A DNA stretch of 60,565 bases, taken from Elusimicrobiota bacterium. GTDB taxonomy: Bacteria > Elusimicrobiota > Elusimicrobia > UBA1565 > UBA9628. Under the pieces are notes generated by a model. The model saw only the letters and a list, made by a program, of their open reading frames with translations, did no database searches and was not told where the DNA came from. Each line of letters begins with the position of its first letter. Position 1 is the first letter of the stretch. The DNA is taken from the NCBI GenBank assembly GCA_026388095.1, contig JAPLKL010000030.1:1-60565 (forward strand), written 5' to 3'. Made by a program: the position numbers and the translations under genes. Of the stretch, positions 1 to 60,565 are shown one piece after another.

Positions 1-206
1 GTCCGGACACAGTCCTTTCGGTAGCGGGCAACAGTCCATCCCCGAACTGGCCCAGACAGGCGCAGCCTGTCTGGGCCAGTCGCGCCGAAGGCGCCATCCT
101 TCGTGCAACCTATCGGATGGGTTCTGCCGCCCCGCTTCGCGGGTCGGTTGCGCCCGGCAGACGGCCGCCGGGCGCTCGCAGAACGGACTTTATCAGCAGC
201 CTGCTA
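1..206. repeat. Structured dispersed element, copy 1 (cut by window edge)
   Basis: This stretch is nearly identical to 51771-51966 apart from one hairpin. It contains a perfect 15-bp stem (arms 47-61 and 65-79, loop GCA), a GCGCC-GAA-GGCGC hairpin, a CCCGC-TTC-GCGGG hairpin, and a 9-bp GCGCCCGGC stem inside a GTTCTGC/GCAGAAC closing stem. Its right end contains GCTAGC and supplies the stop codon of the response regulator on the minus strand. The left terminal repeat lies outside the window. No coding function is seen. Confidence 0.75.
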
Positions 207-569
207 GCGCGCCGCGCCGAGAGCGTTCTTCAGCGCGAGCCGCAGGGCCTCGGCCTCCAGCGGCTTGGCGAGCACGTCGGCGGCGCCCAGGAGCCGCGCG
301 TCCGTGGCGAACTCGCAGTCGAAGTGGCCGGTCATGAGCAGCACCGGCGCCGGGCTGCGCCGCCGCACCTCGGCCAGGGCCTGCAGGCCGGTCATGCCGG
401 TGAGCACGTTGTCCAGGAGCACGGCGTCCACGCTCTCGCGCTCCAGAAGGGCCAGGGCCTCCTCGGCGCTGGTCGCGGTCCGCACCGCGTAGCCCCAGCC
501 CGAGAGCTGGCGGCCGAGCATCTCATTGACCATGGACTCGTCTTCGACGATGAGCACGGTGGCCGGCAT
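204..569 (-). CDS. Single-domain response regulator (CheY-like receiver)
   Basis: The 121-residue protein is a lone receiver domain. It has the acidic pair D10/E11, the phospho-acceptor Asp in the LLDN motif (D53), T80 and K102 in the AKPLE motif, all in the expected order. No output domain follows, so it probably acts by protein-protein contact downstream of a histidine kinase that is not in the window. Its TAG stop lies in the terminal repeat of the structured element. A TATAAT box sits about 9 nt upstream of the ATG, so the transcript may be nearly leaderless. The partner kinase and output are unknown. Confidence 0.88.
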   Translation of the reverse strand: MPATVLIVEDESMVNEMLGRQLSGWGYAVRTATSAEEALALLERESVDAVLLDNVLTGMTGLQALAEVRRRSPAPVLLMTGHFDCEFATDARLLGAADVLAKPLEAEALRLALKNALGAAR

Positions 570-577
570 GGCCAGCC

Positions 578-583
578 ATTATA
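578..583 (-). promoter_or_regulatory. -10 box for the response regulator
   Basis: A perfect TATAAT on the minus strand ends 8 nt before the ATG of the response regulator. A transcript starting at the usual distance would have a leader of only about 2 nt. No clear -35 box is seen. Confidence 0.5.
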
Positions 584-638
584 GACGATATCGGACCCGT
601 GCTGTAAGGCTGTCCCCAGTTTTATACAATCCTGCTCC

Positions 639-1127
639 GTGAACGCGATCCTGCCCCGGCGCCGGCTGAGCCTGGCCCTGGCCGCGGCTCTGACGCTGGC
701 CGCCGGCTGCTCCACCGGCCCGGCCCCGCAGCCTCGGCGCGCCTTGCCTCCCGTCCCGCCTCTGGCCAAGGCCGTGGTGCGCACGGCCAAGACCTACCTG
801 CCCGAGGAGGAGAAGGGCCGCCGGACGCCCAAGGACTGCTCGGACTTCGTGCACAAGGTGTTCCTGGAGAACGGCCTGGACCTGCCGCGCACGTCCCAGG
901 AGATGTCTCTGGTGGGAGACCGGGTGAAGTCCTCCAAGGACCTGCGCATGGGGGACCTGGTCTTCTTCTCGGGGGAGAAGGTCACGCGCATCGTCGGCCA
1001 CGTGGGCATCTACGTCAACAACGGCATCTTCATCCATCTGCCCAGCTCCGGGGTGGTGGTGATGGAGAGCCTCTACAGCGACTACTACCGGGCGCGCTAC
1101 CTGGCGGCGCGGCGGGTCATCCCCTGA
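639..1127 (+). CDS. NlpC/P60-family lipoprotein, probable peptidoglycan endopeptidase
   Basis: The GTG start gives a 162-residue protein with a basic N-terminus, a hydrophobic segment and a lipobox ending at C24 (LAAGC), so it is probably a lipoprotein. The NlpC/P60 catalytic triad is visible as Cys67 in DCSDF, His121 in GHVGIY and His133 in FIHLP. Family members cleave stem peptides of peptidoglycan. The gene overlaps the following permease start by one base (TGATG), indicating co-transcription. The substrate bond is not deducible. Confidence 0.85.
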   Translation: MNAILPRRRLSLALAAALTLAAGCSTGPAPQPRRALPPVPPLAKAVVRTAKTYLPEEEKGRRTPKDCSDFVHKVFLENGLDLPRTSQEMSLVGDRVKSSKDLRMGDLVFFSGEKVTRIVGHVGIYVNNGIFIHLPSSGVVVMESLYSDYYRARYLAARRVIP

Positions 1128-2458
1128 TGGTTTCCCAGGCGCGCAAGGCCAACCTCACCCAGCTCGCCTTCATGATCTACGGCGCGGCCTGCGCCGGCGC
1201 CTTCGGGCTCGAGGACATGGTCTCCGGCGCGGGCCCGGGGGCGGCCCTGATCACGCTGATCGCGATGCCGTTCCTCTTCAGCCTGCCCGTGGCCTGGGCG
1301 GTGGCGGAGCTCACCACCGCCTTCCCGGTCGAGGGGGGAAACTACCGCTGGTCGCGCATGGCCTTCGGCGATTTCTGGGGCTTCCAGGCGGGCTGGTGGT
1401 CCTGGATGAACGGGGTCGTGGTCAACAGCATGTTCGCCGTGCTCTTCGCCGACTACCTGCGCGCCTGGTGGCCGGCCATGGGCGGGCTCGAGCATTGGGC
1501 GGTGTGCCTGGCGCTGATCTGGAGCATGCACTACCTCAACTTGCGCGGCGTGCGGGCGGTGGGCAACTCCGCCATCGCTTTGAGCCTCATCCTGCTGACG
1601 CCCTTCGTCATCTTGACCGTCTTGGGCCTGGCGCACTGGAAATGCAACCCCTTCTCGCCCATGGTGCCCCCGGGCAAGAGCCTGGGCACGGGCTTCGGGA
1701 GCGCGGTGGTCCTGGGCATCTGGCTCTATTCCGGCTTCGACAAGCTCTCGGCCGCGGCCGAGGAGGTGGCCGAGCCCCAGCGCAGCTTCCCCCGCGCTCT
1801 GCTCATCGCCGCCGTCCTAACCATGGCGAGCTATCTCGTCCCGACTTTGGCGGCCCTGGCGGCCAACGGGGACTGGAAGCTGTGGTCCGGAGCGTACTTC
1901 CCGGAGGCCGCGGCCAAGCTCGGCGGCCCGGGGCTCAAGGGCCTCATGGTGTTCGGCGCCCTGTGCAGCAACGCCCTGCTGCTCAACGTCACCATGCTCT
2001 CCGCCTCCCGCATGCCCCTGGCCATGGCCCAGGACGGCTTCCTGCCCGAGGCCGTGGCGCGGCCCCACCCGCGCTACGGCACGCCCGCCCTCTCCTTGGT
2101 CGCGGGCAGCCTGGTCTACAGCCTCTTCGCCTTGCTCAATTTCACCCAGCTCGCCGTGGTCTACGCCTGGTTCCAGATGGCGAGCTACATCCTGCTCTAC
2201 GCCAACGCCTGGGCCCTGCGGCGCCAGCGGCCGGACGCGGCCAGGCCCTTCAAGATCCCGGGCGGCCGCTGGGGCTTGTTCACCTCTTTGGGGCTCACCT
2301 GCGGCCTGGCGGCCCTGGCCATCGCGGGCTCGGTGTTCAAGGACGGGAGCTTCGTGCCGGGCCAGGCGGCCGTGGGCCTGCTGGCCATGGCTTCCGGACC
2401 GCTGGCCTTCCGCGTCCTGCGGCGCGGACGGGCCGCTCTTACGGCTGCGTCTGTTTGA
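1127..2458 (+). CDS. APC-superfamily amino acid permease
   Basis: The 443-residue polytopic inner-membrane protein has about twelve hydrophobic segments. The first helix region (MIYGAACAGAFGLEDMV) and the later EEVAEPQRSFPRAL motif are typical of APC-family transporters, where the acidic loop after TM6 is conserved. It is most like the AGT/YfnA-type branch, which takes up amino acids or exchanges amines. It is translationally coupled to the preceding NlpC/P60 gene, and its 3' end overlaps the convergent gene by about 20 bp. The substrate cannot be told. Confidence 0.88.
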   Translation: MVSQARKANLTQLAFMIYGAACAGAFGLEDMVSGAGPGAALITLIAMPFLFSLPVAWAVAELTTAFPVEGGNYRWSRMAFGDFWGFQAGWWSWMNGVVVNSMFAVLFADYLRAWWPAMGGLEHWAVCLALIWSMHYLNLRGVRAVGNSAIALSLILLTPFVILTVLGLAHWKCNPFSPMVPPGKSLGTGFGSAVVLGIWLYSGFDKLSAAAEEVAEPQRSFPRALLIAAVLTMASYLVPTLAALAANGDWKLWSGAYFPEAAAKLGGPGLKGLMVFGALCSNALLLNVTMLSASRMPLAMAQDGFLPEAVARPHPRYGTPALSLVAGSLVYSLFALLNFTQLAVVYAWFQMASYILLYANAWALRRQRPDAARPFKIPGGRWGLFTSLGLTCGLAALAIAGSVFKDGSFVPGQAAVGLLAMASGPLAFRVLRRGRAALTAASV

Positions 2459-3071
2459 CCAAGGCCTGGGCGTCGGAGAGGACCCGGCGGGCCTGGAAGG
2501 AGAAGTCGCGGCAGTCCCGGGAGACGTCCGAAGCGGTCCACTGCGAGTCGTAGCCGATGACCTCGGGCGTGCCGGTCTGGATCGTCCCCTGCAGCCGCCC
2601 GGCCGCGTCTTCCATGCCGGGCCAGGCCGTGCTCAGGATGCTGCGGGCGTCGCGCTCCATGTCCCGGACCACGGCGTTGAGCTCCTGGGACGGTCCCGCC
2701 GAGGCGAGCAGGTCCTTGATGTCCGCGGCGCTGCGCCGGATGTCGGCCAGGCGCCGGTCCGAGTCGTCCTTGAGGCGGCGCAGGTCGAATTGGAAGAGGG
2801 AGTCGGCCGCGTGCATCTGGATGATCCGGCGCGCGCGCTCCTCCAGTTGGGCCATGTCGTCCTTCACCCAGACGATGCCGTTCTCCAGGCGGCTCAGCCG
2901 GTCCGCGGCGGCCTTGAACTTGGCGGCCTGGTCAGGCAATAGTCCTGCGAGCTCCTGGACCGGCAAGGAGAATGCGGAAGCCTTCAGGTCCTCCAGGCTG
3001 GAGCCGTCCGCGGCCCGGGACGAAGACGGGGCGAGCGCGAGCAAAGCGCCTAGGATCAGCGGCGTTCTCAT
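2439..3071 (-). CDS. Hypothetical secreted helical protein
   Basis: The 210-residue product begins with a short signal peptide (MRTPLILGALLALAPSSSRA) and is otherwise predicted to be helical, with heptad-like stretches such as QLEERARRIIQM and FDLRRLKDDSDRRLADIRR. It probably sits in the periplasm. I recognise no family. It lies 22 bp downstream of another secreted-protein gene on the same strand (3094-3789), so the two probably form an operon. It is convergent with the permease and overlaps its 3' end. Confidence 0.7.
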   Translation of the reverse strand: MRTPLILGALLALAPSSSRAADGSSLEDLKASAFSLPVQELAGLLPDQAAKFKAAADRLSRLENGIVWVKDDMAQLEERARRIIQMHAADSLFQFDLRRLKDDSDRRLADIRRSAADIKDLLASAGPSQELNAVVRDMERDARSILSTAWPGMEDAAGRLQGTIQTGTPEVIGYDSQWTASDVSRDCRDFSFQARRVLSDAQALVKQTQP

Positions 3072-3093
3072 GGGCGGCCTCCGGGTCAGCGGT

Positions 3094-3789
3094 TCAGAAC
3101 GGGATCAGGACCTGCGGGCAGGCGATGGTCGGATAGCCGTTGGGGTCCTGCGGGGTCACGGGCCGGTGGATCTCGCGGCCGTCCGGGCAGGAGTACACGC
3201 ACTGGTCCTTGACGATGTCGCGCAGGGTGCAGACGGTCAGGCTCGCGGCTTGGAACGCCGCTTTGGAGGCGGCGGGCAGAGGCTTGACCAAGAGCACGTC
3301 CTCGTAGATCTCAGGCAGCTTGTACTCCCAGGCGTGGGTGCGGTCCAGGGCCTCGATGCTCAAGGTCGGGCGGCGCATCATGTCGTCGCGCAGCCGGAAG
3401 GTCTGCTTGCCCCAGGCTTCGGGGATGGGCGCGGCCAGCACGAGCTTGAAGCGGCGCACATCGCGGAACATGACCTCTTGGCGGCAGATGGGGCCGGTGT
3501 AGGGCGGGAAGGGGTTCTCGCAGACGTCCTTGTAGGTGGTGCTCTGCATGTCGAGGTACGCGGATTCCTTCTGCCCGGGCGCCAGCGTGACCTCCTTGGT
3601 GTCCGCGACCGTCCAGATGTTGCCGATGCTGGCCATGGCCACGGCGGAGGGCATGTCCTGGGTGACCTGCCGCGCCTGGGAGAGGACGGCGGTGACGTCG
3701 ATGGTCTGGTCGAAGTCCACGGCTCCGGCGGCCAGGGGCGCGGCCAGGGCCAGGGCTGCGGCTGCGGCGAATAGCTTGCTGGTGTTCAT
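3094..3789 (-). CDS. Hypothetical secreted cysteine-containing protein
   Basis: The 231-residue protein has a clear signal peptide (MNTSKLFAAAAALALAAPLAAGA). The mature part contains several Cys residues that could form disulphides (DVCENPF, PICRQE, TVCTLRD, QCVYSCPDG, IACPQV). I do not recognise the family. A TATAAT box lies about 30 nt upstream of the ATG on the minus strand (3819-3824), and a GAGGAGA ribosome-binding site precedes the start. It is the first gene of a two-gene unit with 2439-3071. Confidence 0.7.
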   Translation of the reverse strand: MNTSKLFAAAAALALAAPLAAGAVDFDQTIDVTAVLSQARQVTQDMPSAVAMASIGNIWTVADTKEVTLAPGQKESAYLDMQSTTYKDVCENPFPPYTGPICRQEVMFRDVRRFKLVLAAPIPEAWGKQTFRLRDDMMRRPTLSIEALDRTHAWEYKLPEIYEDVLLVKPLPAASKAAFQAASLTVCTLRDIVKDQCVYSCPDGREIHRPVTPQDPNGYPTIACPQVLIPF

Positions 3790-3885
3790 CTCATCTCCTC
3801 GGATCCTGGAATCGATAGATTATACTCCAATTCCGACGTAAACGGATTAGTGCTATCATCATGAGGCGCAATCCAGGAGCCAAAC

Positions 3886-6006
3886 ATGATCCCACTCGCC
3901 GGCCTCGTCTGCCTGTTGAGCCTCGGCGCCAGCGCCGAGCCGATCGCCACCCCGAAGCGCCCCGTCACGGACGAATATCACGGCATCAAGGTCACCGAGG
4001 ACTACCAATGGCTCGAAAAGGCCGACGACCCGGAGGTGATCAAATGGAGCGAGGCTCAGAACCAACTCACCCGCTCCCATCTCGACGCCCTGCCCTCCCG
4101 CGCGGCGCTGCTGAAGAAGATCCAAGACTATTACCGGAAGGTCTCCCCATCCTATTCCGCCCTGGCCTATCGGAAAGGCCGCTATTTCGCTTTGAAGCTC
4201 CAGCCCCCCAAGGACCAGAACATGCTGGTGACGCTCAAGTCCCCGGATGCGCCGGCCTCGGAGCGGGTCATCCTGGACCCTAACGCCAAGAAGTCGGGCG
4301 GGCTGCTCTCCATAGACTGGTACGCGCCTTCTCTCGACGGCCGCCTCGTCGCGGTCGCGCTGTCGGAGAAGGGCAGCGAGGACGCGACGCTCTATTTCTA
4401 CGACGCGGCCACCGGCAAGCCGCTGGCCGACCGCGTGCCGCGCGTCAACTTCCCCACGGCCGGGGGCAGCGCGGCCTGGCTGCCCGACGGCTCAGGGGTC
4501 TACTACACCCGCTACCCGCAGGGCGCCGAGAGGCCCAAGGAGGACCGGGACTTCTACCAGCAGGTCTGGCTCCACAGGCTGGGCACGCCCGCCAGCGCCG
4601 ACACCTACCTCCTGGGCCGGGAACTGCCCCGCATCGCGGAGATCCAACTTGAGACCCGGGGGGACGGCCGATATCTCCTGGCCACGGTCGCCAACGGCGA
4701 CGGCGGCGAGTTCGCCCTCTACCTCATGGACCCGGACCGGAAGTGGCGCCAGCTCAGTCGATTCGAGGACAAGGTGGTCAGCGGCGCGCTGGGCTTGGAC
4801 GGCGCGGTCTACCTGCTCTCGCACCAGAACGCTCCCCGCGGCAAGGTCCTGCGCCTGCCGCTCTCCGACCCGCGCCTGGACGCGGCCCAGGTCATCGTCC
4901 CCCAAAGCGAGTCCGTGATCGTGCCCGAGAACGGGATCATCCCCACCGAGCACCGCCTCTATGTGACCTATCTGGCCGGAGGGCCGAACCAAGCCGCGAT
5001 CTTCGACCTCGCGGGCAAGCCTCTGGGGCAGGTCCCTCTGCCCCCGGTGGCCGCGCTCCAGGAGAACGCCCCGCTCGACCAGGATTCCGTGCTGGTGCGC
5101 ATCCAGACCTATCTCGAGCCCTCCGCCTGGTACCGCTTCACGCAACGGCGGGGCTTGGCCAAGACCTCCTTGTTCGTGAAGTCTCCGGTTGATTTCCGGG
5201 ACGCGGAGGTGGCGCGCGAGTTCGCGGTGTCCAAGGACGGGACCAAGGTCCCGCTCAACATCATCCGGCGCCAGGGCGCCCCGCGAGACGGCGCGCGTCC
5301 GACCTTGCTCTACGGCTACGGCGGCTACGACATCAGCCTGACGCCCAAGTTCCTGGGCATCACGGGGCGGCTCTGGCTCGACCAGGACGGGGTCTACGTG
5401 GTGGCCAACATCCGGGGCGGCGGGGAATACGGGGAGGAGTGGCACAGGGCCGGCAACCTGACCCGGAAGCAGAACGTGTTCGACGACTTCATCGCCGGCG
5501 CGGAATACCTGATCGCGCAGAGATACACCGCCCCCGGGCATCTGGCCATCGAAGGCGGCAGCAACGGCGGCCTGCTCATGGGCGCGGCGCTGACCCAGCG
5601 GCCGGAGCTGTTCCGGGCCGTGGTCTCCCACGTGGGCATCTACGACATGCTGCGCGTGGAGCTGAGCCCCAACGGCGTCTTCAACACCACCGAGTTCGGC
5701 ACGGTCAAGGATCCCGACCAGTTCCGGGCGCTCTACGCCTACTCCCCGTACCATCATGTGCTGGACCAGACCGCGTATCCGGCGGTGCTCTTCATGACCG
5801 GGGCCAACGACGGCCGGGTGGACCCGGCCAACTCGCGCAAGATGGCCGCCCGCCTGCAGGCCGCCACCTCCTCGGGACGGCCGGTCCTGCTGCGCACCAG
5901 CTCGAACTCCGGCCACGGCATGGGCACGGCCTTGAGCGAGAACATGGAGCAGTACGCCGACGGCCTGGCCTTCCTGTTCGACGAGCTCGGGGTCGAGCCC
6001 AAGTAG
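3886..6006 (+). CDS. Prolyl oligopeptidase family (S9A) serine peptidase
   Basis: The 706-residue protein has a short signal-like N-terminus (MIPLAGLVCLLSLGASA), then the typical N-terminal motif RPVTDEYHGIKVTEDYQWLE, a beta-propeller region, and a C-terminal alpha/beta-hydrolase domain. The catalytic triad is Ser559 in GGSNGG, Asp642 in NDGRVDP and His677 in SGHGMG. The family cleaves short proline-containing peptides after Pro. Length fits S9A. The start has a CAGGAG site upstream. It probably works in the periplasm; two strong hairpins follow the stop. Confidence 0.93.
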   Translation: MIPLAGLVCLLSLGASAEPIATPKRPVTDEYHGIKVTEDYQWLEKADDPEVIKWSEAQNQLTRSHLDALPSRAALLKKIQDYYRKVSPSYSALAYRKGRYFALKLQPPKDQNMLVTLKSPDAPASERVILDPNAKKSGGLLSIDWYAPSLDGRLVAVALSEKGSEDATLYFYDAATGKPLADRVPRVNFPTAGGSAAWLPDGSGVYYTRYPQGAERPKEDRDFYQQVWLHRLGTPASADTYLLGRELPRIAEIQLETRGDGRYLLATVANGDGGEFALYLMDPDRKWRQLSRFEDKVVSGALGLDGAVYLLSHQNAPRGKVLRLPLSDPRLDAAQVIVPQSESVIVPENGIIPTEHRLYVTYLAGGPNQAAIFDLAGKPLGQVPLPPVAALQENAPLDQDSVLVRIQTYLEPSAWYRFTQRRGLAKTSLFVKSPVDFRDAEVAREFAVSKDGTKVPLNIIRRQGAPRDGARPTLLYGYGGYDISLTPKFLGITGRLWLDQDGVYVVANIRGGGEYGEEWHRAGNLTRKQNVFDDFIAGAEYLIAQRYTAPGHLAIEGGSNGGLLMGAALTQRPELFRAVVSHVGIYDMLRVELSPNGVFNTTEFGTVKDPDQFRALYAYSPYHHVLDQTAYPAVLFMTGANDGRVDPANSRKMAARLQAATSSGRPVLLRTSSNSGHGMGTALSENMEQYADGLAFLFDELGVEPK

Positions 6007-6032
6007 GGCCGCCCCCTCGCCGTTGCCCGAGA

Positions 6033-6077
6033 TTCCGGCGCGAAGCGCCGGAACCCGCGCCGGCCGCAGGCCGGCGC
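6033..6077. repeat. Two adjacent perfect hairpins with GNA triloops
   Basis: The first hairpin has arms TTCCGGCGC/GCGCCGGAA (6033-6041 and 6045-6053) around GAA. The second has arms GCGCCGGCC/GGCCGGCGC (6057-6065 and 6069-6077) around GCA. They lie between the prolyl oligopeptidase stop and the next gene. No T-run follows, so they are not a standard terminator; they may stabilise mRNA 3' ends or be REP-like palindromes. The same GNA-loop style occurs in the dispersed element at 1-206 and 51724-51970. Confidence 0.7.
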
Positions 6078-6156
6078 CATGCCGCATTGCCTTTACGCCA
6101 TTTTTATCATCCTGCCATGAAAACGACAATCCCTCCGGCTATCCTCATCGAAGGAT

Positions 6157-6915
6157 ATGGAGCGCAAAGGGATATTGGTGCCGATGACGCTGGCCGTGGG
6201 AGCCGCGGTCTTCTATCTGCTGGTCCTCACCAGCAAGGAGCGGGCCCTGAGCGGGGCCTATGAGATTGGCCAGGTGCTCGTCTCCCGGGTGGACATACCG
6301 GAGCGCACCGTCATCAAGGAGGATATGGTCGAGCCGGTGCAGATGCCACGCAAGTACATGGACCAGGACGCTTTCGAGGTCCGCACCCCCGCCGACATCA
6401 GGCTCATCGCCAACCTGGTGAGCCGCATCCGCATCCCCAAAGGCAATCAGATACCGCAATCGGCGCTCATGTCGCTGTCGCCGGAGGCCGGCCTGGGGGT
6501 GAGGATCCCGCCGGGCTACCGCGCCGCGACTTTGGGCATCGAGCCGGAGCTCAAGGCCCTGATCAAGCCCGGCGACCGGGTGGACGTGCTGGTGACCTTC
6601 GAGGCGCTCCTGGTGAACAACCGGAGGGAGAAGATGACGGCCACGATACTCCAGAACGTGCTGGTCATGGCGGTGGGCACGAACCTGGGGCAGGGCCTTG
6701 ACGCCAAGGACGCCAAGACGCTGGCCGAGAAGGAAGACCGCACCGCGGCCTTCGCCGAGAAGGCCATGATCGCGCTGGCCTTGAACCCCAACGAGCTGCA
6801 GTACCTGGAGCTGGCCAAGGAGCAGGGCAAGACCAGTGTGGGGATGCGGGGATTGGGCGACAACCTCATGCATCCGATGAAGGTCGCGCTGTTCAGCGAA
6901 CTGCTGAAGAACTAG
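6157..6915 (+). CDS. CpaB/RcpC-type Flp pilus assembly protein (SAF domain)
   Basis: The 252-residue protein has one N-terminal membrane segment (about residues 7-24), then an SAF domain (residues about 35-100, VLVSRVDIPERTVIKEDMV) and the RcpC/CpaB core with the motif IKPGDRVDVLVTF. CpaB proteins act in the periplasm in tight-adherence (Flp) pilus assembly. No other pilus genes are in the window, so it may work in another envelope complex or with distant genes. A GAAGGA site precedes the ATG. It converges with the next gene. Confidence 0.82.
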   Translation: MERKGILVPMTLAVGAAVFYLLVLTSKERALSGAYEIGQVLVSRVDIPERTVIKEDMVEPVQMPRKYMDQDAFEVRTPADIRLIANLVSRIRIPKGNQIPQSALMSLSPEAGLGVRIPPGYRAATLGIEPELKALIKPGDRVDVLVTFEALLVNNRREKMTATILQNVLVMAVGTNLGQGLDAKDAKTLAEKEDRTAAFAEKAMIALALNPNELQYLELAKEQGKTSVGMRGLGDNLMHPMKVALFSELLKN

Positions 6916-6918
6916 CGG

Positions 6919-8577
6919 TCAATGCTTGAGGCAGGTCCCGCCGGGGTCGATGCAATGGTCATAGCCCGGCGGGGAAGGGGTCGGACGCGGGGCGCGGTCG
7001 GGTTCGGGCTGTGGCTCGGACTGCGGCCGCGGTTCGGGCGAGGGAGTTCGCGCGTATTTTCGCCTGAGCGTTCCAGCCTCATCCTGCAGCCATTGATAGT
7101 CGAATCGGGTCGAATTGGCGTTGAACCTTAGCAGTTTATATAACAATTCGTCGGCGCAGTCATGGATTTCTATACTGTCATAGCCCTGGCCATTCGGGAA
7201 TTCGTTCAGCAATGTTTTCATCTCTTGCGGGTTGAGCGCTTCAGGGTTGTCGCAGGCCATGCGGGCCAGCCTCCCAAGGTTGACGAACACATTGGTGTGA
7301 GCCTCAGGGGGGCGGGTAGGCGCTGGCAGGGGCTTTGACGGCTGCAGCTTGCTGGCTTGAGCCTGGATGACGCCGATTTTCGGGCGGGATCTGGAGGCCT
7401 TGAGCGAGGCAAAGATCCTTTCCGTGCAATCCCAACGATAAGGGTCCACATGCACGCTTGGACCCGGGAAATCCCCGATGGGCGACGAGGAATCCCAGTC
7501 GAATGAATCCAGGTCCTCATCGGTGAGGCCGTCCGGGTCGAGGCAAACCTTCGTGGCTATCGCTGCCAATTCCGTGGCGAGATCCCGAACCTGTTGTTCT
7601 TGAGATGCTTTGAGTCCTTCGGCTTCGCGCTGGATCTGATCCTCGAGTTTGTCCGCGCCTTCCTGGATAGCGGCGAGTTCCTCGTCCGTGTTGGGCAGAT
7701 TGTAGGCTGGCACGGCATCACCAAAGCCCCCCGTTATCTTTTTGAGCCACTCAAAGCGTTGCGCCTCCCGGTATTTGCCTAATAGAGCGCTTCTCTGGTT
7801 CTTGTACGAATCCATTTCCTGAATAGTCAATCCCAATGGATTCTGTTGGCTGGCGATCTCGCCCAAGTCGTCCAGATAAGCATCGACCTCTGCTTTGTTG
7901 AATGTCAGCTTGTCGCCTTTGCCGGGCGTTAGGTATTGGATGAAGTGCCTTCTTTCGTGAATCAGAAGCAAGGCAAGGTCCAAAGGGCTCATGGAATTCC
8001 CCTTTGGGTCGGGCTCAAAGGACTTGGTCAGGATCTTGGTGACGCCATCCAAATATGTGACCCCGCTCGGTTCCTTGCCTGTGACTTTGTCTACTGCCTT
8101 TGGGGTGGTAACGACCGAACCTTCGGGTGTCAGCGCCGACCGCGGTGCATTGTCGCCGGCAACGACGACCCAGGTCGCTGTCTTGCCGGCATAGTCGGGA
8201 ACGACGATGGCGCCCCGGAGCATCATCAGTCTGCCCGCTTTGTCCGTTGGCACGATACCGTAGGCGGCCAATGTCAGGTGTATCGCCTTGTCGCGCGCAA
8301 CGTCTCTCTCTTGGGTCAAGGCCTGGACGCGCTGTTTGAGATACTCGACAGTTGTTCTGTTCGGATCGATGAAGTTCGATTCTTTCTCCAAGTCTTCAAT
8401 CGTCTTGGCAAGGCTAATGTCCTGCCCTTGATTGTCAGTAAGCCCTCTTTCAATCAGATTCGCCCGATCCAGCTCAGCCTGAATCGCCTTGACTGCATCA
8501 GCAGCCGCAGGATGTAGAGCCCAGACATTAATAGACGGCAGAAGAACCAATGCAAGTAAGAGCGCAGCACATTTCAA
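6919..8577 (-). CDS. Secreted protein with HEXXH zincin-like motif, function unknown
   Basis: The 552-residue product starts at a TTG that overlaps the upstream TGA (TTGA), with GAGGTG as the ribosome-binding site. It has a signal peptide (residues 1-20), a coiled-coil region (about 30-100), and HERRH at residues 207-211 followed by Glu230 about 19 residues later, as in gluzincin-type metallopeptidases. The C-terminus is rich in Pro, Ser and Arg and low in complexity. Its base composition is visibly more AT-rich than the flanking genes. Metallopeptidase activity is an inference from one motif. Confidence 0.65.
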   Translation of the reverse strand: MKCAALLLALVLLPSINVWALHPAAADAVKAIQAELDRANLIERGLTDNQGQDISLAKTIEDLEKESNFIDPNRTTVEYLKQRVQALTQERDVARDKAIHLTLAAYGIVPTDKAGRLMMLRGAIVVPDYAGKTATWVVVAGDNAPRSALTPEGSVVTTPKAVDKVTGKEPSGVTYLDGVTKILTKSFEPDPKGNSMSPLDLALLLIHERRHFIQYLTPGKGDKLTFNKAEVDAYLDDLGEIASQQNPLGLTIQEMDSYKNQRSALLGKYREAQRFEWLKKITGGFGDAVPAYNLPNTDEELAAIQEGADKLEDQIQREAEGLKASQEQQVRDLATELAAIATKVCLDPDGLTDEDLDSFDWDSSSPIGDFPGPSVHVDPYRWDCTERIFASLKASRSRPKIGVIQAQASKLQPSKPLPAPTRPPEAHTNVFVNLGRLARMACDNPEALNPQEMKTLLNEFPNGQGYDSIEIHDCADELLYKLLRFNANSTRFDYQWLQDEAGTLRRKYARTPSPEPRPQSEPQPEPDRAPRPTPSPPGYDHCIDPGGTCLKH

Positions 8578-9437
8578 GGCAACACCTCGAACTCAATGAA
8601 AGGCGTTGCGACCTTGACTTGGTCTGGATGCGGTTGCAGATGGTGCTCTCCATTGAATTTGGTCAGCCAACCTCCCGGCAAGTAATCATAGACGGTCCGG
8701 ATTCGATACTTGCCGGGCGGTGAAAAATCGAGAACAACGAACTCGGTATACTGCCCGACGGGCTGCCGCGGAGGCTTGCCCGCCATGATCTGGAGTTCGT
8801 CCTGAAGCACCCAGGCCACGGTAGTAGTCGAAGCGCCAGGCTCCAAAAGTATCCCTTTGCGGGGTCGAGTCTTCTCGTATTCAGCAGTTCCCTGGCGTAG
8901 ATAGTCGCCGACCGCCAAGGAGCGCTCAAGCGCGGACATCCCCTCCAATTTCTTGCGGAACGCGGCGCCTGCCTTGGTCTCAGGGGGGGGCAGCGCGCCG
9001 ACCTTGAATGGATCGACATTCAGGCTGAAGGGGGGCGGGAGTTCGGCCCGATTCGGCGCCTTGCCATCTGGCCCGATGACATCAAGGTAGACTCCGACGC
9101 GACGGTGCTCCTGGGCCCAGGGATCAATGAACGCATCGTCTACTGCTGGAAATGGCCGCGTGCCGATGTTCTTCAGCTCGATCTGATAGTAGAGGGGATG
9201 ATGGGCCCTGATCTGCTTCTTGTAGATTCGCAGGGTCAGTTGAACCGGCCCGCTGGATGCCGTGACTTCCGCTTCAGACGGCAGGCTCTCCCGCACGCCA
9301 GGTTCGCCGGAACCACGGGATGCCCGCTCCGGCGGAGAGAGCACAGGGATAGGTGCTGCTTCCTTGCGTTTGCAGGCTGCGCCGAAAGCAAGAAGGATCA
9401 GGAGGACGGCTGAATGGGGTCTATGCATTCTTCTCAT
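8574..9437 (-). CDS. Hypothetical lipoprotein
   Basis: The 287-residue protein has a basic N-terminus and a hydrophobic stretch ending in a lipobox-like FGAAC (C22), so it is probably a lipoprotein. The mature part contains an Ig-like pattern (PVQLTLRIYKKQIRAHHPLYYQIELKNIG) like proteins that add beta-sandwich domains for extracellular interactions. No family is recognised. A TATGAT box lies at 9452-9457 on the minus strand, about 15 nt before the ATG. It is translationally coupled to the zincin-like gene downstream, which suggests a shared envelope role. Confidence 0.68.
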   Translation of the reverse strand: MRRMHRPHSAVLLILLAFGAACKRKEAAPIPVLSPPERASRGSGEPGVRESLPSEAEVTASSGPVQLTLRIYKKQIRAHHPLYYQIELKNIGTRPFPAVDDAFIDPWAQEHRRVGVYLDVIGPDGKAPNRAELPPPFSLNVDPFKVGALPPPETKAGAAFRKKLEGMSALERSLAVGDYLRQGTAEYEKTRPRKGILLEPGASTTTVAWVLQDELQIMAGKPPRQPVGQYTEFVVLDFSPPGKYRIRTVYDYLPGGWLTKFNGEHHLQPHPDQVKVATPFIEFEVLP

Positions 9438-9527
9438 GCGCGGGACACAATATCATACCTGCACGGACCGATGAAGAGGCCTAAGGCCCAATTTCCTTCA
9501 GCTAAATGGCCCATCCCCATGAGGGAA

Positions 9528-10601
9528 TCAGTCGACGTGGACCAGCTCGTACTCCCGGCTGCCCAGCCCGATCTCCTCGGCGTGGCGCAACTGCTTGAAG
9601 CCGTCGCGCCGAGGATGCGCGGCCTTGAACACGTCGCGGCCCGCGGCCTTCACCGCCAGGTCGTAGCAGGCCTGGTCCAGCGCCACCGGGTCAGCCGAGG
9701 CCAGCAGGCCCAGGTCCGGCATGAGCGCCGGCTCGTCCTTGGCGATGCAGTCGCACTCGGCCGTGATCTTGAGGCAGACATTCAGGAAAGCGGCCTTGCC
9801 CTTCTTCCCCGTCAGCGCCGCCTGGGCGTACTCCGCCATCTTCTCCTGGATCACGCCGCCGCCCGCCTCCCAGCGCACCTGCAGGGCGCCCTCCGGGCAG
9901 GCGGCCAGGCAGCTCGCGCAGCCCACGCAGAGCGCCGCGTCGATGACCGAGCGGCCCTCGTTGAGGGAGATGGCCTGCGCCGAGCAGACGTTCACGCAGG
10001 CTCCGCAGCCCGTGCAGGACTTCTCCATGACCATGGGGGAGACGTCCGAATGCTGGGACAGCTTGCCCTCGCGGGTGGCGCAGCCCATGCCCACGTTCTT
10101 GAGCGCGCCTCCGAAGCCGCACATGATATGCCCTTTGAAATGCGCCACGCCCACCAAAACGTCGGCCGAAGCGTAGACGCGCGCCACCCGGGCGGTCTTG
10201 ATGTAACGGCCGCCTAGGGCCACGGAGGCGACGTTCTCCGGCCGGGTGTCGTCCGGGATGACGACTTCGGCTCCCAGCGCCTGCGGCGTGAAGCCGTGCT
10301 CGCGCGCCAGACTCAGGTGGTCTGCGGAGTTCGTGCGCCGGCCTTTGTAGAGGGTGTTGGTGTCCGAGAGGAACGGCTTGGCCCCGCGGGCCTTGAGCGC
10401 CTCGGCCACCACGCGCAGCAAGGGCGGCGGCACGAAGCCGGTGTTGCCCTGCTCTCCGAAGTGGAGCTTGACGGCCACGGCGTCTTTCGCCGCGGCGCAG
10501 TCCAGCACCCGGCTGGCCTGCAGGAGGCGCTTGAGCTTGGCTTCGGTCTCAGGCAGGCCGTCGGAGCGCTGCGACGCGATGAAATGGACCGGGCTCTTCA
10601 T
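9528..10601 (-). CDS. DUF362 family protein with two [4Fe-4S] ferredoxin motifs
   Basis: The 357-residue protein has an N-terminal DUF362 domain (KLHFGEQGNTGF, SDTNTLYKGRRTN, HFKGHIMCGFGGALKN) and a ferredoxin domain near residues 190-235 with two CxxCxxCxxxC motifs (CTGCGACVNVC and CVGCASCLAAC). Such proteins bind two [4Fe-4S] clusters and are thought to transfer electrons; the physiological partner is not known. It begins immediately after the stop of the upstream membrane-protein gene, so the two are probably one operon. Confidence 0.88.
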   Translation of the reverse strand: MKSPVHFIASQRSDGLPETEAKLKRLLQASRVLDCAAAKDAVAVKLHFGEQGNTGFVPPPLLRVVAEALKARGAKPFLSDTNTLYKGRRTNSADHLSLAREHGFTPQALGAEVVIPDDTRPENVASVALGGRYIKTARVARVYASADVLVGVAHFKGHIMCGFGGALKNVGMGCATREGKLSQHSDVSPMVMEKSCTGCGACVNVCSAQAISLNEGRSVIDAALCVGCASCLAACPEGALQVRWEAGGGVIQEKMAEYAQAALTGKKGKAAFLNVCLKITAECDCIAKDEPALMPDLGLLASADPVALDQACYDLAVKAAGRDVFKAAHPRRDGFKQLRHAEEIGLGSREYELVHVD

Positions 10602-11990
10602 TCAGCGGGCCAGGAGGACGCTGCGCCCATCGCCGGAGACGGTCTTCCAGGCCGGGTCATGGCTCAATTCCCAGCAGAGCTGGTCGCTGGGCTTGAGCAA
10701 GGCCAACGTGATGCCGTATTCGTCGAGCAGCTTGCGCCAGCCCGGCCGGGCGGCGATCAGCGCCGCGTAGTCGCCGGGGAGCAGGCTCCAGTAGGGGTCG
10801 AGGCGGCCGTCGATGAAGACCTTGTTGCGCGGGTAGAGCTTGTAGATGAGGTAGCCGCCCCAGTCGTAGTCGTGGAAGACGCGCCGGCCGGGATAACGGG
10901 AGGCGATGAGCTCGGCCGCGGCCCGGGGATAGCCTTGCTCCCAATCCCCGAAAGAGCGAGGCCGAGGCCCGCTGAGGACCACCCAGCCCGTCGCGGCCAA
11001 AGCCAGAGCCGCCGCGGCCCAAAGCGCGCGGCGGGCGTGCTGGCGGTGCGCGTCTGCGAACTGGAACGCCAAGGACGCGAGCGCGGCCATGGTGAACTCG
11101 GGCAGGAGCTTGCGGCCGCGCAGGGCGAGCACGGCCAAAGCCAAGGTCAGCACGGCCCAGGGGAAACGGGCGCCGGCCGAGCCGAGCCCCAGCCAGAGCA
11201 GGAAGGCCAGGATGAGCAGGTAGGGCGAGGCCGTCTTGTCCGCGAAGTCCACGGGCTTCCACTCCGTGATCATGGCCCGGCCCGGAGGGGGGGCGGCCAT
11301 GAACCAAAGGGGGTAGACCAAAGCCGTGACGCCGTTGGGATGCGCGCAGCACAGGAGCAGGCCCAGGCCGAGGGGCGCCAGCGCGGCCAAGCGCCGGGTC
11401 TCCCAGGCTCGGCGCAGGCAGAGCAGCGCCAGGATGAAGACGCCGACCATGAAGCCGCCGTGCATGTTGGCCCAGGGCAGCAGGACCGCGGCCATGGCCC
11501 AAGGCACCCAGGCGGCGCCGTCTTCCCAAAGGGCCGCCCAATACAGGAACAAGGCGAAGAGGAGGAAGGTCCAGTTCTGGGCCCTGACGGCGTAGAAGTT
11601 GAGGAGGGCGAATGCGGCCAAACAGAGCAGGCAGAGGCTCTCCATGAGGGGTAGGTGGCGGTGCAGCAAAGCGAGCAAAAGGGCGAATACGGCCATGAAT
11701 ATGACCGTGTTGAAGAGCACCAGCGCGCCATAGCCGCCCAGCCGGAAGACCAGGTAGCTGACCGCCTCCGCGCCCCACTCGATGGCGACCATTGAGCGGC
11801 CTTGTGCGGTGAAGGAGTATTCCTCCACCACGGGCAGATGCCGCTGCAGCACGACCCGCTCGCCGTCCTTGAGCTGCCAGAACAGGTCGTTGTCCACGCT
11901 CCGGCCCATCTTGAGCGCCGCGAGAGCGCCGAGCAGGGCCAGGAAGGCCGCGGCCAGGAGTCGGGATCGGACGTCCGGGTCGCGCAGCAT
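10602..11990 (-). CDS. Polytopic membrane protein, GT-C-like, unknown function
   Basis: The 462-residue protein has about ten hydrophobic segments and a soluble C-terminal part. The N-terminal loop contains DNDLFWQLKDGERVV, which resembles the first periplasmic loop of GT-C glycosyltransferase-like proteins where acidic residues are catalytic; the conserved-looking C-terminal motif is DWGGYLIYKLYPRNKVFIDGR. Many bacterial proteins of this shape are annotated only as membrane proteins. It is directly followed by the DUF362 gene with no gap. Glycosyl transfer is a weak inference. Confidence 0.68.
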   Translation of the reverse strand: MLRDPDVRSRLLAAAFLALLGALAALKMGRSVDNDLFWQLKDGERVVLQRHLPVVEEYSFTAQGRSMVAIEWGAEAVSYLVFRLGGYGALVLFNTVIFMAVFALLLALLHRHLPLMESLCLLCLAAFALLNFYAVRAQNWTFLLFALFLYWAALWEDGAAWVPWAMAAVLLPWANMHGGFMVGVFILALLCLRRAWETRRLAALAPLGLGLLLCCAHPNGVTALVYPLWFMAAPPPGRAMITEWKPVDFADKTASPYLLILAFLLWLGLGSAGARFPWAVLTLALAVLALRGRKLLPEFTMAALASLAFQFADAHRQHARRALWAAAALALAATGWVVLSGPRPRSFGDWEQGYPRAAAELIASRYPGRRVFHDYDWGGYLIYKLYPRNKVFIDGRLDPYWSLLPGDYAALIAARPGWRKLLDEYGITLALLKPSDQLCWELSHDPAWKTVSGDGRSVLLAR

Positions 11991-12019
11991 GGGGTAGATT
12001 CTATCAACTCTGCGAGGCC

Positions 12020-12047
12020 TTGATTTCTCTTTTTCATCTGCTATTAT
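12020..12047 (+). promoter_or_regulatory. Sigma70-like promoter giving a probable leaderless transcript
   Basis: TTGATT (12020-12025) and TATTAT (12042-12047) are separated by 16 nt. The predicted transcription start, about 7 nt downstream, falls on or next to the ATG at 12054. No ribosome-binding site can be seen between the -10 box and the ATG. Confidence 0.6.
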
Positions 12048-12053
12048 TGAGTC

Positions 12054-12467
12054 ATGGACCGCCGATTATTCGCCGCGCTGATGCTGGCGGCCGCGCTCTG
12101 CGCCGGCTGCGCCTCGCCGCAAGTGAAGCTCTACCCGGACGAGCACTACAAGAGCCTGCCCAAGGAGGCCGTGCAGAAGGACATCGACGACTGCGAGGCC
12201 AAGGCCAAGGAGTTCGTCAAATCCCACAAGGGCCAGATGGTGGCCAAGCGCACGGGCGCCGGGGCCGTTTTCGGCGCCGTCCTGGGCGTGATCGTCGGCG
12301 CTTTCACCGGCGACTACGGCTCGGCCATCGGCCAGGGCGCGGCCATGGGCGCGGCCACGGGCTTGGCCAGCGGCGCCATCGAGGCCAACAGTCCGGAAGG
12401 GGTGCACCGCAGGTTCGTGGAGTACTGCCTCGCGGACAAGGGCTACAGGCCCATGGGCTGGAAGTAG
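12054..12467 (+). CDS. Glycine-zipper lipoprotein
   Basis: The 137-residue protein has a lipobox ending at C19 (LCAGC), then a charged segment (YPDEHYKSLPKEAVQKDIDDCE) and a Gly/Ala-rich membrane-type stretch (GAGAVFGAVLGVIVGAFTGDYGSAIGQGAAMGAATG) typical of glycine-zipper outer-membrane lipoproteins, and a conserved-looking C-terminal EYCLADKGYRP motif. It probably sits in the outer membrane. A sigma70-like promoter places transcription start at the ATG itself. The exact function is unknown. Confidence 0.8.
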   Translation: MDRRLFAALMLAAALCAGCASPQVKLYPDEHYKSLPKEAVQKDIDDCEAKAKEFVKSHKGQMVAKRTGAGAVFGAVLGVIVGAFTGDYGSAIGQGAAMGAATGLASGAIEANSPEGVHRRFVEYCLADKGYRPMGWK

Positions 12468-12509
12468 GCCGCAAACCCCCTGATACTGCGAAAGCACCTC
12501 CGGAAAGGC

Positions 12510-12515
12510 TATAAT
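12510..12515 (+). promoter_or_regulatory. -10 box upstream of the accessory biosynthetic locus
   Basis: A perfect TATAAT lies 47 nt upstream of the first gene of the radical SAM locus (ATG at 12563). No clear -35 box accompanies it. Confidence 0.45.
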
Positions 12516-12562
12516 CCGTATAGTCAGCATCTTCTGCCCGCCCAGACCTTCCAGCTGAGAGC

Positions 12563-13894
12563 ATGAAACCCATCGTGATCGTCGGCGGAGGGATCGCGGG
12601 CCTCTCCGCCGGTTGCGAACTCGCCAAGCAGGGACGCAAGGTCGTCATCATCGAGAAGGAATCCCGCGTCGGCGGGCTGGCCCGGAGTTTCGTTTATGGC
12701 GATTACACTTTTGACATCGGTCCGCACCGTTTCTTTACCGACAAGCCAGTAACGCGCGATTTCATCATTGCTGCGCTGGACGGCCAGGAGATCAGCATCC
12801 AGCGGCGCAGCGGCCTTTATTTCCTCGGGAAATACTATGAGTGGCCGCTGCAGCCGACCGCCTTGCTCAATCTGCCGCTGCCCATGCTCCTGCGCTCCGC
12901 CGGCGATCTCCTGCTCCTCGGGCTCCGGGATCACGGGCAAGCGGAGAATTTCGAAGGCTACATCATCAGGCACTACGGCCCCACGCTGTACGAGGCTTTC
13001 TTCAAAGAATATACCGAGAAATTCCTCGGGATCGCTCCGCAAAAGACGCATGCGCAATGGGCGAAGACGGGGATGAAACAGGCGGTCATAGACGAAAGCA
13101 TGGCGTCAAGGAACCTGCTGCACATCCTCGCGCAGATGATCAGGTCGGTGCCCGCGCCCCGCACGAGATTCATCTATCCCCGCGGCGGGATCGGCTGCTT
13201 CTGCGACAGTCTCTGCGCGATGATCAGGCAGAGCGGAGGCGAGATCGTCACCGGCGATTCCGTCGCCGCTCTGCGGGTCGAAGGCGGCAGGATCGAGCGG
13301 GTCACGACCCATGCGGGCCGTTCCTGGGATCCCGATTCCGTGGTCTGGACCGCTCCGCTCACCGAGGTCACGTCCCTGCTGAGCCTGCCGCCCGTCGGAC
13401 TCGAATACCTCTCCTTGGTCCTCTACAACCTCGAGCTCGATGAGCCGGCCCGGTTGAAATACCAGTGGTGCTATTTCGGCAGCAAGGACATCGTCTTCAG
13501 CCGCGTCTCCGTCCCCGCGCTTTTCAGCGGACAGTCCTGCCCCGCCGGCGCCGGCAGCCTGTGCGTGGAGGTCACCTGCCGGGCCGACGGCCCCATCTGG
13601 AACGAGCCTGAGAAGATCCTGCCCGCCGTGAAGGCGGATCTCAGGGAGGTGGGGCTCATCCGCGCTCCGGCCCGGATCAAGGCCGTGCATATCGAGAAGG
13701 TGGCGAATGCCTACCCCTGCTATGCCCTCGATTACGAAGAGAAGCTCGCGGCGGCGAAGAAGAACCTCTCGGCGTTCCGGAACCTGACCCTGGCCGGGAG
13801 GACGGGGCTGTTCTGGTACAACAACATGGACGACTCCATCGAGAACGGCCGGGCGATCGCGACCGGCGCGGGCTGCCCAGGGCTCGCATCATGA
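12563..13894 (+). CDS. FAD-dependent amine-oxidase/UDP-galactopyranose-mutase-like oxidoreductase
   Basis: The 443-residue protein starts with a Rossmann dinucleotide-binding motif (VIVGGGIAGLSAG) and the second FAD motif RVGGLARSF. The segments IGPHRFFTD, YEWPLQPTAL and EAFFKEYTEKFLGI are typical of COG1232-like FAD oxidoreductases found in glycan and lipid gene clusters, a family related to UDP-galactopyranose mutase and protoporphyrinogen oxidase. A C-terminal WYNNMDDSIENG completes the FAD site. It is the first gene of the locus and overlaps the next by ATGA. The substrate is unknown; an isoprenoid or sugar is possible. Confidence 0.83.
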   Translation: MKPIVIVGGGIAGLSAGCELAKQGRKVVIIEKESRVGGLARSFVYGDYTFDIGPHRFFTDKPVTRDFIIAALDGQEISIQRRSGLYFLGKYYEWPLQPTALLNLPLPMLLRSAGDLLLLGLRDHGQAENFEGYIIRHYGPTLYEAFFKEYTEKFLGIAPQKTHAQWAKTGMKQAVIDESMASRNLLHILAQMIRSVPAPRTRFIYPRGGIGCFCDSLCAMIRQSGGEIVTGDSVAALRVEGGRIERVTTHAGRSWDPDSVVWTAPLTEVTSLLSLPPVGLEYLSLVLYNLELDEPARLKYQWCYFGSKDIVFSRVSVPALFSGQSCPAGAGSLCVEVTCRADGPIWNEPEKILPAVKADLREVGLIRAPARIKAVHIEKVANAYPCYALDYEEKLAAAKKNLSAFRNLTLAGRTGLFWYNNMDDSIENGRAIATGAGCPGLAS

Positions 13895-14937
13895 AGCTCT
13901 CGCATATCGCCCATATCGGGCTCGGCACTTTGGCGGCGCACATCAGCAACAGGCGCGTGCCCCTGAACCTCATGTTCGCAGCCACGGACCGGTGCGTGGC
14001 ATCCTGCGCCTATTGCCACATACCCGGGAGGAACAAGCAGGAGCTTGCGACCGCCGATGTCCTGAAGCTGATCGACCAGGCGGCGGCGGCCGGCTGCCGG
14101 CGCTTCGGCATCTGGGGCGGCGAGCCGCTGGTGCGCGACGACATGGAGGACATCGCGGGCTACGCCAAGCAGAAGGGCCTTTTCGTCACCATGGACTCCA
14201 ACGGCCACCTGCTGCCCGGGAAGATCTCCATCCTGCGCTCGCTCGACCATCTGATGCTTTCGCTCGACGGGCCGGAAGCCATGCATGACCTCAACCGCGG
14301 CCCGGGAAGTTTTCGCAAGGTCATGGCGGGAATCGAGGCGGCGGCGGGGAGGGTCCCCCTGTGGACCATCACCGTCCTGACCAAGCACAACCTCGACTGT
14401 CTCGATTTCATCCTGGAGACCGCGCGGCGCTGCGGCTTCCTCGCCACATTCCAGCTGCTGCATCACAACGACGCCATGGGCAGGAACCAAGCGGCCCTGC
14501 TCCCGCAGGCGGCGGACACCCGGAGCTTCATCGCAAGGCTCATAGCCGAGAAGAAGCGCGGCGCGCCGATCGCCTCGTCCGTGCCCTATCTCGAGCACCT
14601 CCTGCGCTGGCCGGATTTCGCGGTGCCCATGCGCTCCGGCCCGGTCGAGGGAGCGATGCGGTGCTGGGCGGGTCAGCTCTACTGCAACGTGGACACCGAC
14701 GGCTCGGTCTACCCGTGCTCGCTCCTGGTCGACCAGATGCCGTCGCGCAATTTCCTCGACGGCGGCCTGCGGCGCGCCTTCGAGTTCGCCGGCGGCCAGG
14801 AGCTCTGCTCTTCATGCATCGCCTCCTGTTTCAGCGAATACAACCTCCTCTTCTCGCTGCATCCGCCGACGGTGCTGGCGTGGCTCAGCGCCATGCGCCG
14901 GACCCGGCGGGCGACAGAGGCCGGGCCGCAGCCATGA
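13891..14937 (+). CDS. Radical SAM protein with SPASM-like C-terminus
   Basis: The 348-residue protein has the radical SAM cluster motif CVASCAYC near residue 35 and the GGEPL motif. A C-terminal region with CWAG, LYCNVDTDGSVYPCS and CSSCIASC holds enough Cys for auxiliary clusters, as in SPASM or twitch proteins. Such enzymes often modify peptides or act on sugars. It overlaps its upstream FAD gene and its downstream U32 gene by ATGA, so it is part of one translation-coupled operon. The substrate is unknown. Confidence 0.87.
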   Translation: MKLSHIAHIGLGTLAAHISNRRVPLNLMFAATDRCVASCAYCHIPGRNKQELATADVLKLIDQAAAAGCRRFGIWGGEPLVRDDMEDIAGYAKQKGLFVTMDSNGHLLPGKISILRSLDHLMLSLDGPEAMHDLNRGPGSFRKVMAGIEAAAGRVPLWTITVLTKHNLDCLDFILETARRCGFLATFQLLHHNDAMGRNQAALLPQAADTRSFIARLIAEKKRGAPIASSVPYLEHLLRWPDFAVPMRSGPVEGAMRCWAGQLYCNVDTDGSVYPCSLLVDQMPSRNFLDGGLRRAFEFAGGQELCSSCIASCFSEYNLLFSLHPPTVLAWLSAMRRTRRATEAGPQP

Positions 14938-16001
14938 ACATCCTCGCGCCCGTGAACAAAGTCGAGGACGTGGAGCAGGTCATCGCGGCCGGCGCCGACG
15001 AGATCTATTGCGGCGTCTTCCCCGCGGATTGGAAGCGGCGCTACACCAACATCGTCTCTCCGAACCGCAGGGAGTGGACCTGCGCGAGCCTCCCGAGCTA
15101 CGACGATCTGAAGCAAGTCGTGGCCATCGCGCATGCGCGCGGAGCGCGGGTGCTGTTCACCCTGAATGCGCTCTATACCGAGCCGCAGCAGGCTCTGGTG
15201 CGGGAGCAGGTCGTGGCGGCGCGGGCGGCGGGAGCCGACGCCCTCATCGTCGCTGACCTGGGGCTTCTGCTGGCCCTGCGCGCCGAACGCCCGGCCCTGG
15301 AGCTGCACCTGAGCACCGGAGGCACCGTCTTCAACAGCGAATCGGCGAAGTTCTTCGCCAGCCTGGGCGTGGCGCGGATCACGGTGCCCCGGCACGTGCA
15401 GCCGCCAGAGCTCGCGGCGATGATCCGGCAGTGCCCCGGGCTGCAGTTCGAGGTCTTCATCCTGAACAGCGGCTGCAAGAACATCGACGGGTTCTGCACG
15501 TTCCTGCACGGAACCTCCGAGCTGCGCTACGGCGCGGCGTGGCGCCTCCTCAAGGGGCTGGACCTCGACCGCTATTTCCTGGCTTTGGTCCGCGCCCTGT
15601 CCGGCGGCCGGCAGACCGCCTGGAACTCCAGACTTCCGGGGGCCGACAGCCCCTGCCTGCTGAACTACGGTATCTCCGTGGCTGCGCAGGGCGGCGCCAC
15701 GGCGCGGCAGCTTCGGACTCTGAAGGAGAACATCGCCTCCTACTTCAGCTTCCTCTCCGGGGCCGACCCCTGCGGCGCCTGCCGCGTCGACGAATTCCGG
15801 AAGATGGGGGTCCACGGCCTGAAGATCGTGGGCAGGAATTATTCCACGTCGAAGAAGCTCACCGATGTCCGGTTCTTGAAACAGGTCGTCGGTCTTGCGG
15901 GACGCGACCCGGACCAGACGGAGTTCCGCGCCGGGGTCCAAGCCCTGTACCGGGAGATGTACGGCATGCGCTGCGGCGGTCTCTGCTATTATCCGCTATG
16001 A
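14934..16001 (+). CDS. Peptidase U32 family protein, UbiU-like
   Basis: The 355-residue protein starts MNILAPVNK, a U32-type TIM-barrel start, chosen because ATG overlaps the previous stop (ATGA). It contains AGADEIYCGVF and the Cys pattern SGC-x6-C (SGCKNIDGFC) followed by SPCLLNYG and CGAC, which matches the four-Cys iron-sulphur site of UbiU-type proteins. UbiU and UbiV together hydroxylate without oxygen; other U32 proteins modify RNA. A second U32-like gene follows directly. The C-terminus also has a further pair, MRCGGLC. The reaction here is not known. Confidence 0.82.
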   Translation: MNILAPVNKVEDVEQVIAAGADEIYCGVFPADWKRRYTNIVSPNRREWTCASLPSYDDLKQVVAIAHARGARVLFTLNALYTEPQQALVREQVVAARAAGADALIVADLGLLLALRAERPALELHLSTGGTVFNSESAKFFASLGVARITVPRHVQPPELAAMIRQCPGLQFEVFILNSGCKNIDGFCTFLHGTSELRYGAAWRLLKGLDLDRYFLALVRALSGGRQTAWNSRLPGADSPCLLNYGISVAAQGGATARQLRTLKENIASYFSFLSGADPCGACRVDEFRKMGVHGLKIVGRNYSTSKKLTDVRFLKQVVGLAGRDPDQTEFRAGVQALYREMYGMRCGGLCYYPL

Positions 16002-16792
16002 TCGAGCACGCGGTCTTCGTCGCCGACGCCAAGGCTCTGGAGCGCCTGAGCGGCGAGTATGGCCGGCTCTACTTCGGCAACGAGTTCTGCTCGAGGCTTC
16101 TGCCGGACGCGGCGGAAGTCGACGCCGCGCGCCGATTCGCCCGGACGCGGGGCATGGCCTTCACTCTCGTGACGCCGTATGCGGACGACGAGGGCTTGGC
16201 GGCGATCGCGCGGCTGCTCGAACATTGCGCCGGGGCCGGGCCTGAGCTCGCCGAGGCGGTGATCAACGACTGGGGGGTCTTCCGGTCCATCACGGAGGGG
16301 CGCTGGAAAGGCTCGTTCATCCCGGTGCTGGGCCGGCTCTTGACCAAGCAGAAGCGCGATCCCCGCATCCCTGGTCTCTCCGGCATCCCGGTAGAGGCGC
16401 AGGAGTATTTCCGATCCTGCAACGCCGACTCGGCGGCGATCAGCGATTTTTTGACCAGCCGCGGGGTGGGCCGCCTGGAGCTGGACAACCTGCCCCAGGG
16501 GCTGCTCCGGACCGGCCCGCTGAAAGCCTCGCTCTACGTGCCGTTCGGCTACATCACGACCACGCGGCTCTGCTTCATGGCCGGCGCGGACGAGCGGCCG
16601 CGCTACCTGCGCCGCGTCGTCCCCTGCGCGCGGGAGTGCCGCGCCTACACGGCGACGCTCTCCAGCCGCAGCATGGGCCAGGACATCATCCTCAAGGGCA
16701 ACACCCAGTTCTTCGTCAACCGGAGCCTGCCCGACGATCTGGAGGGGCTCCGTGTGGACCGGCTGGTGCACCAGCCGGTGATTCCGATGTGA
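15998..16792 (+). CDS. Second U32-family protein, UbiV-like
   Basis: The 264-residue protein overlaps the preceding UbiU-like gene by ATGA. It is divergent, but it keeps four Cys at positions 31 (NEFCSRLL), 192 (LCFMAG), 210 and 214 (CARECRAY). The spacing, one early Cys, then a late Cys, then C-x3-C, resembles the [4Fe-4S] site of UbiV. UbiU/UbiV work as a heterodimer in oxygen-independent hydroxylation of quinone precursors. No other quinone genes are in the window, so the pair probably acts on the product of this locus. Confidence 0.7.
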   Translation: MIEHAVFVADAKALERLSGEYGRLYFGNEFCSRLLPDAAEVDAARRFARTRGMAFTLVTPYADDEGLAAIARLLEHCAGAGPELAEAVINDWGVFRSITEGRWKGSFIPVLGRLLTKQKRDPRIPGLSGIPVEAQEYFRSCNADSAAISDFLTSRGVGRLELDNLPQGLLRTGPLKASLYVPFGYITTTRLCFMAGADERPRYLRRVVPCARECRAYTATLSSRSMGQDIILKGNTQFFVNRSLPDDLEGLRVDRLVHQPVIPM

Positions 16793-16797
16793 CCTGC

Positions 16798-18327
16798 ATG
16801 GCGAAAGACATCCGGACGGCCCTCATCTCGATGTACGGCGTCGAGAACAGCGGCGTGCGCCAGCTCGCGGCCGTGCTGAAGCAGGACGGCCGCGAGGTCA
16901 GCACGCTCTTCTTCAAGAATTGGCGCAACAACGACGTGCGGCCCCCCTCCGAGGACGACATCCGGGCCCTGCTGGGACTGCTGGGGCGCCTGCGGCCCGA
17001 CGTGGTCGGCATCGGCTTCGGCACGCCGTACGTCAAGATCGTCGCCGACCTTACCAGCCGGATCCGGACCGCGCTGAGGCCGCTCATCGTATGGGGCGGG
17101 ATCCACGCCACGGTGGTCCCGGAGCAGTGCATACCCCTGGCGGATGCGGTGTGCATCGGCGAGGGGGAGCAGCCCCTGCGGGACCTGGTCGCCAACCTCG
17201 GCGCGGGGCGGGCCATCGACGGTATCGCGAACCTTTGGGTGCGCACGCCAGACGGCGTGCGCCGCAACGAGCCCGGCGCTCTGCTGCAGGACCTCGACGA
17301 GCTCCCGTACCGTGATTTCGAGGCGGAGGGCAAGTTCTACGTGGAGGACGGGAGGGTCCGCGCGGGCGACCCCCTGGCGCTGCTGGCCGAGCTGCGCACC
17401 AGCGCCTCGCGCGGCTGTCCGTTCAGCTGCAGCTTCTGCTACAACAGCGTCCTGCGCGGGATCTATCGGGGCAAGGGGGAGTATTTCCGCAGGCGCAGCG
17501 TCGGGCACGTGATCGGCGAGATCGAATACGCGCTGCGGCGCCTGCCCCGGATCCGGCGCATCAAGTTCGACGACGACACCTTCATCAGCGATCCCGCCTG
17601 GGTCGGTGAGTTCTGCTCCGAGTACGGGCGCAGGGTGGCCCTGCCTTTCGACCTCATGCTGGTGCCGCAGCACCTGGAAGAGCGCATGCTGGCCAGGCTC
17701 AAGCAGGCCGGCCTGGTCCGGGTGCAGATCGGCATCGAGAGCGCCTCCTGCGGGGAGGACCGGCGGGCCTATGCGCGGACCGCGGCCAACGAGAAGCTCC
17801 TGGAGTACGGACGCTGGAACCGGCGCCTGAAGCTGGAGACGGTCTATGACGTCATCCTGGACAATCCGCTTTCCACCGAGGCGGACAAGAACGCCCTGTT
17901 CGAGTTCCTGATGGAGCTCTCCCGGCCGTTCCGGCTCTTCCTGTATTCCTTGGTCTATTTCCCGAAGACGGCGCTCACCGAGGATTTCCTGCGCCGCGGG
18001 CTCATCACCGAGGCTGACGTCGAGGGCCAGGCCACGAAATCGTGGGAGCAGTTCCGGGTGAGCTTCCATTATCCCCGCCCGAAGGCGGACGTCTTCTTCC
18101 TGAGCATCCTCGTCCTTCTGCCCAAGCCTTTCGTGCCGCGCTCCTGGCTGCGCCGGCTCTACCGCAGCGCTTTTTTGCGGCGCCATCCCGCGCCGCTGGC
18201 CCTGGCCAGCCAGCTGTGCAATCTCGTCGTGCTGGCCGGCATCGCGCTGAGGATGCTGGCGCGCGGCGAACTGACACGGATGAAGCTGCGGGAATACGGC
18301 AGCCTGCGCAGGCTCATCACGCAATAA
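16798..18327 (+). CDS. B12-binding-domain radical SAM enzyme (1)
   Basis: The 509-residue protein has an N-terminal cobalamin-binding Rossmann-like domain (residues about 5-145, with IVWGGIHATVVPEQC and CIGEGEQPL) and a radical SAM domain with CPFSCSFCY near residue 205. The C-terminal 100 residues are basic and hydrophobic (RLYRSAFLRRHPAPLALASQ, then LAGIALRML), suggesting membrane attachment. Enzymes of this class methylate or rearrange unactivated carbons, often in lipids. ATG at 16798 is chosen; a GTG at 16789 is an alternative. It follows the U32 pair by 5 nt. Confidence 0.87.
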   Translation: MAKDIRTALISMYGVENSGVRQLAAVLKQDGREVSTLFFKNWRNNDVRPPSEDDIRALLGLLGRLRPDVVGIGFGTPYVKIVADLTSRIRTALRPLIVWGGIHATVVPEQCIPLADAVCIGEGEQPLRDLVANLGAGRAIDGIANLWVRTPDGVRRNEPGALLQDLDELPYRDFEAEGKFYVEDGRVRAGDPLALLAELRTSASRGCPFSCSFCYNSVLRGIYRGKGEYFRRRSVGHVIGEIEYALRRLPRIRRIKFDDDTFISDPAWVGEFCSEYGRRVALPFDLMLVPQHLEERMLARLKQAGLVRVQIGIESASCGEDRRAYARTAANEKLLEYGRWNRRLKLETVYDVILDNPLSTEADKNALFEFLMELSRPFRLFLYSLVYFPKTALTEDFLRRGLITEADVEGQATKSWEQFRVSFHYPRPKADVFFLSILVLLPKPFVPRSWLRRLYRSAFLRRHPAPLALASQLCNLVVLAGIALRMLARGELTRMKLREYGSLRRLITQ

Positions 18328-18330
18328 GCC

Positions 18331-19800
18331 ATGAAGATCGCTTTGGTCAACCCTCCGCTGATCCAGTGCCTGAAGGGCGCGCGACCCAACCCCGTGATCA
18401 GCAGCCTCTTCTTCAATTCTCCGCCGCTGGGCATCGCCTCGATCGCGGCGGTCCTGGAGCAGCGCCGCATCCCGGTCGCGGTCATCGACGCGGCGGTGGA
18501 GCGCCTGAGCTATGAGGAGGTCGTGCGGCGCGTCGCGGGCGCGGATGTCGTCGGCCTGACCGCCACCACCTGCTCCTTCGCCGATGCGGTCGAATTGGCG
18601 CGTCGCCTGAAGAGCGCGTCGCCGGCCGTGGTCGTTCTGGGGGGGCCGCACGTGAGCGTGGCCCCTGAGCACGCGCTCTCCCCCGGTTGTTTCGACTTCG
18701 GCGTCATCGGGGAGGGGGAGGACACCTTCCCCGAACTGCTGCAGCGGCTGGCGTCAGGCGGCCGACCTGGGGACGTGGACGGGCTCGCCTTCCGCGAGGA
18801 CGGTCGTCTGGTCCTCACCCGGCCGCGGGCCTGGATCAAGGACCTGGACCGCCTGCCCCTGCCGGCGCGGCATCTGCTCCCCATGGAGCGCTACGTCCCC
18901 CAGCCCAACGACGAGCGCGCGCGGCCCAAGCTCAGCATGGTGAGCAGCCGGGGCTGTCCCTACGCGTGCCTATTCTGCGACAAAGGGGCGATGGGCGCCG
19001 CGTACCGCAGCTTCAGCCCGGCCTACATCGTCTCCGAGATGGAGCATCTGGTGGCGCGCTACGGAGCCCGGGACATCGCGTTCGTCGACTCCCTGTTCAC
19101 CCCTAGCGAGGAGCGCGTCGACGCCATCGTGCGCGAGATCGGCAGGCGCGGGCTGCGGGTGAGCTGGACCTGCACCGTGCGGGCCAACGTCATCACGCGC
19201 AAGGAGACCCTCCGGAAGATGCGGGACGCCGGCTGCTGGAGGGTGCGGCTGGGTGTCGAGAGCGGCAACGAGGAGGTTCTACGCTTCATCCGGAAGCAGA
19301 CCACGCGGGAGCAGATCCGCGCCGTGGCGCAATGGGCCGACGAGCTCGGGCTGCAGCCGAAGGGCTTCTTCATGCTGGGGCACCTCACCGAGACCCGGCG
19401 CTCGATGCAGGAGACCATCGACTTCGCGAGATCGCTGCCGTTCAAGGACGTGACCGTGCAGATCAACACCCCCCTGCCCGGGGCGCGGCAGTTCTCGATG
19501 TGCGGCGAGTACGGGACCTTGCTGTCGCGGGATTTCCGCGACTACACCCTGTTCGAGCCGGTGTTCGTCCCGAAGGGGATGTCCCGGCTGGACCTGGAGG
19601 CCGCGGTCGACAGGTTCTACCGCTCTTTCTATCTGCGCCCGGTGGTCGTCTGGCGGCATCTGGTGCGGATACGGAGCCTGCGCGACGTCAAGCGCTATGC
19701 GCTGGCGTTCCGGCTGCTCCTCTATCTGTCTTTCCGGCATTTTTTCCAGGCGGCCTGGTGGCGTCTTCATATCGGCGGGGAGGCTCCGCATGCCGGCTGA
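18331..19800 (+). CDS. B12-binding-domain radical SAM enzyme (2)
   Basis: The 489-residue protein shows MKIALVNPPL at the N-terminus, the GGPHVSVAPE and GEGEDTFPEL motifs of the B12-binding domain, and the radical SAM motif CPYACLFC near residue 210. The C-terminal region carries a FYRSFYLRP motif, which is also present in the third B12 enzyme of the locus (25868-27286) and recalls HpnJ-like enzymes of membrane lipid pathways. It starts 3 nt after the previous gene and its 3' end overlaps the GNAT start by 11 bp. The substrate is unknown. Confidence 0.88.
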   Translation: MKIALVNPPLIQCLKGARPNPVISSLFFNSPPLGIASIAAVLEQRRIPVAVIDAAVERLSYEEVVRRVAGADVVGLTATTCSFADAVELARRLKSASPAVVVLGGPHVSVAPEHALSPGCFDFGVIGEGEDTFPELLQRLASGGRPGDVDGLAFREDGRLVLTRPRAWIKDLDRLPLPARHLLPMERYVPQPNDERARPKLSMVSSRGCPYACLFCDKGAMGAAYRSFSPAYIVSEMEHLVARYGARDIAFVDSLFTPSEERVDAIVREIGRRGLRVSWTCTVRANVITRKETLRKMRDAGCWRVRLGVESGNEEVLRFIRKQTTREQIRAVAQWADELGLQPKGFFMLGHLTETRRSMQETIDFARSLPFKDVTVQINTPLPGARQFSMCGEYGTLLSRDFRDYTLFEPVFVPKGMSRLDLEAAVDRFYRSFYLRPVVVWRHLVRIRSLRDVKRYALAFRLLLYLSFRHFFQAAWWRLHIGGEAPHAG

Positions 19801-20407
19801 AGGCGCCCGCGCTTGGAAGATCCTCCCGCTGGGTCCCGCGGACCTCGACGCGGTAGTCGCGCTGCATGTCCGCCTTATCGATGATTCCGTGTTCTCGCAG
19901 TTCGGCCCGCGCCTCCTTGAGACCATCTATCGGGGCGGCGTGGGCTCGCGATCCGCGGCGGGCTATGTCTGCCGGGGGCCGGACCGCGGCATCGTCGGGT
20001 TCGTCTTCGGCGCCAAAGACACCAAGCGCCTGTTCCGGGACATCCTCGCGGGGCAATGGCCGGCTCTGGCTTGGCGCGTCGCCGGCAGCCTGCTCCGGCA
20101 TCCCGGGCTGCTGCGTCATCTCGGGGAGATCCCTTCCTATTTCGGCAAGGCGGGTGAGGACGCCGGGGCGGCGGAGCTGCTCTTCATCGCGGTCGAGCCG
20201 CCGCTGAGGGGCGAGGGCATCGCGCGGGCTTTGGTGGGGGCGGCGCTCGAGGCGTTCTCGGCCGAGGGCATCCGGCGCGTGGCGGTCACCGTGTCGGAGG
20301 GGAATGCCGCGCCCGGCCGCCTGCTGGAGGGGTTCGGCTTCCGGCGGTCGCGCAGCTTCGACTTCCTGGGCCGAAAGAGGGCTTTGTTCCTGGCGGAGCT
20401 TCCATGA
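19790..20407 (+). CDS. GNAT-family acetyltransferase
   Basis: The 205-residue protein has the GNAT acetyl-CoA-binding motif near the middle (LLFIAVEPPLRGEGIARALV, of the R/Q-x-x-G-x-G/A type) and the C-terminal motif NAAPGRLLEGFGFRRSRSF. It probably N-acetylates an amine, perhaps the amino group made by the DegT aminotransferase at the far end of the locus. The ATG at 19790 is chosen because GGGGAGG sits upstream and it overlaps the previous gene. It overlaps the following gene by ATGA. Confidence 0.8.
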   Translation: MPAEGARAWKILPLGPADLDAVVALHVRLIDDSVFSQFGPRLLETIYRGGVGSRSAAGYVCRGPDRGIVGFVFGAKDTKRLFRDILAGQWPALAWRVAGSLLRHPGLLRHLGEIPSYFGKAGEDAGAAELLFIAVEPPLRGEGIARALVGAALEAFSAEGIRRVAVTVSEGNAAPGRLLEGFGFRRSRSFDFLGRKRALFLAELP

Positions 20408-21432
20408 GCCTGGTTCAGATCCTGCGCCTGTGCCGGTCCTGGCTGGCCGGCCGGATGCTCTACGCCCATTGGGGCCTGACCCACCGCTGCAACCTGCGCT
20501 GCAGGATGTGCACGGTGCGGCAGGACGCGCGCAAGGAACTGCCCCTGCCGGAGCTGTCGGCCGCGGCCGAGGCCCTCAAGGCGCTGGGCGTGGTGTATCT
20601 GAGCCTCGGCGGCGGAGAGCCGTTCCTGAGGGACGATCTGGAGGGCATCGTCGGCATGTTGGGCGGCAAGGGGTTCCGGTTCCGGGTCCTCACCAACGGG
20701 ACCTTGGCCGACGAGGGCCGAGTGCGGGGGCTGGCGGCCGCCGGCCTGCGGGAGGTGTCGGTTTCCCTGCATTCGCTGGAGCCGGCCAAGCACGACGCCA
20801 TCCACGGCGCGGCCGGAGTCCACGGGGGGGTCCTGAAGGGCCTGGAGGTCTTCGCCAAGCATCTGGGAGGGCGGGGGAGCATCCTCCTGATCAACACCGT
20901 GGTCTCGCCGCTGAACATCCGGGAGTTGCCCGCCATCGCCGCGTTCGCCGCCGGCATGGGCTACTCCGTGTCGTTCGTGCCCATCGAAGACGGTTCCTGT
21001 CCGGAGCTCGCATTCAAGCCTAAGGACCAGCCGCTCATCGACGAGACCTATGCCCGCCTGGCCGAGCTGAAGCGGCAGAGGGGCAGCGCCATCCTGAACT
21101 CGACGGCCTTCCTCGAGCAGTCCCGCCTGCATCTGGCCTCTCGGCGGCATGTGTGGCGCTGCGAGGCCGGGACGCGCTACTGTTCCGTCAATCCGGAGGG
21201 CGAGCTATCCATCTGCCATCGCTTCCCTCCGGTGGGCTCGCTCTTAAACGGCGCGCTGCGGGAGCACCTGCGCTCGGCGTCCTATGAGAGCCGGCGGCAG
21301 TCCTTGGTCAGCGCCTGCCCCGGCTGCCTGCGCCCCTGCTGGGCGGAGGTGACGAACGGATTCGCCAGCGCTGCCGCCCTGCTGGAGATGGCGCGGCGCG
21401 CGTTCTACTGCGGCGGCAGGAAGACGTCGTAG
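20404..21432 (+). CDS. Radical SAM protein, SPASM-like
   Basis: The 342-residue protein has CNLRCRMC near residue 29, GGGEPFL, and a C-terminal Cys-rich segment (RCEAGTRYCSVNPEGELSICH and CPGCLRPC) like SPASM domains. Twitch or SPASM enzymes modify peptides, sugars or cofactors. It is the last plus-strand gene of the first block. Its 3' end overlaps by 28 bp the convergent PP-loop ATPase gene. The substrate is unknown. Confidence 0.87.
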   Translation: MSLVQILRLCRSWLAGRMLYAHWGLTHRCNLRCRMCTVRQDARKELPLPELSAAAEALKALGVVYLSLGGGEPFLRDDLEGIVGMLGGKGFRFRVLTNGTLADEGRVRGLAAAGLREVSVSLHSLEPAKHDAIHGAAGVHGGVLKGLEVFAKHLGGRGSILLINTVVSPLNIRELPAIAAFAAGMGYSVSFVPIEDGSCPELAFKPKDQPLIDETYARLAELKRQRGSAILNSTAFLEQSRLHLASRRHVWRCEAGTRYCSVNPEGELSICHRFPPVGSLLNGALREHLRSASYESRRQSLVSACPGCLRPCWAEVTNGFASAAALLEMARRAFYCGGRKTS

Positions 21433-22472
21433 CCGGCCACGTAGCGCTGATAGAGAGCTATGGCCTGGGCCTGGTCTTTGGTACCGTGGATCTCCACCCG
21501 GCCGGAGACCAGGACGCGCACTTCGGCGCCGGGGACGGACAGGCTAAGTAGGCCGCCGTCGCGGGTGATCGCTCCCTGGCCTTGCCAGGACGAGGCCAGG
21601 CGCTCAAGGTCGATCCGGGTGCCGAAGGGCAGCGAGATCTCCACCGCGGACTGGCCGCAGAGCCGGGTCGTGCAGATGCGCTCCTGTATCTTCACGCTCT
21701 CCGCGCCCTGGGACGGCTTCACGTTCTCCCGGATGATCTCCCGGGCGATAGCTTGGCGCTCCAGGCGGCAGGCGATGGCCCGGTCGACCGGGAGGTTGCA
21801 GCGCTCGATCACGTTCTTCAGCAGCGGCAGCCGGCGCAGGAAGGAGGTGAAGAAGAACGTATGGATGCCGATCAGGCAGAAGGGCTGGCGGAACAAGGAC
21901 GAGGTTATGTTCAAGCGCTCGAGGAATCTGGGGCCGATGGAGAAGCCGCGCTTGAGCATCTCCTGGCGCCGGCCCAGCCGGCCGCCCGACCTGGCGTAGA
22001 CCGGGCTGAAGTACTCGATGCCCTGGGACGCGAAGAACTCCCGGATCACCCGCAGGTAATCGGGCCGTTCGAGGAAGAGCACGCCCTGGTCGATATTGGT
22101 CCCGTCGCAGACCTCGCGGATGCCGTTGTTCAGGCAGTAGATGACGGCCGCGGTCTCGAACGACAGCCTGCAGCATAGATCGATCACCAGCGTGGACCCG
22201 TACTTCCGGATCAGCTCGGGCAGGGGGCGGCGCAGCCGCTCGAAGATCTCGGACACGTAGATGATCCGGTGCGCGAGCCGGTCGGCGCCGTACTTTTCTT
22301 GCAGCTCCACGACATGCGTCTTGGAGGCGCCGACCTTGACGCAATAGCCGTTGCAGAACGTCAGCAGGTGCAGCCGGACGCTCGCGTCTTCCTCCAGCAG
22401 ATGGGCCGCGGCCAAAGTGGTGTCCACGCCTCCGGAGAACATCATGCACACGTCTCTGATGCCCGGCTTCAT
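21405..22472 (-). CDS. PP-loop ATP pyrophosphatase, probable thiolation or amidation enzyme
   Basis: The 355-residue protein begins with the PP-loop motif SGGVDTTLAA (residues about 13-22), which binds ATP in ThiI, MnmA, QueC and asparagine-synthase-like enzymes. The C-terminal 70 residues (VEISLPFGTRIDL...VRVLVSGRVEIHGTKDQ) resemble the small C-terminal domain of sulphur-carrier adenylyltransferases. It is coupled by ATGA to the cysteine desulfurase upstream, so sulphur transfer is the likely job. Several Cys (NGYCV, DLCC, TTRLCG) could relay sulphur. The acceptor is unknown. Confidence 0.78.
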   Translation of the reverse strand: MKPGIRDVCMMFSGGVDTTLAAAHLLEEDASVRLHLLTFCNGYCVKVGASKTHVVELQEKYGADRLAHRIIYVSEIFERLRRPLPELIRKYGSTLVIDLCCRLSFETAAVIYCLNNGIREVCDGTNIDQGVLFLERPDYLRVIREFFASQGIEYFSPVYARSGGRLGRRQEMLKRGFSIGPRFLERLNITSSLFRQPFCLIGIHTFFFTSFLRRLPLLKNVIERCNLPVDRAIACRLERQAIAREIIRENVKPSQGAESVKIQERICTTRLCGQSAVEISLPFGTRIDLERLASSWQGQGAITRDGGLLSLSVPGAEVRVLVSGRVEIHGTKDQAQAIALYQRYVAGYDVFLPPQ

Positions 22473-23605
22473 CGACCCGACTCCGCGAGCACAGCCTTCA
22501 GCGTGGCGAGCGTCTCTGAGATCTCCTCCATGGAGGTGGAGCCGCCCAGGGAAAAACGGATGACCGAACGGGCCAGGGCCGGGTCGAGCCCCAGGGCCTT
22601 GAGCACGTGGGATGGTCCACGGTCCCCGGACCCGCAGGCGGCGCCGGTGGACACCGCGATGCCGCGCAGGTCCAGGTTGGCCGCCAGGGCCTGGTTGTCC
22701 CGGCCCGGGAAGCACACGCTGGACGTATTGGGCAGCCGGGGCGCGGCCGCGCCGAGGAACACCGCGCGGGGCTCCAGCTCGCGTATGCCCTGCTCCAGGC
22801 GGTCGCGCTGCGCCTCCAGGTAGGCCGCCTCCACCGCCAGGCCGCGGCCGGCCAGAAGAGCCGCGGTCCCCAGGCCCACGATCCCGGCCAGGTTGTAGGT
22901 CCCGGGGCGCAGGCCGCTCTCCTGGCCGCCGCCGTGCAGGATGGGCCGCAGGCTCACGCCCTGGCGGACGAACAGGGCGCCCACTCCCTGCGGCCCGTGG
23001 ATCTTGTGCGCGGACAGGCTGAGCAGGTCCGCCCCCAGCCGGCGGACGTCGACGGGGACCTTGCCCGCGGACTGCACCGCGTCGGTGTGGAACAGGATCG
23101 ACCTTTTGCGGAGCGCCTCGCCCAGCCGCTGGAGCGGCTGGATGGTCCCGATCTCGTTGTTGGCGTGCATGATGCTGACCAGGATGGTCCGCCCGGTCAG
23201 GGCTGATTCCAGGGACTCGGGCCGGACCAGGCCGTCCTCGTCCACCGGCAGCCGGGTGAGCTGGAATCCCTGCCCGGCCAGGTCTTCGGCGCACCGGAGC
23301 ACGGAATGGTGCTCGACGGCGCTGACGATGACGTGGTCCCCCTGCTTCCGCCGGGCCAGGCACGCGCCCCGCAGGGCCAGGTTGTTCGCCTCGGTCCCGC
23401 CGCCGGTGAAGACGATCTCCTCCGGCCGGCAGTTCAGCAAACCGGCGACCTGGGCGCGGGCCTGCTCCACGGCCTTCAGCGCCTCCCGGCCCGGGCCATG
23501 GGCGCTGGAGGCGTTGCCCCAACGCCCCTGCAGCCAGGGCAGCATGCTCTCCAGCACCTGGGGACGCAGGGGGGCGGTGGCGTTATGGTCCAGATAGATT
23601 GGCAT
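22469..23605 (-). CDS. Cysteine desulfurase (NifS/IscS family)
   Basis: The 378-residue protein has YLDHNATAPL at the N-terminus, HH in SAVEHHSVL, the PLP-binding Lys in SLSAHKIHGPQG, and the active-site Cys in STGAACGSG. It takes sulphur from cysteine as a persulphide. ATG at 23605 starts at MPIYLDHNAT, as expected for the family. It feeds the PP-loop ATPase by ATGA overlap. It could serve thiolation of the locus product or a tRNA, or help cluster assembly for the six radical SAM proteins. Confidence 0.93.
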   Translation of the reverse strand: MPIYLDHNATAPLRPQVLESMLPWLQGRWGNASSAHGPGREALKAVEQARAQVAGLLNCRPEEIVFTGGGTEANNLALRGACLARRKQGDHVIVSAVEHHSVLRCAEDLAGQGFQLTRLPVDEDGLVRPESLESALTGRTILVSIMHANNEIGTIQPLQRLGEALRKRSILFHTDAVQSAGKVPVDVRRLGADLLSLSAHKIHGPQGVGALFVRQGVSLRPILHGGGQESGLRPGTYNLAGIVGLGTAALLAGRGLAVEAAYLEAQRDRLEQGIRELEPRAVFLGAAAPRLPNTSSVCFPGRDNQALAANLDLRGIAVSTGAACGSGDRGPSHVLKALGLDPALARSVIRFSLGGSTSMEEISETLATLKAVLAESGR

Positions 23606-23630
23606 TGGGTCGGGGCCGATAGCTACCAAC

Positions 23631-24314
23631 TCATAATATGCTCTGCGGTTTTTCAAGAGTCAGATAAAAATGAAATAACGTGTATGATCTTCTTAAAAAT
23701 CTCAATCGACCTCGATAAAGAGCGTTTTCTATATTTTTCCATTGCGGAAAATAATCCTTTAAAAAAGGCCATTCTTCTTTTGCAATCTGTGAATAATTCC
23801 TCAGATATTGATTCCCAAACCAAAAATTATTCATTCTGAACAACCAAAAAGCCAAACGTATTTGAGGAGAATTCTCAAAGTCTACGATAAAAAGTTTCCC
23901 CCCTGGTTTCAAAAGTCTAAGAGCTTCATCTAAAAACTTTTGAACATTCTCAAAAGTCGCAAAATGGTGCATCGCGTGTATGCAGGTGACAATATCGAAT
24001 GATTGGCTTTCAAAACCAGACTTCAAAGCATCCCCGACAGAATACCGAAAGCGGCTGTCTTCGCTCAATCTTTTATCAAAAGCAATATCCATCCCGGTTA
24101 GATTGCGAAAGCCCATCTCATACATGACATCTAAGGCTTCTCCATGACCACAACACATATCAAGCAAAGCCACCGATCTGGGCTGTTCATCCAAGCCTAA
24201 TTTCTTGAGTTTCCATCTCAATTGCTTGCGCCGTCTTTCAATCTCGAATTCACTGCTATACGTCTGCAGCCAGGTCCCGGTCTCCACGCGCGAAGAAGAT
24301 GCTTTTGCAGTCAT
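23631..24314 (-). CDS. Class I SAM-dependent methyltransferase (AT-rich)
   Basis: The 227-residue protein has the SAM-binding motif LLDMCCGHGEALDVM, the acidic residue in LTGMDIAF, and DIVTCIHAMHHF, GGKLFIVDF motifs typical of methyltransferases of the UbiE/Coq5 shape. Its DNA is markedly AT-rich compared with all its neighbours and it uses A/T-ending codons, so it was probably acquired recently. It lies 25 bp upstream of the cysteine desulfurase on the same strand. The substrate is unknown. Confidence 0.85.
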   Translation of the reverse strand: MTAKASSSRVETGTWLQTYSSEFEIERRRKQLRWKLKKLGLDEQPRSVALLDMCCGHGEALDVMYEMGFRNLTGMDIAFDKRLSEDSRFRYSVGDALKSGFESQSFDIVTCIHAMHHFATFENVQKFLDEALRLLKPGGKLFIVDFENSPQIRLAFWLFRMNNFWFGNQYLRNYSQIAKEEWPFLKDYFPQWKNIENALYRGRLRFLRRSYTLFHFYLTLEKPQSIL

Positions 24315-24454
24315 CTTTTATCCTCTCTGTCTGTCCTCTTGAATCCGCTGAAATCCAGTTGGCCGTGCCCCGAGTCGTGTGGAAATCCGCCGCGTAACCT
24401 GGTAGCTGGAATTTGATTCTAGCCTATTCCGACCTCCAATCGTTCAAGTTTTTG

Positions 24455-24490
24455 GCCCGGCCCCCATGGGGGCCGGGCATTCGCTATAAT
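24455..24490 (+). promoter_or_regulatory. Promoter with 24-bp perfect palindrome upstream
   Basis: A TATAAT at 24485-24490 is preceded at 24455-24478 by a perfect 24-bp palindrome whose half-site is GCCCGGCCCCCA. The palindrome covers the place of the -35 box, so it could be an operator, or form a hairpin. Because the ATG at 24489 overlaps the -10 box, the real start of the next gene must be the ATG at 24510. Confidence 0.5.
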
Positions 24491-24509
24491 GGAAAGGCGC
24501 ACCGCCCAC

Positions 24510-25850
24510 ATGAGCGCCGACTCGAATGGTCCCTTGATCCGCGAAACACAGGGGGTGTGCCCGCGGTGTCTCCGGGCGGTGGCGGCGCAGATCCGCGAAG
24601 CCGAGGGCGGCGTCTGGCTGATCCGGTCCTGCGCGGAGCACGGGGAGAGCCGCGCCTTGCTCTCGGTCGCCCCCGCCTACTTCCGGGACCTGCACCGCTT
24701 CTACAGCTCCGTGATGCGCCGCAGCCTGCCCCAGCGCGACTACATCCTCCGCCTGACCGAGCGCTGCAACTTGGAGTGCCCCATCTGCCTGGCCGGCGCC
24801 AACCAGGACGTCTTGGCGGACTTCACCGTGGAGGATGTGCGCAGCCTGGTCAAAGGCATGCGCGGCAAGAAGCTGGACCTCATGGGCTGCGAACCCACTT
24901 TGCTCAAGGATCTGCCGGAGATGATCCGGGTGATCGCGCGGTCCGGCAACATCGCGGCGCTGCACACCAACGGCATCGCGCTGGCCGACCTCGCCTATGT
25001 GCGGCGGCTCAAGGACGCAGGCCTGCACGAGGTGCACCTGCAGTTCGACGGGCTCGACGACCGCGTCTATCAGGCCATCCGCGGCCGGCCCCTGCTGGAC
25101 ACCAAGCTGAGGGCCATGGACAACCTGACCGAACTCGGCATCCCCGTGGATCTGGTCGTGACCGTGCTGGCCGGCGTCAACGAAGGTGAGCTCCTGCCCA
25201 TCCTCGAGTTCGGGGCGAAGCGCGCCAACGTCAAGGAGGTCTTCTTCCTGGGGTGCCGGCCTCTGGGACGCGCCGCCGCCGGCTTCGAGGACCGGCACCT
25301 GATGCCGGACCAGGTCATCGACCTGCTGGCGCAGGCCACGGGCGGCCGCATCTCCCGGGACAAGGTGCGGCGTTTCCAGAAGCTCTATTTCGCCGCGCTG
25401 TCCATCTTCAAGGTGCGCAAGTGCCTCTATGTCCAGCACTACCTGCTGCTGCGCTCCCGCGACGGCGGCTACCAGTGCTGGGATGACCTCGTGGACACGC
25501 CGCGGTTGGAGCAGGCGCTGGAACGCTTCCGGGCCCGGCGCGAGAAGGACTCCGCTTGGGCCGCGCCGCTCTTCCTGCTCGAAGCCCTGCCGATACTGGT
25601 CAACCCGCGCACGCTCGGCCTGCTCGGCGAGTTCCTGGCTTTGGCCCTGCTGATGAAGTCCGGCTTCAACCTCAAGCGCGTCAAGCCCCGCACCCTCATG
25701 CTCGGCTACATCACCGCCTGCGACCCGGGGAGCTACAACGCCTTCGTGGCGGAGAACTGCGGCAAGGGGGAGGTTTCGCGGGACCTGGGCCTGCAGGAAG
25801 CCGGGGCCCTGGCCAACGTCCTGCGGGAGCGCCGCTGGAGGAAGCTCTGA
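24510..25850 (+). CDS. Radical SAM enzyme of the tetraether-lipid-synthase-like group
   Basis: The 446-residue protein has an N-terminal zinc-ribbon-like region (CPRCLRAVAAQI, then SCAEHGE), the radical SAM motif CNLECPIC at about residue 85, and a long C-terminal domain. This order matches COG1964-type enzymes, which include archaeal tetraether synthase and its bacterial homologues thought to make membrane-spanning lipids by C-C coupling. A start at 24489 would lie inside the -10 box, so 24510 is used. With three GT-C proteins and B12 enzymes next to it, a lipid substrate is plausible but not shown. Confidence 0.82.
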   Translation: MSADSNGPLIRETQGVCPRCLRAVAAQIREAEGGVWLIRSCAEHGESRALLSVAPAYFRDLHRFYSSVMRRSLPQRDYILRLTERCNLECPICLAGANQDVLADFTVEDVRSLVKGMRGKKLDLMGCEPTLLKDLPEMIRVIARSGNIAALHTNGIALADLAYVRRLKDAGLHEVHLQFDGLDDRVYQAIRGRPLLDTKLRAMDNLTELGIPVDLVVTVLAGVNEGELLPILEFGAKRANVKEVFFLGCRPLGRAAAGFEDRHLMPDQVIDLLAQATGGRISRDKVRRFQKLYFAALSIFKVRKCLYVQHYLLLRSRDGGYQCWDDLVDTPRLEQALERFRARREKDSAWAAPLFLLEALPILVNPRTLGLLGEFLALALLMKSGFNLKRVKPRTLMLGYITACDPGSYNAFVAENCGKGEVSRDLGLQEAGALANVLRERRWRKL

Positions 25851-25867
25851 CGCGGGCGACATCGCCG

Positions 25868-27286
25868 ATGAGGATCCTGCTCATCAATCCGCCCGTGGAG
25901 AACACGGTCCGGTCCGAGGTCCCGGCGCTGGTCACGGCGCATGTCGGCGTGTTCCCGCCGCTCGGGCTCCTGTATGTCGCCGCCTTCTGCAACGCCCGCA
26001 CCCCGCACCGGGCCGAGGTCTTGGACGCGGTGGCCGAGGGGCTGTCCTACGACGGCATGGCCAGGCGGATCCAGGCGGCCGCGCCGGACCTCGTCGGCAT
26101 CACCGCGCACACCCACAGTCTGGTCGATGTGATGATGACGGCCGCGCTGGTCAAGAGATGCCGGCCGCAAGCGCACGTCTGCATGGGAGGCGCGCACCCG
26201 TCCCATTTCCCGCGCGCGGCGGCGCGGCTGCCCGGCGTGGATTCGGTCATACCCGGCGACGGCGAGGCCGCCTTCGCCGAGCTGGCCGGCGCTCTGGCCG
26301 GCGGCGGCGACCTGCGTTCGATTAAAGGGCTCCTGTTCAAGCAGGACGGCGGGATCGTGGAGACCGGAGCCCGGGAGCCGGAGCGGGACCTGGACCTCCT
26401 GCCGCAGCCCGACCGCTCCTTGCTGTCGGCCGGGCGGTACCGGTATATCCTCTCCCGGGACCCCGCCTTCACCACCATGATCAGTTCGCGGGGCTGCCCC
26501 TTCGCCTGCACGTTCTGCAGCACGCCCAAGGGACCGTGCCGGATGCGCTCCCCCGAGAACGTGGTCGCGGAGATGGCCCGGTGCGCGGGCGCGGGCCTGC
26601 GCGATATCCATTTCGTCGACGACATCTTCAACCAGGACCCGGAGAGGGTCTCCCGCATCTGCTCCTTGCTGAGCCGGGAGAAGCTGCGCGTGGGGTGGAG
26701 CTTCCGGGGGCGCGTCGACCGCGTTTCCGCCGGCCTGTTCGCCGACCTGCGGCGGGCGGGCTGCTACAGCATCCATTTCGGCGTGGAATGCGCCAGCGAC
26801 GAAGGCCTGGCCGGCCTGAACAAGGGTATCCGCGTGGAGCAGGCGCGCCAAGCCTTCGCGCTGGCGCGTCAAGCGGGCCTGCGGACCGTCGCCTATTTCC
26901 TGGTCGGCTGTCCGCACGAGAGGACCCGTGAGGACGTGCTGCGCACCGTCGCTTTCGCGCGGGAGCTGCGCGCGAATTTCGCCCTTTTCAACATCCTCAC
27001 GCCCTACCCGGCGACGGCGCTCTACGAGGCGGGCCTGCGCGCGGACATCATCCCTCGCGACGTATGGGGAGAATTCATCGCGAACCCCACCAAGGACTTC
27101 CGCTATCCGTTCTGGAACGAGCATTTTTCCAATGAGGAGCTGGCGTCTTTGCTGCGCCTGGCCTACCGGCGGTTCTATCTGCGTCCCGGTTTCCTTTGGG
27201 ACGCGCTGCTGGACTGCCAGGCCTGGAAGGTGGTGCTGCGCCGCCTGGGCGCTGGGATAGGGCTGCTGCGGGGAGGGGGCGCATGA
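25868..27286 (+). CDS. B12-binding-domain radical SAM enzyme (3)
   Basis: The 472-residue protein begins MRILLINPP, has GGAHPSHFP and PGDGEAAFAEL in the B12-binding domain, and the radical SAM motif CPFACTFC near residue 215. The C-terminus carries RRFYLRPGFLWDAL, the same motif type as in the enzyme at 18331-19800. It begins 17 nt after the tetraether-synthase-like gene and overlaps the first GT-C paralogue by ATGA, so it belongs to the same operon. The reaction is unknown; HpnJ-like rearrangement or methylation of a lipid is a guess. Confidence 0.87.
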   Translation: MRILLINPPVENTVRSEVPALVTAHVGVFPPLGLLYVAAFCNARTPHRAEVLDAVAEGLSYDGMARRIQAAAPDLVGITAHTHSLVDVMMTAALVKRCRPQAHVCMGGAHPSHFPRAAARLPGVDSVIPGDGEAAFAELAGALAGGGDLRSIKGLLFKQDGGIVETGAREPERDLDLLPQPDRSLLSAGRYRYILSRDPAFTTMISSRGCPFACTFCSTPKGPCRMRSPENVVAEMARCAGAGLRDIHFVDDIFNQDPERVSRICSLLSREKLRVGWSFRGRVDRVSAGLFADLRRAGCYSIHFGVECASDEGLAGLNKGIRVEQARQAFALARQAGLRTVAYFLVGCPHERTREDVLRTVAFARELRANFALFNILTPYPATALYEAGLRADIIPRDVWGEFIANPTKDFRYPFWNEHFSNEELASLLRLAYRRFYLRPGFLWDALLDCQAWKVVLRRLGAGIGLLRGGGA

Positions 27287-29136
27287 CGCGGCCCGGGATG
27301 CGGCTGCCGGCGGGCTACCCGCGCTGGAAATGGGCCTATGCCTTCGCGGCGGCGGCTGTCCTGGCTTTCATGGTGATCGGCAATCTTATCCGCCTGCATG
27401 ATGATGCGTCCATCCGCGGGCCGGACGTGATCGTTCATCTCAATAATTCCGTGGAATTCTACCGCCGGTGGCAGGATGCCGCTCATGATCCCGCGGCCTC
27501 CTGGCACGGCAAATGCCTCAGCCTGGCGGCATCGTTCTCACGGCCGCTGAGCAGCAGCAGCAGGGATCTGCGGTTCCCCAATCTCGTATTCGCCGTCACC
27601 GCCCTGTTCTATTCCCTCTTCGGGCAGGCCATGGGCGTGGCGAAAGCCAGCAACTGGGTGTATCTTCTCCTGCTGCTGTGGTCGGTCTATGCGCTGGGGA
27701 GATCCCTCTCGGGCCGACTGACCGGACTGCTCGCCGCAAGCCTGGTCGGCATGTATCCGCTGATCTTCGAGAGCTTCCGGCAATACGGCCTGGATTTCCC
27801 GCTGGCCGCGATGGTCGCGTTCTCGATGGCGCTGCTCATGAAGAGCGACGGTTTCGCGGACCGGAGATACTCGCTGCTCCTGGGCCTGGCCATCGGTGTC
27901 GGGATGCTGGTGAAACTGCAGATGGTGATCTATCTGGCCCTGCCTTTGGGCGTGCTTCTGGCGACCAGCCTGACCCAGGCCTATCGTCAGGGCGGGGCCC
28001 CCCTGGCGCCCCGTCTCATCAACTTCAGCATCGCCAGCGCGGCCGCGGCGATCGTCTCATCCATCTGGTGGGCTGGGAATCTCGACGCGATATGCAGGTT
28101 CTTGCGGATGCATAGGACGGTGCCGGGCATCCATCCGGTCTTGGCGCACGACTACGGCGCAGTCGCCTGGCGCATCCTGCAGTCCATGGCGTTCGACCCG
28201 ATGGGGCTGCCTTTGTTCGCGGCGTCCGTCGTCGCATTCGGGTGCTTCCTCGCGGCGCCAGTGAAGCAGCGATCCGTCTGGGGAGCATGGGCGGTTTCGC
28301 AGCTTGTGATGATGCCCCTGCTCATACCGGTCAGCTTTCACGGATGGATCCCCGGGGCGCATTGGCGCTTCGGCATGCCCGTTCTTCCCGCGCTGGCTGT
28401 GCTGACCTCCTGGTGGGTGTGCCGCTTGAGGAACAGCACGGCCAGGGCGGTCGTCTTCGTCCTGTTGCTGGCCTTCGCCTGCGTGCAATTCAGCGTCCGG
28501 ACTTTCGCGTCCGACCATGCACCTCCGGTCGCGGCCGCGAAGGTGGACGGCCCCATCACCGAGCGGCTGGGAATGGCCAGGATCCGCATGATCCTGTCTG
28601 ATCCGCGCGAACTGCTGGGCACGACGGATTTCGGATGTCCGAAGAGGCAGGGGTTCCTTCTCAAGCTCGACATGCTCCTGCAGCAGATGCAACCCTATAT
28701 ATCGCCGACGAAGAAGATGAGCGTGCTTTGCTTGAGTCGATTGCAGAGGCCCAGATCGGCCGAGGACATCCTGATCTACCTCATGAGCAACCGCTACGCG
28801 AACCTGACGGCGTACCAGATGGGCCGCCTCCTGCTTCCCGGTGGGCGCCGGATCCTGGAGGACCTCGATTTCATCATCGTCTATTCCCCGCGCCCCGTCG
28901 TCTCTTGGCGTGATATCGAGACCGACCTGACGCAAGGCGACGAGGCTCCTGCGCTGTATCTCCCGAGTACGCAGGATAACCCGCGGAATCTGTGGAGGTC
29001 GCCGAGCGGTTTGAAATTGCTGGGACAGATCTCGCGGGAGATCCGGCAGTTCGAATTGGTCTTCGATCAGCCGATGATCTTTGAGAGCCATTGGCTCCTC
29101 TATAAAAGGCGCTCCCTCCGGGGCGGAGGCGCATGA
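27283..29136 (+). CDS. GT-C-like membrane glycosyltransferase, tandem paralogue 1
   Basis: The 617-residue protein has about ten membrane segments in the first 400 residues and a soluble C-terminal part. The motif GPDVIVHLNNSVEFY, after the first membrane helix, resembles the acidic first loop of GT-C glycosyltransferases that use lipid-linked sugars. ATG at 27283 overlaps the preceding stop and has GGGAGGGGG upstream. It is the most diverged of three tandem copies, for example in DLRFPNLVFAV and the KSDGFADRRYS region. It probably glycosylates a lipid or glycan at the outer face of the inner membrane. Confidence 0.75.
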   Translation: MTRPGMRLPAGYPRWKWAYAFAAAAVLAFMVIGNLIRLHDDASIRGPDVIVHLNNSVEFYRRWQDAAHDPAASWHGKCLSLAASFSRPLSSSSRDLRFPNLVFAVTALFYSLFGQAMGVAKASNWVYLLLLLWSVYALGRSLSGRLTGLLAASLVGMYPLIFESFRQYGLDFPLAAMVAFSMALLMKSDGFADRRYSLLLGLAIGVGMLVKLQMVIYLALPLGVLLATSLTQAYRQGGAPLAPRLINFSIASAAAAIVSSIWWAGNLDAICRFLRMHRTVPGIHPVLAHDYGAVAWRILQSMAFDPMGLPLFAASVVAFGCFLAAPVKQRSVWGAWAVSQLVMMPLLIPVSFHGWIPGAHWRFGMPVLPALAVLTSWWVCRLRNSTARAVVFVLLLAFACVQFSVRTFASDHAPPVAAAKVDGPITERLGMARIRMILSDPRELLGTTDFGCPKRQGFLLKLDMLLQQMQPYISPTKKMSVLCLSRLQRPRSAEDILIYLMSNRYANLTAYQMGRLLLPGGRRILEDLDFIIVYSPRPVVSWRDIETDLTQGDEAPALYLPSTQDNPRNLWRSPSGLKLLGQISREIRQFELVFDQPMIFESHWLLYKRRSLRGGGA

Positions 29137-30989
29137 GGCATCCCTGGTCGCGGATGTGGGCGAGGTATCCGCTCTGGAAATGGTCCTATGCCGTCGCGGC
29201 CGCGGCCGTCCTGGCCTTCATGCTGATCGGCAATCTCATCCGCCTGCGCGGTGATGCGTCCATCCGCGGGCCGGACATGATCCTCCATCTCAATAACTCC
29301 GTGGCCTTCTACCGCCTGTGGCATGACGCCGCTCATGATCCGGCGGCCTCCTGGTGCGGCAGATGCTGCAACCTGGCGTCCTTGCTGTCGCGGAGGCTTT
29401 CCTCCACGGACGACCGGCACCCTAATCTGGTGTTCGCCGTCACCGCCGTGTGCTATTCCCTCTTCGGGCAGACCTTGGGCGCTGCGAAATCGAGCAACTG
29501 GGTGTATCTGCTCCTGCTGCTGTGGTCGGTCTATGCCCTGGGAAGATGCGTCTCCGGCCGCCTGACCGGGCTGATCGCCGCCAGCCTGGTCTGCATGTAT
29601 CCGGCGATCTTCGAGAGCTCCCGGCAATACGGCCTGGATTTCCCGCTGACCGCGATGGTCGCGCTCTCGATGGTGCTGCTCTTGAAGAGCGACGGCTTCG
29701 CGGACCGGAGATATTCGTTCCTGCTGGGCCTGGCCGTCGGTGTCGGGATGCTGGTGAAGCTGCAGATGCTGGTCTATGTGGCTCTGCCCTTCGGCGCGCT
29801 TCTCGCGGCCGCTTTCGCGCAGGCCCGGCGGCAGGACAGCGGGGGGCGGGCCCCTCTGGCGCCCCGTCTCATCAATGTCGGCATCGTCATGGCGTCCGCG
29901 GCGATCGTATCCTCCATCTGGTGGGGCGGACGCCTGGGCGCGATCTGGCGGATCGTGCACATGCACATGACGGAGCCGGACCTTTCTCCAGCCATGGGAC
30001 ACTGCTACGGCGCGGTGGCCTTGCACATCCTGCAGTCCATGGTGTTCGACCCGCTGGGGCTGCCGTTGTTCGCGGCCTCCGTCGCGGCGCTCGCATGCCT
30101 CCTGGCCTCGCGAGCGGAGCAGCGATTCGTCCTGGGAGCCTGGGCGGTTTCGCAGTTCGTGATGCTGACGCTCCTCTTGCCGGTCAGGATCAACGGGACC
30201 TATCCCGCGGCGGAATTGCGCTGCGGCATGCCTGTCGTCCCCGCGCTGGCTGTGATCACATCCTGGTGGGTGTGCCGCTTGAAGGACATGACGACCAGGA
30301 CGGTCATCTTCGCCTCGCTGCTGGGGTTCGCCTGCCTGCAGTTCGGCGTCCGGACCTTCGCTCCTCCCGATGGGGGGAGGGCCGCGCCTTCCTGGCGGGG
30401 CGGCCCGAATCTCGAGCGGATGGGGCTGCCCAGGATCCGCGGGATCATGTCCGATCCGCTCGCGCTGCTGGGCGAGACTCCTTATGGGGCTCCGAAGCAG
30501 AATGCGGCCGCTCTTCACATCGACAAGCTCATGGAGCGGATGCATGAGTATATCCTCCCGAAGATGAAGGCGAGCGCTCTGTGCGTGAGCCTGTCGCGGA
30601 GGCCTTTCTCGCATGAGGGCATGCTGACCTACTACATGAACAACCGCTACGCGAACATGACGGTCTACATGGTGGGCCAACTCATATTCTCCGATGGCCC
30701 CCGGATCCTGAAAGACCTCGATTTCATCATCGTCTATGCCTCGCGCGACATCGGTTCTTGGCCGGAAATCGAGAGGGATCTGACGCAAGGCGGAGCAGCC
30801 GACCCGGAGCCTCTTCCCAATCTGGATCGGGAGCCGCAGGACCTGTGGAGATCACCGCGTGGTCTGGAATTGCTGGGGAAATTGTCGCGGCAGATGGGGC
30901 AGTTCGAATTGATCTTGGAGCAGCCGCTGCCTTTTGGGCGCCATTGGCTCCTATATAAGAGGCGTTCCCTTTGGGGCGCAGGCGCATGA
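29133..30989 (+). CDS. GT-C-like membrane glycosyltransferase, tandem paralogue 2
   Basis: The 618-residue protein is highly similar to its upstream and downstream neighbours and starts at an ATGA overlap. It shares the N-terminal SIRGPDMILHLNNSVAFY motif, the repeated AHDPAASW segment and the C-terminal ILKDLDFIIVYASRDIGSWP motif. Copy 2 is closer to copy 3 than to copy 1. Conservation of the acidic loop suggests that it remains active. Donor and acceptor are unknown, and the copies may add successive sugars. Confidence 0.75.
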   Translation: MRHPWSRMWARYPLWKWSYAVAAAAVLAFMLIGNLIRLRGDASIRGPDMILHLNNSVAFYRLWHDAAHDPAASWCGRCCNLASLLSRRLSSTDDRHPNLVFAVTAVCYSLFGQTLGAAKSSNWVYLLLLLWSVYALGRCVSGRLTGLIAASLVCMYPAIFESSRQYGLDFPLTAMVALSMVLLLKSDGFADRRYSFLLGLAVGVGMLVKLQMLVYVALPFGALLAAAFAQARRQDSGGRAPLAPRLINVGIVMASAAIVSSIWWGGRLGAIWRIVHMHMTEPDLSPAMGHCYGAVALHILQSMVFDPLGLPLFAASVAALACLLASRAEQRFVLGAWAVSQFVMLTLLLPVRINGTYPAAELRCGMPVVPALAVITSWWVCRLKDMTTRTVIFASLLGFACLQFGVRTFAPPDGGRAAPSWRGGPNLERMGLPRIRGIMSDPLALLGETPYGAPKQNAAALHIDKLMERMHEYILPKMKASALCVSLSRRPFSHEGMLTYYMNNRYANMTVYMVGQLIFSDGPRILKDLDFIIVYASRDIGSWPEIERDLTQGGAADPEPLPNLDREPQDLWRSPRGLELLGKLSRQMGQFELILEQPLPFGRHWLLYKRRSLWGAGA

Positions 30990-32854
30990 CGCATCCCGGG
31001 TCGCGGATGTGGGCGAGGTATCCGCTCTGGAAGCGGTCCTATGCCATCGCGGCTGCGGCCGTCCTGTCCTTCATGCTGATCGGCAATCTGATCCGCCTGC
31101 GCGGTGATGCGTCCATCCGCGGGCCGGACGTGATCGTGCATCTCAATAATTCCGTGGAATTCTACCGCCTATGGCATGATGCCGCTCATGATCCCGCGGC
31201 CTCCTGGTACGCCAGATGCTGCAACATGGCGTCCTTGCTGTCGCGGAGGCTTCCCTCCAGGGATGACCGCTATCCTAACCTGGTATTCGCCGTCACTGCC
31301 GTGTTCTATTCCCTCTTCGGGCAGACCTTGGGCGCGGCGAAAGCAGGCAACTGGGTGTATCTGCTCCTGCTGCTGTGGTCGGTCTTTGCGCTGGGGAGAT
31401 GCGTCTGCGGCCGCCTGACCGGGCTGATCTCCGCAAGCCTGGTCTGCATGTATCCGCTGATCTTCGAGAGCTCCCGGCAATACGGCCTGGATCTGCCGCT
31501 GACCGCGATGGTCGCGTGCGCGATGGCGCTGCTCTTGAAGAGCGATGGCTTCGCGGACCGGAGATGCTCGCTCCTGCTGGGCCTGGCGCTCGGTGTCGGG
31601 ATGCTGGTGAAGCTGCAGATGCTGGTGTATCTGGCTCTGCCCTTCGGCGCGCTTCTGGCGACCACTCTTGCGCAGGCCCGGCATCAAGACAACGGAGCGC
31701 GGGCCGCCCTGGCGCCCCGTCTCATCAATGTCGGCATCGTCATGGCGGCCGCGGCGATCGTCTCATCCATCTGGTGGGGCGGGCGTCTGGGCGCGCTCTA
31801 TCGGATCGTGTACATGCACATGACGGAGCCGAACGTTTCTCCAGCCATGGGACACTGCTACGGCGAAGTCGCCTTCCGCATCATGCAGTCCATGGTGTTC
31901 GACCCGCAGGGGTTCCCTTTGTTCGCGGCGTCCGTCGTGGCATTCGCATGCCTCCTGGCGGCGCCAGTGAAGCAGCGATTCGTTCTGGGGGCATGGGCGG
32001 TTTCGCAGCTCGTGATGATGACGCTCCTCTTGCCGGTCAGAAACAACGGGCTATATCCCGCGGCGGAATTGCGCTATGGCATGCCCGTTCTTCCCGCGCT
32101 GGCCGTGATCACATCCTGGTGGCTGTGCCGCTTGAAGAGCCTGACGGCCAGGACCGCCATCCCGGCCTTGTTGCTGGGGTTCGCCTGCCTGCAATTCGGC
32201 GTCCGGACTTTCGCGCCTCACCAGGAGGGGGGAGCTTCGCGTCCAGCGCGGGGCGGCCCGAAGTTCGAGCGGATGGGGATGTCGAGGGTCCGCATGATCA
32301 GGTCTGATCCGCTCGAGCTGTTGGGCACGACTCCTTATGGGACTCCGAAGCAGCATGGAATCGCTCTTAAGATTGACACGCTCATGCAACAGATGAATGA
32401 GTATATTCCCCCGAAGAAGAAGATGAGCGCTCTGTGCTTGAGCCTGTCGTGGAGACCTTTCTTGCATCAGAGCATGCTGACCTACTACCTGAACAATCGC
32501 TACGCGAACTTGACGGTGTACATGGTGGGCCAACTCATACTTCCCGATGGGCCCCGGATCCTGAAGGACCTCGATTTCATCATCGTCTATGCTTCGCGCG
32601 ACATCGGTTCTTGGCCTGATATCCAGAGAGGTATGACGCAAGGCGGAGAAGGCGACCCGGAACCTCTTCCTAATCCGGAACAGGAGCCGCGCAATCTCTG
32701 GAAATCACCGCGCGGTCTGGAATTGCTGGGGCAATTGTCGCGGCAGATGGGGCAGTTCGAATTGATCTTCGAGCAGCAGCTGCCTCTTGAGCGCCATTGG
32801 CTCATATACAAAAGGCGCTCCCTCCTGCCTCAGCCCACGGCGCAGGCCAACTGA
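30986..32854 (+). CDS. GT-C-like membrane glycosyltransferase, tandem paralogue 3
   Basis: The 622-residue protein is the third copy of the array and begins at an ATGA overlap with copy 2. It has the same GPDVIVHLNNSVEFYRLWH motif after the first helix and the same C-terminal ILKDLDFIIVYASRDIGSWP segment. The product is slightly longer at the C-terminus (RSLLPQPTAQAN). Long stretches of near identity with copy 2 imply a recent duplication or gene conversion. It stops 4 nt before the aminotransferase. Confidence 0.75.
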   Translation: MTHPGSRMWARYPLWKRSYAIAAAAVLSFMLIGNLIRLRGDASIRGPDVIVHLNNSVEFYRLWHDAAHDPAASWYARCCNMASLLSRRLPSRDDRYPNLVFAVTAVFYSLFGQTLGAAKAGNWVYLLLLLWSVFALGRCVCGRLTGLISASLVCMYPLIFESSRQYGLDLPLTAMVACAMALLLKSDGFADRRCSLLLGLALGVGMLVKLQMLVYLALPFGALLATTLAQARHQDNGARAALAPRLINVGIVMAAAAIVSSIWWGGRLGALYRIVYMHMTEPNVSPAMGHCYGEVAFRIMQSMVFDPQGFPLFAASVVAFACLLAAPVKQRFVLGAWAVSQLVMMTLLLPVRNNGLYPAAELRYGMPVLPALAVITSWWLCRLKSLTARTAIPALLLGFACLQFGVRTFAPHQEGGASRPARGGPKFERMGMSRVRMIRSDPLELLGTTPYGTPKQHGIALKIDTLMQQMNEYIPPKKKMSALCLSLSWRPFLHQSMLTYYLNNRYANLTVYMVGQLILPDGPRILKDLDFIIVYASRDIGSWPDIQRGMTQGGEGDPEPLPNPEQEPRNLWKSPRGLELLGQLSRQMGQFELIFEQQLPLERHWLIYKRRSLLPQPTAQAN

Positions 32855-32858
32855 CGCC

Positions 32859-34052
32859 ATGGCCCTTCTGCCCAGTTTCCGCCCCTCGCTCAGCTGGCGG
32901 GAGCTCCGCGCCGCGGTGCGCGGCGGGTCCGGCGACTTCGCGCAGGCGCTGGCGCGCTATCTGGCCGTGCCGCACGCGATCGCCGCGCAGTCGGCGCGCT
33001 GGGGGCTCTACCATCTGCTGCGCAGCCTCGAGCTCGAGCCGGGAGACGAGGTCATCGTCCCCGCGCTCACCTATTTCGCGGTGCCGGCCGCCGTGGTCCG
33101 CGCCGGGCTCAAGCCCGTGTTCGCCGATATCGGGCCCGATGGGCTCACCATCGACCCTGAGGCCGCGCGCCGGAGCCTCACTCCGCGCACGCGGGCCATC
33201 ATCCCGACCCACCTCAGCGGCTTCATCTGCGACCTCGGATCGATCTGCGCCTTGGCCCGGGAACGCGGCCTGACGGTCATCGAAGACTGCGCGCAATCGC
33301 TGGGCGGCAAGTTCCAGGGAAAACACGCGGGCGCCTGGGGGCAAGCGGCCTATTTCACGTTCGGCGTGACCAAGCACATGACCACGCTCGGCGGCGCGCT
33401 GGTCGTCACGCACGACGACGCTCTCGCGCAGCGTCTGCGCCGGGCCGCGGAGAGTCCGGCCCTGCCGCCGTTTCCCGCCGCCGCGCTCGCGAAGGCGCTG
33501 GCCATGAAATGCGCCACGTCCGCGCTGGGCTTCCCCTTCACCTATGCGGCGCTGAGGGCGTCCGCGTGGGCCGGCATCGACCTGGTCGACCGGCTCTTCG
33601 CGGAGCCTGAGGCCCTGCTGGGCGAGCCCTTGGCCGGCGCGCTGCATCCCGCGCAGGCGGAGTTGGGGCTGCTCCAGCTGGCGGCGCTCGACGAGCGCAA
33701 CCGGCGCCGGCGCCGGCGCGGCCTGCAGCTCTGCGAGCTGCTGCGCGGCATCCCCGGGGTGCGCGTCCCCCGCTCTCACGAAGGCGCCGAGGATATCTTC
33801 TCCACATGCCCGGTCTTCGTCGCGGACAAGGAGCGGGTGCGGCGGGCGCTGCTGCGCCGCGGCATCGATTCCTCCGCCGGGTATCTGCAGGACTGCAGCG
33901 CGCTGGAGCTGTTCGGGGCGGATCGGCGGGCCTGTCCTCATGCGGCTCGGGCCAAGCGTGAAGTCCTGTATCTGCCGCTCTACGCGGAGCTCTCGGAAAG
34001 CGATGCGGCGTATGTCGCCGATGGCGTGCGCAAAGCGGTCTTGAACGGCTAG
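32859..34052 (+). CDS. DegT/DnrJ/EryC1/StrS aminotransferase family protein
   Basis: The 397-residue protein has EVIVPALTYFAVPAAV, ADIGPDGLTIDP, EDCAQSLGGKFQG and the PLP-binding Lys in FGVTKHMTTLGGA. These are the family motifs of sugar aminotransferases that make amino sugars of glycolipids and antibiotics. ATG at 32859 is 4 nt after the last GT-C gene. It is the last gene of the locus. It could provide the amine that the GNAT acetylates. Confidence 0.88.
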   Translation: MALLPSFRPSLSWRELRAAVRGGSGDFAQALARYLAVPHAIAAQSARWGLYHLLRSLELEPGDEVIVPALTYFAVPAAVVRAGLKPVFADIGPDGLTIDPEAARRSLTPRTRAIIPTHLSGFICDLGSICALARERGLTVIEDCAQSLGGKFQGKHAGAWGQAAYFTFGVTKHMTTLGGALVVTHDDALAQRLRRAAESPALPPFPAAALAKALAMKCATSALGFPFTYAALRASAWAGIDLVDRLFAEPEALLGEPLAGALHPAQAELGLLQLAALDERNRRRRRRGLQLCELLRGIPGVRVPRSHEGAEDIFSTCPVFVADKERVRRALLRRGIDSSAGYLQDCSALELFGADRRACPHAARAKREVLYLPLYAELSESDAAYVADGVRKAVLNG

Positions 34053-34630
34053 CCCGCCGCGATCTCCAGCAAAGACTCCAATATCCTGTAGGTGATGCCC
34101 CATACGATGCGGGCGCCGATCCTGAAGGCGGGCAGACGCCTGGGCTGGCCGGCGATGGAGAAGGTCTCCTCGCACACGGCGCCGGGCAGGCTGCCGAGCC
34201 TGACCCAGAAGCAGTCCGCCGCCTCAGGGCCGGGAGCCAAAGCGGGTCTGCGGCGCAGTCCGAAGACGAAGGGCCGCACGGCCAGTTCCGGATAGGTCGG
34301 GGTCCGGGGGGAGAGGTCGTCGAGCTCGCCCAGGAGGTCCTGCGGCCGCAGACGGACGCCGGTCTCCTCTTGCGTCTCCCGGATGCTGGTGGCGAGCCGG
34401 TCGGCGTCTGCCGGCTCGCCGTGGCCTCCGGGCAGGGCGACGTGCCCCGACCAGGGGTCGTCCGGATGCTTGACGCGCTCCATGAGGAGCACCGCGAAGT
34501 GACGCGGCCGCGTCCCGGCCAGGATGACGGCCACCGAGGTCCTGGCCTCGGCTCCGGTCTCGAAGCGCCGGGGGCTGCGGGCGCGCAGCTTGCGGCGCAG
34601 TCCGGCGAAGGGGTCGGCTGCTGGGGGCAT
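34049..34630 (-). CDS. Nudix hydrolase, CoA pyrophosphatase-like
   Basis: The 193-residue protein has a Nudix box (GGHGEPADADRLATSIRE followed by TQEETGV) with the spacing typical of NudL/CoAse enzymes, preceded by HVALPGG. These cleave coenzyme A and its derivatives to 3',5'-ADP and phosphopantetheine. ATG at 34630 is preferred to a longer start because the upstream extension is not Nudix-like. It converges with the DegT gene, overlapping it by 4 bp. It is probably a house-cleaning enzyme, separate from the locus. Confidence 0.85.
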   Translation of the reverse strand: MPPAADPFAGLRRKLRARSPRRFETGAEARTSVAVILAGTRPRHFAVLLMERVKHPDDPWSGHVALPGGHGEPADADRLATSIRETQEETGVRLRPQDLLGELDDLSPRTPTYPELAVRPFVFGLRRRPALAPGPEAADCFWVRLGSLPGAVCEETFSIAGQPRRLPAFRIGARIVWGITYRILESLLEIAAG

Positions 34631-34814
34631 GGAGCCGCACCATTTTATCAAACCGGGCCGGGGAGTATCCCATCCAGTAGAATTGAGACAGCGTAAGCTT
34701 GTCCCATTGTTTTTGACAAGCCAAGACTCACTGATCGAAGAATTACAAAAAGGCATCGGGGAAATAATATGCCAACCTGCCAAAGCCATATAGGAGACAT
34801 CTGGGCCTTGCAGC

Positions 34815-34846
34815 CTGTCAGAAAACCGTGTACACTTTTCTGACAG
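34815..34846 (+). promoter_or_regulatory. Perfect 11-bp inverted repeat, probable AbiEi operator
   Basis: CTGTCAGAAAA (34815-34825) and TTTTCTGACAG (34836-34846) are a perfect inverted repeat separated by 10 bp, just upstream of and touching the antitoxin start. Antitoxins of the AbiEi family bind inverted repeats upstream of their own operon to repress it. No clear -10/-35 boxes can be picked; CATATAGGA at about 34787 is a weak candidate. Confidence 0.65.
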
Positions 34847-35487
34847 TGAATATCACGGATACCGTCGAGAATAAGATCCTGTCCCGCATACGCCGCCTCG
34901 GCCCAGGAAAGGTCCATACCAGCAAGGACTTCCTCAGCCTCGGCAGCCGCGCGGCGGTCGACCAGGTCCTGTCGAGATTGGCCGCGCGCAAAACCATCAA
35001 GAGGCTCGGTCGAGGGCTCTACTATCTTCCCCGCATCAACCCGACTTTGGGGATCGAGGCGGCTCCCGATGTGGAGGAGGTCGCTCGCACTCTCGCCAGA
35101 AAGACAGGGAGCCGCGTCATTCCCTCCGGAGCGGTGGCGGCCAATCGCCTTGGACTCTCGACTCAGGTGCCTGCCAAACCGGTCTACTTGACAGATGGGA
35201 GGACCCGGACTGTGCGCGTGGGCAATGTCGTCTTATTCATCAAGCATGCGCCGCCTAAAGACCTCCCATTGGGCCATCCCACGAGCGCCATGGTTTTTCA
35301 AGGGCTGCGGTACTTGGGCAAGGACGCCATGGGAGAGGAGACCATTGCGCGGCTCCGCCGGAGTCTATCCGTCGCGGATCGCCGGAGATTGCTGAAAGAC
35401 GCCCGCTACGTCACCGACTGGGTTGCCGAGGTAGTCCGCCGAGCCTGCGGGCACGGTGGACGCCCCCCAAAGGCGCGCCATGGATGA
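34846..35487 (+). CDS. AbiEi/DUF6088-type antitoxin
   Basis: The product of 213 residues begins with an N-terminal winged helix of the DUF6088/AbiEi type (VENKILSRIRRLGPGKVHTSKDF, then RLGRGLYYLPR) and a C-terminal domain with ILFIKHAPP-like and RYLGKDAM segments. AbiEi represses its operon and counters the AbiEii nucleotidyltransferase. A GTG at 34846 gives the family-typical N-terminus; a GTG at 34828 would add six residues but lies within the operator. Its stop overlaps the toxin start by 8 nt, so translation is coupled. Confidence 0.83.
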   Translation: MNITDTVENKILSRIRRLGPGKVHTSKDFLSLGSRAAVDQVLSRLAARKTIKRLGRGLYYLPRINPTLGIEAAPDVEEVARTLARKTGSRVIPSGAVAANRLGLSTQVPAKPVYLTDGRTRTVRVGNVVLFIKHAPPKDLPLGHPTSAMVFQGLRYLGKDAMGEETIARLRRSLSVADRRRLLKDARYVTDWVAEVVRRACGHGGRPPKARHG

Positions 35488-36526
35488 TATAGCGCGTCTT
35501 CCTGCGCGCGATCGTTCCGAGTTGTTCAGCACGGCAGCAACCCTGCGAGGGGAGATGCTGTCCGCCCTGATAGAGAAGGACTTCTGGGTCTGCTGGACGC
35601 TCAAGCGAATCTTTGCCTTGCAGGACCCGCCCGCCGGGCTAATTTTCAAGGGAGGAACGAGCCTTTCGAAGGTGTACCAAGCCATCGACCGATTTTCCGA
35701 AGACGTTGACCTTTCATTTGATCGGAGCACGCTTGGATTCGGGGGGGATAATGATCCCGAGCGCGCGCCGAGCAAGAACAAAACGCAAAAGAGGCTGGAA
35801 GCTCTTACGGCCGCGTGCCAGGATATGATCCGTGACCGGTTTGTGCCGCGGCTTGAAGCGGCTTTCACAAAGGCTCTCGGTACGGCTCCGTCGTCGCGCA
35901 CATGGCAAGTCGATCTGGACAAAGATGATCCAGACAGGCAGACCGTGCTGTTTCACTACCCGGCCGGCATCGCAGAGCGCGAGGGAGCTATCCCTCGATA
36001 TCAGCGCCCCGTCGTCCGTCTTGAGCTTGGCGCACGGGGGGAGCAATGGCCGGCCGAACAGGCAACGGTCACGCCTTATGCGGCGCAGACTATTTCGAAA
36101 CCTTTCAAGGAGCCTGCTTGCGACGTGAAAGCACTGGCCGCCGAGCGGACCTTTTGGGAAAAGGCGACAATCCTGCACGCCTGGTATCATCATCCCCAAG
36201 GGAAGGCACTTCCCGAACGTCAGTCGAGGCACTATTACGATCTCGTAAAGCTCTATGAGAAAGGAATCGGCGCGAAGGCCATGGGCGATTTGGAATTGCT
36301 CAAGAGCGTCGCGCACCATAAAACAGTCTTCTTTCGGTCCGCTTCCGCGCAATACGATAAGGCGACCCCGGGGAGTCTCAGGCTTGTCGCGCCGTCATTC
36401 CGGAAGAAGGAGCTGGAGGATGACTACGTCAAGATGCGCGAGATGATATTCGGCGAGATCCCGCCGTTAAGCCATATTTTTGAAGTGCTCGCGGAGCTTG
36501 AGCGCAAGATAAATGAGCGGCGCTGA
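35480..36526 (+). CDS. AbiEii/AbiGii nucleotidyltransferase toxin
   Basis: The 348-residue protein has the nucleotidyltransferase motif GGTSLSKVYQAIDRFSEDVD with GG(S/T)S and DxD, typical of AbiEii (DUF1814). The later FWEKATILHAWYHHP and RHYYDLVKLYE motifs also fit the family. AbiEii toxins transfer nucleotides, in some cases to tRNA acceptor ends, and stop growth after phage infection. ATG at 35480 overlaps the antitoxin stop. Together these genes form a type IV-like toxin-antitoxin and anti-phage system. Confidence 0.9.
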   Translation: MDDIARLPARDRSELFSTAATLRGEMLSALIEKDFWVCWTLKRIFALQDPPAGLIFKGGTSLSKVYQAIDRFSEDVDLSFDRSTLGFGGDNDPERAPSKNKTQKRLEALTAACQDMIRDRFVPRLEAAFTKALGTAPSSRTWQVDLDKDDPDRQTVLFHYPAGIAEREGAIPRYQRPVVRLELGARGEQWPAEQATVTPYAAQTISKPFKEPACDVKALAAERTFWEKATILHAWYHHPQGKALPERQSRHYYDLVKLYEKGIGAKAMGDLELLKSVAHHKTVFFRSASAQYDKATPGSLRLVAPSFRKKELEDDYVKMREMIFGEIPPLSHIFEVLAELERKINERR

Positions 36527-36791
36527 TATCATCGGGTAGCGCGGCCCTGCGCTGCCGCTGTAAGGTCGATCGAAGGACGTTGCCAGTCGATGCCCCTCCG
36601 GCCGATGAGTTCCCTCCGGCGTAGCCACGGCTCTGGCTTGATGGCGCTCTCCTGAAATCTCCTGCCCGATCCTGACGTCTACTCCGGCGTTGGTATGGTA
36701 TTATTGCCGAAGCCAGGCCCCCGAGGGGGCATGGGATGGGAAGCTCCATAATGTCCCGGCAGCAACGAAACGAGCTGATGCAAAACCGTGT
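36527..36791. other. Intergenic region without a recognisable gene
   Basis: No supported ORF is seen here. There is a short GCCCCC-GA-GGGGGC hairpin (about 36717-36730) and scattered GC-rich dyads such as TCCGGC repeats. Base composition is not that of a coding gene. It leads into the candidate small RNA at 36792-36877. Confidence 0.4.
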
Positions 36792-36877
36792 TATAATGTG
36801 CCAAGGGGAATCCTCCGTCGTAGAATGTGGTCCAAGCAACTTCATTCTACAATTGGCGAAGGGTTCCCCGTCGTTTT
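36792..36877 (+). ncRNA. Candidate small RNA with own -10 box and terminator-like end
   Basis: A TATAAT (36792-36797) is followed by a sequence that begins about 36804 (AAGGGGAA). An inner hairpin has arms GTAGAATG and CATTCTAC (from about 36820 to 36849), and an outer stem pairs GGGGAA with TTCCCC. The end carries six T residues (about 36872-36877), like an intrinsic terminator. There is no ORF of note. No known family is recognised, and the -35 region is poor. Confidence 0.4.
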
Positions 36878-36895
36878 TTCCCGGACAGAAGTGTT

Positions 36896-36964
36896 TTTCT
36901 ATAGTCTTTCTATAGTGCTTGTATAGCGTTTCTATAGTCTTTCTGTAGTCTTTTCTATAGTGAT
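36896..36964. repeat. Phased 11-bp tandem repeats with CTATAG core
   Basis: Six imperfect repeats of about 11 bp (consensus CTTTCTATAGT) run in tandem, each with the palindrome CTATAG or a one-base variant such as CTGTAG. One more unit appears just beyond the IS element (GTTTCTATAGT, about 38482-38492), so the IS seems to have inserted into the array. The period of one helical turn suits cooperative protein binding. Iteron, operator array and target site are all possible. Confidence 0.6.
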
Positions 36965-37048
36965 AATCATGTAGAGGTCCCCGCCCACAGGTTTGCTAGT
37001 GTTCTGTTGCGAGACGGAAAACTAGAACCGAAGAGGAGGACCTCTACA

Positions 37049-38068
37049 ATGAGATTATACTCCGCAATAGACCTGCATTCCAACAACAGCGTGCTGGTGA
37101 TCATCGATGAAGGTGATCATGTCCTGTGCGAGCGACGTCTGCCGAATAAACTGCCGCTCATTTTGGCGGAGTTGGCTCCGCATCGGGACAGCATCGAGGC
37201 GATAGCTGTTGAGTCCACGTTCAATTGGTACTGGCTGGTCGATGGGCTCATGGACAACGGTTATGCGGTGAAGCTGGTGAACACCGTGGCCGTGAAGACC
37301 TACGATGGGCTCAAGTACACCGCGGATGAGCACGACGCCCGGCATCTCGCTCATCTTCTTCGTCTCGGGATCTTGCCGACCGGCTATATTTATCCGAAGC
37401 AGGAGCGCTCCGTGCGGGATCTCTTGCGCAAACGCAGCCACTTGGTGCGGTGCCGCACTGCGCAGATCTTGAGTATCCAGAACCTGATCAGGCGCAATAG
37501 CGGGCAAGGCATGCAAGCGGCCGGAATTCGGAATCTTGACGAGACGGGGATTGCCGAGTTGTGCGGCCACGACGAAATGCGCGCGCTGGCCGTCAAAAGC
37601 AATTTGGCGGTGTTGCAGTGCCTGGATGTTCAGATTCAAGGACTTGAGCGGGTGGTGCTGGATCAGGCTAAGCTCAAGCCAGCATTCGAGAAGCTCATCA
37701 CGGTTGACGGGATCGGCCATATCCTGGCCATGACCATCATGTATGAGGCGGGAGACATGGCTCGTTTTGCGGAAGTCGGACGGTTCGCCTCATATGGACG
37801 CTGCGTGGGCAGCTCGCGCTGGAGCAATGGCAAGAAGAAAGGCGAGGGTAACCGAAAGAACGGGAACAAGTACTTGGCCTGGGCCTTCGTCGAGGCGGCG
37901 CATTTTGCCGTGCGTTATAACGAGCAAATCCGGCGGTTCTATGATCGCAAGAAGCGCAAAACCAACGGGTTCGTCGCTCTAAAGGCGGTGGCGCACAAAC
38001 TGGCTCGTGCCTGCTATCACGTGCTCAAGGACCAGGAGCCCTTCGACGCAGCGCGAGCGTTTGCATAA
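37049..38068 (+). CDS. IS110-family transposase (DEDD plus Transposase_20)
   Basis: The 339-residue protein has an N-terminal RuvC-like DEDD domain: D8 in AIDLHSN, E in AIAVEST, and the DEHDARHLAHLL pair. The C-terminal Transposase_20 domain has CVGSSRWSNGKKKGEGNRK, which includes the conserved serine region, and GNKYLAWAFVEAA. ATG at 37049 has GAGGAGG upstream; the ORF could be extended by 14 codons but the leader is repeat sequence. IS110 transposases use a structured guide (bridge or seek) RNA made from the element. The gene looks intact. Confidence 0.93.
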   Translation: MRLYSAIDLHSNNSVLVIIDEGDHVLCERRLPNKLPLILAELAPHRDSIEAIAVESTFNWYWLVDGLMDNGYAVKLVNTVAVKTYDGLKYTADEHDARHLAHLLRLGILPTGYIYPKQERSVRDLLRKRSHLVRCRTAQILSIQNLIRRNSGQGMQAAGIRNLDETGIAELCGHDEMRALAVKSNLAVLQCLDVQIQGLERVVLDQAKLKPAFEKLITVDGIGHILAMTIMYEAGDMARFAEVGRFASYGRCVGSSRWSNGKKKGEGNRKNGNKYLAWAFVEAAHFAVRYNEQIRRFYDRKKRKTNGFVALKAVAHKLARACYHVLKDQEPFDAARAFA

Positions 38069-38460
38069 CGATTTGGGTGGTGGAGACGAGCCCGGAATGA
38101 AACTGGCAAAACCAGTATAGTGATTGGCCGTTTCCTCCACCCGCTGTTTTAGGCGAAGTCGCCTCGGCCGTGAGCCAATAAGGCACTGGCTCGACATGAG
38201 TCGAAGCCATTGAAGTGAGGGCGACGAAAGTCGCCGATGAATGGACACGGCAGGGTACCAACGGTTTTCTGGGCCCTCGGGAAGAGGGCAGGGGCACTGG
38301 CAGCGGATCGCCGGAGTCTTGATCCTGATGAGTGTTTGGTGCGGCTTCGAGCTGACACCAAATTAAGAGAGAACCTGGGTGCGCATGAGCCTTCAACAGC
38401 GACGAACGGAAGCATCGAGGCAACAGCCACTACCTGTGGGCGGTTCCTTTTTGCCTATTG
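38069..38460 (+). ncRNA. Candidate guide (bridge/seek) RNA region of the IS element
   Basis: The 3' non-coding DNA between the transposase stop and the right inverted repeat has no ORF with a recognisable product. It contains several hairpins: GGCGAAGTCGCC (about 38153-38164), GGCTCGACATGAGTCGAAGCC (38190s), GGCGACGAAAGTCGCC (about 38220-38235), and GCCCTCGGGAAGAGGGC (about 38273-38289). IS1111-type elements encode their target-guiding RNA in this position. The exact RNA ends and guide loops cannot be set by eye. Confidence 0.5.
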
Positions 38461-38545
38461 ACGCGGGGACCTCTAATGAGTGTTTCTATAGTCCGTACTG
38501 AGGTGTTTTTCCTGGGGAAAAGGGGGGGACGTACCCTGGGGTGTA

Positions 38546-38582
38546 CGCCTTTTCGGGCCCCCCAGGGGGGGCCGAAAAGTGG
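38546..38582. repeat. Long imperfect hairpin, possible bidirectional terminator
   Basis: Arms of CTTTTCGG plus C-runs pair with G-runs plus CCGAAAAG around a very short AG centre, in the gap between the IS right end and the small secreted protein gene. On the plus strand, a TTTTCC stretch follows at 38584-38590. It may end transcription from the IS. A smaller hairpin (CGTAC/GTACG) precedes it. Confidence 0.45.
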
Positions 38583-38645
38583 AACTTTTCCGGGTCTGGC
38601 TCGTATATATAGTAGGGGCCCGCGCAGGGCCATAGGAGGGACGCC

Positions 38646-39011
38646 ATGAAAGGAGCCTCATTGAAGGGATTGGGACTGGCCCTGCTGCTGGCCGGGGCCG
38701 CGGCCGCAGCGGGGGCCGGCGATCTGCCGGCGGCCGCGCCCATGCCGGGCGCGAACCAGGAATTCAAAGCCCAGCAGAAGGCGGCCCGGGTCGCCTTCTT
38801 GGAGAAGCTGGACCAGGACCGCAAGACGTTCAATGAGAGCATCAAGGGCAAGAGCCGCGAGGAGCAGAAGGCCCTGCGCGCCGAGTTCCGCGCCCAGCAG
38901 AAGGCGCAGCGCGCCGCCTTCAACAAGGAGCAGGTGGAGCAGCGGCGCGCCTTCAAGGCCGAGCAGCCGGCCCGCAAGCGCAGCCATAAGCCCGCGGCCA
39001 AGGACCAGTAG
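38646..39011 (+). CDS. Small secreted helical protein, charged
   Basis: The 121-residue protein has a signal peptide (residues 1-25, ending near GDLPAA) and then a repetitive Lys/Arg/Glu/Gln-rich helical segment with QEFKAQQKAARVAF, KALRAEFRAQQKAQRAAF and QRRAFKAEQP repeats. It probably is periplasmic and forms a coiled coil. No family is recognised. GGAGGG precedes the ATG, and TATATA (about 38607) could be a -10 box. Confidence 0.72.
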   Translation: MKGASLKGLGLALLLAGAAAAAGAGDLPAAAPMPGANQEFKAQQKAARVAFLEKLDQDRKTFNESIKGKSREEQKALRAEFRAQQKAQRAAFNKEQVEQRRAFKAEQPARKRSHKPAAKDQ

Positions 39012-39053
39012 ACCGGGCTTGCGGGGCTTCGGCCCACTTGTTAAACTAGGCCG

Positions 39054-39812
39054 ATGCCGGAAGACAAGGAGCACCCCCTGCTCGGCCAGACCGCTTTGGT
39101 CACGGGCGGCGCCAAGCGCCTGGGGCGGGCCATCGCTCTGGCTCTGGGACGCGCCGGCGCGGACGTGGTCGTGCATTGCCGCGGCTCTTTGGCCGAGGCC
39201 CAGGCCCTGGCCGGCGAGCTCCGCGGCCTGGGCCGCCAAGCCTGGACCGCGCAGGCCGACCTCGACGACGCCTCCCAGGTGGAGGCCCTGTTCGCGGACG
39301 CCTGCCGCAGCGCCGGGGGCGGCCTGGACATCCTGGTCAACAGCGCCTCCATCTTCCCGACCGGACGCCTCGACGGCCTGCAGCCCGCGGAGCTGGAGCG
39401 CAACATCCGGGTCAACGCCCTGGCCCCGTTCGTCCTGGGACGCGCTTTGGCCCGCTCCGGGCGCGGCGGCTGCATCGTTAACCTGCTCGACAGCCGCATC
39501 ACGGACTACGACGCGGAGCACGCGGCCTATCATCTCAGCAAGCGCCTGCTGGCCACCTTCACGCGCATGATGGCGCTGGAGTACGCGCCCAAGGTCAGGG
39601 TCAACGCGGTGGCTCCGGGCCTGATCCTGCCGCCGCCTGGCGAGGGCCAGGATTACCTGGAGCGCCTCAAGGGCACCAACCCGCTCCAGCGCCACGGAGG
39701 TCCCGAGGACGTGGCCGACGCGGTGCTGTTCCTGGCGCGCAGCGCTTTCGTGACCGGCCAGACCATCTTCGTGGACGGCGGCCGGCACATGCGGGGGGCG
39801 GTCTATGGCTGA
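39054..39812 (+). CDS. Short-chain dehydrogenase, pteridine-reductase/FolM-like
   Basis: The 252-residue protein has the motif TGGAKRLGRA, where Arg replaces the usual second Gly, as in pteridine reductases and FolM. The catalytic YxxxK is in YHLSK and NSAS is present. The family reduces dihydropterins with NADPH. It overlaps folB by 8 bp and lies in an operon with folK and folE, and no classic dihydrofolate reductase gene is present here. It may supply dihydrofolate or dihydromonapterin reduction. Confidence 0.83.
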   Translation: MPEDKEHPLLGQTALVTGGAKRLGRAIALALGRAGADVVVHCRGSLAEAQALAGELRGLGRQAWTAQADLDDASQVEALFADACRSAGGGLDILVNSASIFPTGRLDGLQPAELERNIRVNALAPFVLGRALARSGRGGCIVNLLDSRITDYDAEHAAYHLSKRLLATFTRMMALEYAPKVRVNAVAPGLILPPPGEGQDYLERLKGTNPLQRHGGPEDVADAVLFLARSAFVTGQTIFVDGGRHMRGAVYG

Positions 39813-40128
39813 CGAGATCCGCATCAAGGACCTGCAGCTGCGCTGCATCGTGGGCGTGTACCCCGAGGAGCGGCGCGAGAAGCAGGACGTGGTCATCCAG
39901 GTGCGCCTGTCGGCGGACCTGGGCGCCGCCTCGCGCAGCGACGCTTTGGCCGACACCGTGGACTACAAGGCCATCAAGAAGCGCATCGTGGCCATGGTCG
40001 AGTCATCCTCCCACCAGCTCATCGAAAGGCTGGCCGGCCGGGTGGCGGAGCTTTGCCTCGAAGACCCGCGCGTGCAGGCCGTGGAGGTGGAGGTCGAGAA
40101 GCCCGGTTGCGCTTCGCGCGGACGGTGA
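39805..40128 (+). CDS. folB: Dihydroneopterin aldolase
   Basis: The 107-residue protein has IKDLQLRCIVGVYPEERREKQDVVIQV, DTVDYKAI and HQLIERLAGRVAE, all typical of FolB. It converts dihydroneopterin to 6-hydroxymethyl-dihydropterin in folate synthesis. The length fits. The start lies within the 3' end of the SDR gene, so translation is coupled. It is followed by folK. Confidence 0.93.
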   Translation: MADEIRIKDLQLRCIVGVYPEERREKQDVVIQVRLSADLGAASRSDALADTVDYKAIKKRIVAMVESSSHQLIERLAGRVAELCLEDPRVQAVEVEVEKPGCASRGR

Positions 40129-40147
40129 GCGTGGTGGTCCGCCGCCC

Positions 40148-40645
40148 ATGACCCAGGCCTACATCGGCCTGGGCTCCAACATGGAGCCCGAGGCCAGCAT
40201 CCCCAAGGCCCTGGAGTTGCTGGCGCGCCAGGTGCGCCTGGAGGGGCTTTCCACCTTCCGCCGCACCGCGCCGGTCGGCCCCGCGGGCCAGCCGGAGTTC
40301 GTCAACGGGGTGGCCCGGGTGAGCACCGACCTGCCCCCGCGCTCCTTGAAATTCGAGGTCCTGCGCGGCATCGAAGCGGCCTTGGGCCGCCGTCGCGGCC
40401 CGGACCAGTACGCGCCCCGGACCATCGACCTGGACCTTCTGCTCTACGGGGACCTGGTCTCAGACGAGCCGGACCTGGTCCTGCCGGACCCGGACCTGCG
40501 CACGAGGCCTTTTTTGGCCGCGGCGCTGCTGGAGCTGGCGCCGGGCCTCGTCAAGGCCGTCGCCGGCTCGCCGGGAGAGCCCATGACCGATTTTTCGCAA
40601 CGGCTCAAAGAGAGGTTCATCCAACATGAATCACAAACGCATTGA
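40148..40645 (+). CDS. folK: 2-amino-4-hydroxy-6-hydroxymethyldihydropteridine pyrophosphokinase
   Basis: The 165-residue protein has the N-terminal [18 protein letters not shown], and the signature [22 protein letters not shown] of HPPK. It transfers pyrophosphate from ATP to 6-hydroxymethyl-dihydropterin. It starts 19 nt after folB and its 3' end overlaps folE by 20 bp. The order SDR-folB-folK-folE is a compact folate operon. The product is cytoplasmic. Confidence 0.94.
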
Positions 40646-41183
40646 GAGTCTGGTCCGCCAACTGCTGAAGGAACTCGGGGAGGACCCCAGCCGAGAGGGC
40701 CTGCTGCGGACCCCGTCCCGGGTGGCCAAGAGCCTGGAGTACCTGACCGAAGGCTACCGCTTGAAGAAGACCGAGGTCATCAACCGGGCCGTGTTCAAGG
40801 CCGAGGCGAACAACATGATCATCGCCCGGGACATCGAGGTCTACAGCCTCTGCGAGCACCACATGCTGCCCTTCTTCGGCCGCTGCCACATCGGCTACAT
40901 CGCCGAGCAGAAGGTCCTGGGCGTGAGCAAGCTGGCCCGCATCACGGACTTCTACGCGCGGCGGCTGCAGATCCAGGAGCGGCTCACCGGCCAGATCGCC
41001 CAGGCGGTCATGGACGCCGTGGCGCCCGAGGGAGTGGGCGTGGTGATGGAGTGCCAGCACCTGTGCATGATGATGCGCGGGGTGGGCAAGCAGAACTCGG
41101 TGATGACGACCTCCTCGGTTCTGGGCAGCTTCCACGACGACCCGACCACCCGGACCGAGTTCTTGAACCTGCTCAAGCGCTGA
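40626..41183 (+). CDS. folE: GTP cyclohydrolase I
   Basis: The 185-residue protein has the zinc-binding [10 protein letters not shown], the [17 protein letters not shown] motif and [11 protein letters not shown] with the third zinc ligand, as expected for FolE type IA. It makes dihydroneopterin triphosphate from GTP, the first step of folate synthesis. The gene overlaps folK. The presence of the last Cys in the QHLC motif shows a zinc-dependent enzyme. Confidence 0.96.
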
Positions 41184-41196
41184 CGAGACGCGCGGC

Positions 41197-41886
41197 TCAG
41201 GGCCGGCCGCGGCCGGCGCGGGCGTCGTTCATGGCGGACCTGAGGTTCTCCGCGGTCATGGCGATCGCGCGGCGCGCCGCCGCGGTGCGGGTCGCCGTGG
41301 CGGTCGGGTCGATGGCCAGAGGGGTCTGCCGGGTGAGGAATGCGGCCAGGACCTCCCCGCTGGCCGTGTCGCGCAGCTCCCCCGAGATGGTGGCCGAGCC
41401 CATGAACGAGCCTTTGAGGCCCGCCGCGGTCCGGGCCAGGTTCAGGGCGATGCCGGCCGGGACCAGGTGCAAGGGCACGGCCAGGATTGGCTGGGTCAAC
41501 TCCGCGTCCGCCAAGGTGATCTTGAGGCCCAGGACCCCGGGCCCGGGACGGTCCACGAGCTCGTAGCTCTGGCGCAGGACGCGGGAGAATTCCTCCTGGG
41601 CGTACTGCGCCAACTGCTGCCTGACCTCGGCGCTGACGCCGCGCCACTGCGCGTCCTGGCCTTGGTAGATCGCGACCGGGTCGAGCTTGACCTTCGTGTA
41701 GACCGAGCGGTCCGCCATCTCCTTGATGTAGACCAGGCTGTGCGGGTAGCGCTGGTCTTGACGGAGCTGCTCCGCTTCGGGGACGCCGGTGTAGGTGCCG
41801 GGCTTGGGCCTGAAGGCGCAGCCCCCGGCCAGCAGGCCGGGACAGAGCAGGAGGAGGATGGCGGCGGGCGAGATGGGGGAGGTCAT
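41197..41886 (-). CDS. Hypothetical lipoprotein (DUF3313-like)
   Basis: The 229-residue protein has a lipobox ending at C23 (LLAGGC), so it is probably lipidated. The mature part with LVYIKEMADRSVYTKVKLDPVAIY, RQSYELVDRPGPGVLGLKITLADAE and SATISGELRDTASGEVLAAFL resembles DUF3313 outer-membrane lipoproteins. Function is unknown. It is coupled by ATGA to the upstream methyltransferase and converges with folE. Confidence 0.75.
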   Translation of the reverse strand: MTSPISPAAILLLLCPGLLAGGCAFRPKPGTYTGVPEAEQLRQDQRYPHSLVYIKEMADRSVYTKVKLDPVAIYQGQDAQWRGVSAEVRQQLAQYAQEEFSRVLRQSYELVDRPGPGVLGLKITLADAELTQPILAVPLHLVPAGIALNLARTAAGLKGSFMGSATISGELRDTASGEVLAAFLTRQTPLAIDPTATATRTAAARRAIAMTAENLRSAMNDARAGRGRP

Positions 41887-42560
41887 GATTCTCTTCTCCT
41901 AGCCACGATGCGGACGATCGGGCTTCTTCCTGAGGCATATTCGAATATGAAAAAAGGAAGGAACAACAAGGAGAGCATGGCCAGCAAGCACAGCCCTCCT
42001 GTTTTCGCTGCTTCACCGGTGCCGGGGAACGGATCGAGCCGCGGGAACAGGCTGCAGGGATAGGTGATGAGCGCGGCAGGCGAGGCGTCAGGCTCCATGC
42101 TGACGATCTCAAAACCGGTTTTTTCCAGCAAAGACCGCAGACACGCTTTGCCGGCCATGAATCTGTGTTCTCCAGGTCTGAGCTGGAATGAAGCCAGTCT
42201 CTTCCTTCGTTCGATATAATCGAGGTCCGGGACCCGTATGAACAGATGACCATGGTCCGCCAACAGCGCGCGCAGCTGCTCCAGGACCGCGGCGGGATCC
42301 TGCAGATGCTCAAGGGAGAAATTCAGTATGACCGCCTTCAGAGGACCGTCATGCTCCTTGATGAAATCAGCCAGCGAGGCATAGCAGCGGTCCGCGCTGG
42401 ATCCCAGCAGAGGATCCACCCCGTACGCGTTGAATCCTTTCCCCCTGAGATAAGAGACCAGCTCCCCATGTCCGCAGCCAAAATCGAGCACCGTGTCCGG
42501 GGCGCTGCAGAACTTTGAGATGCTTCCATAGAAAGCGCGGTAGCGCAAGGCGTTGATCAT
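41883..42560 (-). CDS. Class I SAM-dependent methyltransferase
   Basis: The product of 225 residues has VLDFGCGHGELVSYL as motif I, NAYGVDP for motif II, and FSLEHLQDP with GHLFIRVPD, typical of methyltransferases of the Methyltransf_23 type. A hydrophobic C-terminal stretch (LCLLAMLSLLFLPFFIFEY) suggests membrane attachment. ATG at 42560 is used since GAGGA is well placed; an upstream GTG in frame is possible. Base composition is slightly lower in GC than its neighbours. Confidence 0.8.
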   Translation of the reverse strand: MINALRYRAFYGSISKFCSAPDTVLDFGCGHGELVSYLRGKGFNAYGVDPLLGSSADRCYASLADFIKEHDGPLKAVILNFSLEHLQDPAAVLEQLRALLADHGHLFIRVPDLDYIERRKRLASFQLRPGEHRFMAGKACLRSLLEKTGFEIVSMEPDASPAALITYPCSLFPRLDPFPGTGEAAKTGGLCLLAMLSLLFLPFFIFEYASGRSPIVRIVARRRES

Positions 42561-42665
42561 GCCGTCCTCAAGCCATATCCATAGCACATTCGGGCCATCT
42601 TCGTTAAGTCCCTGGGAATATGCTAGCTTCTCATTGACCTGGGGATACCCCAAGTGGAGGTGGCT

Positions 42666-43451
42666 ATGAGCACGCAGCGATTCTCCTGGTGCGCCGTCTT
42701 CCTGCCCGCGGTCCTCTGGGCCGCGCCCGCCTCGGCGGCCTACCGGCTCGACCAGAAGGAGTACAGCCTGGAGGAGCCTGTGTACCTGCTCGCCCTCGGC
42801 GGGGACTTTCGCTGCGGCCAGGAGACGGTCGCGCGCCTGCAGTGCAGCGAATGCCGGGGCGGCGCGGCCGCCTGCCCCTGCCTGGAGAAGCCCGCGAAGG
42901 TCTCCTGCCGCCTGCAGTCGAAGATGGGCGCCACCGAGGTCTGGGAGCTCGCCCAGCAGCTGAAGGCCGGCCACTACCGGCTGCGCATCCAGGACCGCCC
43001 GGAGAGCCTGGAGTTCTATGTCCGCAGCTGGCCGGGACTGCCGCCGCTGGAGCTGGAGTTGGAGACCGACGCGCAGATCTACCGGGCCGGAGAGGAGATC
43101 GTGGTCTCCCTGCGCAACGGCTCCGACCATCCGGTCATGGTCCTGGAAGGCTGCTTCAAGACGCCGATCCGCTTCTACGAGTCTCCGGTGGGCGAGTCCG
43201 GACGCCGCCCGCACGCCTGCCTCTCCGACCTGCCGCAGCCGCCGGGCGTGGCCGCGGTCGTCGACCCGCACCGGAAGCTCGCCGTCCATCTGCGCGTGCC
43301 GGACGCGGCCAACATACAGCTGACCCCCTATGTCGAGCTCCAGCGGGCGTCCACGCTGTGGGAGTACTCCGAGAAGTTCGGCACTTTGCGGGAGAAGGGC
43401 TTCCGGGACGAGGCCGAGGCCCAGCCCGTCTGCGTCCTGCCCGCGAGCTAG
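42666..43451 (+). CDS. Hypothetical secreted protein with Cys cluster
   Basis: The 261-residue protein has a signal peptide (MSTQRFSWCAVFLPAVLWAAPASA). The N-terminal half is Cys-rich (FRCGQETVARLQCSECRG and ACPCLEK) and the C-terminal half has a beta-sandwich pattern (LELELETDAQIYRAGEEIVVSLRNGSDHPV). No family is recognised. ATG at 42666 has GGAGGTGG upstream. The gene lies 4 nt before the phosphofructokinase gene, probably by chance of packing. Confidence 0.7.
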   Translation: MSTQRFSWCAVFLPAVLWAAPASAAYRLDQKEYSLEEPVYLLALGGDFRCGQETVARLQCSECRGGAAACPCLEKPAKVSCRLQSKMGATEVWELAQQLKAGHYRLRIQDRPESLEFYVRSWPGLPPLELELETDAQIYRAGEEIVVSLRNGSDHPVMVLEGCFKTPIRFYESPVGESGRRPHACLSDLPQPPGVAAVVDPHRKLAVHLRVPDAANIQLTPYVELQRASTLWEYSEKFGTLREKGFRDEAEAQPVCVLPAS

Positions 43452-43454
43452 GCC

Positions 43455-44752
43455 ATGGATGGCGCCAAGGCCGTCGCAGCGGATCCTGCCTTCTCGGTGC
43501 CGCGGCTGGGGGAGTGCCGGCGCCCCTCGCCGCTGTCCGGGGTCCGTTTCATCGCGGACGACGCGCACGTGCTCCTGGCCTCCCGGCTCGACGAGGTCCA
43601 GGCCTGCCTCGCCGCGGGCGAGGTCCCGCCCAGCTTCGAGAAGGCCGGGCCGAGGCGCAGGATCTTCTTCGACCCGGCGCGGGTCAAGTGCGGGATCGTG
43701 ACCTGCGGCGGGATATGCCCGGGCCTCAACGACGTGATCCGGGCGACCGTGCTCAGCGCTTTTGACAATTACGGGGTGCGCAGGATATACGGCTTTCCCT
43801 ACGGCTTCGAAGGGCTCAGTCCTCGCTACCGCCACGCCCCGGTGCCCTTGACCCCGGAGCTGGTGGCGAGCATCTACCAGAGGGGCGGGACGATGCTGGG
43901 CTCCTCGCGCGGGCCCCAGGACGCCTGCGAGATGGCGGACACCCTCGAACGCCTGGGCGTGGGCATCCTGTTCGTGGTCGGGGGAGACGGGAGCCTGCGC
44001 GGGGCGCAGGCCATCGCCGAGGAGATCGGGCGGCGCGGGCGGCCCATCGCGGTCATCGGCATCCCCAAGACCATAGACAACGACATCCGCTATGTTGAGG
44101 AGTCATTCGGGTTCGAGACGGCCGTGACCGAGACCCGGGCCGCCATCTCCGCGGCGCACGCCGAGGCCGCCTCCGCCAGCAACGGCGTCGGCCTGGTGAA
44201 GCTCATGGGGCGCCAATCCGGGTTCATCGCCGCTTACGCGACCCTCTCCAACAGCGTGGTCAACTTCTGCCTGGTCCCCGAGGTCCCCTTCCGGCTGGAG
44301 GCTTTCCTCAAGGCCTTGCGCCGGCGGCTGGCCCGGAGGGGCCACGCGGTCGTCGTGGCGGCCGAAGGCGCCGGGCAAGACCTGCTGGGCCGGGCGCGCG
44401 GCCGCGACGCCTCGGGCAACTCCCGCCTGGGGGATATCGGGCTCTTCCTGCGGGACGCGATCACGCGCGCCTTCGCGAAGTCGGGGCCGGCCGTGAACCT
44501 GAAGTACATCGACCCCAGCTACACCATCCGCAGCGCTCCCGCCAACGCGCGCGATTCGGCCTTCTGCCTGCTCCTGAGCCAGAACGCCGTGCACGCGGGC
44601 ATGGCCGGGCGCACGAACATGGTGGTCGGCTTCTGGAACCAATTCACTCACCTGCCGATCCCGCTGGCCGTCTCCGAGCGCCAGCGGCTCGACCCCCAGG
44701 GACCGATCTGGAGCAGCGTGCTGGCGGCGACGGGCCAGCCGCGGGAGATGTC

Positions 44753-44756
<4 letters not shown>
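43455..44756 (+). CDS. 6-phosphofructokinase, group with GGDG and PKTIDND motifs
   Basis: The 433-residue protein has a long N-terminal extension (about 75 residues) before CGIVTCGGICPGLNDVIR. It has VVGGDGSLRGA, where Gly at the second position favours ATP, and GIPKTIDNDI, where Lys is typical of PPi enzymes. The combination occurs in plant-type and trypanosomatid ATP-dependent enzymes. KLMGRQSGFIA completes the active site. It phosphorylates fructose-6-phosphate in glycolysis. The stop is directly coupled to the debranching enzyme start, linking glycogen use to glycolysis. Confidence 0.92.
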
Positions 44757-46849
<2,093 letters not shown>

Positions 46850-46901
46850 GCTGGGCCCCACGGCCCTCACCCCGACGGAGAACGAGGACTATAAGCAAGG
46901 C

Positions 46902-47981
46902 ATGCGGGCTTCGCTAGGCAAGGTCTTCGCGGCTGCCGCGGCTGTGGGCGCGGCCTTCGTCCTCTGCTCCTGCGACCCCCAGGACGGGGGGGGCCAAAGC
47001 GGCGGCGCAAGCGGCTCAGCCCCGGCCGCAGCCGTCAGCCCGCCGACGGCGGATGCGGCTTCCCGCACCGCGGCCGCTGCGACCCAGGCCGTGGGCGCGG
47101 CCTACCGCGACCCGGCCAGCGACCCGCTGCGCCCGCTCTTCGACGGCTCCCAGCCCCCGGCCGGCGGCCTGGGCCCGGATGCCGCGCCGGTCGCGGCCCA
47201 GTCCGACCCCCAGCGCCGGGCCCAGGCTTTGGCCCTGATCAACGCCAAGTCGCGCTACGCCGGCCTGCAGAGCGGCGGCGTGCCGGCCCCGGGCACCTTG
47301 CCCCAGGTCGCCTTGCCCAAGGCCGACCCCTCCGCGGGCACCCAAGGCGGCGGCCCCGTGCTCTCGGCTTTCGATTCGTTCACGCGCAAGACCTTCGGCC
47401 TGGTCGACCGGGTCTTCAGCCGCCGGGCTTGGGGCGCGGCCGCCCCGCGGGGAGCCCAGACCGCCATGCATCCCCGCCGGGTGACGGTCCACCATACGGA
47501 CGGTCACCCGCGCACCGAGCTGGCCGCCTCCATCGAGGAGATGCGCGGCTACCAGTCGTTCCACATGAACGGGCACGGCTGGAACGACATCGGCTACCAT
47601 TTCGTCATCGACGGCGCCGGGCGGGTCTTCGAGGGCCGGCACACCGACGTGCTGGGAGCCCATGCCGAGGGGGCCAATCAGGACAACATCGGCATCGCCC
47701 TGATGGGCGACTACAACCGCGACCAGCTCAGCGTCGCGCAGAAGGACATCCTGCGGCACCTCATCACCTTCCTGGCCCTCAAGTACCAGACCGATCCCCG
47801 CCAGAGCGGCTTCATCCAGCCGCACAAGCATTTCAACCAGACGGATTGCCCGGGCCGCAACGTCGTGGCCTTCCTCGATGAGCTGCGCGGGGGAGTCGCC
47901 ACGGACACGCTGGCCATGGTCCAGGGCGACCGGCCCAGCGGGGCCTCCGGGTCGTTCGTGCCTTTGGCCCTGGTCAACTGA
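46902..47981 (+). CDS. N-acetylmuramoyl-L-alanine amidase (PGRP/amidase_2) lipoprotein
   Basis: The 359-residue protein has a lipobox ending at C24 (VLCSC), a low-complexity Ala/Pro/Gly-rich linker to about residue 150, and a type 2 amidase domain with RRVTVHHTDGHP, DIGYHFVID and HFNQTDCPGRN. The two His and the Cys are the zinc ligands. It cleaves the MurNAc-L-Ala bond in peptidoglycan. A TATAAG box lies 12 nt upstream of the ATG. Its stop overlaps the next ATG by one base. Confidence 0.88.
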   Translation: MRASLGKVFAAAAAVGAAFVLCSCDPQDGGGQSGGASGSAPAAAVSPPTADAASRTAAAATQAVGAAYRDPASDPLRPLFDGSQPPAGGLGPDAAPVAAQSDPQRRAQALALINAKSRYAGLQSGGVPAPGTLPQVALPKADPSAGTQGGGPVLSAFDSFTRKTFGLVDRVFSRRAWGAAAPRGAQTAMHPRRVTVHHTDGHPRTELAASIEEMRGYQSFHMNGHGWNDIGYHFVIDGAGRVFEGRHTDVLGAHAEGANQDNIGIALMGDYNRDQLSVAQKDILRHLITFLALKYQTDPRQSGFIQPHKHFNQTDCPGRNVVAFLDELRGGVATDTLAMVQGDRPSGASGSFVPLALVN

Positions 47982-48475
47982 TGGGCCGCCGCCTCTGCGT
48001 CCCGCTCCTGGCCCTCTGCGCTTGGCTTCCGGCCTGCTCCCGCTCGTCCAAAGTCGCCCGGGGCAGCGTGGTGCGCCTGGAGTACGTTTTGATCGTGGAT
48101 GGGAGCGTCGACGACAGCAACGAGGGGGCGGAGCCTTTGACTTTGACCGTGGGCTCGGGCGTGCTGCCCCGCGCGGCCGAGGAGGCCCTGATCGGCATGC
48201 GGTCGGGGGAAGAGAAATCGCTGACCTTGTCCGCGGCCCAGGCCTACGGCGAGCGTGACCCGCGGGCCGTGTCGGCCGTGCCGCGGGCTTCCTTCGGGCC
48301 CATGGCCAAGGACCTGGTCAAGGGGAAGGCGGTCTTGGGCCTCAAGGACGGCAAGGCGGCCCGGGCGCGCGTGGAGCGCATCGCCGGCCCGACCGTGTGG
48401 CTGGATTTCAACCACCGCCTGGCCGGCCAGCCAGTCTATTTCCGGCTCAAGGTCCTGTCCTTGGCGCGGCGCTAG
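47981..48475 (+). CDS. FKBP-type peptidyl-prolyl isomerase (SlyD-like) lipoprotein
   Basis: The 164-residue protein has a lipobox at C19 (WLPAC), then a SlyD-like FKBP domain with SVVRLEYVLIVDGSVDDS, LTLTVGSG, LPRAAEEALIGMRSGEEKSLTLSAAQAYGERDP. A short insert-in-flap region follows. It probably assists folding of periplasmic or lipoproteins. Its stop overlaps the convergent HEAT gene by 29 bp. It is coupled to the amidase. Confidence 0.85.
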   Translation: MGRRLCVPLLALCAWLPACSRSSKVARGSVVRLEYVLIVDGSVDDSNEGAEPLTLTVGSGVLPRAAEEALIGMRSGEEKSLTLSAAQAYGERDPRAVSAVPRASFGPMAKDLVKGKAVLGLKDGKAARARVERIAGPTVWLDFNHRLAGQPVYFRLKVLSLARR

Positions 48476-49424
48476 GCGGGCCCTGCAGCCGCTCTAGGCG
48501 CTCAAGCGCGCGGCGTGCGCTGTAGCGGACGTCTTCGTCCTTGTCGCGCAGGGCTCGTCTGATGGCGGCGACGGTGTCCGGCCTCGCGCCCGGGACCCCG
48601 CCCAGGGCGAGCACGGCGCTGGCGCGCACGCGCGGGTCGAAGTCGAGGAGCGCGGCTTTGAGCGCGTAGACGGCCGGGGCCGCGGCCGCGCCGAGCGTCC
48701 CCAGCTCGTCGGCCGCGAGCGCGCGCTGGCGCGGCTGCGGCGAGAAGAGCTGCTCGATGAGCGCCGGGACCGGGTCGGTCTCGGGCCTGGCCTTCCCGGC
48801 GTCGGGCGCGATCCGGGGGCGCGGCGGAGCGGTGGCTGGTCGGCGGGCAGCTGAGGCAGGGGCAGGAAGGATGCCGCGCGGCGGCCGCTCCAGCGACCAT
48901 CGATCCAGGTACTTGGCCAGGGCCGCGAGTTCCAGCGGCAGCGGCGCGGAGGGAGGCGGCGAGGTCCAGGGGCCGAAGAGGGCCTTCTGGACCTCCGCGA
49001 CGTCCGCTGCCTCGAACGACAAGACGCCGGTTTCCTTGTAGCGCTGCAGCCGACGCGAGATGAGCGCCATGTCGAGGACGAGGGGGTCCTCGACTTTGTG
49101 ATAATCCTCGGAGACGCGCCTGACCTCGGCCAGCGCCTTGGCTTGCGCCGCCCTCTTCTTCGGGCTGTCCCAGGCCCAGTGGTCGAGCGCGGCGGCGACG
49201 CTGGCCATCGGGAGGCAGGCCCACACGAACCTCTCCCGGGCCGCTTCCTCCCGCCGGCCGAGCTCAGCGAGCTGCCGCGTCATCCCCTGGGCCAGCTGCT
49301 GGGCCTGGGCCGCGGACAGGCGCCGGTCCTGCCGGCCGGCGGCCGGCGCGGCGCTGGCCGCCGCGCCGACGTATAGGACCGCCAGAAGAACGGGGAGGGA
49401 GGGACGGGGCCGATGAGGAGTCAA
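48447..49424 (-). CDS. Secreted HEAT-repeat protein
   Basis: The 325-residue protein starts at a TTG that overlaps the upstream TGA (TTGA). The start gives a signal peptide (PSLPVLLAVLYVGAAASAA). The middle is helical with a Pro-rich linker (about residues 205-235). The C-terminal 100 residues have HEAT-like repeats (RQRALAADELGTLGAAAAP, DPRVRASAVLALGGV and DEDVRYSARRALERL). It probably mediates protein contacts in the periplasm. Family unknown. Confidence 0.72.
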   Translation of the reverse strand: MTPHRPRPSLPVLLAVLYVGAAASAAPAAGRQDRRLSAAQAQQLAQGMTRQLAELGRREEAARERFVWACLPMASVAAALDHWAWDSPKKRAAQAKALAEVRRVSEDYHKVEDPLVLDMALISRRLQRYKETGVLSFEAADVAEVQKALFGPWTSPPPSAPLPLELAALAKYLDRWSLERPPRGILPAPASAARRPATAPPRPRIAPDAGKARPETDPVPALIEQLFSPQPRQRALAADELGTLGAAAAPAVYALKAALLDFDPRVRASAVLALGGVPGARPDTVAAIRRALRDKDEDVRYSARRALERLERLQGPPSAAPRTGP

Positions 49425-49870
49425 CCGCGGAACTTCGCAGAGCTCTGCTTGCGAGGCATGACGATGCCGATCGTCAATCCGACTAGGAATCCGACGGCGC
49501 CGCCGGCGATGGTCCCGACGGGCCCCGCGAGGCTCCCGATGATGGCGCCTCCGCCGCCCCATAGCAGCGTCTCGAGCTTCACGCCCTCTCCCAGCCCGCC
49601 GCCCTTGACGGCGCGCCGCTCATGGTCGAGGAGCGGCGCGCTCTTGGGCCGGGGTCCGTCCTTCCGGAGGATGATGTGGTCGTCGTCGGAAATCAGGCTG
49701 GGAGCCGGGTCGGCCGAGGGGGCGGCCAGGGCGGAGGCGGCGTCTCTAGAAGCCTGCCGGTCATCGCCTTGCGGCGGCATCGGGCTACCGGCCGCCGATG
49801 CGCCGAAGACCAAGGACAGACAAAGGGTCCCGGCGAACAGTCTGGTCGCGGTCACGGCGCGCAAGCCCAC
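49421..49870 (-). CDS. Hypothetical membrane-attached protein, Gly-rich C-terminus
   Basis: The 149-residue protein has a signal peptide (about residues 1-26), a linker, and a Gly-rich hydrophobic C-terminal part (LLWGGGGAIIGSLAGPVGTIAGGAVGFLVG) that looks like a glycine-zipper membrane segment. It ends with RKQSSAKFRG. It is coupled to the HEAT gene by TTGA. Function unknown. Confidence 0.65.
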   Translation of the reverse strand: MGLRAVTATRLFAGTLCLSLVFGASAAGSPMPPQGDDRQASRDAASALAAPSADPAPSLISDDDHIILRKDGPRPKSAPLLDHERRAVKGGGLGEGVKLETLLWGGGGAIIGSLAGPVGTIAGGAVGFLVGLTIGIVMPRKQSSAKFRG

Positions 49871-50064
49871 GATGAGTGATTATACCAGTATTCTCCGCAG
49901 GCGCGGCTTAGCATATCTTTCGACTCCTTCATTTCCGCGGATCGCTGGGTGCGGCCTGAGCAGTCGTGGACATCAACGTCAGATCACGGCAAAAGGCGTC
50001 ATTGAGCTCCATGTGATGACGGATAGCCCTACGTTTTTCAAAAAATAACCCTGAAAATATAGAT

Positions 50065-50096
50065 GCTATTCACATCGCGCGCGCGATGTGAATAGC
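50065..50096. repeat. Perfect 32-bp palindrome
   Basis: Both halves are perfect complements; the half-site is GCTATTCACATCGCGC. The centre is an alternating CG run of 10 bp. It could form a cruciform or bind a dimeric regulator, or be a hairpin of a transcript. It has no T-run, so is not a classical terminator. Confidence 0.7.
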
Positions 50097-50141
50097 GCTG
50101 CAAAACAAAGGGCAATTTTTTTAAAAACGGAGGGAAACGGG

Positions 50142-50186
50142 ATGCCCCGAAGAAGATGGACAGCCGCCGAAGAAGACGGACGGTAG
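50142..50186 (+). CDS. 14-residue mini-ORF with ribosome-binding site
   Basis: The ORF encodes MPRRRWTAAEEDGR and has a GGAGG site 8 nt upstream. The sequence recalls the start of a Myb/SANT helix, but is too short for a domain. It may be a leader peptide for the next gene or a fragment of a decayed gene. Its DNA contains a nearly exact direct repeat (CCGAAGAAGA-GGAC, twice). Confidence 0.3.
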   Translation: MPRRRWTAAEEDGR

Positions 50187-50275
50187 CCTGGGGCTCATTC
50201 GCGTTGGAATCAGCCGAAATTCGGGGTCCACCCTGCACCGGAAGCGGCTGCGCTGTCTTTGGGCCGCAATCGGGA

Positions 50276-50281
50276 GTATAA
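50276..50281 (+). promoter_or_regulatory. -10 box for the phosphorylase-secreted fusion gene
   Basis: A TATAAT ends 16 nt before the ATG at 50298; the leader would be about 10 nt. No -35 box is evident. Confidence 0.45.
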
Positions 50282-50297
50282 TGACCTGGCGGCGCCA

Positions 50298-51743
50298 ATG
50301 GACACGTTCAAGAAGCTGTTCGGGATCGAGAAATCCCTCATCAAGCCGGACTGCATCCTCTCTCCCCTCAACGAAGTCGACCTCTTCTCCGGGTCGGGGA
50401 TGGGGGCGCGGGCCCGCGGCGACTATTTCCGGGCCGCGGACTGCCCGCAGGCCACGGTCATCGGCACGCGCTACAGCCTGCTGGCCGGCGACTGCGTCCT
50501 GCATCTCGCCGATTCCCCCTGCCGGAACATCTACCTGTTCAACTGCTGCGGGGGCCTCGGCGCCGGCATCGGCGCGGCGTATTCGGTGCGCAAGGCCTTC
50601 GACTTCGAGAGCTTCAGCGGCATGCTCGCGGGCAAGGCCGGGTCCGCCTGCTATCTTCCGGACGCGGAGCTGGCCAGGGAGTTCTCCTCTTACTCCGGCC
50701 TGCCCGAGGGCAACTGCGCCACGGTGGGCTCGTTGGCGCTCGAAGAGACGCATCTCCCCCGCTTCCGGGCCCTGGGCGTGGACTGCCTGGACATGGAATG
50801 CTCCGCGGTGTTCTCAGCGGCGAAGAAGGCCGGCAAGAGAGCGCTCGCCCTCCTCTATGTCTCGAACAGCGTCCCGGACAAGCCTTGGCACGAGCACTTG
50901 GACCGGCGCGACATCGAGAGGCTTGGCCGTTCGCGCAAGGACCTGGCCGCGTTGCTGAGGGGATTCCTTGGAAGCATCCGAAAGGAGAGAATCATGATGA
51001 TCGCTGCCTTCTTGTTCCTCATGGCTTCCTGCGGCCTCGCCGCGGAGGGGGGGAAGCCCGATTCTCATCCGGCGGCTGAATCTGCTCATGAGACCCTGTT
51101 CAGCGGCGACTTTGGGAAGGAGGTGTCTCATCTCACGCCGGCCCAACGCGATATGGCTTTGCTGATCCAGAGGAGCCACTACCAGAACCTCGTCGAGATG
51201 CTGCGCACCCTGAAGATCTCCGCCAGGGACAAGGAGCATCCCGAACAAACGGTCTCCTGCAGCCTCGCCAGCGAGGTGAAACCGCAGGATGTCCCGGTCG
51301 TCAGAGCTCAGCCAGGGGTCTGGGCTGAGAGCCAGCAGGCGATCAGCGCCGGGGTGATCAAATGCGGAGAGCATGCGTTCTTCACCCGGCAGTCCATCCG
51401 GGACGTCGAAGAGGGATTCTCAGCGCTGTTTTTTAAGAATTCCGGAACGGCCTTCTGCGTCATTGACGAGAACTGCGAGGCTTTCTGGAACCCATCCGGC
51501 TCCGAGGAGCCGACGCCCGTCGTCTCATCGGTCCTGACGGACGGGATCTTCACGACGGGAGTGCGGCGGTTCTTCCCCGGCCTGCGCGCCCAGCTCGATG
51601 GCGCCGCGTCGCAAGCGCTGAGCGCCTACGGAGAGAAGCATCCGGACTTCGGCAAGCCCTGGCCGCGCTACCCGCAGGCCCCTCCCGGGCCGGAGCCCAA
51701 AGCCGTATGCCGCCGGAACCTCTGCCGGCTAGCGGGCCGCTGA
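50298..51743 (+). CDS. Fusion: nucleoside-phosphorylase-like domain plus secreted protein domain
   Basis: The 481-residue frame has a PNP/UDP phosphorylase-like domain (residues about 1-220; NCATVGSL and CLDMECSAVFSAAKKAGKRALALLYVSN) followed without a stop by KERIMMIAAFLFLMASCGLA, a signal peptide or lipobox. An AAAGGAGA site 6 nt before the internal ATG at 50994 shows that the second half was, or still is, a separate gene. The C-terminal domain is unknown. The stop TGA lies in the terminal repeat of the structured element. The two halves may be made both as a fusion and separately. Confidence 0.65.
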   Translation: MDTFKKLFGIEKSLIKPDCILSPLNEVDLFSGSGMGARARGDYFRAADCPQATVIGTRYSLLAGDCVLHLADSPCRNIYLFNCCGGLGAGIGAAYSVRKAFDFESFSGMLAGKAGSACYLPDAELAREFSSYSGLPEGNCATVGSLALEETHLPRFRALGVDCLDMECSAVFSAAKKAGKRALALLYVSNSVPDKPWHEHLDRRDIERLGRSRKDLAALLRGFLGSIRKERIMMIAAFLFLMASCGLAAEGGKPDSHPAAESAHETLFSGDFGKEVSHLTPAQRDMALLIQRSHYQNLVEMLRTLKISARDKEHPEQTVSCSLASEVKPQDVPVVRAQPGVWAESQQAISAGVIKCGEHAFFTRQSIRDVEEGFSALFFKNSGTAFCVIDENCEAFWNPSGSEEPTPVVSSVLTDGIFTTGVRRFFPGLRAQLDGAASQALSAYGEKHPDFGKPWPRYPQAPPGPEPKAVCRRNLCRLAGR

Positions 51744-51970
51744 TAAACCCTCCAGCGGGAAGCACTGTGTCCGGACACAGTGCTTTCGGTAGCGGGCAAC
51801 AATCCGTCCCCAAACTGGCGAGCCGAAGGCTCGCCAGTCGCGCCGAAGGCGCTATCCTTCGTGCAACCTATCGGAGGGGTTCTGCCGCCCCGCTTCGCGG
51901 GTCGGTTGCGCCCGGCAGACGGCCGCCGGGCGCTCGCAGAACGGACTTTATCAGCAGCCGGCTAGCGGGC
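51724..51970. repeat. Structured dispersed element, complete copy (MITE-like)
   Basis: A 24-bp imperfect inverted repeat (21/24 match, with GCTAGC and GCTGATAAA) flanks the element of 247 bp. Inside are a 24-bp perfect palindrome (51761-51784), a CTGGCGAGCC/GGCTCGCCAG stem with a GAA loop (51815-51837), GCGCC-GAA-GGCGC (51840-51852), and a three-way unit closed by GTTCTGC (51879-51885) and GCAGAAC (51936-51942) around CCCGC-TTC-GCGGG and a 9-bp stem. The inverted repeat supplies the stop codons of both flanking genes. The first 14 bp also occur as a direct repeat at the far end. Confidence 0.82.
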
Positions 51971-53059
51971 TTTTAGGACATCCAGGATCTGGACCGCGCA
52001 AAGGATGAGGTCCGAGAGGCTGTCATCGAGGTTCGCGGTCAGGGCCACCAAGGTGTCGTCCTCCTTCTTGTAGATGAAGAAGGAATTGAAGCCTGAGATG
52101 GCTCCGGTCTTGGCCGGATAGAATTTGTCTTCGTCCTTGATCAGCTCGAGCCCGTAGCCGTAGGAGAAGCGCAGCCCCGGTCCGTCAGAGACGTAGACGC
52201 TCCCGTCCTTGAGGCGCGTCGGCGCGGTCATCTCGGCGACGGACTTGCGGCTCAGGAGCGCCTCGCCTCGGAAGACTTTGACGAGCCTGGCGAGGTCCGC
52301 CGTGGTGGAGAAGATGCCGCCGCTCGCGTAAGGCGCCGAGAAGCTCGCGACCTCGGCGTTGCGCACGGTGCCGCTGGACGCGGCATAGCCGAGGACCCGG
52401 TCCAAGACGATGCGGGAGTTGCTCCCCATGGTCGTATGCGTCATGCCCAGCGGACCGGTGATCCTTTGGGCCAGGAAATCCGCGAACGGCATGCCGGCCG
52501 CCTTCTCCACGATCAGGCCCAGGAAGATGCAGCCGGAGTTGCTGTATTGGGCTTTCGTCCCCGGCTCGAAGTCCAAAGGCTGAGGCGCCAGGAGCGCCAC
52601 GATCTCCGCGGGAGTCCAATCCTTCGCCTGGTCGCTCTTGAAGGGCTCCACCGAGGTGATGGACTTGATGCCCGAGGTGTGCTGGAGCAGGTTCTTCAGC
52701 GTGATCTCGCCGGCGCGCGGGTAGTCGGGGAAATACTTCGCGAGCTTGTCGTCGACGGAGAGCTTGCCTTCCTCCTGCAGGATCAGGACCGCTATGGCCG
52801 TGAAGGACTTGGAGAGCGAGCCGATCGCGAAGATGGAATCAGCCTTGACCGGGACCTGGCGCTCCAGGTCCGCGGACCCGTAGCTCCTGGTGGAGACCTT
52901 CCCGCCGGGCAAGGCGCTGGACAGCGACAGGCCGGGGATGCCTTTCTTCTTCAGCGCCTGCTCTATGATGGCATCCACTTTGCTCAGGGCCAGGGCTGGG
53001 GTCGCGGCGGCAAAGGACAAAAACAGGGGCGCGGCTATGAGCAGTCTTTTCACGGTCAA
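51962..53059 (-). CDS. Serine beta-lactamase-family (class C-like) hydrolase
   Basis: The 365-residue protein has a signal peptide (about residues 1-24), SxxK as SLSK at residues 81-84, YSN (in KAQYSNSG) as the YxN motif, and a C-terminal KTGAISGF in place of KTG/HxG. This suits class C-like beta-lactamases, esterases or D-alanyl-D-alanine peptidases. It is coupled by ATGA to the HD gene upstream. The stop comes from the structured element, and truncated or extended versions may exist elsewhere. Confidence 0.88.
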   Translation of the reverse strand: MTVKRLLIAAPLFLSFAAATPALALSKVDAIIEQALKKKGIPGLSLSSALPGGKVSTRSYGSADLERQVPVKADSIFAIGSLSKSFTAIAVLILQEEGKLSVDDKLAKYFPDYPRAGEITLKNLLQHTSGIKSITSVEPFKSDQAKDWTPAEIVALLAPQPLDFEPGTKAQYSNSGCIFLGLIVEKAAGMPFADFLAQRITGPLGMTHTTMGSNSRIVLDRVLGYAASSGTVRNAEVASFSAPYASGGIFSTTADLARLVKVFRGEALLSRKSVAEMTAPTRLKDGSVYVSDGPGLRFSYGYGLELIKDEDKFYPAKTGAISGFNSFFIYKKEDDTLVALTANLDDSLSDLILCAVQILDVLKAR

Positions 53060-53670
53060 GAACCTCGCGCCAGCCCTTCCAGCTCGGCGACCGTCCGGCC
53101 GAGTTCCTCGACCAGCGCGCTCGCCCCGGCCTCGCGGAAAGCGCTGACCAGCGCCCGGTAATACCAGAGGGTTCCCTCCTTGCCCCCATTGAGGCGCGGC
53201 CAGAGGGCGTCACCGAGTTGTTGGTAGTCGCCGAGGAGCCCGCGCAGGTATTGGAGTTTGTCGGAAGCCGAGACCAGGCGCACGGACGGCGAGGCGGTCC
53301 GAACGTGCGCGACGTAGGCCTCCTTGCGCACCCGCCACTCCGGGTCCGGCACCCCATCCGCATCGGGGCAGCCGCGGCAGCCGCGCACGATCTCAGCGAC
53401 GCCTCCGCCGAACTGCTCGCGGATCTCCTGCTCGGTCGGCACGCCGCCCCGGTCCTCGATCGCGTCGTGCAGGAGCGCCGCGATCGCCTCATCCTCCGTC
53501 GCTCCATATTTCAGCGCGATGACGACCACGCCCAGGATGTGCAAGAGGTGCGGGATGTCGGTCCCCTTCCGTGCCTGCCGGTGATGGAGCCTGCTCGCCA
53601 GCATGATCGCGGCGTCGAAGCGCTCGGAGAGGGGCTGCTTCAGGGATTGCGAGTTCTCGGCGATTGCCAT
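53056..53670 (-). CDS. HD-domain hydrolase, MESH1/SpoT-like
   Basis: The 204-residue protein has H41 in PHLLHILGV, HD at 68-69 in LLHDAIED and a later D in SASDKLQYL, the ligand pattern of SpoT-type pyrophosphohydrolases of (p)ppGpp. No synthetase domain follows. A TATGAT box 8 nt upstream of the ATG may give a nearly leaderless transcript. The gene is coupled to the beta-lactamase-family gene. It may lower alarmone levels, but the target is inferred from the motif. Confidence 0.82.
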   Translation of the reverse strand: MAIAENSQSLKQPLSERFDAAIMLASRLHHRQARKGTDIPHLLHILGVVVIALKYGATEDEAIAALLHDAIEDRGGVPTEQEIREQFGGGVAEIVRGCRGCPDADGVPDPEWRVRKEAYVAHVRTASPSVRLVSASDKLQYLRGLLGDYQQLGDALWPRLNGGKEGTLWYYRALVSAFREAGASALVEELGRTVAELEGLARGS

Positions 53671-53678
53671 GTCGTCAC

Positions 53679-53693
53679 ATCATACCAAAACAC
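53679..53693 (-). promoter_or_regulatory. Extended -10 promoter element GTGTTTTGGTATGAT
   Basis: The 15-bp sequence GTGTTTTGGTATGAT on the minus strand ends 8 nt before the HD gene ATG. The same 15-mer is present on the plus strand at 55036-55050. The TGG-TATGAT core is an extended -10 box. Confidence 0.55.
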
Positions 53694-53704
53694 CTTCGGC
53701 GAGG

Positions 53705-54967
53705 TCATTGGCGAGCTGAGCGGCCTGATGGCGCTGGAGAAGGCAGCCCGGAGGTCCCCCCGGGCCGGCCTATCCCGAGCAGAGGGGCGAGCACTCGGTG
53801 GACGTTGCCGGCCATGAGGGCGTAGCCGTCGGCGTTGAGATGCCCGTCGGGGGCGTAGTAGCGCTGCAGCGGCTCCGGGGAGCCGTTGAAGAGCCCGCGG
53901 TTGTCGGCCAGGGGCGTCTGGAGCTCGCCCGCCACGCGGGCGATCGTCTCGTCGGGCCAGTCCTGGTTGTAGGTCAGCAGGACGACACGGACGCCCGCGC
54001 GCCGGCAGGCCCGGACGATCCGCTCCAGATCGTAGGCGACCAGCCGCCGGAACAGGGCGACATCTCCATAGGCCGGGACTCCATAGCGTCCGAGGCGGGC
54101 CGCCTCCGCGTCGCCGGGAGCGAGGCGCGCCAGGGCGGAGACGGCCTCGCGCGTCCTGTCGGCATCGCCCAGACGGTGATAGGCGACGAACAGGGACCGC
54201 AAAACGCCTTGGTCCCGGGGAGCGAGGGCCCGGGCCCGTTCCAGCTCGGCCGCGGCCCCCGCCGGGTCGGCGAGGCGGTGCAGGAGGATGTGTCCGGCCA
54301 GGGCATGCAGCCCGGCGTCCGCCGGGAAAGCGGTCAAGGCCCGGCGGACCGCAGCGAGGGCCTCGCGCCCCCGGCCTTGCTGGTCGAGCTCCCGCGCGGC
54401 GCGCAGATGCCAGGCGGCCGAGCCGATCGCCGGCGGGACTTCGGGGCTCGGCCGCGGGCCGGCGGGGGCGGCGCCGGAGCGCCATCGCCTCCAGGCGCGG
54501 ATGGCCAGGCGGCAGACGCGGCAGCGCGAGACGGCGGCCTCCAGGCGGGCCCTCCGCGCGGCCCAGCCGCCCAGCAGGAGATGGTAGTTGCTGGCCTTGA
54601 AGTTGGAGTTGTCGTTGCAGCCGGCCAGAAGCAGCACCGCGGCGGGACGGATCCGGGACAGGTTCTCCTCGACGGACTCGAGCACCATCGAGGTGTTGGC
54701 GCCGGGGATGCCGGCGTTGATCACGCGCACGCGCCCGGGCGCCTCCGCGTCGAAGAGTCGCTGCAGGGCGTCGGGATAGGACCGCCCGGGCGGGGCTCCC
54801 AGACCGAAGGTGAAGGAATCCCCCAGGCACAGGACGCGGACGCCCGAGTCGCGGGCTCCCGCAGCCCCCCGGCTCACGACGAACCGGCCCCCGATCCAGA
54901 GGGCGCCCTCCGCCGCCAATAAAGCGGCGGCGCAGCCCGCCAGGACCAGCCCCCACCGGCCGCTCAT
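53705..54967 (-). CDS. SGNH-hydrolase-like membrane-anchored protein with TPR-like region
   Basis: The 420-residue protein has an N-terminal membrane segment, the SGNH block I motif CLGDSFTFGLG, GCNDNSNF as block III, and a C-terminal DGHLNADGY for the Asp/His. Between residues about 180 and 290 there is a helical TPR-like region (AARELDQQGRGREALAAVRRALTAFP). Such proteins often add or remove acyl groups on cell-surface glycans. It lies upstream of the HD gene on the same strand. Substrate unknown. Confidence 0.78.
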   Translation of the reverse strand: MSGRWGLVLAGCAAALLAAEGALWIGGRFVVSRGAAGARDSGVRVLCLGDSFTFGLGAPPGRSYPDALQRLFDAEAPGRVRVINAGIPGANTSMVLESVEENLSRIRPAAVLLLAGCNDNSNFKASNYHLLLGGWAARRARLEAAVSRCRVCRLAIRAWRRWRSGAAPAGPRPSPEVPPAIGSAAWHLRAARELDQQGRGREALAAVRRALTAFPADAGLHALAGHILLHRLADPAGAAAELERARALAPRDQGVLRSLFVAYHRLGDADRTREAVSALARLAPGDAEAARLGRYGVPAYGDVALFRRLVAYDLERIVRACRRAGVRVVLLTYNQDWPDETIARVAGELQTPLADNRGLFNGSPEPLQRYYAPDGHLNADGYALMAGNVHRVLAPLLGIGRPGGTSGLPSPAPSGRSARQ

Positions 54968-55035
54968 AGTGTCGCCGGGTATTGTCGCAAAAGCGCGGCC
55001 GGACCGGCAACGCGGCGTAGGGCACCGCTTCGGTC

Positions 55036-55050
55036 GTGTTTTGGTATGAT
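55036..55050 (+). promoter_or_regulatory. Extended -10 promoter element, second copy
   Basis: The 15-bp GTGTTTTGGTATGAT is identical to the element before the HD gene (53679-53693). It lies 48 nt upstream of the GTG start of the coiled-coil lipoprotein. A GGGCCTGG hairpin-like segment follows in the leader. Confidence 0.55.
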
Positions 55051-55098
55051 AACTTCGGGCAGGCTCCTGGGGGCCTGGGTGGAAAGGAGGGAGATCAC

Positions 55099-55740
55099 GT
55101 GAATAATCTGAGAGTCATGCGGAACATCGCGGTCTTGGCCTTGGCCGCAAGCCTGTTGGGGGGCTGCGTCAGCGCCAGCAAATATAAGGCTCTGGAGTCC
55201 GATAACTCCGCGAAGGGGCAAGATCTGGCTCAGGCCCGGGCCAAGATAGAAGACTTGGGCAAGCAGCTCGAGGCGAAGAACCAAGAGCTCAAGACCGCCG
55301 GCGGCAAATTGGAAGACCTGAGCAAGCAGCTGGGCGCCAAGGATCAGGAGTTGACGAAGACCCAAGGCAAGGTGGATGAACTCGCCAAACGCATCGAGGA
55401 GGGGGACAAGAAGCTCAAGCAAGCGCAGCAAGATGGCGACGAACTCAAGAGAGCGAAGGACTCGATCTCGTCCCAATATCAAGACCACCTCGCCCAGTCG
55501 CTCGACTTCTTGACGCTGACCAAGGCGTCTATCGATAAGAAGATCCAGGAGCTGGCGCTGCTGCGCAAAAATGGCGCGGCCGGCGCCGGGGTCAAAGAAA
55601 GAACGGGAGACTCGGTCCCCGCGCCCCGGGAGGCCAAGAGCGGCGAGCCCGCTCCGGAAGTGAAGGCCAAGGACGCAGGCGCCAAGGTCGAGACGCCCCT
55701 CGCGCCCAAGAAACCGCCCGTAGACGACGGCCAGTTCTAG
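55099..55740 (+). CDS. Coiled-coil lipoprotein
   Basis: The 213-residue protein has a GTG start preceded by AAAGGAGGG. It has a lipobox ending at C23 (SLLGGC), then a long coiled coil (residues about 30-140) with heptad-like repeats such as KIEDLGKQLEAKNQELK and GKLEDLSKQLGAKDQEL. The C-terminus is Lys/Pro-rich and possibly disordered. It may span the periplasm like Lpp or YraP-type spacers; the function is unknown. It is the last host gene before the tRNA island. Confidence 0.82.
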   Translation: MNNLRVMRNIAVLALAASLLGGCVSASKYKALESDNSAKGQDLAQARAKIEDLGKQLEAKNQELKTAGGKLEDLSKQLGAKDQELTKTQGKVDELAKRIEEGDKKLKQAQQDGDELKRAKDSISSQYQDHLAQSLDFLTLTKASIDKKIQELALLRKNGAAGAGVKERTGDSVPAPREAKSGEPAPEVKAKDAGAKVETPLAPKKPPVDDGQF

Positions 55741-55773
55741 CCGGGACGGAGCCTTCCGCGCAGCCCCATTTTG

Positions 55774-55779
55774 TATAAT
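55774..55779 (+). promoter_or_regulatory. -10 box of the original tRNA-Pro gene
   Basis: A TATAAT lies 18 nt upstream of the tRNA 5' fragment at 55798. It is probably the original tRNA promoter, now driving a broken tRNA. A second TATAAT (59846-59851) lies 8 nt upstream of the intact tRNA. Confidence 0.5.
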
Positions 55780-55796
55780 CCCCGTCGTAGCCTATC

Positions 55797-55860
55797 GCGG
55801 GGCATAGCTCAATTGGCAGAGCGCATGGTTTGGGACCATGAGGTTCTCGGTTCAACCCCG
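55797..55860 (+). pseudogene. 5' fragment of tRNA-Pro(TGG), attachment site left
   Basis: The first 63 nt of tRNA-Pro, through the T-loop, are identical to 59860-59922. The following bases (TCCGTCGAGGA) do not close the T-stem or acceptor stem, so this copy cannot fold as a tRNA. It forms the left direct repeat (64 bp) of the island. Confidence 0.9.
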
Positions 55861-55948
55861 TCCGTCGAGGACTGACTCCAAAAACCTACCAATTCGGGAC
55901 TTGGAAAGCGCACTTGTGCGAGTGCTGCTTATCGGCAGGCAAAGAACA

Positions 55949-56043
55949 AGGGGCCTTGCTGGCTCTCGGACAACCCAAAGGCATCCGCAGCAAGACCCCA
56001 AAACAAAAACCTCCGGGGCAGCGTCCGAGAGCATCCCCTTTTT
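55949..56043 (+). terminator. Long stem with T-run near the left end of the island
   Basis: GCTCTCGGAC (55962-55971) pairs perfectly with GTCCGAGAGC (56023-56032), and AAGGGG pairs with CCCCTT next to it. A run of T (about 56039-56043) follows. It may end transcription from the tRNA promoter or be part of a small structured RNA in 55861-56043. The loop is about 50 nt long, which is large for a simple terminator. Confidence 0.45.
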
Positions 56044-56169
56044 AGCAGGTCAGCGGCAGGTGTCAAGCCCAGTGATACTCTCGGGCGCGTAGCGAGGGGA
56101 TGAAATAGAGATGAGGCATTAGGCCGGAGCAAATATCTATAATCTGTTTACTAGCATTATGGGGAATCA

Positions 56170-56874
56170 ATGAGAAGAAAGCATTTCATGTGGGCAGGCA
56201 TGCTTATGCCAATTCTCATGATGCCTCAGAGTTCTTTGGCAGGGGCTGGATTTGAAGAAGGGAAATACCACGTTTACGGAACATTCGACGCTTTCCTTCC
56301 TGCGAATGCAGGAAATGGACTCAGGGATGACATGCAGGCTGGCATGAACCAATGGGGTGGAATGGGATATGCGTCGGTAGGGAGCATCGAGACCACAGCC
56401 GCTGTCGGAGGGCGGCTTGGCGTCATGGTTAACCTCGCCGAAGAATTTGATCTTGGCATTAGTGGCGGATACATCGTTGGTCCCAATTCAAATTGTTTCA
56501 TCAGCCTGGCTGGCGGAGGGAAATCTGCGGTGGTGTCAGACAAACGTGAAGTCTCTTTCATACGATTCCTTGTTGAGCCAACCGTGAACGCCAAAATGAG
56601 TGAGTATGCTGCTTTCCATTTAGCGGCAGGTCTTGGAATTGCTGAAGGGCAAACCGAAGAAACATTTACTTGCATGGGCACCGCTTGCCTGACAAATACT
56701 GGGCACGACATTTCAACATGGTGCGGTTTCACTTGGGAAGTCTCTCCCTATTTCACCATCAAGGACTTCATCTTGGGGGCTCGTTATGCTGGATTCCCCG
56801 AGTTTAAGGGCAATTCCAGCAACGCGAAGATTGAGTGGACATCCGCGGGCCTCTTTACTGGTTTCAAATTCTAG
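56170..56874 (+). CDS. Probable outer-membrane beta-barrel protein (island)
   Basis: The 234-residue protein has a signal peptide (about residues 1-24). The mature part has alternating beta strands (GKYHVYGTFDAF, TTAAVGGRLGVMVNL, FDLGISGGYIVG) and ends with SAGLFTGFKF, with a C-terminal Phe as in outer-membrane barrels. Four Cys (CFISL, FTCMGTACLT, WCGF) are unusual for such a barrel. The gene is clearly lower in GC than the host genes. Cargo role unknown. Confidence 0.65.
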   Translation: MRRKHFMWAGMLMPILMMPQSSLAGAGFEEGKYHVYGTFDAFLPANAGNGLRDDMQAGMNQWGGMGYASVGSIETTAAVGGRLGVMVNLAEEFDLGISGGYIVGPNSNCFISLAGGGKSAVVSDKREVSFIRFLVEPTVNAKMSEYAAFHLAAGLGIAEGQTEETFTCMGTACLTNTGHDISTWCGFTWEVSPYFTIKDFILGARYAGFPEFKGNSSNAKIEWTSAGLFTGFKF

Positions 56875-57161
56875 AATTGTTGAGTCTCGTATGAGAAAGC
56901 GTTTCTGCCGACAATCCCACTCGCTATGCCCATGATCGACTCGGGGTGGCCCGTTTCTTTCGCCCCTTATGTTCTGGCAAGGGCAGGGAGCAGGAATACC
57001 AACTTTGTCGAGGGGTGCGGGCGGCGAAATGGCGGGGTGTGCTCGCGGACGGTGGAGGGTGCGCGGCCTCTGCCGCAACCCTGAACCTGCTTCCTTATGG
57101 CCTCACTGTGTCGGGCAGGCAGGCGCGCGAGAAGAAGTGTATATGCGGCATTCCGTCTGTG
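56875..57161. other. Island spacer without a supported gene
   Basis: No good ORF is present here. A reading frame at 56946-57263 on the plus strand lacks a clear ribosome-binding site and overlaps the 3' end of the lipoprotein on the opposite strand. No hairpin with a T-run is seen. Confidence 0.4.
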
Positions 57162-57725
57162 CTAATGTTTGCGGATGCGCACAGCGTCTTTGCATTGTTT
57201 AACGAAATACTTATCACTCACCAACCCGGCATTCGCAAGGACCGATGCAACAAACCTCTGTAGCGTGTCATATCTGGCGCTGACAACTCCCGAGCCCACA
57301 AGAGAAAGGTCCTTCTTCCGGATGATGCGCAACTCCCTGCTGTCCGAGTAGGTTACGACAATGTAGTCGGCACTGGCGTCCGGATACATGGCCACGAAGT
57401 CAATCAGTCCGGATGGGCGGGTAATGCTTAAGGCATGTCCCCCAGAAACCCCTACTCCTGACTCGGAAAGGCCTACAACTCCTGCGCTACGCGTTTCGGT
57501 GCGATTCGTCCCCGAATCTAAAAATCTAAGCGGGGGCCGTTCCACCACTCTTAACCCCAGGTGCAATATCTCTCGCTCAATACCTCGGGAAAAATCGGTA
57601 TCTTCGTCGGCCGGAATTACAGTAAAACTCGCCGTGGAGGCCGATTGGTCAACAACGATAAACGGCGCAGGCGCACATCCCGCCATGATCAGGACCGCCA
57701 CCGTAGCCGTCAATGGTTTCTGCAT
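57162..57725 (-). CDS. Lipoprotein of the island (1)
   Basis: The 187-residue product has a lipobox ending at C17 (IMAGC). The body holds strand-rich segments (ADYIVVTYSDSRELRIIRKKDL) and a C-terminal helix. No family is recognised. The N-terminus (MQKPLTATVAV) and its ribosome-binding leader are near copies of those of the next lipoprotein gene (57784-58506), suggesting a duplicated start region. Confidence 0.65.
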   Translation of the reverse strand: MQKPLTATVAVLIMAGCAPAPFIVVDQSASTASFTVIPADEDTDFSRGIEREILHLGLRVVERPPLRFLDSGTNRTETRSAGVVGLSESGVGVSGGHALSITRPSGLIDFVAMYPDASADYIVVTYSDSRELRIIRKKDLSLVGSGVVSARYDTLQRFVASVLANAGLVSDKYFVKQCKDAVRIRKH

Positions 57726-57783
57726 CTGGCCTCCTAAACACCAAACCCGATTCTTGCGACCCCCAACCTTGGGGCCGGATTCA

Positions 57784-58506
57784 TCACTGGCTGACGGGCT
57801 GATAATTCGTGTATTCCTTGAGGAACCACTTCAAAAAATCGGCCTCATCTTGCCGTAGGGATGGGTCCAGGTTAAACTTCCAACTGGGCAGGATGCGCTT
57901 TCCCTTTTCTCTAGTGATGTAATCTTCTATGTCTCCCCTCGTCGCCATGCCTGCCTTCTCAAAAAACTTGGCCGCCTTCTTCTTGTCCTGCCTATATTCT
58001 GCCAACATCGCTTGGTATGGTTCTGGATTCACCACAGGGGCGGCCGTCGTTTGCTGGGTCAACGTGCCCGTGATGGCTGGGGAGGCAGGCACGGTGGCAG
58101 GAATCGCTTCACCAGCTTGGGGAGGCGGCAAGAATGCGCGTGAGGGTTGAGGGGGCACATTCTTATAGCGAATAGCTGTGCCAGTGAGTTGGAGTCCGCA
58201 ATCAGTATAGATTGAGAAGAAATAGAAGGGGAAATAGAAGCAGGACTCATCGGCAAAGACATTTATTAGGGTATCCGCCTTTCCTTTCAACGCATCCTTG
58301 AGGGCTGTCTGTAATGAATAGTCAGCCGTGCCGCCAACAGGAATGCCCAAGAACCAAGCTTGGTTTGCCTTTCCTACGGACATCCCCACAACCTCTTCTT
58401 GTCCTGGCCCCATAGATGCTGATGAGGCAAGCAGGGGTCTCTTGATCGTGCAACCAGCAGCGCCAAGCACCAAGACCACGACCATGGCCGTCAATAATTT
58501 CTGCAT
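57784..58506 (-). CDS. Lipoprotein of the island (2)
   Basis: The 240-residue product starts at ATG 58506 (GGAGGC upstream) and has MQKLLTAMVVV and a lipobox ending at C19 (GAAGC). It has several aromatic residues (CFYFPFYFFSIYTDCG), a Pro-rich middle and a helical C-terminus. A longer reading frame up to 58731 is not needed. It shares the start region with 57162-57725. Function unknown. Confidence 0.65.
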   Translation of the reverse strand: MQKLLTAMVVVLVLGAAGCTIKRPLLASSASMGPGQEEVVGMSVGKANQAWFLGIPVGGTADYSLQTALKDALKGKADTLINVFADESCFYFPFYFFSIYTDCGLQLTGTAIRYKNVPPQPSRAFLPPPQAGEAIPATVPASPAITGTLTQQTTAAPVVNPEPYQAMLAEYRQDKKKAAKFFEKAGMATRGDIEDYITREKGKRILPSWKFNLDPSLRQDEADFLKWFLKEYTNYQPVSQ

Positions 58507-58737
58507 CTTGCCTCCTGCACGACTGCCCAAGTCTAGCAAACTCCGAACCCGTCGGAGAGACGGGAAATCAATGAAAAAGTTAGCGCGTGCATATATGCGC
58601 AGGGCCGCATGGGTCCTCTCGCCGCTCCTAGGGTGCCTCTCGCTCCAACGGGGGCACGAGTTCGGGCTACCCCATCCACGCCCGGGTGCAGGCCCGGCAA
58701 GTCTGCGCTGGCCTCGGATGCTTGGCGACAACGGAAC

Positions 58738-59730
58738 TTACTTGAGCCGGACCTGCCGCCTCTCTCCCGGAACCATGCCCAAGCGGTCCATGGGCGAAAA
58801 CTTTCGATGCTGTAGCGCCACATCCCGGTTCGCCAAACCCACACAGAGCTTGACCGTCTCCATTGTCGAATGGCCGAGAAGCCGCTGGAGTGAGAAAGCA
58901 TCCCCACCGTTGAGTATGTAGGACACCGCGAAGGTGTGCCGCATTGTGTGGGGGGAAACCCTCACGCCCTCCACCCCCGCGCTCCTGCCGTAGCGGGCCA
59001 GCACTTGCTGGAACCACCTCGGCTTTACCGGCCTCCCGAATTGGTCCGTAAAGAAAGCATCCACCCCCGGAATGTCCCCGCGCCGCTGGCGATAGTCCCA
59101 TAGCGCCTTCTTCGCCATCGCGCCGAAATAGACCGTTCGCTCCTTGGCTCCCTTGCCCAAGACCGTGATACCGCTCCCGGCCCAGTCAATGTCTCCGGTC
59201 CTGATAGACAGCAGTTCCGACAGCCGCAGGCCTGTATCAAGCGCCAGCAGGATCATGGTCCAGTTCCGCAGCCCCGTAAAGGTCCGCGTCTTGGGCTGCG
59301 CCAGCAAAGCCTGGACTTGCTCGGGCGACAAGGGCCGTATCACCACCTTGGGGGCCTTGGGCTTCTCCAAGGTCAGCATGGGATTGTTTAGGACCACCCG
59401 CTCACGCTCCAGGAATGCAAAGAAGGTCTTGAGCGTGACGAAGAAACGCCGCACCGAACCCGGGGCCACCCTGCGGCCCGTCTTCGTGGCCGTGCAGTTC
59501 AGATGCTCCAGGTAGGCCCGGACTTGCGGCGCTGTCGTGTGTCGCGGCAGGGGCCGCTCAGGCAGACCGTCCAGGAAGGCCGCAAAGCCCCCCAGGACCG
59601 CGCCATACCATGTGATGGTGTGCGGGGACAGGTTCATGCTGCGGCAGCGCAGCAGGAAAAGCTCGATGGCGGCCTGATACGATTGCTCGGATACGGCAAG
59701 CTCCGACCGGACGGCGGGCAGGCGTTCCAT
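58738..59730 (-). CDS. Tyrosine recombinase with catalytic Tyr replaced by Cys
   Basis: The 330-residue XerC/D-like integrase has an N-terminal SAM-like domain (FLLRCRSMNLSPHTITWY) and a catalytic domain with TGLRLSELL, GKGAKERTV and HTMRHTFA and LLGHSTMETVK motifs. The expected nucleophile (Y in ...TTxxYxxL) is instead C296 (codon TGT at 58843-58845) in KLCVGLANRDVALQH, one base from TAT. It probably is inactive now, or uses Cys. ATG at 59730 has AGGAGGC. The gene lies next to the intact tRNA. Confidence 0.85.
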   Translation of the reverse strand: MERLPAVRSELAVSEQSYQAAIELFLLRCRSMNLSPHTITWYGAVLGGFAAFLDGLPERPLPRHTTAPQVRAYLEHLNCTATKTGRRVAPGSVRRFFVTLKTFFAFLERERVVLNNPMLTLEKPKAPKVVIRPLSPEQVQALLAQPKTRTFTGLRNWTMILLALDTGLRLSELLSIRTGDIDWAGSGITVLGKGAKERTVYFGAMAKKALWDYRQRRGDIPGVDAFFTDQFGRPVKPRWFQQVLARYGRSAGVEGVRVSPHTMRHTFAVSYILNGGDAFSLQRLLGHSTMETVKLCVGLANRDVALQHRKFSPMDRLGMVPGERRQVRLK

Positions 59731-59845
59731 GATGCCTCCTGCCTGCCAAGGAAAGCGCACTCACGGCCTGTTTTGAGGCCCTTTTCGGTGTCTTCCCAGT
59801 GGCCTCAACAGAGCCAATCTCCCCGATTTCTCGACGGCGATTTAG

Positions 59846-59851
59846 TATAAT
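59846..59851 (+). promoter_or_regulatory. -10 box of the intact tRNA-Pro gene
   Basis: A TATAAT lies 8 nt upstream of the tRNA start at 59860. It lies inside the island, so the island supplies the promoter of the intact tRNA. Confidence 0.6.
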
Positions 59852-59859
59852 CGCCGCTG

Positions 59860-59932
59860 CGGGGCATAGCTCAATTGGCAGAGCGCATGGTTTGGGACCA
59901 TGAGGTTCTCGGTTCAACCCCGAGTGCCCCGA
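59860..59932 (+). tRNA. tRNA-Pro (anticodon TGG)
   Basis: The 73-nt tRNA has acceptor arms CGGGGCA/TGCCCCG, D-arm GCTC...GAGC, anticodon stem CATGG/CCATG with loop TTTGGGA (TGG), and T-arm CTCGG-TTCAACC-CCGAG. CCA is not encoded. Its 5' 63 nt are the right direct repeat of the island, and its last 10 nt are chromosomal. Confidence 0.97.
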
Positions 59933-59972
59933 CATCTTTCGTCCGGTCAGGAGCCGGCGGCCCGCAGCGGGG

Positions 59973-60565
59973 CTAGAGCGCGTTCAGCAGGCGGCTGAAC
60001 TCGGAGGCGTCGCGGACCCTCTTGCTGGGATCCGGCGCCAGCACAGAGGCCATGAAGGGCTCGACCTCCTGGGGGAGATACGCCGCGATGAAGTTGGGCG
60101 GCACGTACGCCAGGCGCTCCTTCTGGGCGAGGTAATCCGGCCCCTTGAACGGGAGCTCGCCGGTCAGCAGCTCGTAGAGGCACACGCCCAAGGCATAGAT
60201 GTCCGAAGCGCGCCTGGTGTGGCCCAGGTGCTGCTCGGGCGCCATGTAGGCGAGCGTGCCCGACGTTTCGCCCACGGTCAATTGCTGCGAGGTTTCCTGC
60301 GCCACCCGGGCCAGGCCGAAATCAAGAATCTTGATATAGCCTTTGGTGTCGAACATGATGTTGGAGGGTTTGAGGTCTCGGTGCAGGATCTTGGCCTGGT
60401 GGGCGCTGGAGAGCGCGAAGCAGATATGGCCGAAGATCTCTTGGCACTCCTTCAAGGTGAAGCGCTGCCTCTCCTTCAGGATTGCGGACAGGGTCCTGCC
60501 TTCGACGTAATCCAAGACGAGGAAGAGCTCGTCTTTATCCTCGATGATCTCATGGATGCCCACGA
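59973..60565 (-). CDS. Ser/Thr protein kinase, C-terminal part (runs off window)
   Basis: The visible 197 residues are the C-lobe of a Hanks-type kinase: HRDLKPSNIMFD, DFGLARV, GTLAYMAPEQ and SDIYALGVCLYELLTGELPF. The start and the N-lobe (Gly loop and ATP-binding Lys) are outside the window. The protein ends soon after the kinase fold, with no C-terminal sensor domain. It lies 40 bp from the tRNA on the opposite strand. Confidence 0.9.
   Translation of the reverse strand, partial: VGIHEIIEDKDELFLVLDYVEGRTLSAILKERQRFTLKECQEIFGHICFALSSAHQAKILHRDLKPSNIMFDTKGYIKILDFGLARVAQETSQQLTVGETSGTLAYMAPEQHLGHTRRASDIYALGVCLYELLTGELPFKGPDYLAQKERLAYVPPNFIAAYLPQEVEPFMASVLAPDPSKRVRDASEFSRLLNAL

Follow-up and report, generated by a model that had tools for sequence, protein, structure and literature searches.

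A putative IS1182-family MITE that carries two-hairpin repeats with hypervariable stems in an Elusimicrobiota genus

Two copies of the element at the locus

The window (the whole stretch of DNA analysed, 60,565 nucleotides) belongs to G000, a 4.6 Mb draft genome of an Elusimicrobiota bacterium, and contains two copies of a short hairpin-bearing element. The complete copy runs for 237 bp from CTAG to CTAG; the other is cut off by the start of the contig. Their parts are as follows.

51729..51965, plus strand: complete MITE copy, from comparison of about twenty complete copies; 93-96 per cent identical copies lie elsewhere in G000
51729..51747, plus strand: left terminal inverted repeat, CTAGCGGGCCGCTGATAAA (family consensus CTAGCAGGCTGCTGATAAA)
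51947..51965, minus strand: right terminal inverted repeat; its CTAG (51962-51965) provides the TAG stop of the gene at 51962-53059 (minus strand)
51760..51785: hairpin A, AAGCACTGTGTCCGGACACAGTGCTT; in other copies a second MITE has inserted into its core, GTCCGGAC
51815..51837: hairpin B, 10 bp around GAA; its counterpart in copy 1 is the 15-bp GCA hairpin
51840..51852: hairpin C, GCGCC(GAA)GGCGC
51877..51946, plus strand: two-hairpin DE unit, matched by the D-E model and dispersed beyond the MITE too, across the genus
51885..51905: hairpin D, CCGCCCCGC(TTC)GCGGGTCGG
51908..51933: hairpin E, GCGCCCGGC(AGACGGCC)GCCGGGCGC
1..207, plus strand: second copy (copy 1), truncated by the contig start within hairpin A
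189-207: right terminal repeat of copy 1; its CTAG (204-207) provides the TAG stop of the gene running from 569 to 204 (minus strand)
47..79: hairpin B of copy 1, 15 bp around GCA

An earlier note on this DNA had described a structured element in two copies. Both copies exist, and the complete one folds far more stably than expected (RNA z = -8.4, single-stranded DNA z = -7.5), with none of 200 shuffles as stable. The difference in hairpin B, which remains paired in both copies despite its change in sequence and length, was also confirmed. The note's further claim that the palindrome at the left co-varies cannot be seen in the window, where copy 1 begins at the contig edge in mid-palindrome, but it is borne out by other copies (AAGGACTG..CAGTCCTT versus AAGCACTG..CAGTGCTT).

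Boundaries, copy number and probable relationship to IS1182

We set the ends of the element by aligning about twenty complete copies with unrelated flanks. They stop sharply at CTAGCAGGCTGCTGATAAA...TTTATCAGCAGCCTGCTAG, giving terminal inverted repeats of 19 bp. The 24-bp imperfect repeats proposed earlier do match at 21 of 24 positions, but the outermost 5 bp at either end are unrelated flanking sequence that matches by chance. G000 holds about 40 copies (60 BLAST matches before fragments were joined), far beyond the two first noticed. A search with the terminal-repeat pattern returned 52 matches against none for a control pattern, while TTCCTTACGGGCAG with two mismatches matched at control level and is uninformative alone. 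Among GTDB genomes other than G000, the exact end pattern was found only in 'Elusimicrobia bacterium NC_groundwater_1678'. The element is thus short, non-coding, multicopy, and bounded by terminal inverted repeats, as the MITE-like description had suggested.

Searches for a known identity were negative. No Rfam family matched the element at the gathering score, and we rejected a known Rfam family as its identity; a phage, plasmid, or viral source was likewise rejected, as the element had no match of any of these kinds. One sub-threshold Rfam match, to Acido-Lenti-1 RNA (26.9 bits, cut-off 37), lies at L122:813-859 (minus strand).

The likely parent family is IS1182. In another genome of the genus (G001:C453:1460-2085), a 626-bp element has the terminal repeats of the MITE around a remnant of an IS1182 transposase (NF033551, E=2e-14); this transposase is degenerate rather than intact. 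A related end, CTAGCAGGCTGCTGAAAAA, lies about 110 bp from an IS1182 N-terminus in G004:C82. Another intact IS1182 element in G000 has CTAG at both ends and different terminal repeats. We rejected the intact IS1182 at C46:65780-67099 as the direct parent of the MITE because its ends differ (CTAGGAGCCTGTCCGAGTAAT), and found no complete autonomous copy with exactly the MITE ends in the draft G000, an assembly that breaks at repeats. Judged from these shared ends, the element is very probably a MITE of the IS1182 family.

Most complete copies have CTAG at their two ends, a 4-bp site that corresponds to the 4-bp direct repeats reported for ISPse1 (PMC3281130). IS1272, also of this family, is reported to target stem-loops and to replace them without direct repeats (PMC5678879), which ties the family to palindromic targets. 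The MITE sits at CTAG stop codons instead, and the CTAG on both sides argues against transposition of the stem-loop-replacing type. Like IS1272, ISPse1, and their MITEs, the element has terminal inverted repeats, here common to it and the transposase remnant in the genus, but it is non-coding and only 237 bp long.

Two observations on IS1182-like elements are given for completeness. Two copies of another such element (end TTCTCCGTACGCGCGCGTACGGAGAA; L042:1110-1190 and L043:800-940) each have a DE unit about 25 bp away, which recalls stem-loop targeting, and by eye a stretch that follows the intact IS1182 (L080:2980-3300) resembles the 5' part of a group II intron.

Placement at CTAG stop codons

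The stop codon of a flanking gene coincides with the end of the element in 23 of 33 copies (TAG, with a few decayed to TAA), and some copies have a convergent gene on each side that ends in the CTAG of the element. By comparison, the window has 24 other CTAG sites, of which only 6 are stop codons (Fisher p=0.0012, with genes called by a simple third-position GC caller and the 23/10 split counted by hand). CTAG is scarce in the window, with 27 occurrences observed and 76 expected.

Since CTAG sites are few and frequently serve as stop codons, insertion there would leave the gene intact. We suggest that an IS1182-type transposase acting in trans would move the element into CTAG sites, and that copies elsewhere would tend to be purged. 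By its choice of site, a mobile element would thereby find a simple safe harbour at stop codons. In G006 and G005 the dgt ortholog stops at a CTAG that lacks the element; the other flank is non-syntenic, which makes this half of an empty site. No orthologous locus with both flanks and without the element was found, and when the gene to the right of the window copy was used to look for its empty site, only weak matches came back.

A dispersed two-hairpin unit

A covariance model of hairpins B, C, D, and E found 51 matches in G000 and had others in five of the remaining six genomes of the genus. The covariance model was built from short-stem copies only, because the first alignment had placed the extra bases of the longer hairpin at its 5' end. 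A model of hairpins D and E gave 64 matches in G000, 29 in G002, 11 in G004, ten in G006, six in G001, three in G003, and none in G005, compared with zero to two matches elsewhere. The DE unit is therefore a dispersed repeat in six of the seven genomes, and many units lie outside any terminal repeat, as singles or inverted pairs. Their loops are mostly C(TNC)G or C(GNA)G. Among the 45 free-standing units for which both neighbours were placed, 21 lie between convergent genes, 21 between tandem genes, and three between divergent genes, and many have one or two stop codons no more than about 15 nt away.

These features recall the REP, BIME, and REPIN repeats, which are also small, dispersed, mainly extragenic palindromes found as singlets and inverted pairs. 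REPINs share with the DE unit the compensatory change in hairpin arms, described for the hairpins in their spacers (PMC3116915). The DE unit differs in having two hairpins with stems that are hypervariable within a single genome, and it does not carry the tag, GTAG or CGTC at the foot of the palindrome, that defines a REP (PMC3733652): GTAG/CTAC occurs in 8 of 94 unit flanks, and CGTC/GACG in 33 of 94, which by our own estimate is about chance level and is not fixed at the stem foot. Nor did we find an association with RAYT (Y1) transposases. G004 has 11 units and no Y1 gene, G005, with four Y1 genes, has no units, and none of the Y1 genes examined is flanked by a significant unit. We therefore rejected RAYT/REP mobilisation of the DE units. 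Yeast mitochondrial GC clusters, among other palindromic mobile clusters, offer a second comparison as palindromic mobile units that merge and shuffle, but their stems are conserved and their loops vary (PMC4478555), whereas in DE units it is the stems that vary. Here, moreover, the host is a GC-rich bacterium and one part of the system is carried by an IS1182-type MITE. The MITE carries a REP-like two-hairpin repeat with hypervariable stems.

How the stems change

Across 91 distinct aligned units, 95.4 per cent of cells are paired. Double-sided changes number 182, compared with 52 in shuffles, and one-sided changes only 14. This level of covariation was reached by none of 500 shuffles, and slid structures score far lower. 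Stem changes between copies are thus compensatory, and generally so, which upholds the co-variation reported from the two window copies.

The earlier note had gone on to read this as a sign of selection on structure (RNA or single-stranded DNA); selection on an RNA is not supported by the pattern. Among 110 hairpins (65 distinct stems) we counted 1215 pairs, comprising 1184 Watson-Crick, nine G-T, nine A-C, and 13 other, using a hairpin finder that favours well-paired stems. The acceptor and T stems of the 32 tRNAs of G000 contain 369 Watson-Crick pairs, 14 G-T, no A-C, and one other. With G-T equal to A-C in the units and 14 to none in the tRNAs, the units do not show the strand signature of structured RNA, strong as the covariation is. 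Within MITE copies (mis-indexed P2 helix left out) the counts are 11 G-T and 20 A-C. Stem modules also recur at different hairpin positions (13 cases versus 4.3 in shuffles, although this 7-mer control is modest, with a shuffle maximum of 14); modules such as CCCAGACA are found again in hairpins B, D, and E.

By present evidence, then, the element is not an RNA. This pattern of change, together with the recurrent stem modules and the mini-hairpins nested at hairpin tips, suggests that the stems most likely evolve by exchange or re-copying of palindromes in DNA, and not by stepwise RNA compensation. Hairpin arms would be copied from each other by template switching at quasi-palindromes, and whole hairpins would be exchanged or nested, which is most likely why the stems diversify yet stay near-perfect palindromes.

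Interpretation and alternative explanations

The explanation we find best overall, and consider probable, is an IS1182-family MITE that carries a cassette of DNA hairpins, inserts at CTAG stop codons, and has its palindromes renewed by copying and exchange. A functional structured RNA, or a bidirectional transcription-end or mRNA 3'-end element whose stems are kept by selection on transcripts from both directions, would fit the strong fold and covariation as well as the preference of free-standing units for 3' ends and their closeness to stop codons. Equal numbers of G-T and A-C pairs would also be expected if both strands must pair, as in bidirectional terminators between convergent genes. 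Such an element seems unlikely, however, given the rarity of one-sided intermediates, the lack of the G-U bias of tRNAs in the pooled units, and the Rfam results; we also looked for a U-tract terminator in the window copy and found none.

Still less likely, in our estimation, is that the hairpins act as single-stranded or cruciform DNA, with extruded GNA-loop hairpins recognised by a mobility or chromosome-maintenance protein and the structure selected at the DNA level. Watson-Crick pairing is strand-symmetric, and the loop types, the stability of the single-stranded DNA fold, the stem-loop targeting of IS1272, and the two IS1182-like copies beside DE units are all consistent with this idea. 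Against it, the HUH/RAYT link is absent, as the distribution of units and Y1 genes indicates, and no recognising protein was identified.

Returning to the MITE with its renewed palindromes, a bolder version is conceivable, though we doubt it more than we believe it: the genus would harbour self-renewing two-hairpin DNA repeats, with stems continually rewritten while DNA-level enforcement keeps them palindromic, and an IS1182-type MITE would have captured the unit and spread it into stop codons, so that structure and not sequence is inherited. As a clean natural case of strong, shuffle-proof covariation without an RNA signature, the family urges caution where non-coding RNAs are sought in repeats by covariation. 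It also supplies data with which to test how palindromes are maintained in bacteria.

Nested and neighbouring repeats

Several other repeats were seen in and around the hairpins. A second MITE, about 430 bp long and with ends CACTCCTGTCCGGGGAAA, lies in the GTCCGGAC palindrome of hairpin A at L026:1300-1700 and L030:1140-1540 and in L022, L032, L039, L040, and L041, with an apparent 8-bp duplication of GTCCGGAC. A double-hairpin mini-element of 50-60 bp, with conserved loops (AAGGAGAACGCC or TATCGGAAGTT, and TTTCCTTACGG), is nested at hairpin tips, including those of MITE hairpins C, D, and E (L033, L034; see also L271-L279). Its TTCCTTACGGCCGG form is recurrent across the genus and occurs as 57-bp tandem pairs in G001. 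Finally, L124 and L125 contain two near-identical longer repeats (>300 bp) that hold DE units together with other hairpins.

Follow-up and report, generated by a model that had tools for sequence, protein, structure and literature searches.

A small, probably immobile genomic island likely entered the tRNA-Pro(TGG) gene of this uncultured Elusimicrobiota bacterium by tyrosine-integrase recombination, and did so in the rarer polarity, in which the island would supply the promoter and the 5′ part of the tRNA. A repeat search of the window (the whole stretch of DNA analysed, 60,565 nucleotides) returned a single 64-nt pair, 100% identical (55797–55860 and 59859–59922; spacing 4062), and the 4.06 kb between the repeats carries a tyrosine integrase gene (PF00589), much as the earlier note had described it. 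That note also held that only the right tRNA copy is intact, and this agrees with ARAGORN, which calls the right copy alone as a tRNA (59860–59933, Pro TGG), and with the Rfam tRNA model, which gives 66.3 bits to the right copy and 36.0 to the left (gathering threshold 29). The left copy is still tRNA-like, but its 3′ acceptor strand is gone. The gene at 59860–59932 is the sole tRNA-Pro(TGG) copy found in its own genome. The features of the island are collected in Table 1.

We propose that the attP bore a promoter together with tRNA positions 1 to about 63, an almost complete copy, and that the integrase gene stood on the side of the promoter. After a crossover, probably within the anticodon loop, the left end of the island would retain the old promoter, followed by a tRNA copy truncated at its 3′ end, and the right end would have an island promoter and 5′ part joined to the chromosomal 3′ part, so that the tRNA would stay intact. 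The earlier statement that only the last 10 nt come from the chromosome holds as a minimum, but not as a fixed figure, because the crossover could have occurred anywhere in the 64-bp block.

Table 1. Positions and strands of the island features, with the basis of each assignment
Feature	Position	Strand	Description and basis
Original −10 box (TATAAT) of tRNA-Pro, at present before the displaced copy	55774..55779	+	Sequence; G001 and G003 keep this region before their intact tRNA-Pro
Left tRNA copy	55797..55860	+	tRNA positions 1–63 and the one preceding base, 3′ end absent; repeat search, Rfam tRNA 36 bits
Distal end motif TCCGTCGAGGAC	55861..55872	+	Centre 33 nt from anticodon centre
Arm-like 12-bp direct repeat GGAAAGCGCACT, left copy	55903..55914	+	2/5000 shuffles
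Candidate pseudoknot RNA, island left end	55950..56032	−	Covariation, related island ends; transcription probably leftward
Decayed outward promoter	56039..56066	−	TTGACA 56066–56061, TAAAAA 56044–56039
Cargo ORF, signal-peptide-like start	56170..56874	+	Family searches, no match
Cargo ORF, lipoprotein-like start	57162..57725	−	Family searches, no match
Cargo ORF, lipoprotein-like start	57784..58506	−	Family searches, no match; weak likeness to a G001 ORF (37% over 75 aa)
Tyrosine integrase, divergent from the tRNA	58738..59730	−	PF00589, alignment; Cys at catalytic Tyr (residue 296)
Arm-like 12-bp direct repeat, right copy	59750..59761	+	Same repeat search as left copy
Proximal end motif TTTCTCGACGGCGA	59827..59840	+	Centre 60 nt from anticodon centre
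Island-borne −10 box (TATAAT) before the intact tRNA	59846..59851	+	Sequence
Intact tRNA-Pro(TGG)	59860..59932	+	5′ part island, 3′ part chromosome; ARAGORN, Rfam; polarity from same-genus promoter comparison

The polarity of the insertion is indicated by the promoters. A TATAAT box lies 5′ of each tRNA copy, and the left promoter is the ancestral one: the 60 nt upstream of the intact tRNA-Pro of two genomes of the same genus, G001 and G003, align to the left flank of the window with scores of 48 and 50 (reached by 0/2000 shuffles), and to its right end with lower scores of 22 and 29 (4/2000 and 0/2000 shuffles). The right promoter thus also resembles that of G003 above shuffles, but less than the left promoter does. 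The left-flank genes are found upstream of tRNA-Pro in three same-genus genomes (G001, G003 and G004); the tRNA-Pro promoters of G004 and G005 resemble neither end. Because G001 and G003 share the window's left promoter region at their own intact tRNA-Pro, and left-flank synteny is conserved, the comparison supports the earlier proposal that the island carries the promoter plus the 5′ part of tRNA-Pro. Presumably, the island promoter works for the intact tRNA. Empty sites resembling the right end, which would speak for the reverse, were looked for in the same-genus genomes and not seen. An empty site had been expected to match the left flank upstream of its tRNA and the sequence from 59933 onward downstream; the upstream part of this expectation was borne out in G001 and G003, but the right-flank query gave a match beside a tRNA in none of six same-genus genomes, the synteny search matched on the left side only, and no empty site with both sides was found. 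The window is an entire contig and ends in a repeat about 0.6 kb beyond the island, its last 404 bases (60162 on) recurring at 97% at the end of another contig, C52; the right side is therefore not extendable. The right flank is most plausibly chromosome. The GC content is 0.563 in the island and 0.661 to its left.

The integrase gene encodes a tyrosine recombinase (PF00589, E 3.4e-29) that keeps the catalytic residues R169, K193, H261, R264 and H287, but in which the catalytic Tyr, present in 39 of 42 alignment rows, is replaced by Cys296. Judged from this substitution, the enzyme is probably dead. The closest integrases, at 56–57% identity at best, are those facing tRNA-Met 5′ ends. As to a phage origin, neither the top phage match (31.6% identity) nor the top IMG/VR match (40%) was informative.

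Related islands also bear on the point of crossover. An end motif is common to 16/24 proximal and 9/18 distal ends, at matching distances (computed for the window, worked out by hand for the relatives). The earlier note had placed the exchange in the T arm, and a crossover there or in the T loop, with the same polarity and with identity stopping at position 63 because exchange took place there, does accord with an identity block that ends in the T stem and with the T stem-loop being a known exchange site of other tRNA islands (Islander Table 1 footnote, PMC4383910). The block reaches position 63 in the window rather than 41 as in the tRNA-Met 5′ types, which speaks against exchange in the anticodon loop. 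On the other side, the tRNA fragments of the tRNA-Met relatives end at 41 or start at 28–35, and a T-arm crossover would set the end motifs about 11 and 82 nt from its centre, unlike in the relatives; measured from the anticodon, the distances are 33 and 60 nt, as they are there. Related island ends in the window's genus, moreover, usually bear tRNA copies of nearly full length. The motif spacing and these copies do not support exchange in the T arm, which we regard as rather unlikely, and make the anticodon loop the most likely site of crossover.

Other readings of the locus fit less well. The opposite history, in which the original chromosome is at the right end and the left material arrived later, so that an ordinary 3′ type island acquired rearranged flanks, gains something from a right flank that found no counterpart in the same-genus genomes and soon runs into the repeat at the contig end; it is nonetheless very improbable, because the left promoter region and gene order match same-genus tRNA-Pro loci and because the intact tRNA stands on the integrase side of its own 5′ end. 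Slightly less probable still is that no integration took place and that a tandem tRNA duplication (or copying by another element) was followed by decay of the left copy, with the integrase as a bystander. Duplication can produce perfect direct repeats of a tRNA, and the integrase does appear dead; but the two copies have different promoters, the left one ancestral, the integrase sits in the usual place for its family, the family's end motifs are present, an arm-like site recurs at each end, and the left end of the island is common to another tRNA island. Finally, the Tyr-to-Cys integrase could be alive as an altered or repurposed DNA-binding protein anchoring the island, as the retention of its remaining catalytic residues and a frame open across 330 codons might suggest. 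This seems unlikely, as a single transition (TAT to TGT) would be enough for a recent loss, no difference has yet arisen between the repeats and the outward promoter has decayed.

Islands that restore the 5′ part of a tRNA are an already known minority. Among the 3919 tRNA islands of Islander, 159 have a displaced 5′ fragment and 3760 carry the 3′ part (PMC4383910, Table 1), so that the earlier note was correct in stating that most carry the 3′ part. As in the Islander definition, the window has an intact tRNA and a same-strand end fragment flanking an island with an integrase inside and a length (4.06 kb) within 2–200 kb, and, as in the configuration filter and the other 5′-fragment islands, it has the 5′ fragment at the opposite end, upstream of the intact gene. 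Unlike those islands, it has an integrase without the catalytic Tyr, displaces an almost full tRNA copy and has relatives of both polarities. The pTN3-like integrases (PMC8371274) are archaeal, and expression of their tRNA reportedly starts from the promoter of the integrase; in the window, the integrase gene diverges from the tRNA, which has a TATAAT box of its own. The OD pairs of PMC2951348 likewise have an integrase that adjoins the tRNA and is divergent from it; in that survey, shapes SIT and OD, both rare, jointly account for <8% of 1273 integrase–tRNA pairs, in classes drawn by gene order only, as against the assignment of tRNA parts made for the window.

Among related Elusimicrobiota integrases, 17/24 junctions face tRNA 3′ ends and 7/24 face 5′ ends, and in two genomes one tRNA-Met is flanked by both integrase types. 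G008 has a matching displaced 5′ fragment (positions 1–41) on the integrase's own contig; fragment, integrase and intact tRNA share a contig in only two islands, the window's and that of G008. The same gene order at a G190 tRNA-Lys and a Paenibacillus wulumuqiensis tRNA-Leu came with no convincing displaced 5′ copy in the stretches examined, and these were not counted. With polarity labels assigned by gene order alone and 15 rows unlabelled, the 5′ type needs two changes on both trees, and a single clade is neither shown nor rejected (AU test, p 0.082); the partial G034 was left out of both trees, and the frameshifted G003 and long-branched G004 out of the second.

A covarying candidate pseudoknot, common to related island ends, is situated just within the left border of the island. 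The case for it rests on five sequences, the shuffle control being weak for two (136/500 reach the value); six covariance-model matches (E 0.007–0.04) were left out of the count, and short BLAST matches in G036 and G238 were rejected as apparently coding sequence. The pseudoknot is perhaps the leader of an integrase mRNA made in the excised circle. An outward-reading −10 pattern occurs at 17/21 related distal ends; in the window, whose own −10 has decayed, it is absent, and a Pcirc-like outward promoter at the far end was accordingly not recovered there. In ICEclc, Pcirc reportedly acts in the circle by reading across the joined ends into the integrase gene. It is listed for intB13, at the far end of the element (PMC2892462, Table 1), a position that fits such reading and parallels the far-end promoter proposed for the window's relatives; the window differs in that its promoter is deduced from sequence and decayed, and in that a pseudoknot RNA precedes attP. 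Once active relatives have excised as circles, their far-end outward promoter would, whichever the polarity, drive transcription across attP and on into the integrase gene; given the same read-through order, what distinguishes the two types would be an inverted tRNA segment within attP. Tentatively, then, this segment may have become inverted during the evolution of one Elusimicrobiota integrase family, so that close relatives take the same tRNA from either its 3′ or its 5′ side through the same exchange in the anticodon loop and may sandwich one tRNA gene, with the circle order (outward promoter, structured RNA, attP, integrase) unchanged; the structured RNA in the window's genus would be the new pseudoknot, leading an integrase mRNA made only in the circle. 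We regard this joint reading as possible rather than probable.

When a bacterial tRNA gene is split by an island, the old promoter nearly always still drives its expression. Here a mobile element appears to have taken over the promoter of the only tRNA-Pro(TGG) gene found in the genome. Because related island enzymes act at either side of a tRNA, the switch between the modes is open to study, and a family with both polarities at the same tRNA gives access to what determines polarity (integrase, overlap sequence or the need for tRNA expression); the island-end pseudoknot offers a specific RNA candidate for study. No terminator (hairpin and T run) was found after the displaced copy in the window; in the relatives, a hairpin with a T run lies 3′ of three tRNA-Met 5′ fragments.

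The window is an entire contig, G000:C30, of an Elusimicrobiota genome. The island is bounded by a perfect 64-bp direct repeat, recovered by a repeat search of the window, but only the right copy forms a full tRNA-Pro(TGG) by tRNA gene prediction. The left copy corresponds to tRNA positions 1-63 and then departs from the tRNA sequence; it still scores 36 bits against the Rfam tRNA model (66.3 bits for the right copy). The restored gene is the sole TGG copy found in the genome, because the second tRNA-Pro match, on contig C48, has the anticodon CGG, as read by eye. In addition to the integrase, P0001, three further ORFs lie between the repeats, none with a match in family searches, and the GC content is 0.563 within the island versus 0.661 to its left. 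Around their starts, the two lipoprotein-like cargo genes have a stretch in common that looks duplicated.

Coordinates of features in the window and in related loci
Feature	Locus	Position	Strand	Remarks
Direct repeat, left copy	window	55797-55860		64 bp, perfect
Direct repeat, right copy	window	59859-59922		64 bp, perfect
Tyrosine integrase	window	58738-59730	-	domain match
Candidate new structured RNA	window	55950-56032	-	two interleaved helices; further copies L256, L347, L348, L349
Stretch around starts of cargo genes	window	57690-57735; 58471-58516		46 bp, 83% identical
Kinase-gene stretch	window	60162-60565		contig end; recurs at 97% at end of contig C52, same genome
tRNA-Met with related integrase on each side	L080 (G033:C119)	4330-6542		one facing 3' end, one 5' end
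tRNA-Met with related integrase on each side	L081 (G032:C456)	1128-3340		one facing 3' end, one 5' end
Terminator-like hairpin	L129	6573-6635		AAGCGCTG..CAGCGCTTTTTT, after displaced 5' tRNA-Met half; L129-L131 from three genera
Terminator-like hairpin	L130	7181-7243		as L129
Terminator-like hairpin	L131	2695-2757		as L129
tRNA-Pro amid tandem copies of its own halves	L011 (G053:C127)	1374-2100		short contig; 3' half in 49-bp units, 5' half in 119-bp units

An earlier note held that the island brings the tRNA promoter together with the 5' part of the gene, and comparison with six same-genus genomes (G001-G006) supports this. The 60 nt upstream of the intact tRNA-Pro genes of G001 and G003 score 48 and 50 against the window left flank (0/2000 shuffles each), versus 22 and 29 against the right end (4/2000 and 0/2000 shuffles, respectively). 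Moreover, among the best six matches per pair, G003 and G004 share synteny with the window: the genes that precede their tRNA-Pro have counterparts 18.7 to 50 kb left of the window tRNA, and one G001 gene has a counterpart about 9 kb to the left. Together, the upstream matches and the left-side synteny indicate that the left promoter is ancestral and that the right promoter arrived with the island. The upstream sequences of tRNA-Pro in G004 and G005 match neither window end well; G002 gave only an 89% tRNA-Pro match, and no tRNA-Pro match was found in G006. A relative with an empty site was also expected to resemble the window from position 59933 onward downstream of the tRNA; while the upstream half of this expectation holds in G001 and G003, the window right flank adjoins a tRNA in none of the six genomes, and the contig ends within a repeated kinase gene.

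In the Islander database a 5' fragment is reported for 159 of 3919 islands (PMC4383910), and the divergent arrangement of integrase and tRNA, taken together with the other rare arrangement, is reported to make up less than 8% of 1273 pairs (PMC2951348). Bacterial tRNA genes are described as retaining, in all but very few cases, their original promoter, and the pTN3-like integrases as unique among archaea in using the tRNA 5' half (PMC8371274). Thus, the window island is a member of a known minority. In the literature as far as it was accessible, we found neither a family whose members use one tRNA in both polarities nor a pseudoknot at an island end, which does not prove that none exists.

Some match to P0001 at E up to 1e-20 is present in 55 of 56 genomes of the order, many of them no doubt other recombinases. 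The integrases closest to P0001 adjoin tRNAs, chiefly tRNA-Met. Among 24 integrase-tRNA junctions, picked from loci with a tRNA found and leaving out those without, 17 face the tRNA 3' end and seven the 5' end (the window, G008, G033, G032, G024, G034 and G003). Fragments of the tRNA-Met 5' part (positions 1-41 or 2-41) occur in three of 12 genomes searched (G008, G057 and G033), together with numerous 3' fragments that begin at positions 28-35. Only in G008 do the fragment, a 5'-facing integrase and an intact tRNA-Met share a contig, the 23.7-kb island carrying a type I restriction-modification system and a TraG/TraD-like protein. The G033 fragment sits on a different contig, and in G057 the sequence from the fragment to the tRNA contains no P0001-like integrase. 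For G032, G024 and G034 the fragment search returned 3' fragments only, so that gene order is the basis for calling them 5' type. The 5' label clusters on both integrase trees (shuffles as low in 0/500 and 1/500), although a single clade of 5'-type integrases is not shown (AU p 0.082).

In the window integrase, residue 296, the position of the catalytic tyrosine, is a cysteine; 39 of 42 aligned rows have tyrosine here, one has a gap and one is frameshifted. The remaining catalytic residues are all intact. The enzyme is predicted to be inactive by the canonical mechanism, and the island is probably fixed in place. Since the 64-bp repeats are still perfect, the sequence suggests that the tyrosine was lost recently.

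Where the exchange took place can be approached through a hexamer, TCGACG/CGTCGA, found at 16 of 24 proximal (integrase-side) island ends (1.7 on average and at most 6 in shuffles) and at 9 of 18 distal ends (1.9 on average and at most 6 in shuffles). In the window, the distance from the anticodon centre to the hexamer centre is 33 nt at the distal end and 60 nt at the proximal end. By hand, the distal distance in 3'-type relatives is 33-34 nt in several and 22 and 43 in others, and the proximal distance is 58-59 nt at most 3'-type ends and about 88 in the tRNA-Met 5' types; G004 gives 44 and 48 nt, and the distal ends of G002 and G006 give 44 and 54. Measured from the T loop instead, to fit the T-arm crossover put forward earlier from the extent of the repeat, the window distances would be about 11 and 82 nt. 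A 12-bp direct repeat, GGAAAGCGCACT, lies just inside both window island ends (2/5000 shuffles) and, by eye, occupies the position of an arm-like repeat in relatives. Long tRNA blocks are usual in the genus: the copies beside the shared island end, inspected by eye, are complete in G002 and G006, and the one in G004 is missing no more than positions 1-3. Motif distances and long blocks therefore favour exchange in the anticodon loop, which we regard as quite likely, over the T-arm.

At the left island end, positions 55939-56092 of the window share 84% identity with a stretch immediately within one end of a tRNA-Gly island of G004, which reads as 3' type and whose integrase, on another contig, is only 29% identical. 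This suggests that island bodies and integrase-att modules have probably been exchanged between islands. The stretch fits a pseudoknot and is a candidate new structured RNA, with no Rfam family match. Helix 1 pairs at 11/12 positions and helix 2 at 10/10 in the window, G004 and G002, and at 11/12 and 11/11 in G006; equally large interleaved helices arose in 0/400 shuffles for the first three and in 1/400 for G006. In the fifth copy (G001) helix 2 pairs at 8/11, and the shuffle comparison found no interleaved helices. Compensatory changes at several pairs distinguish the five same-genus copies, four of which lie at island ends next to a tRNA copy. A covariance model built from two sequences, searched against 44 genomes of the family, returned both source copies and three clear further ones.

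A terminator-like hairpin with a T run follows three tRNA-Met 5' fragments (fold z-scores -4.0, -2.3 and -3.0) and could stop the orphaned promoter. With this hairpin in place, transcription from the old promoter might yield a short RNA that contains a tRNA half. No hairpin with a T run follows the displaced tRNA-Pro copy in the window. Of 21 distal ends, 17 carry an extended -10 pattern that reads outward (in shuffled sequences 0.19 on average and at most 2), and none carries one that reads inward. In an excised circle, such a promoter would be directed across attP towards the integrase, whichever the polarity. In the pseudoknot copies a -10-like box, noted by eye, lies on the outward strand 6 nt before helix 2, so that an RNA would begin with helix 2. 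The window outward promoter has kept TTGACA, with TAAAAA as its -10.
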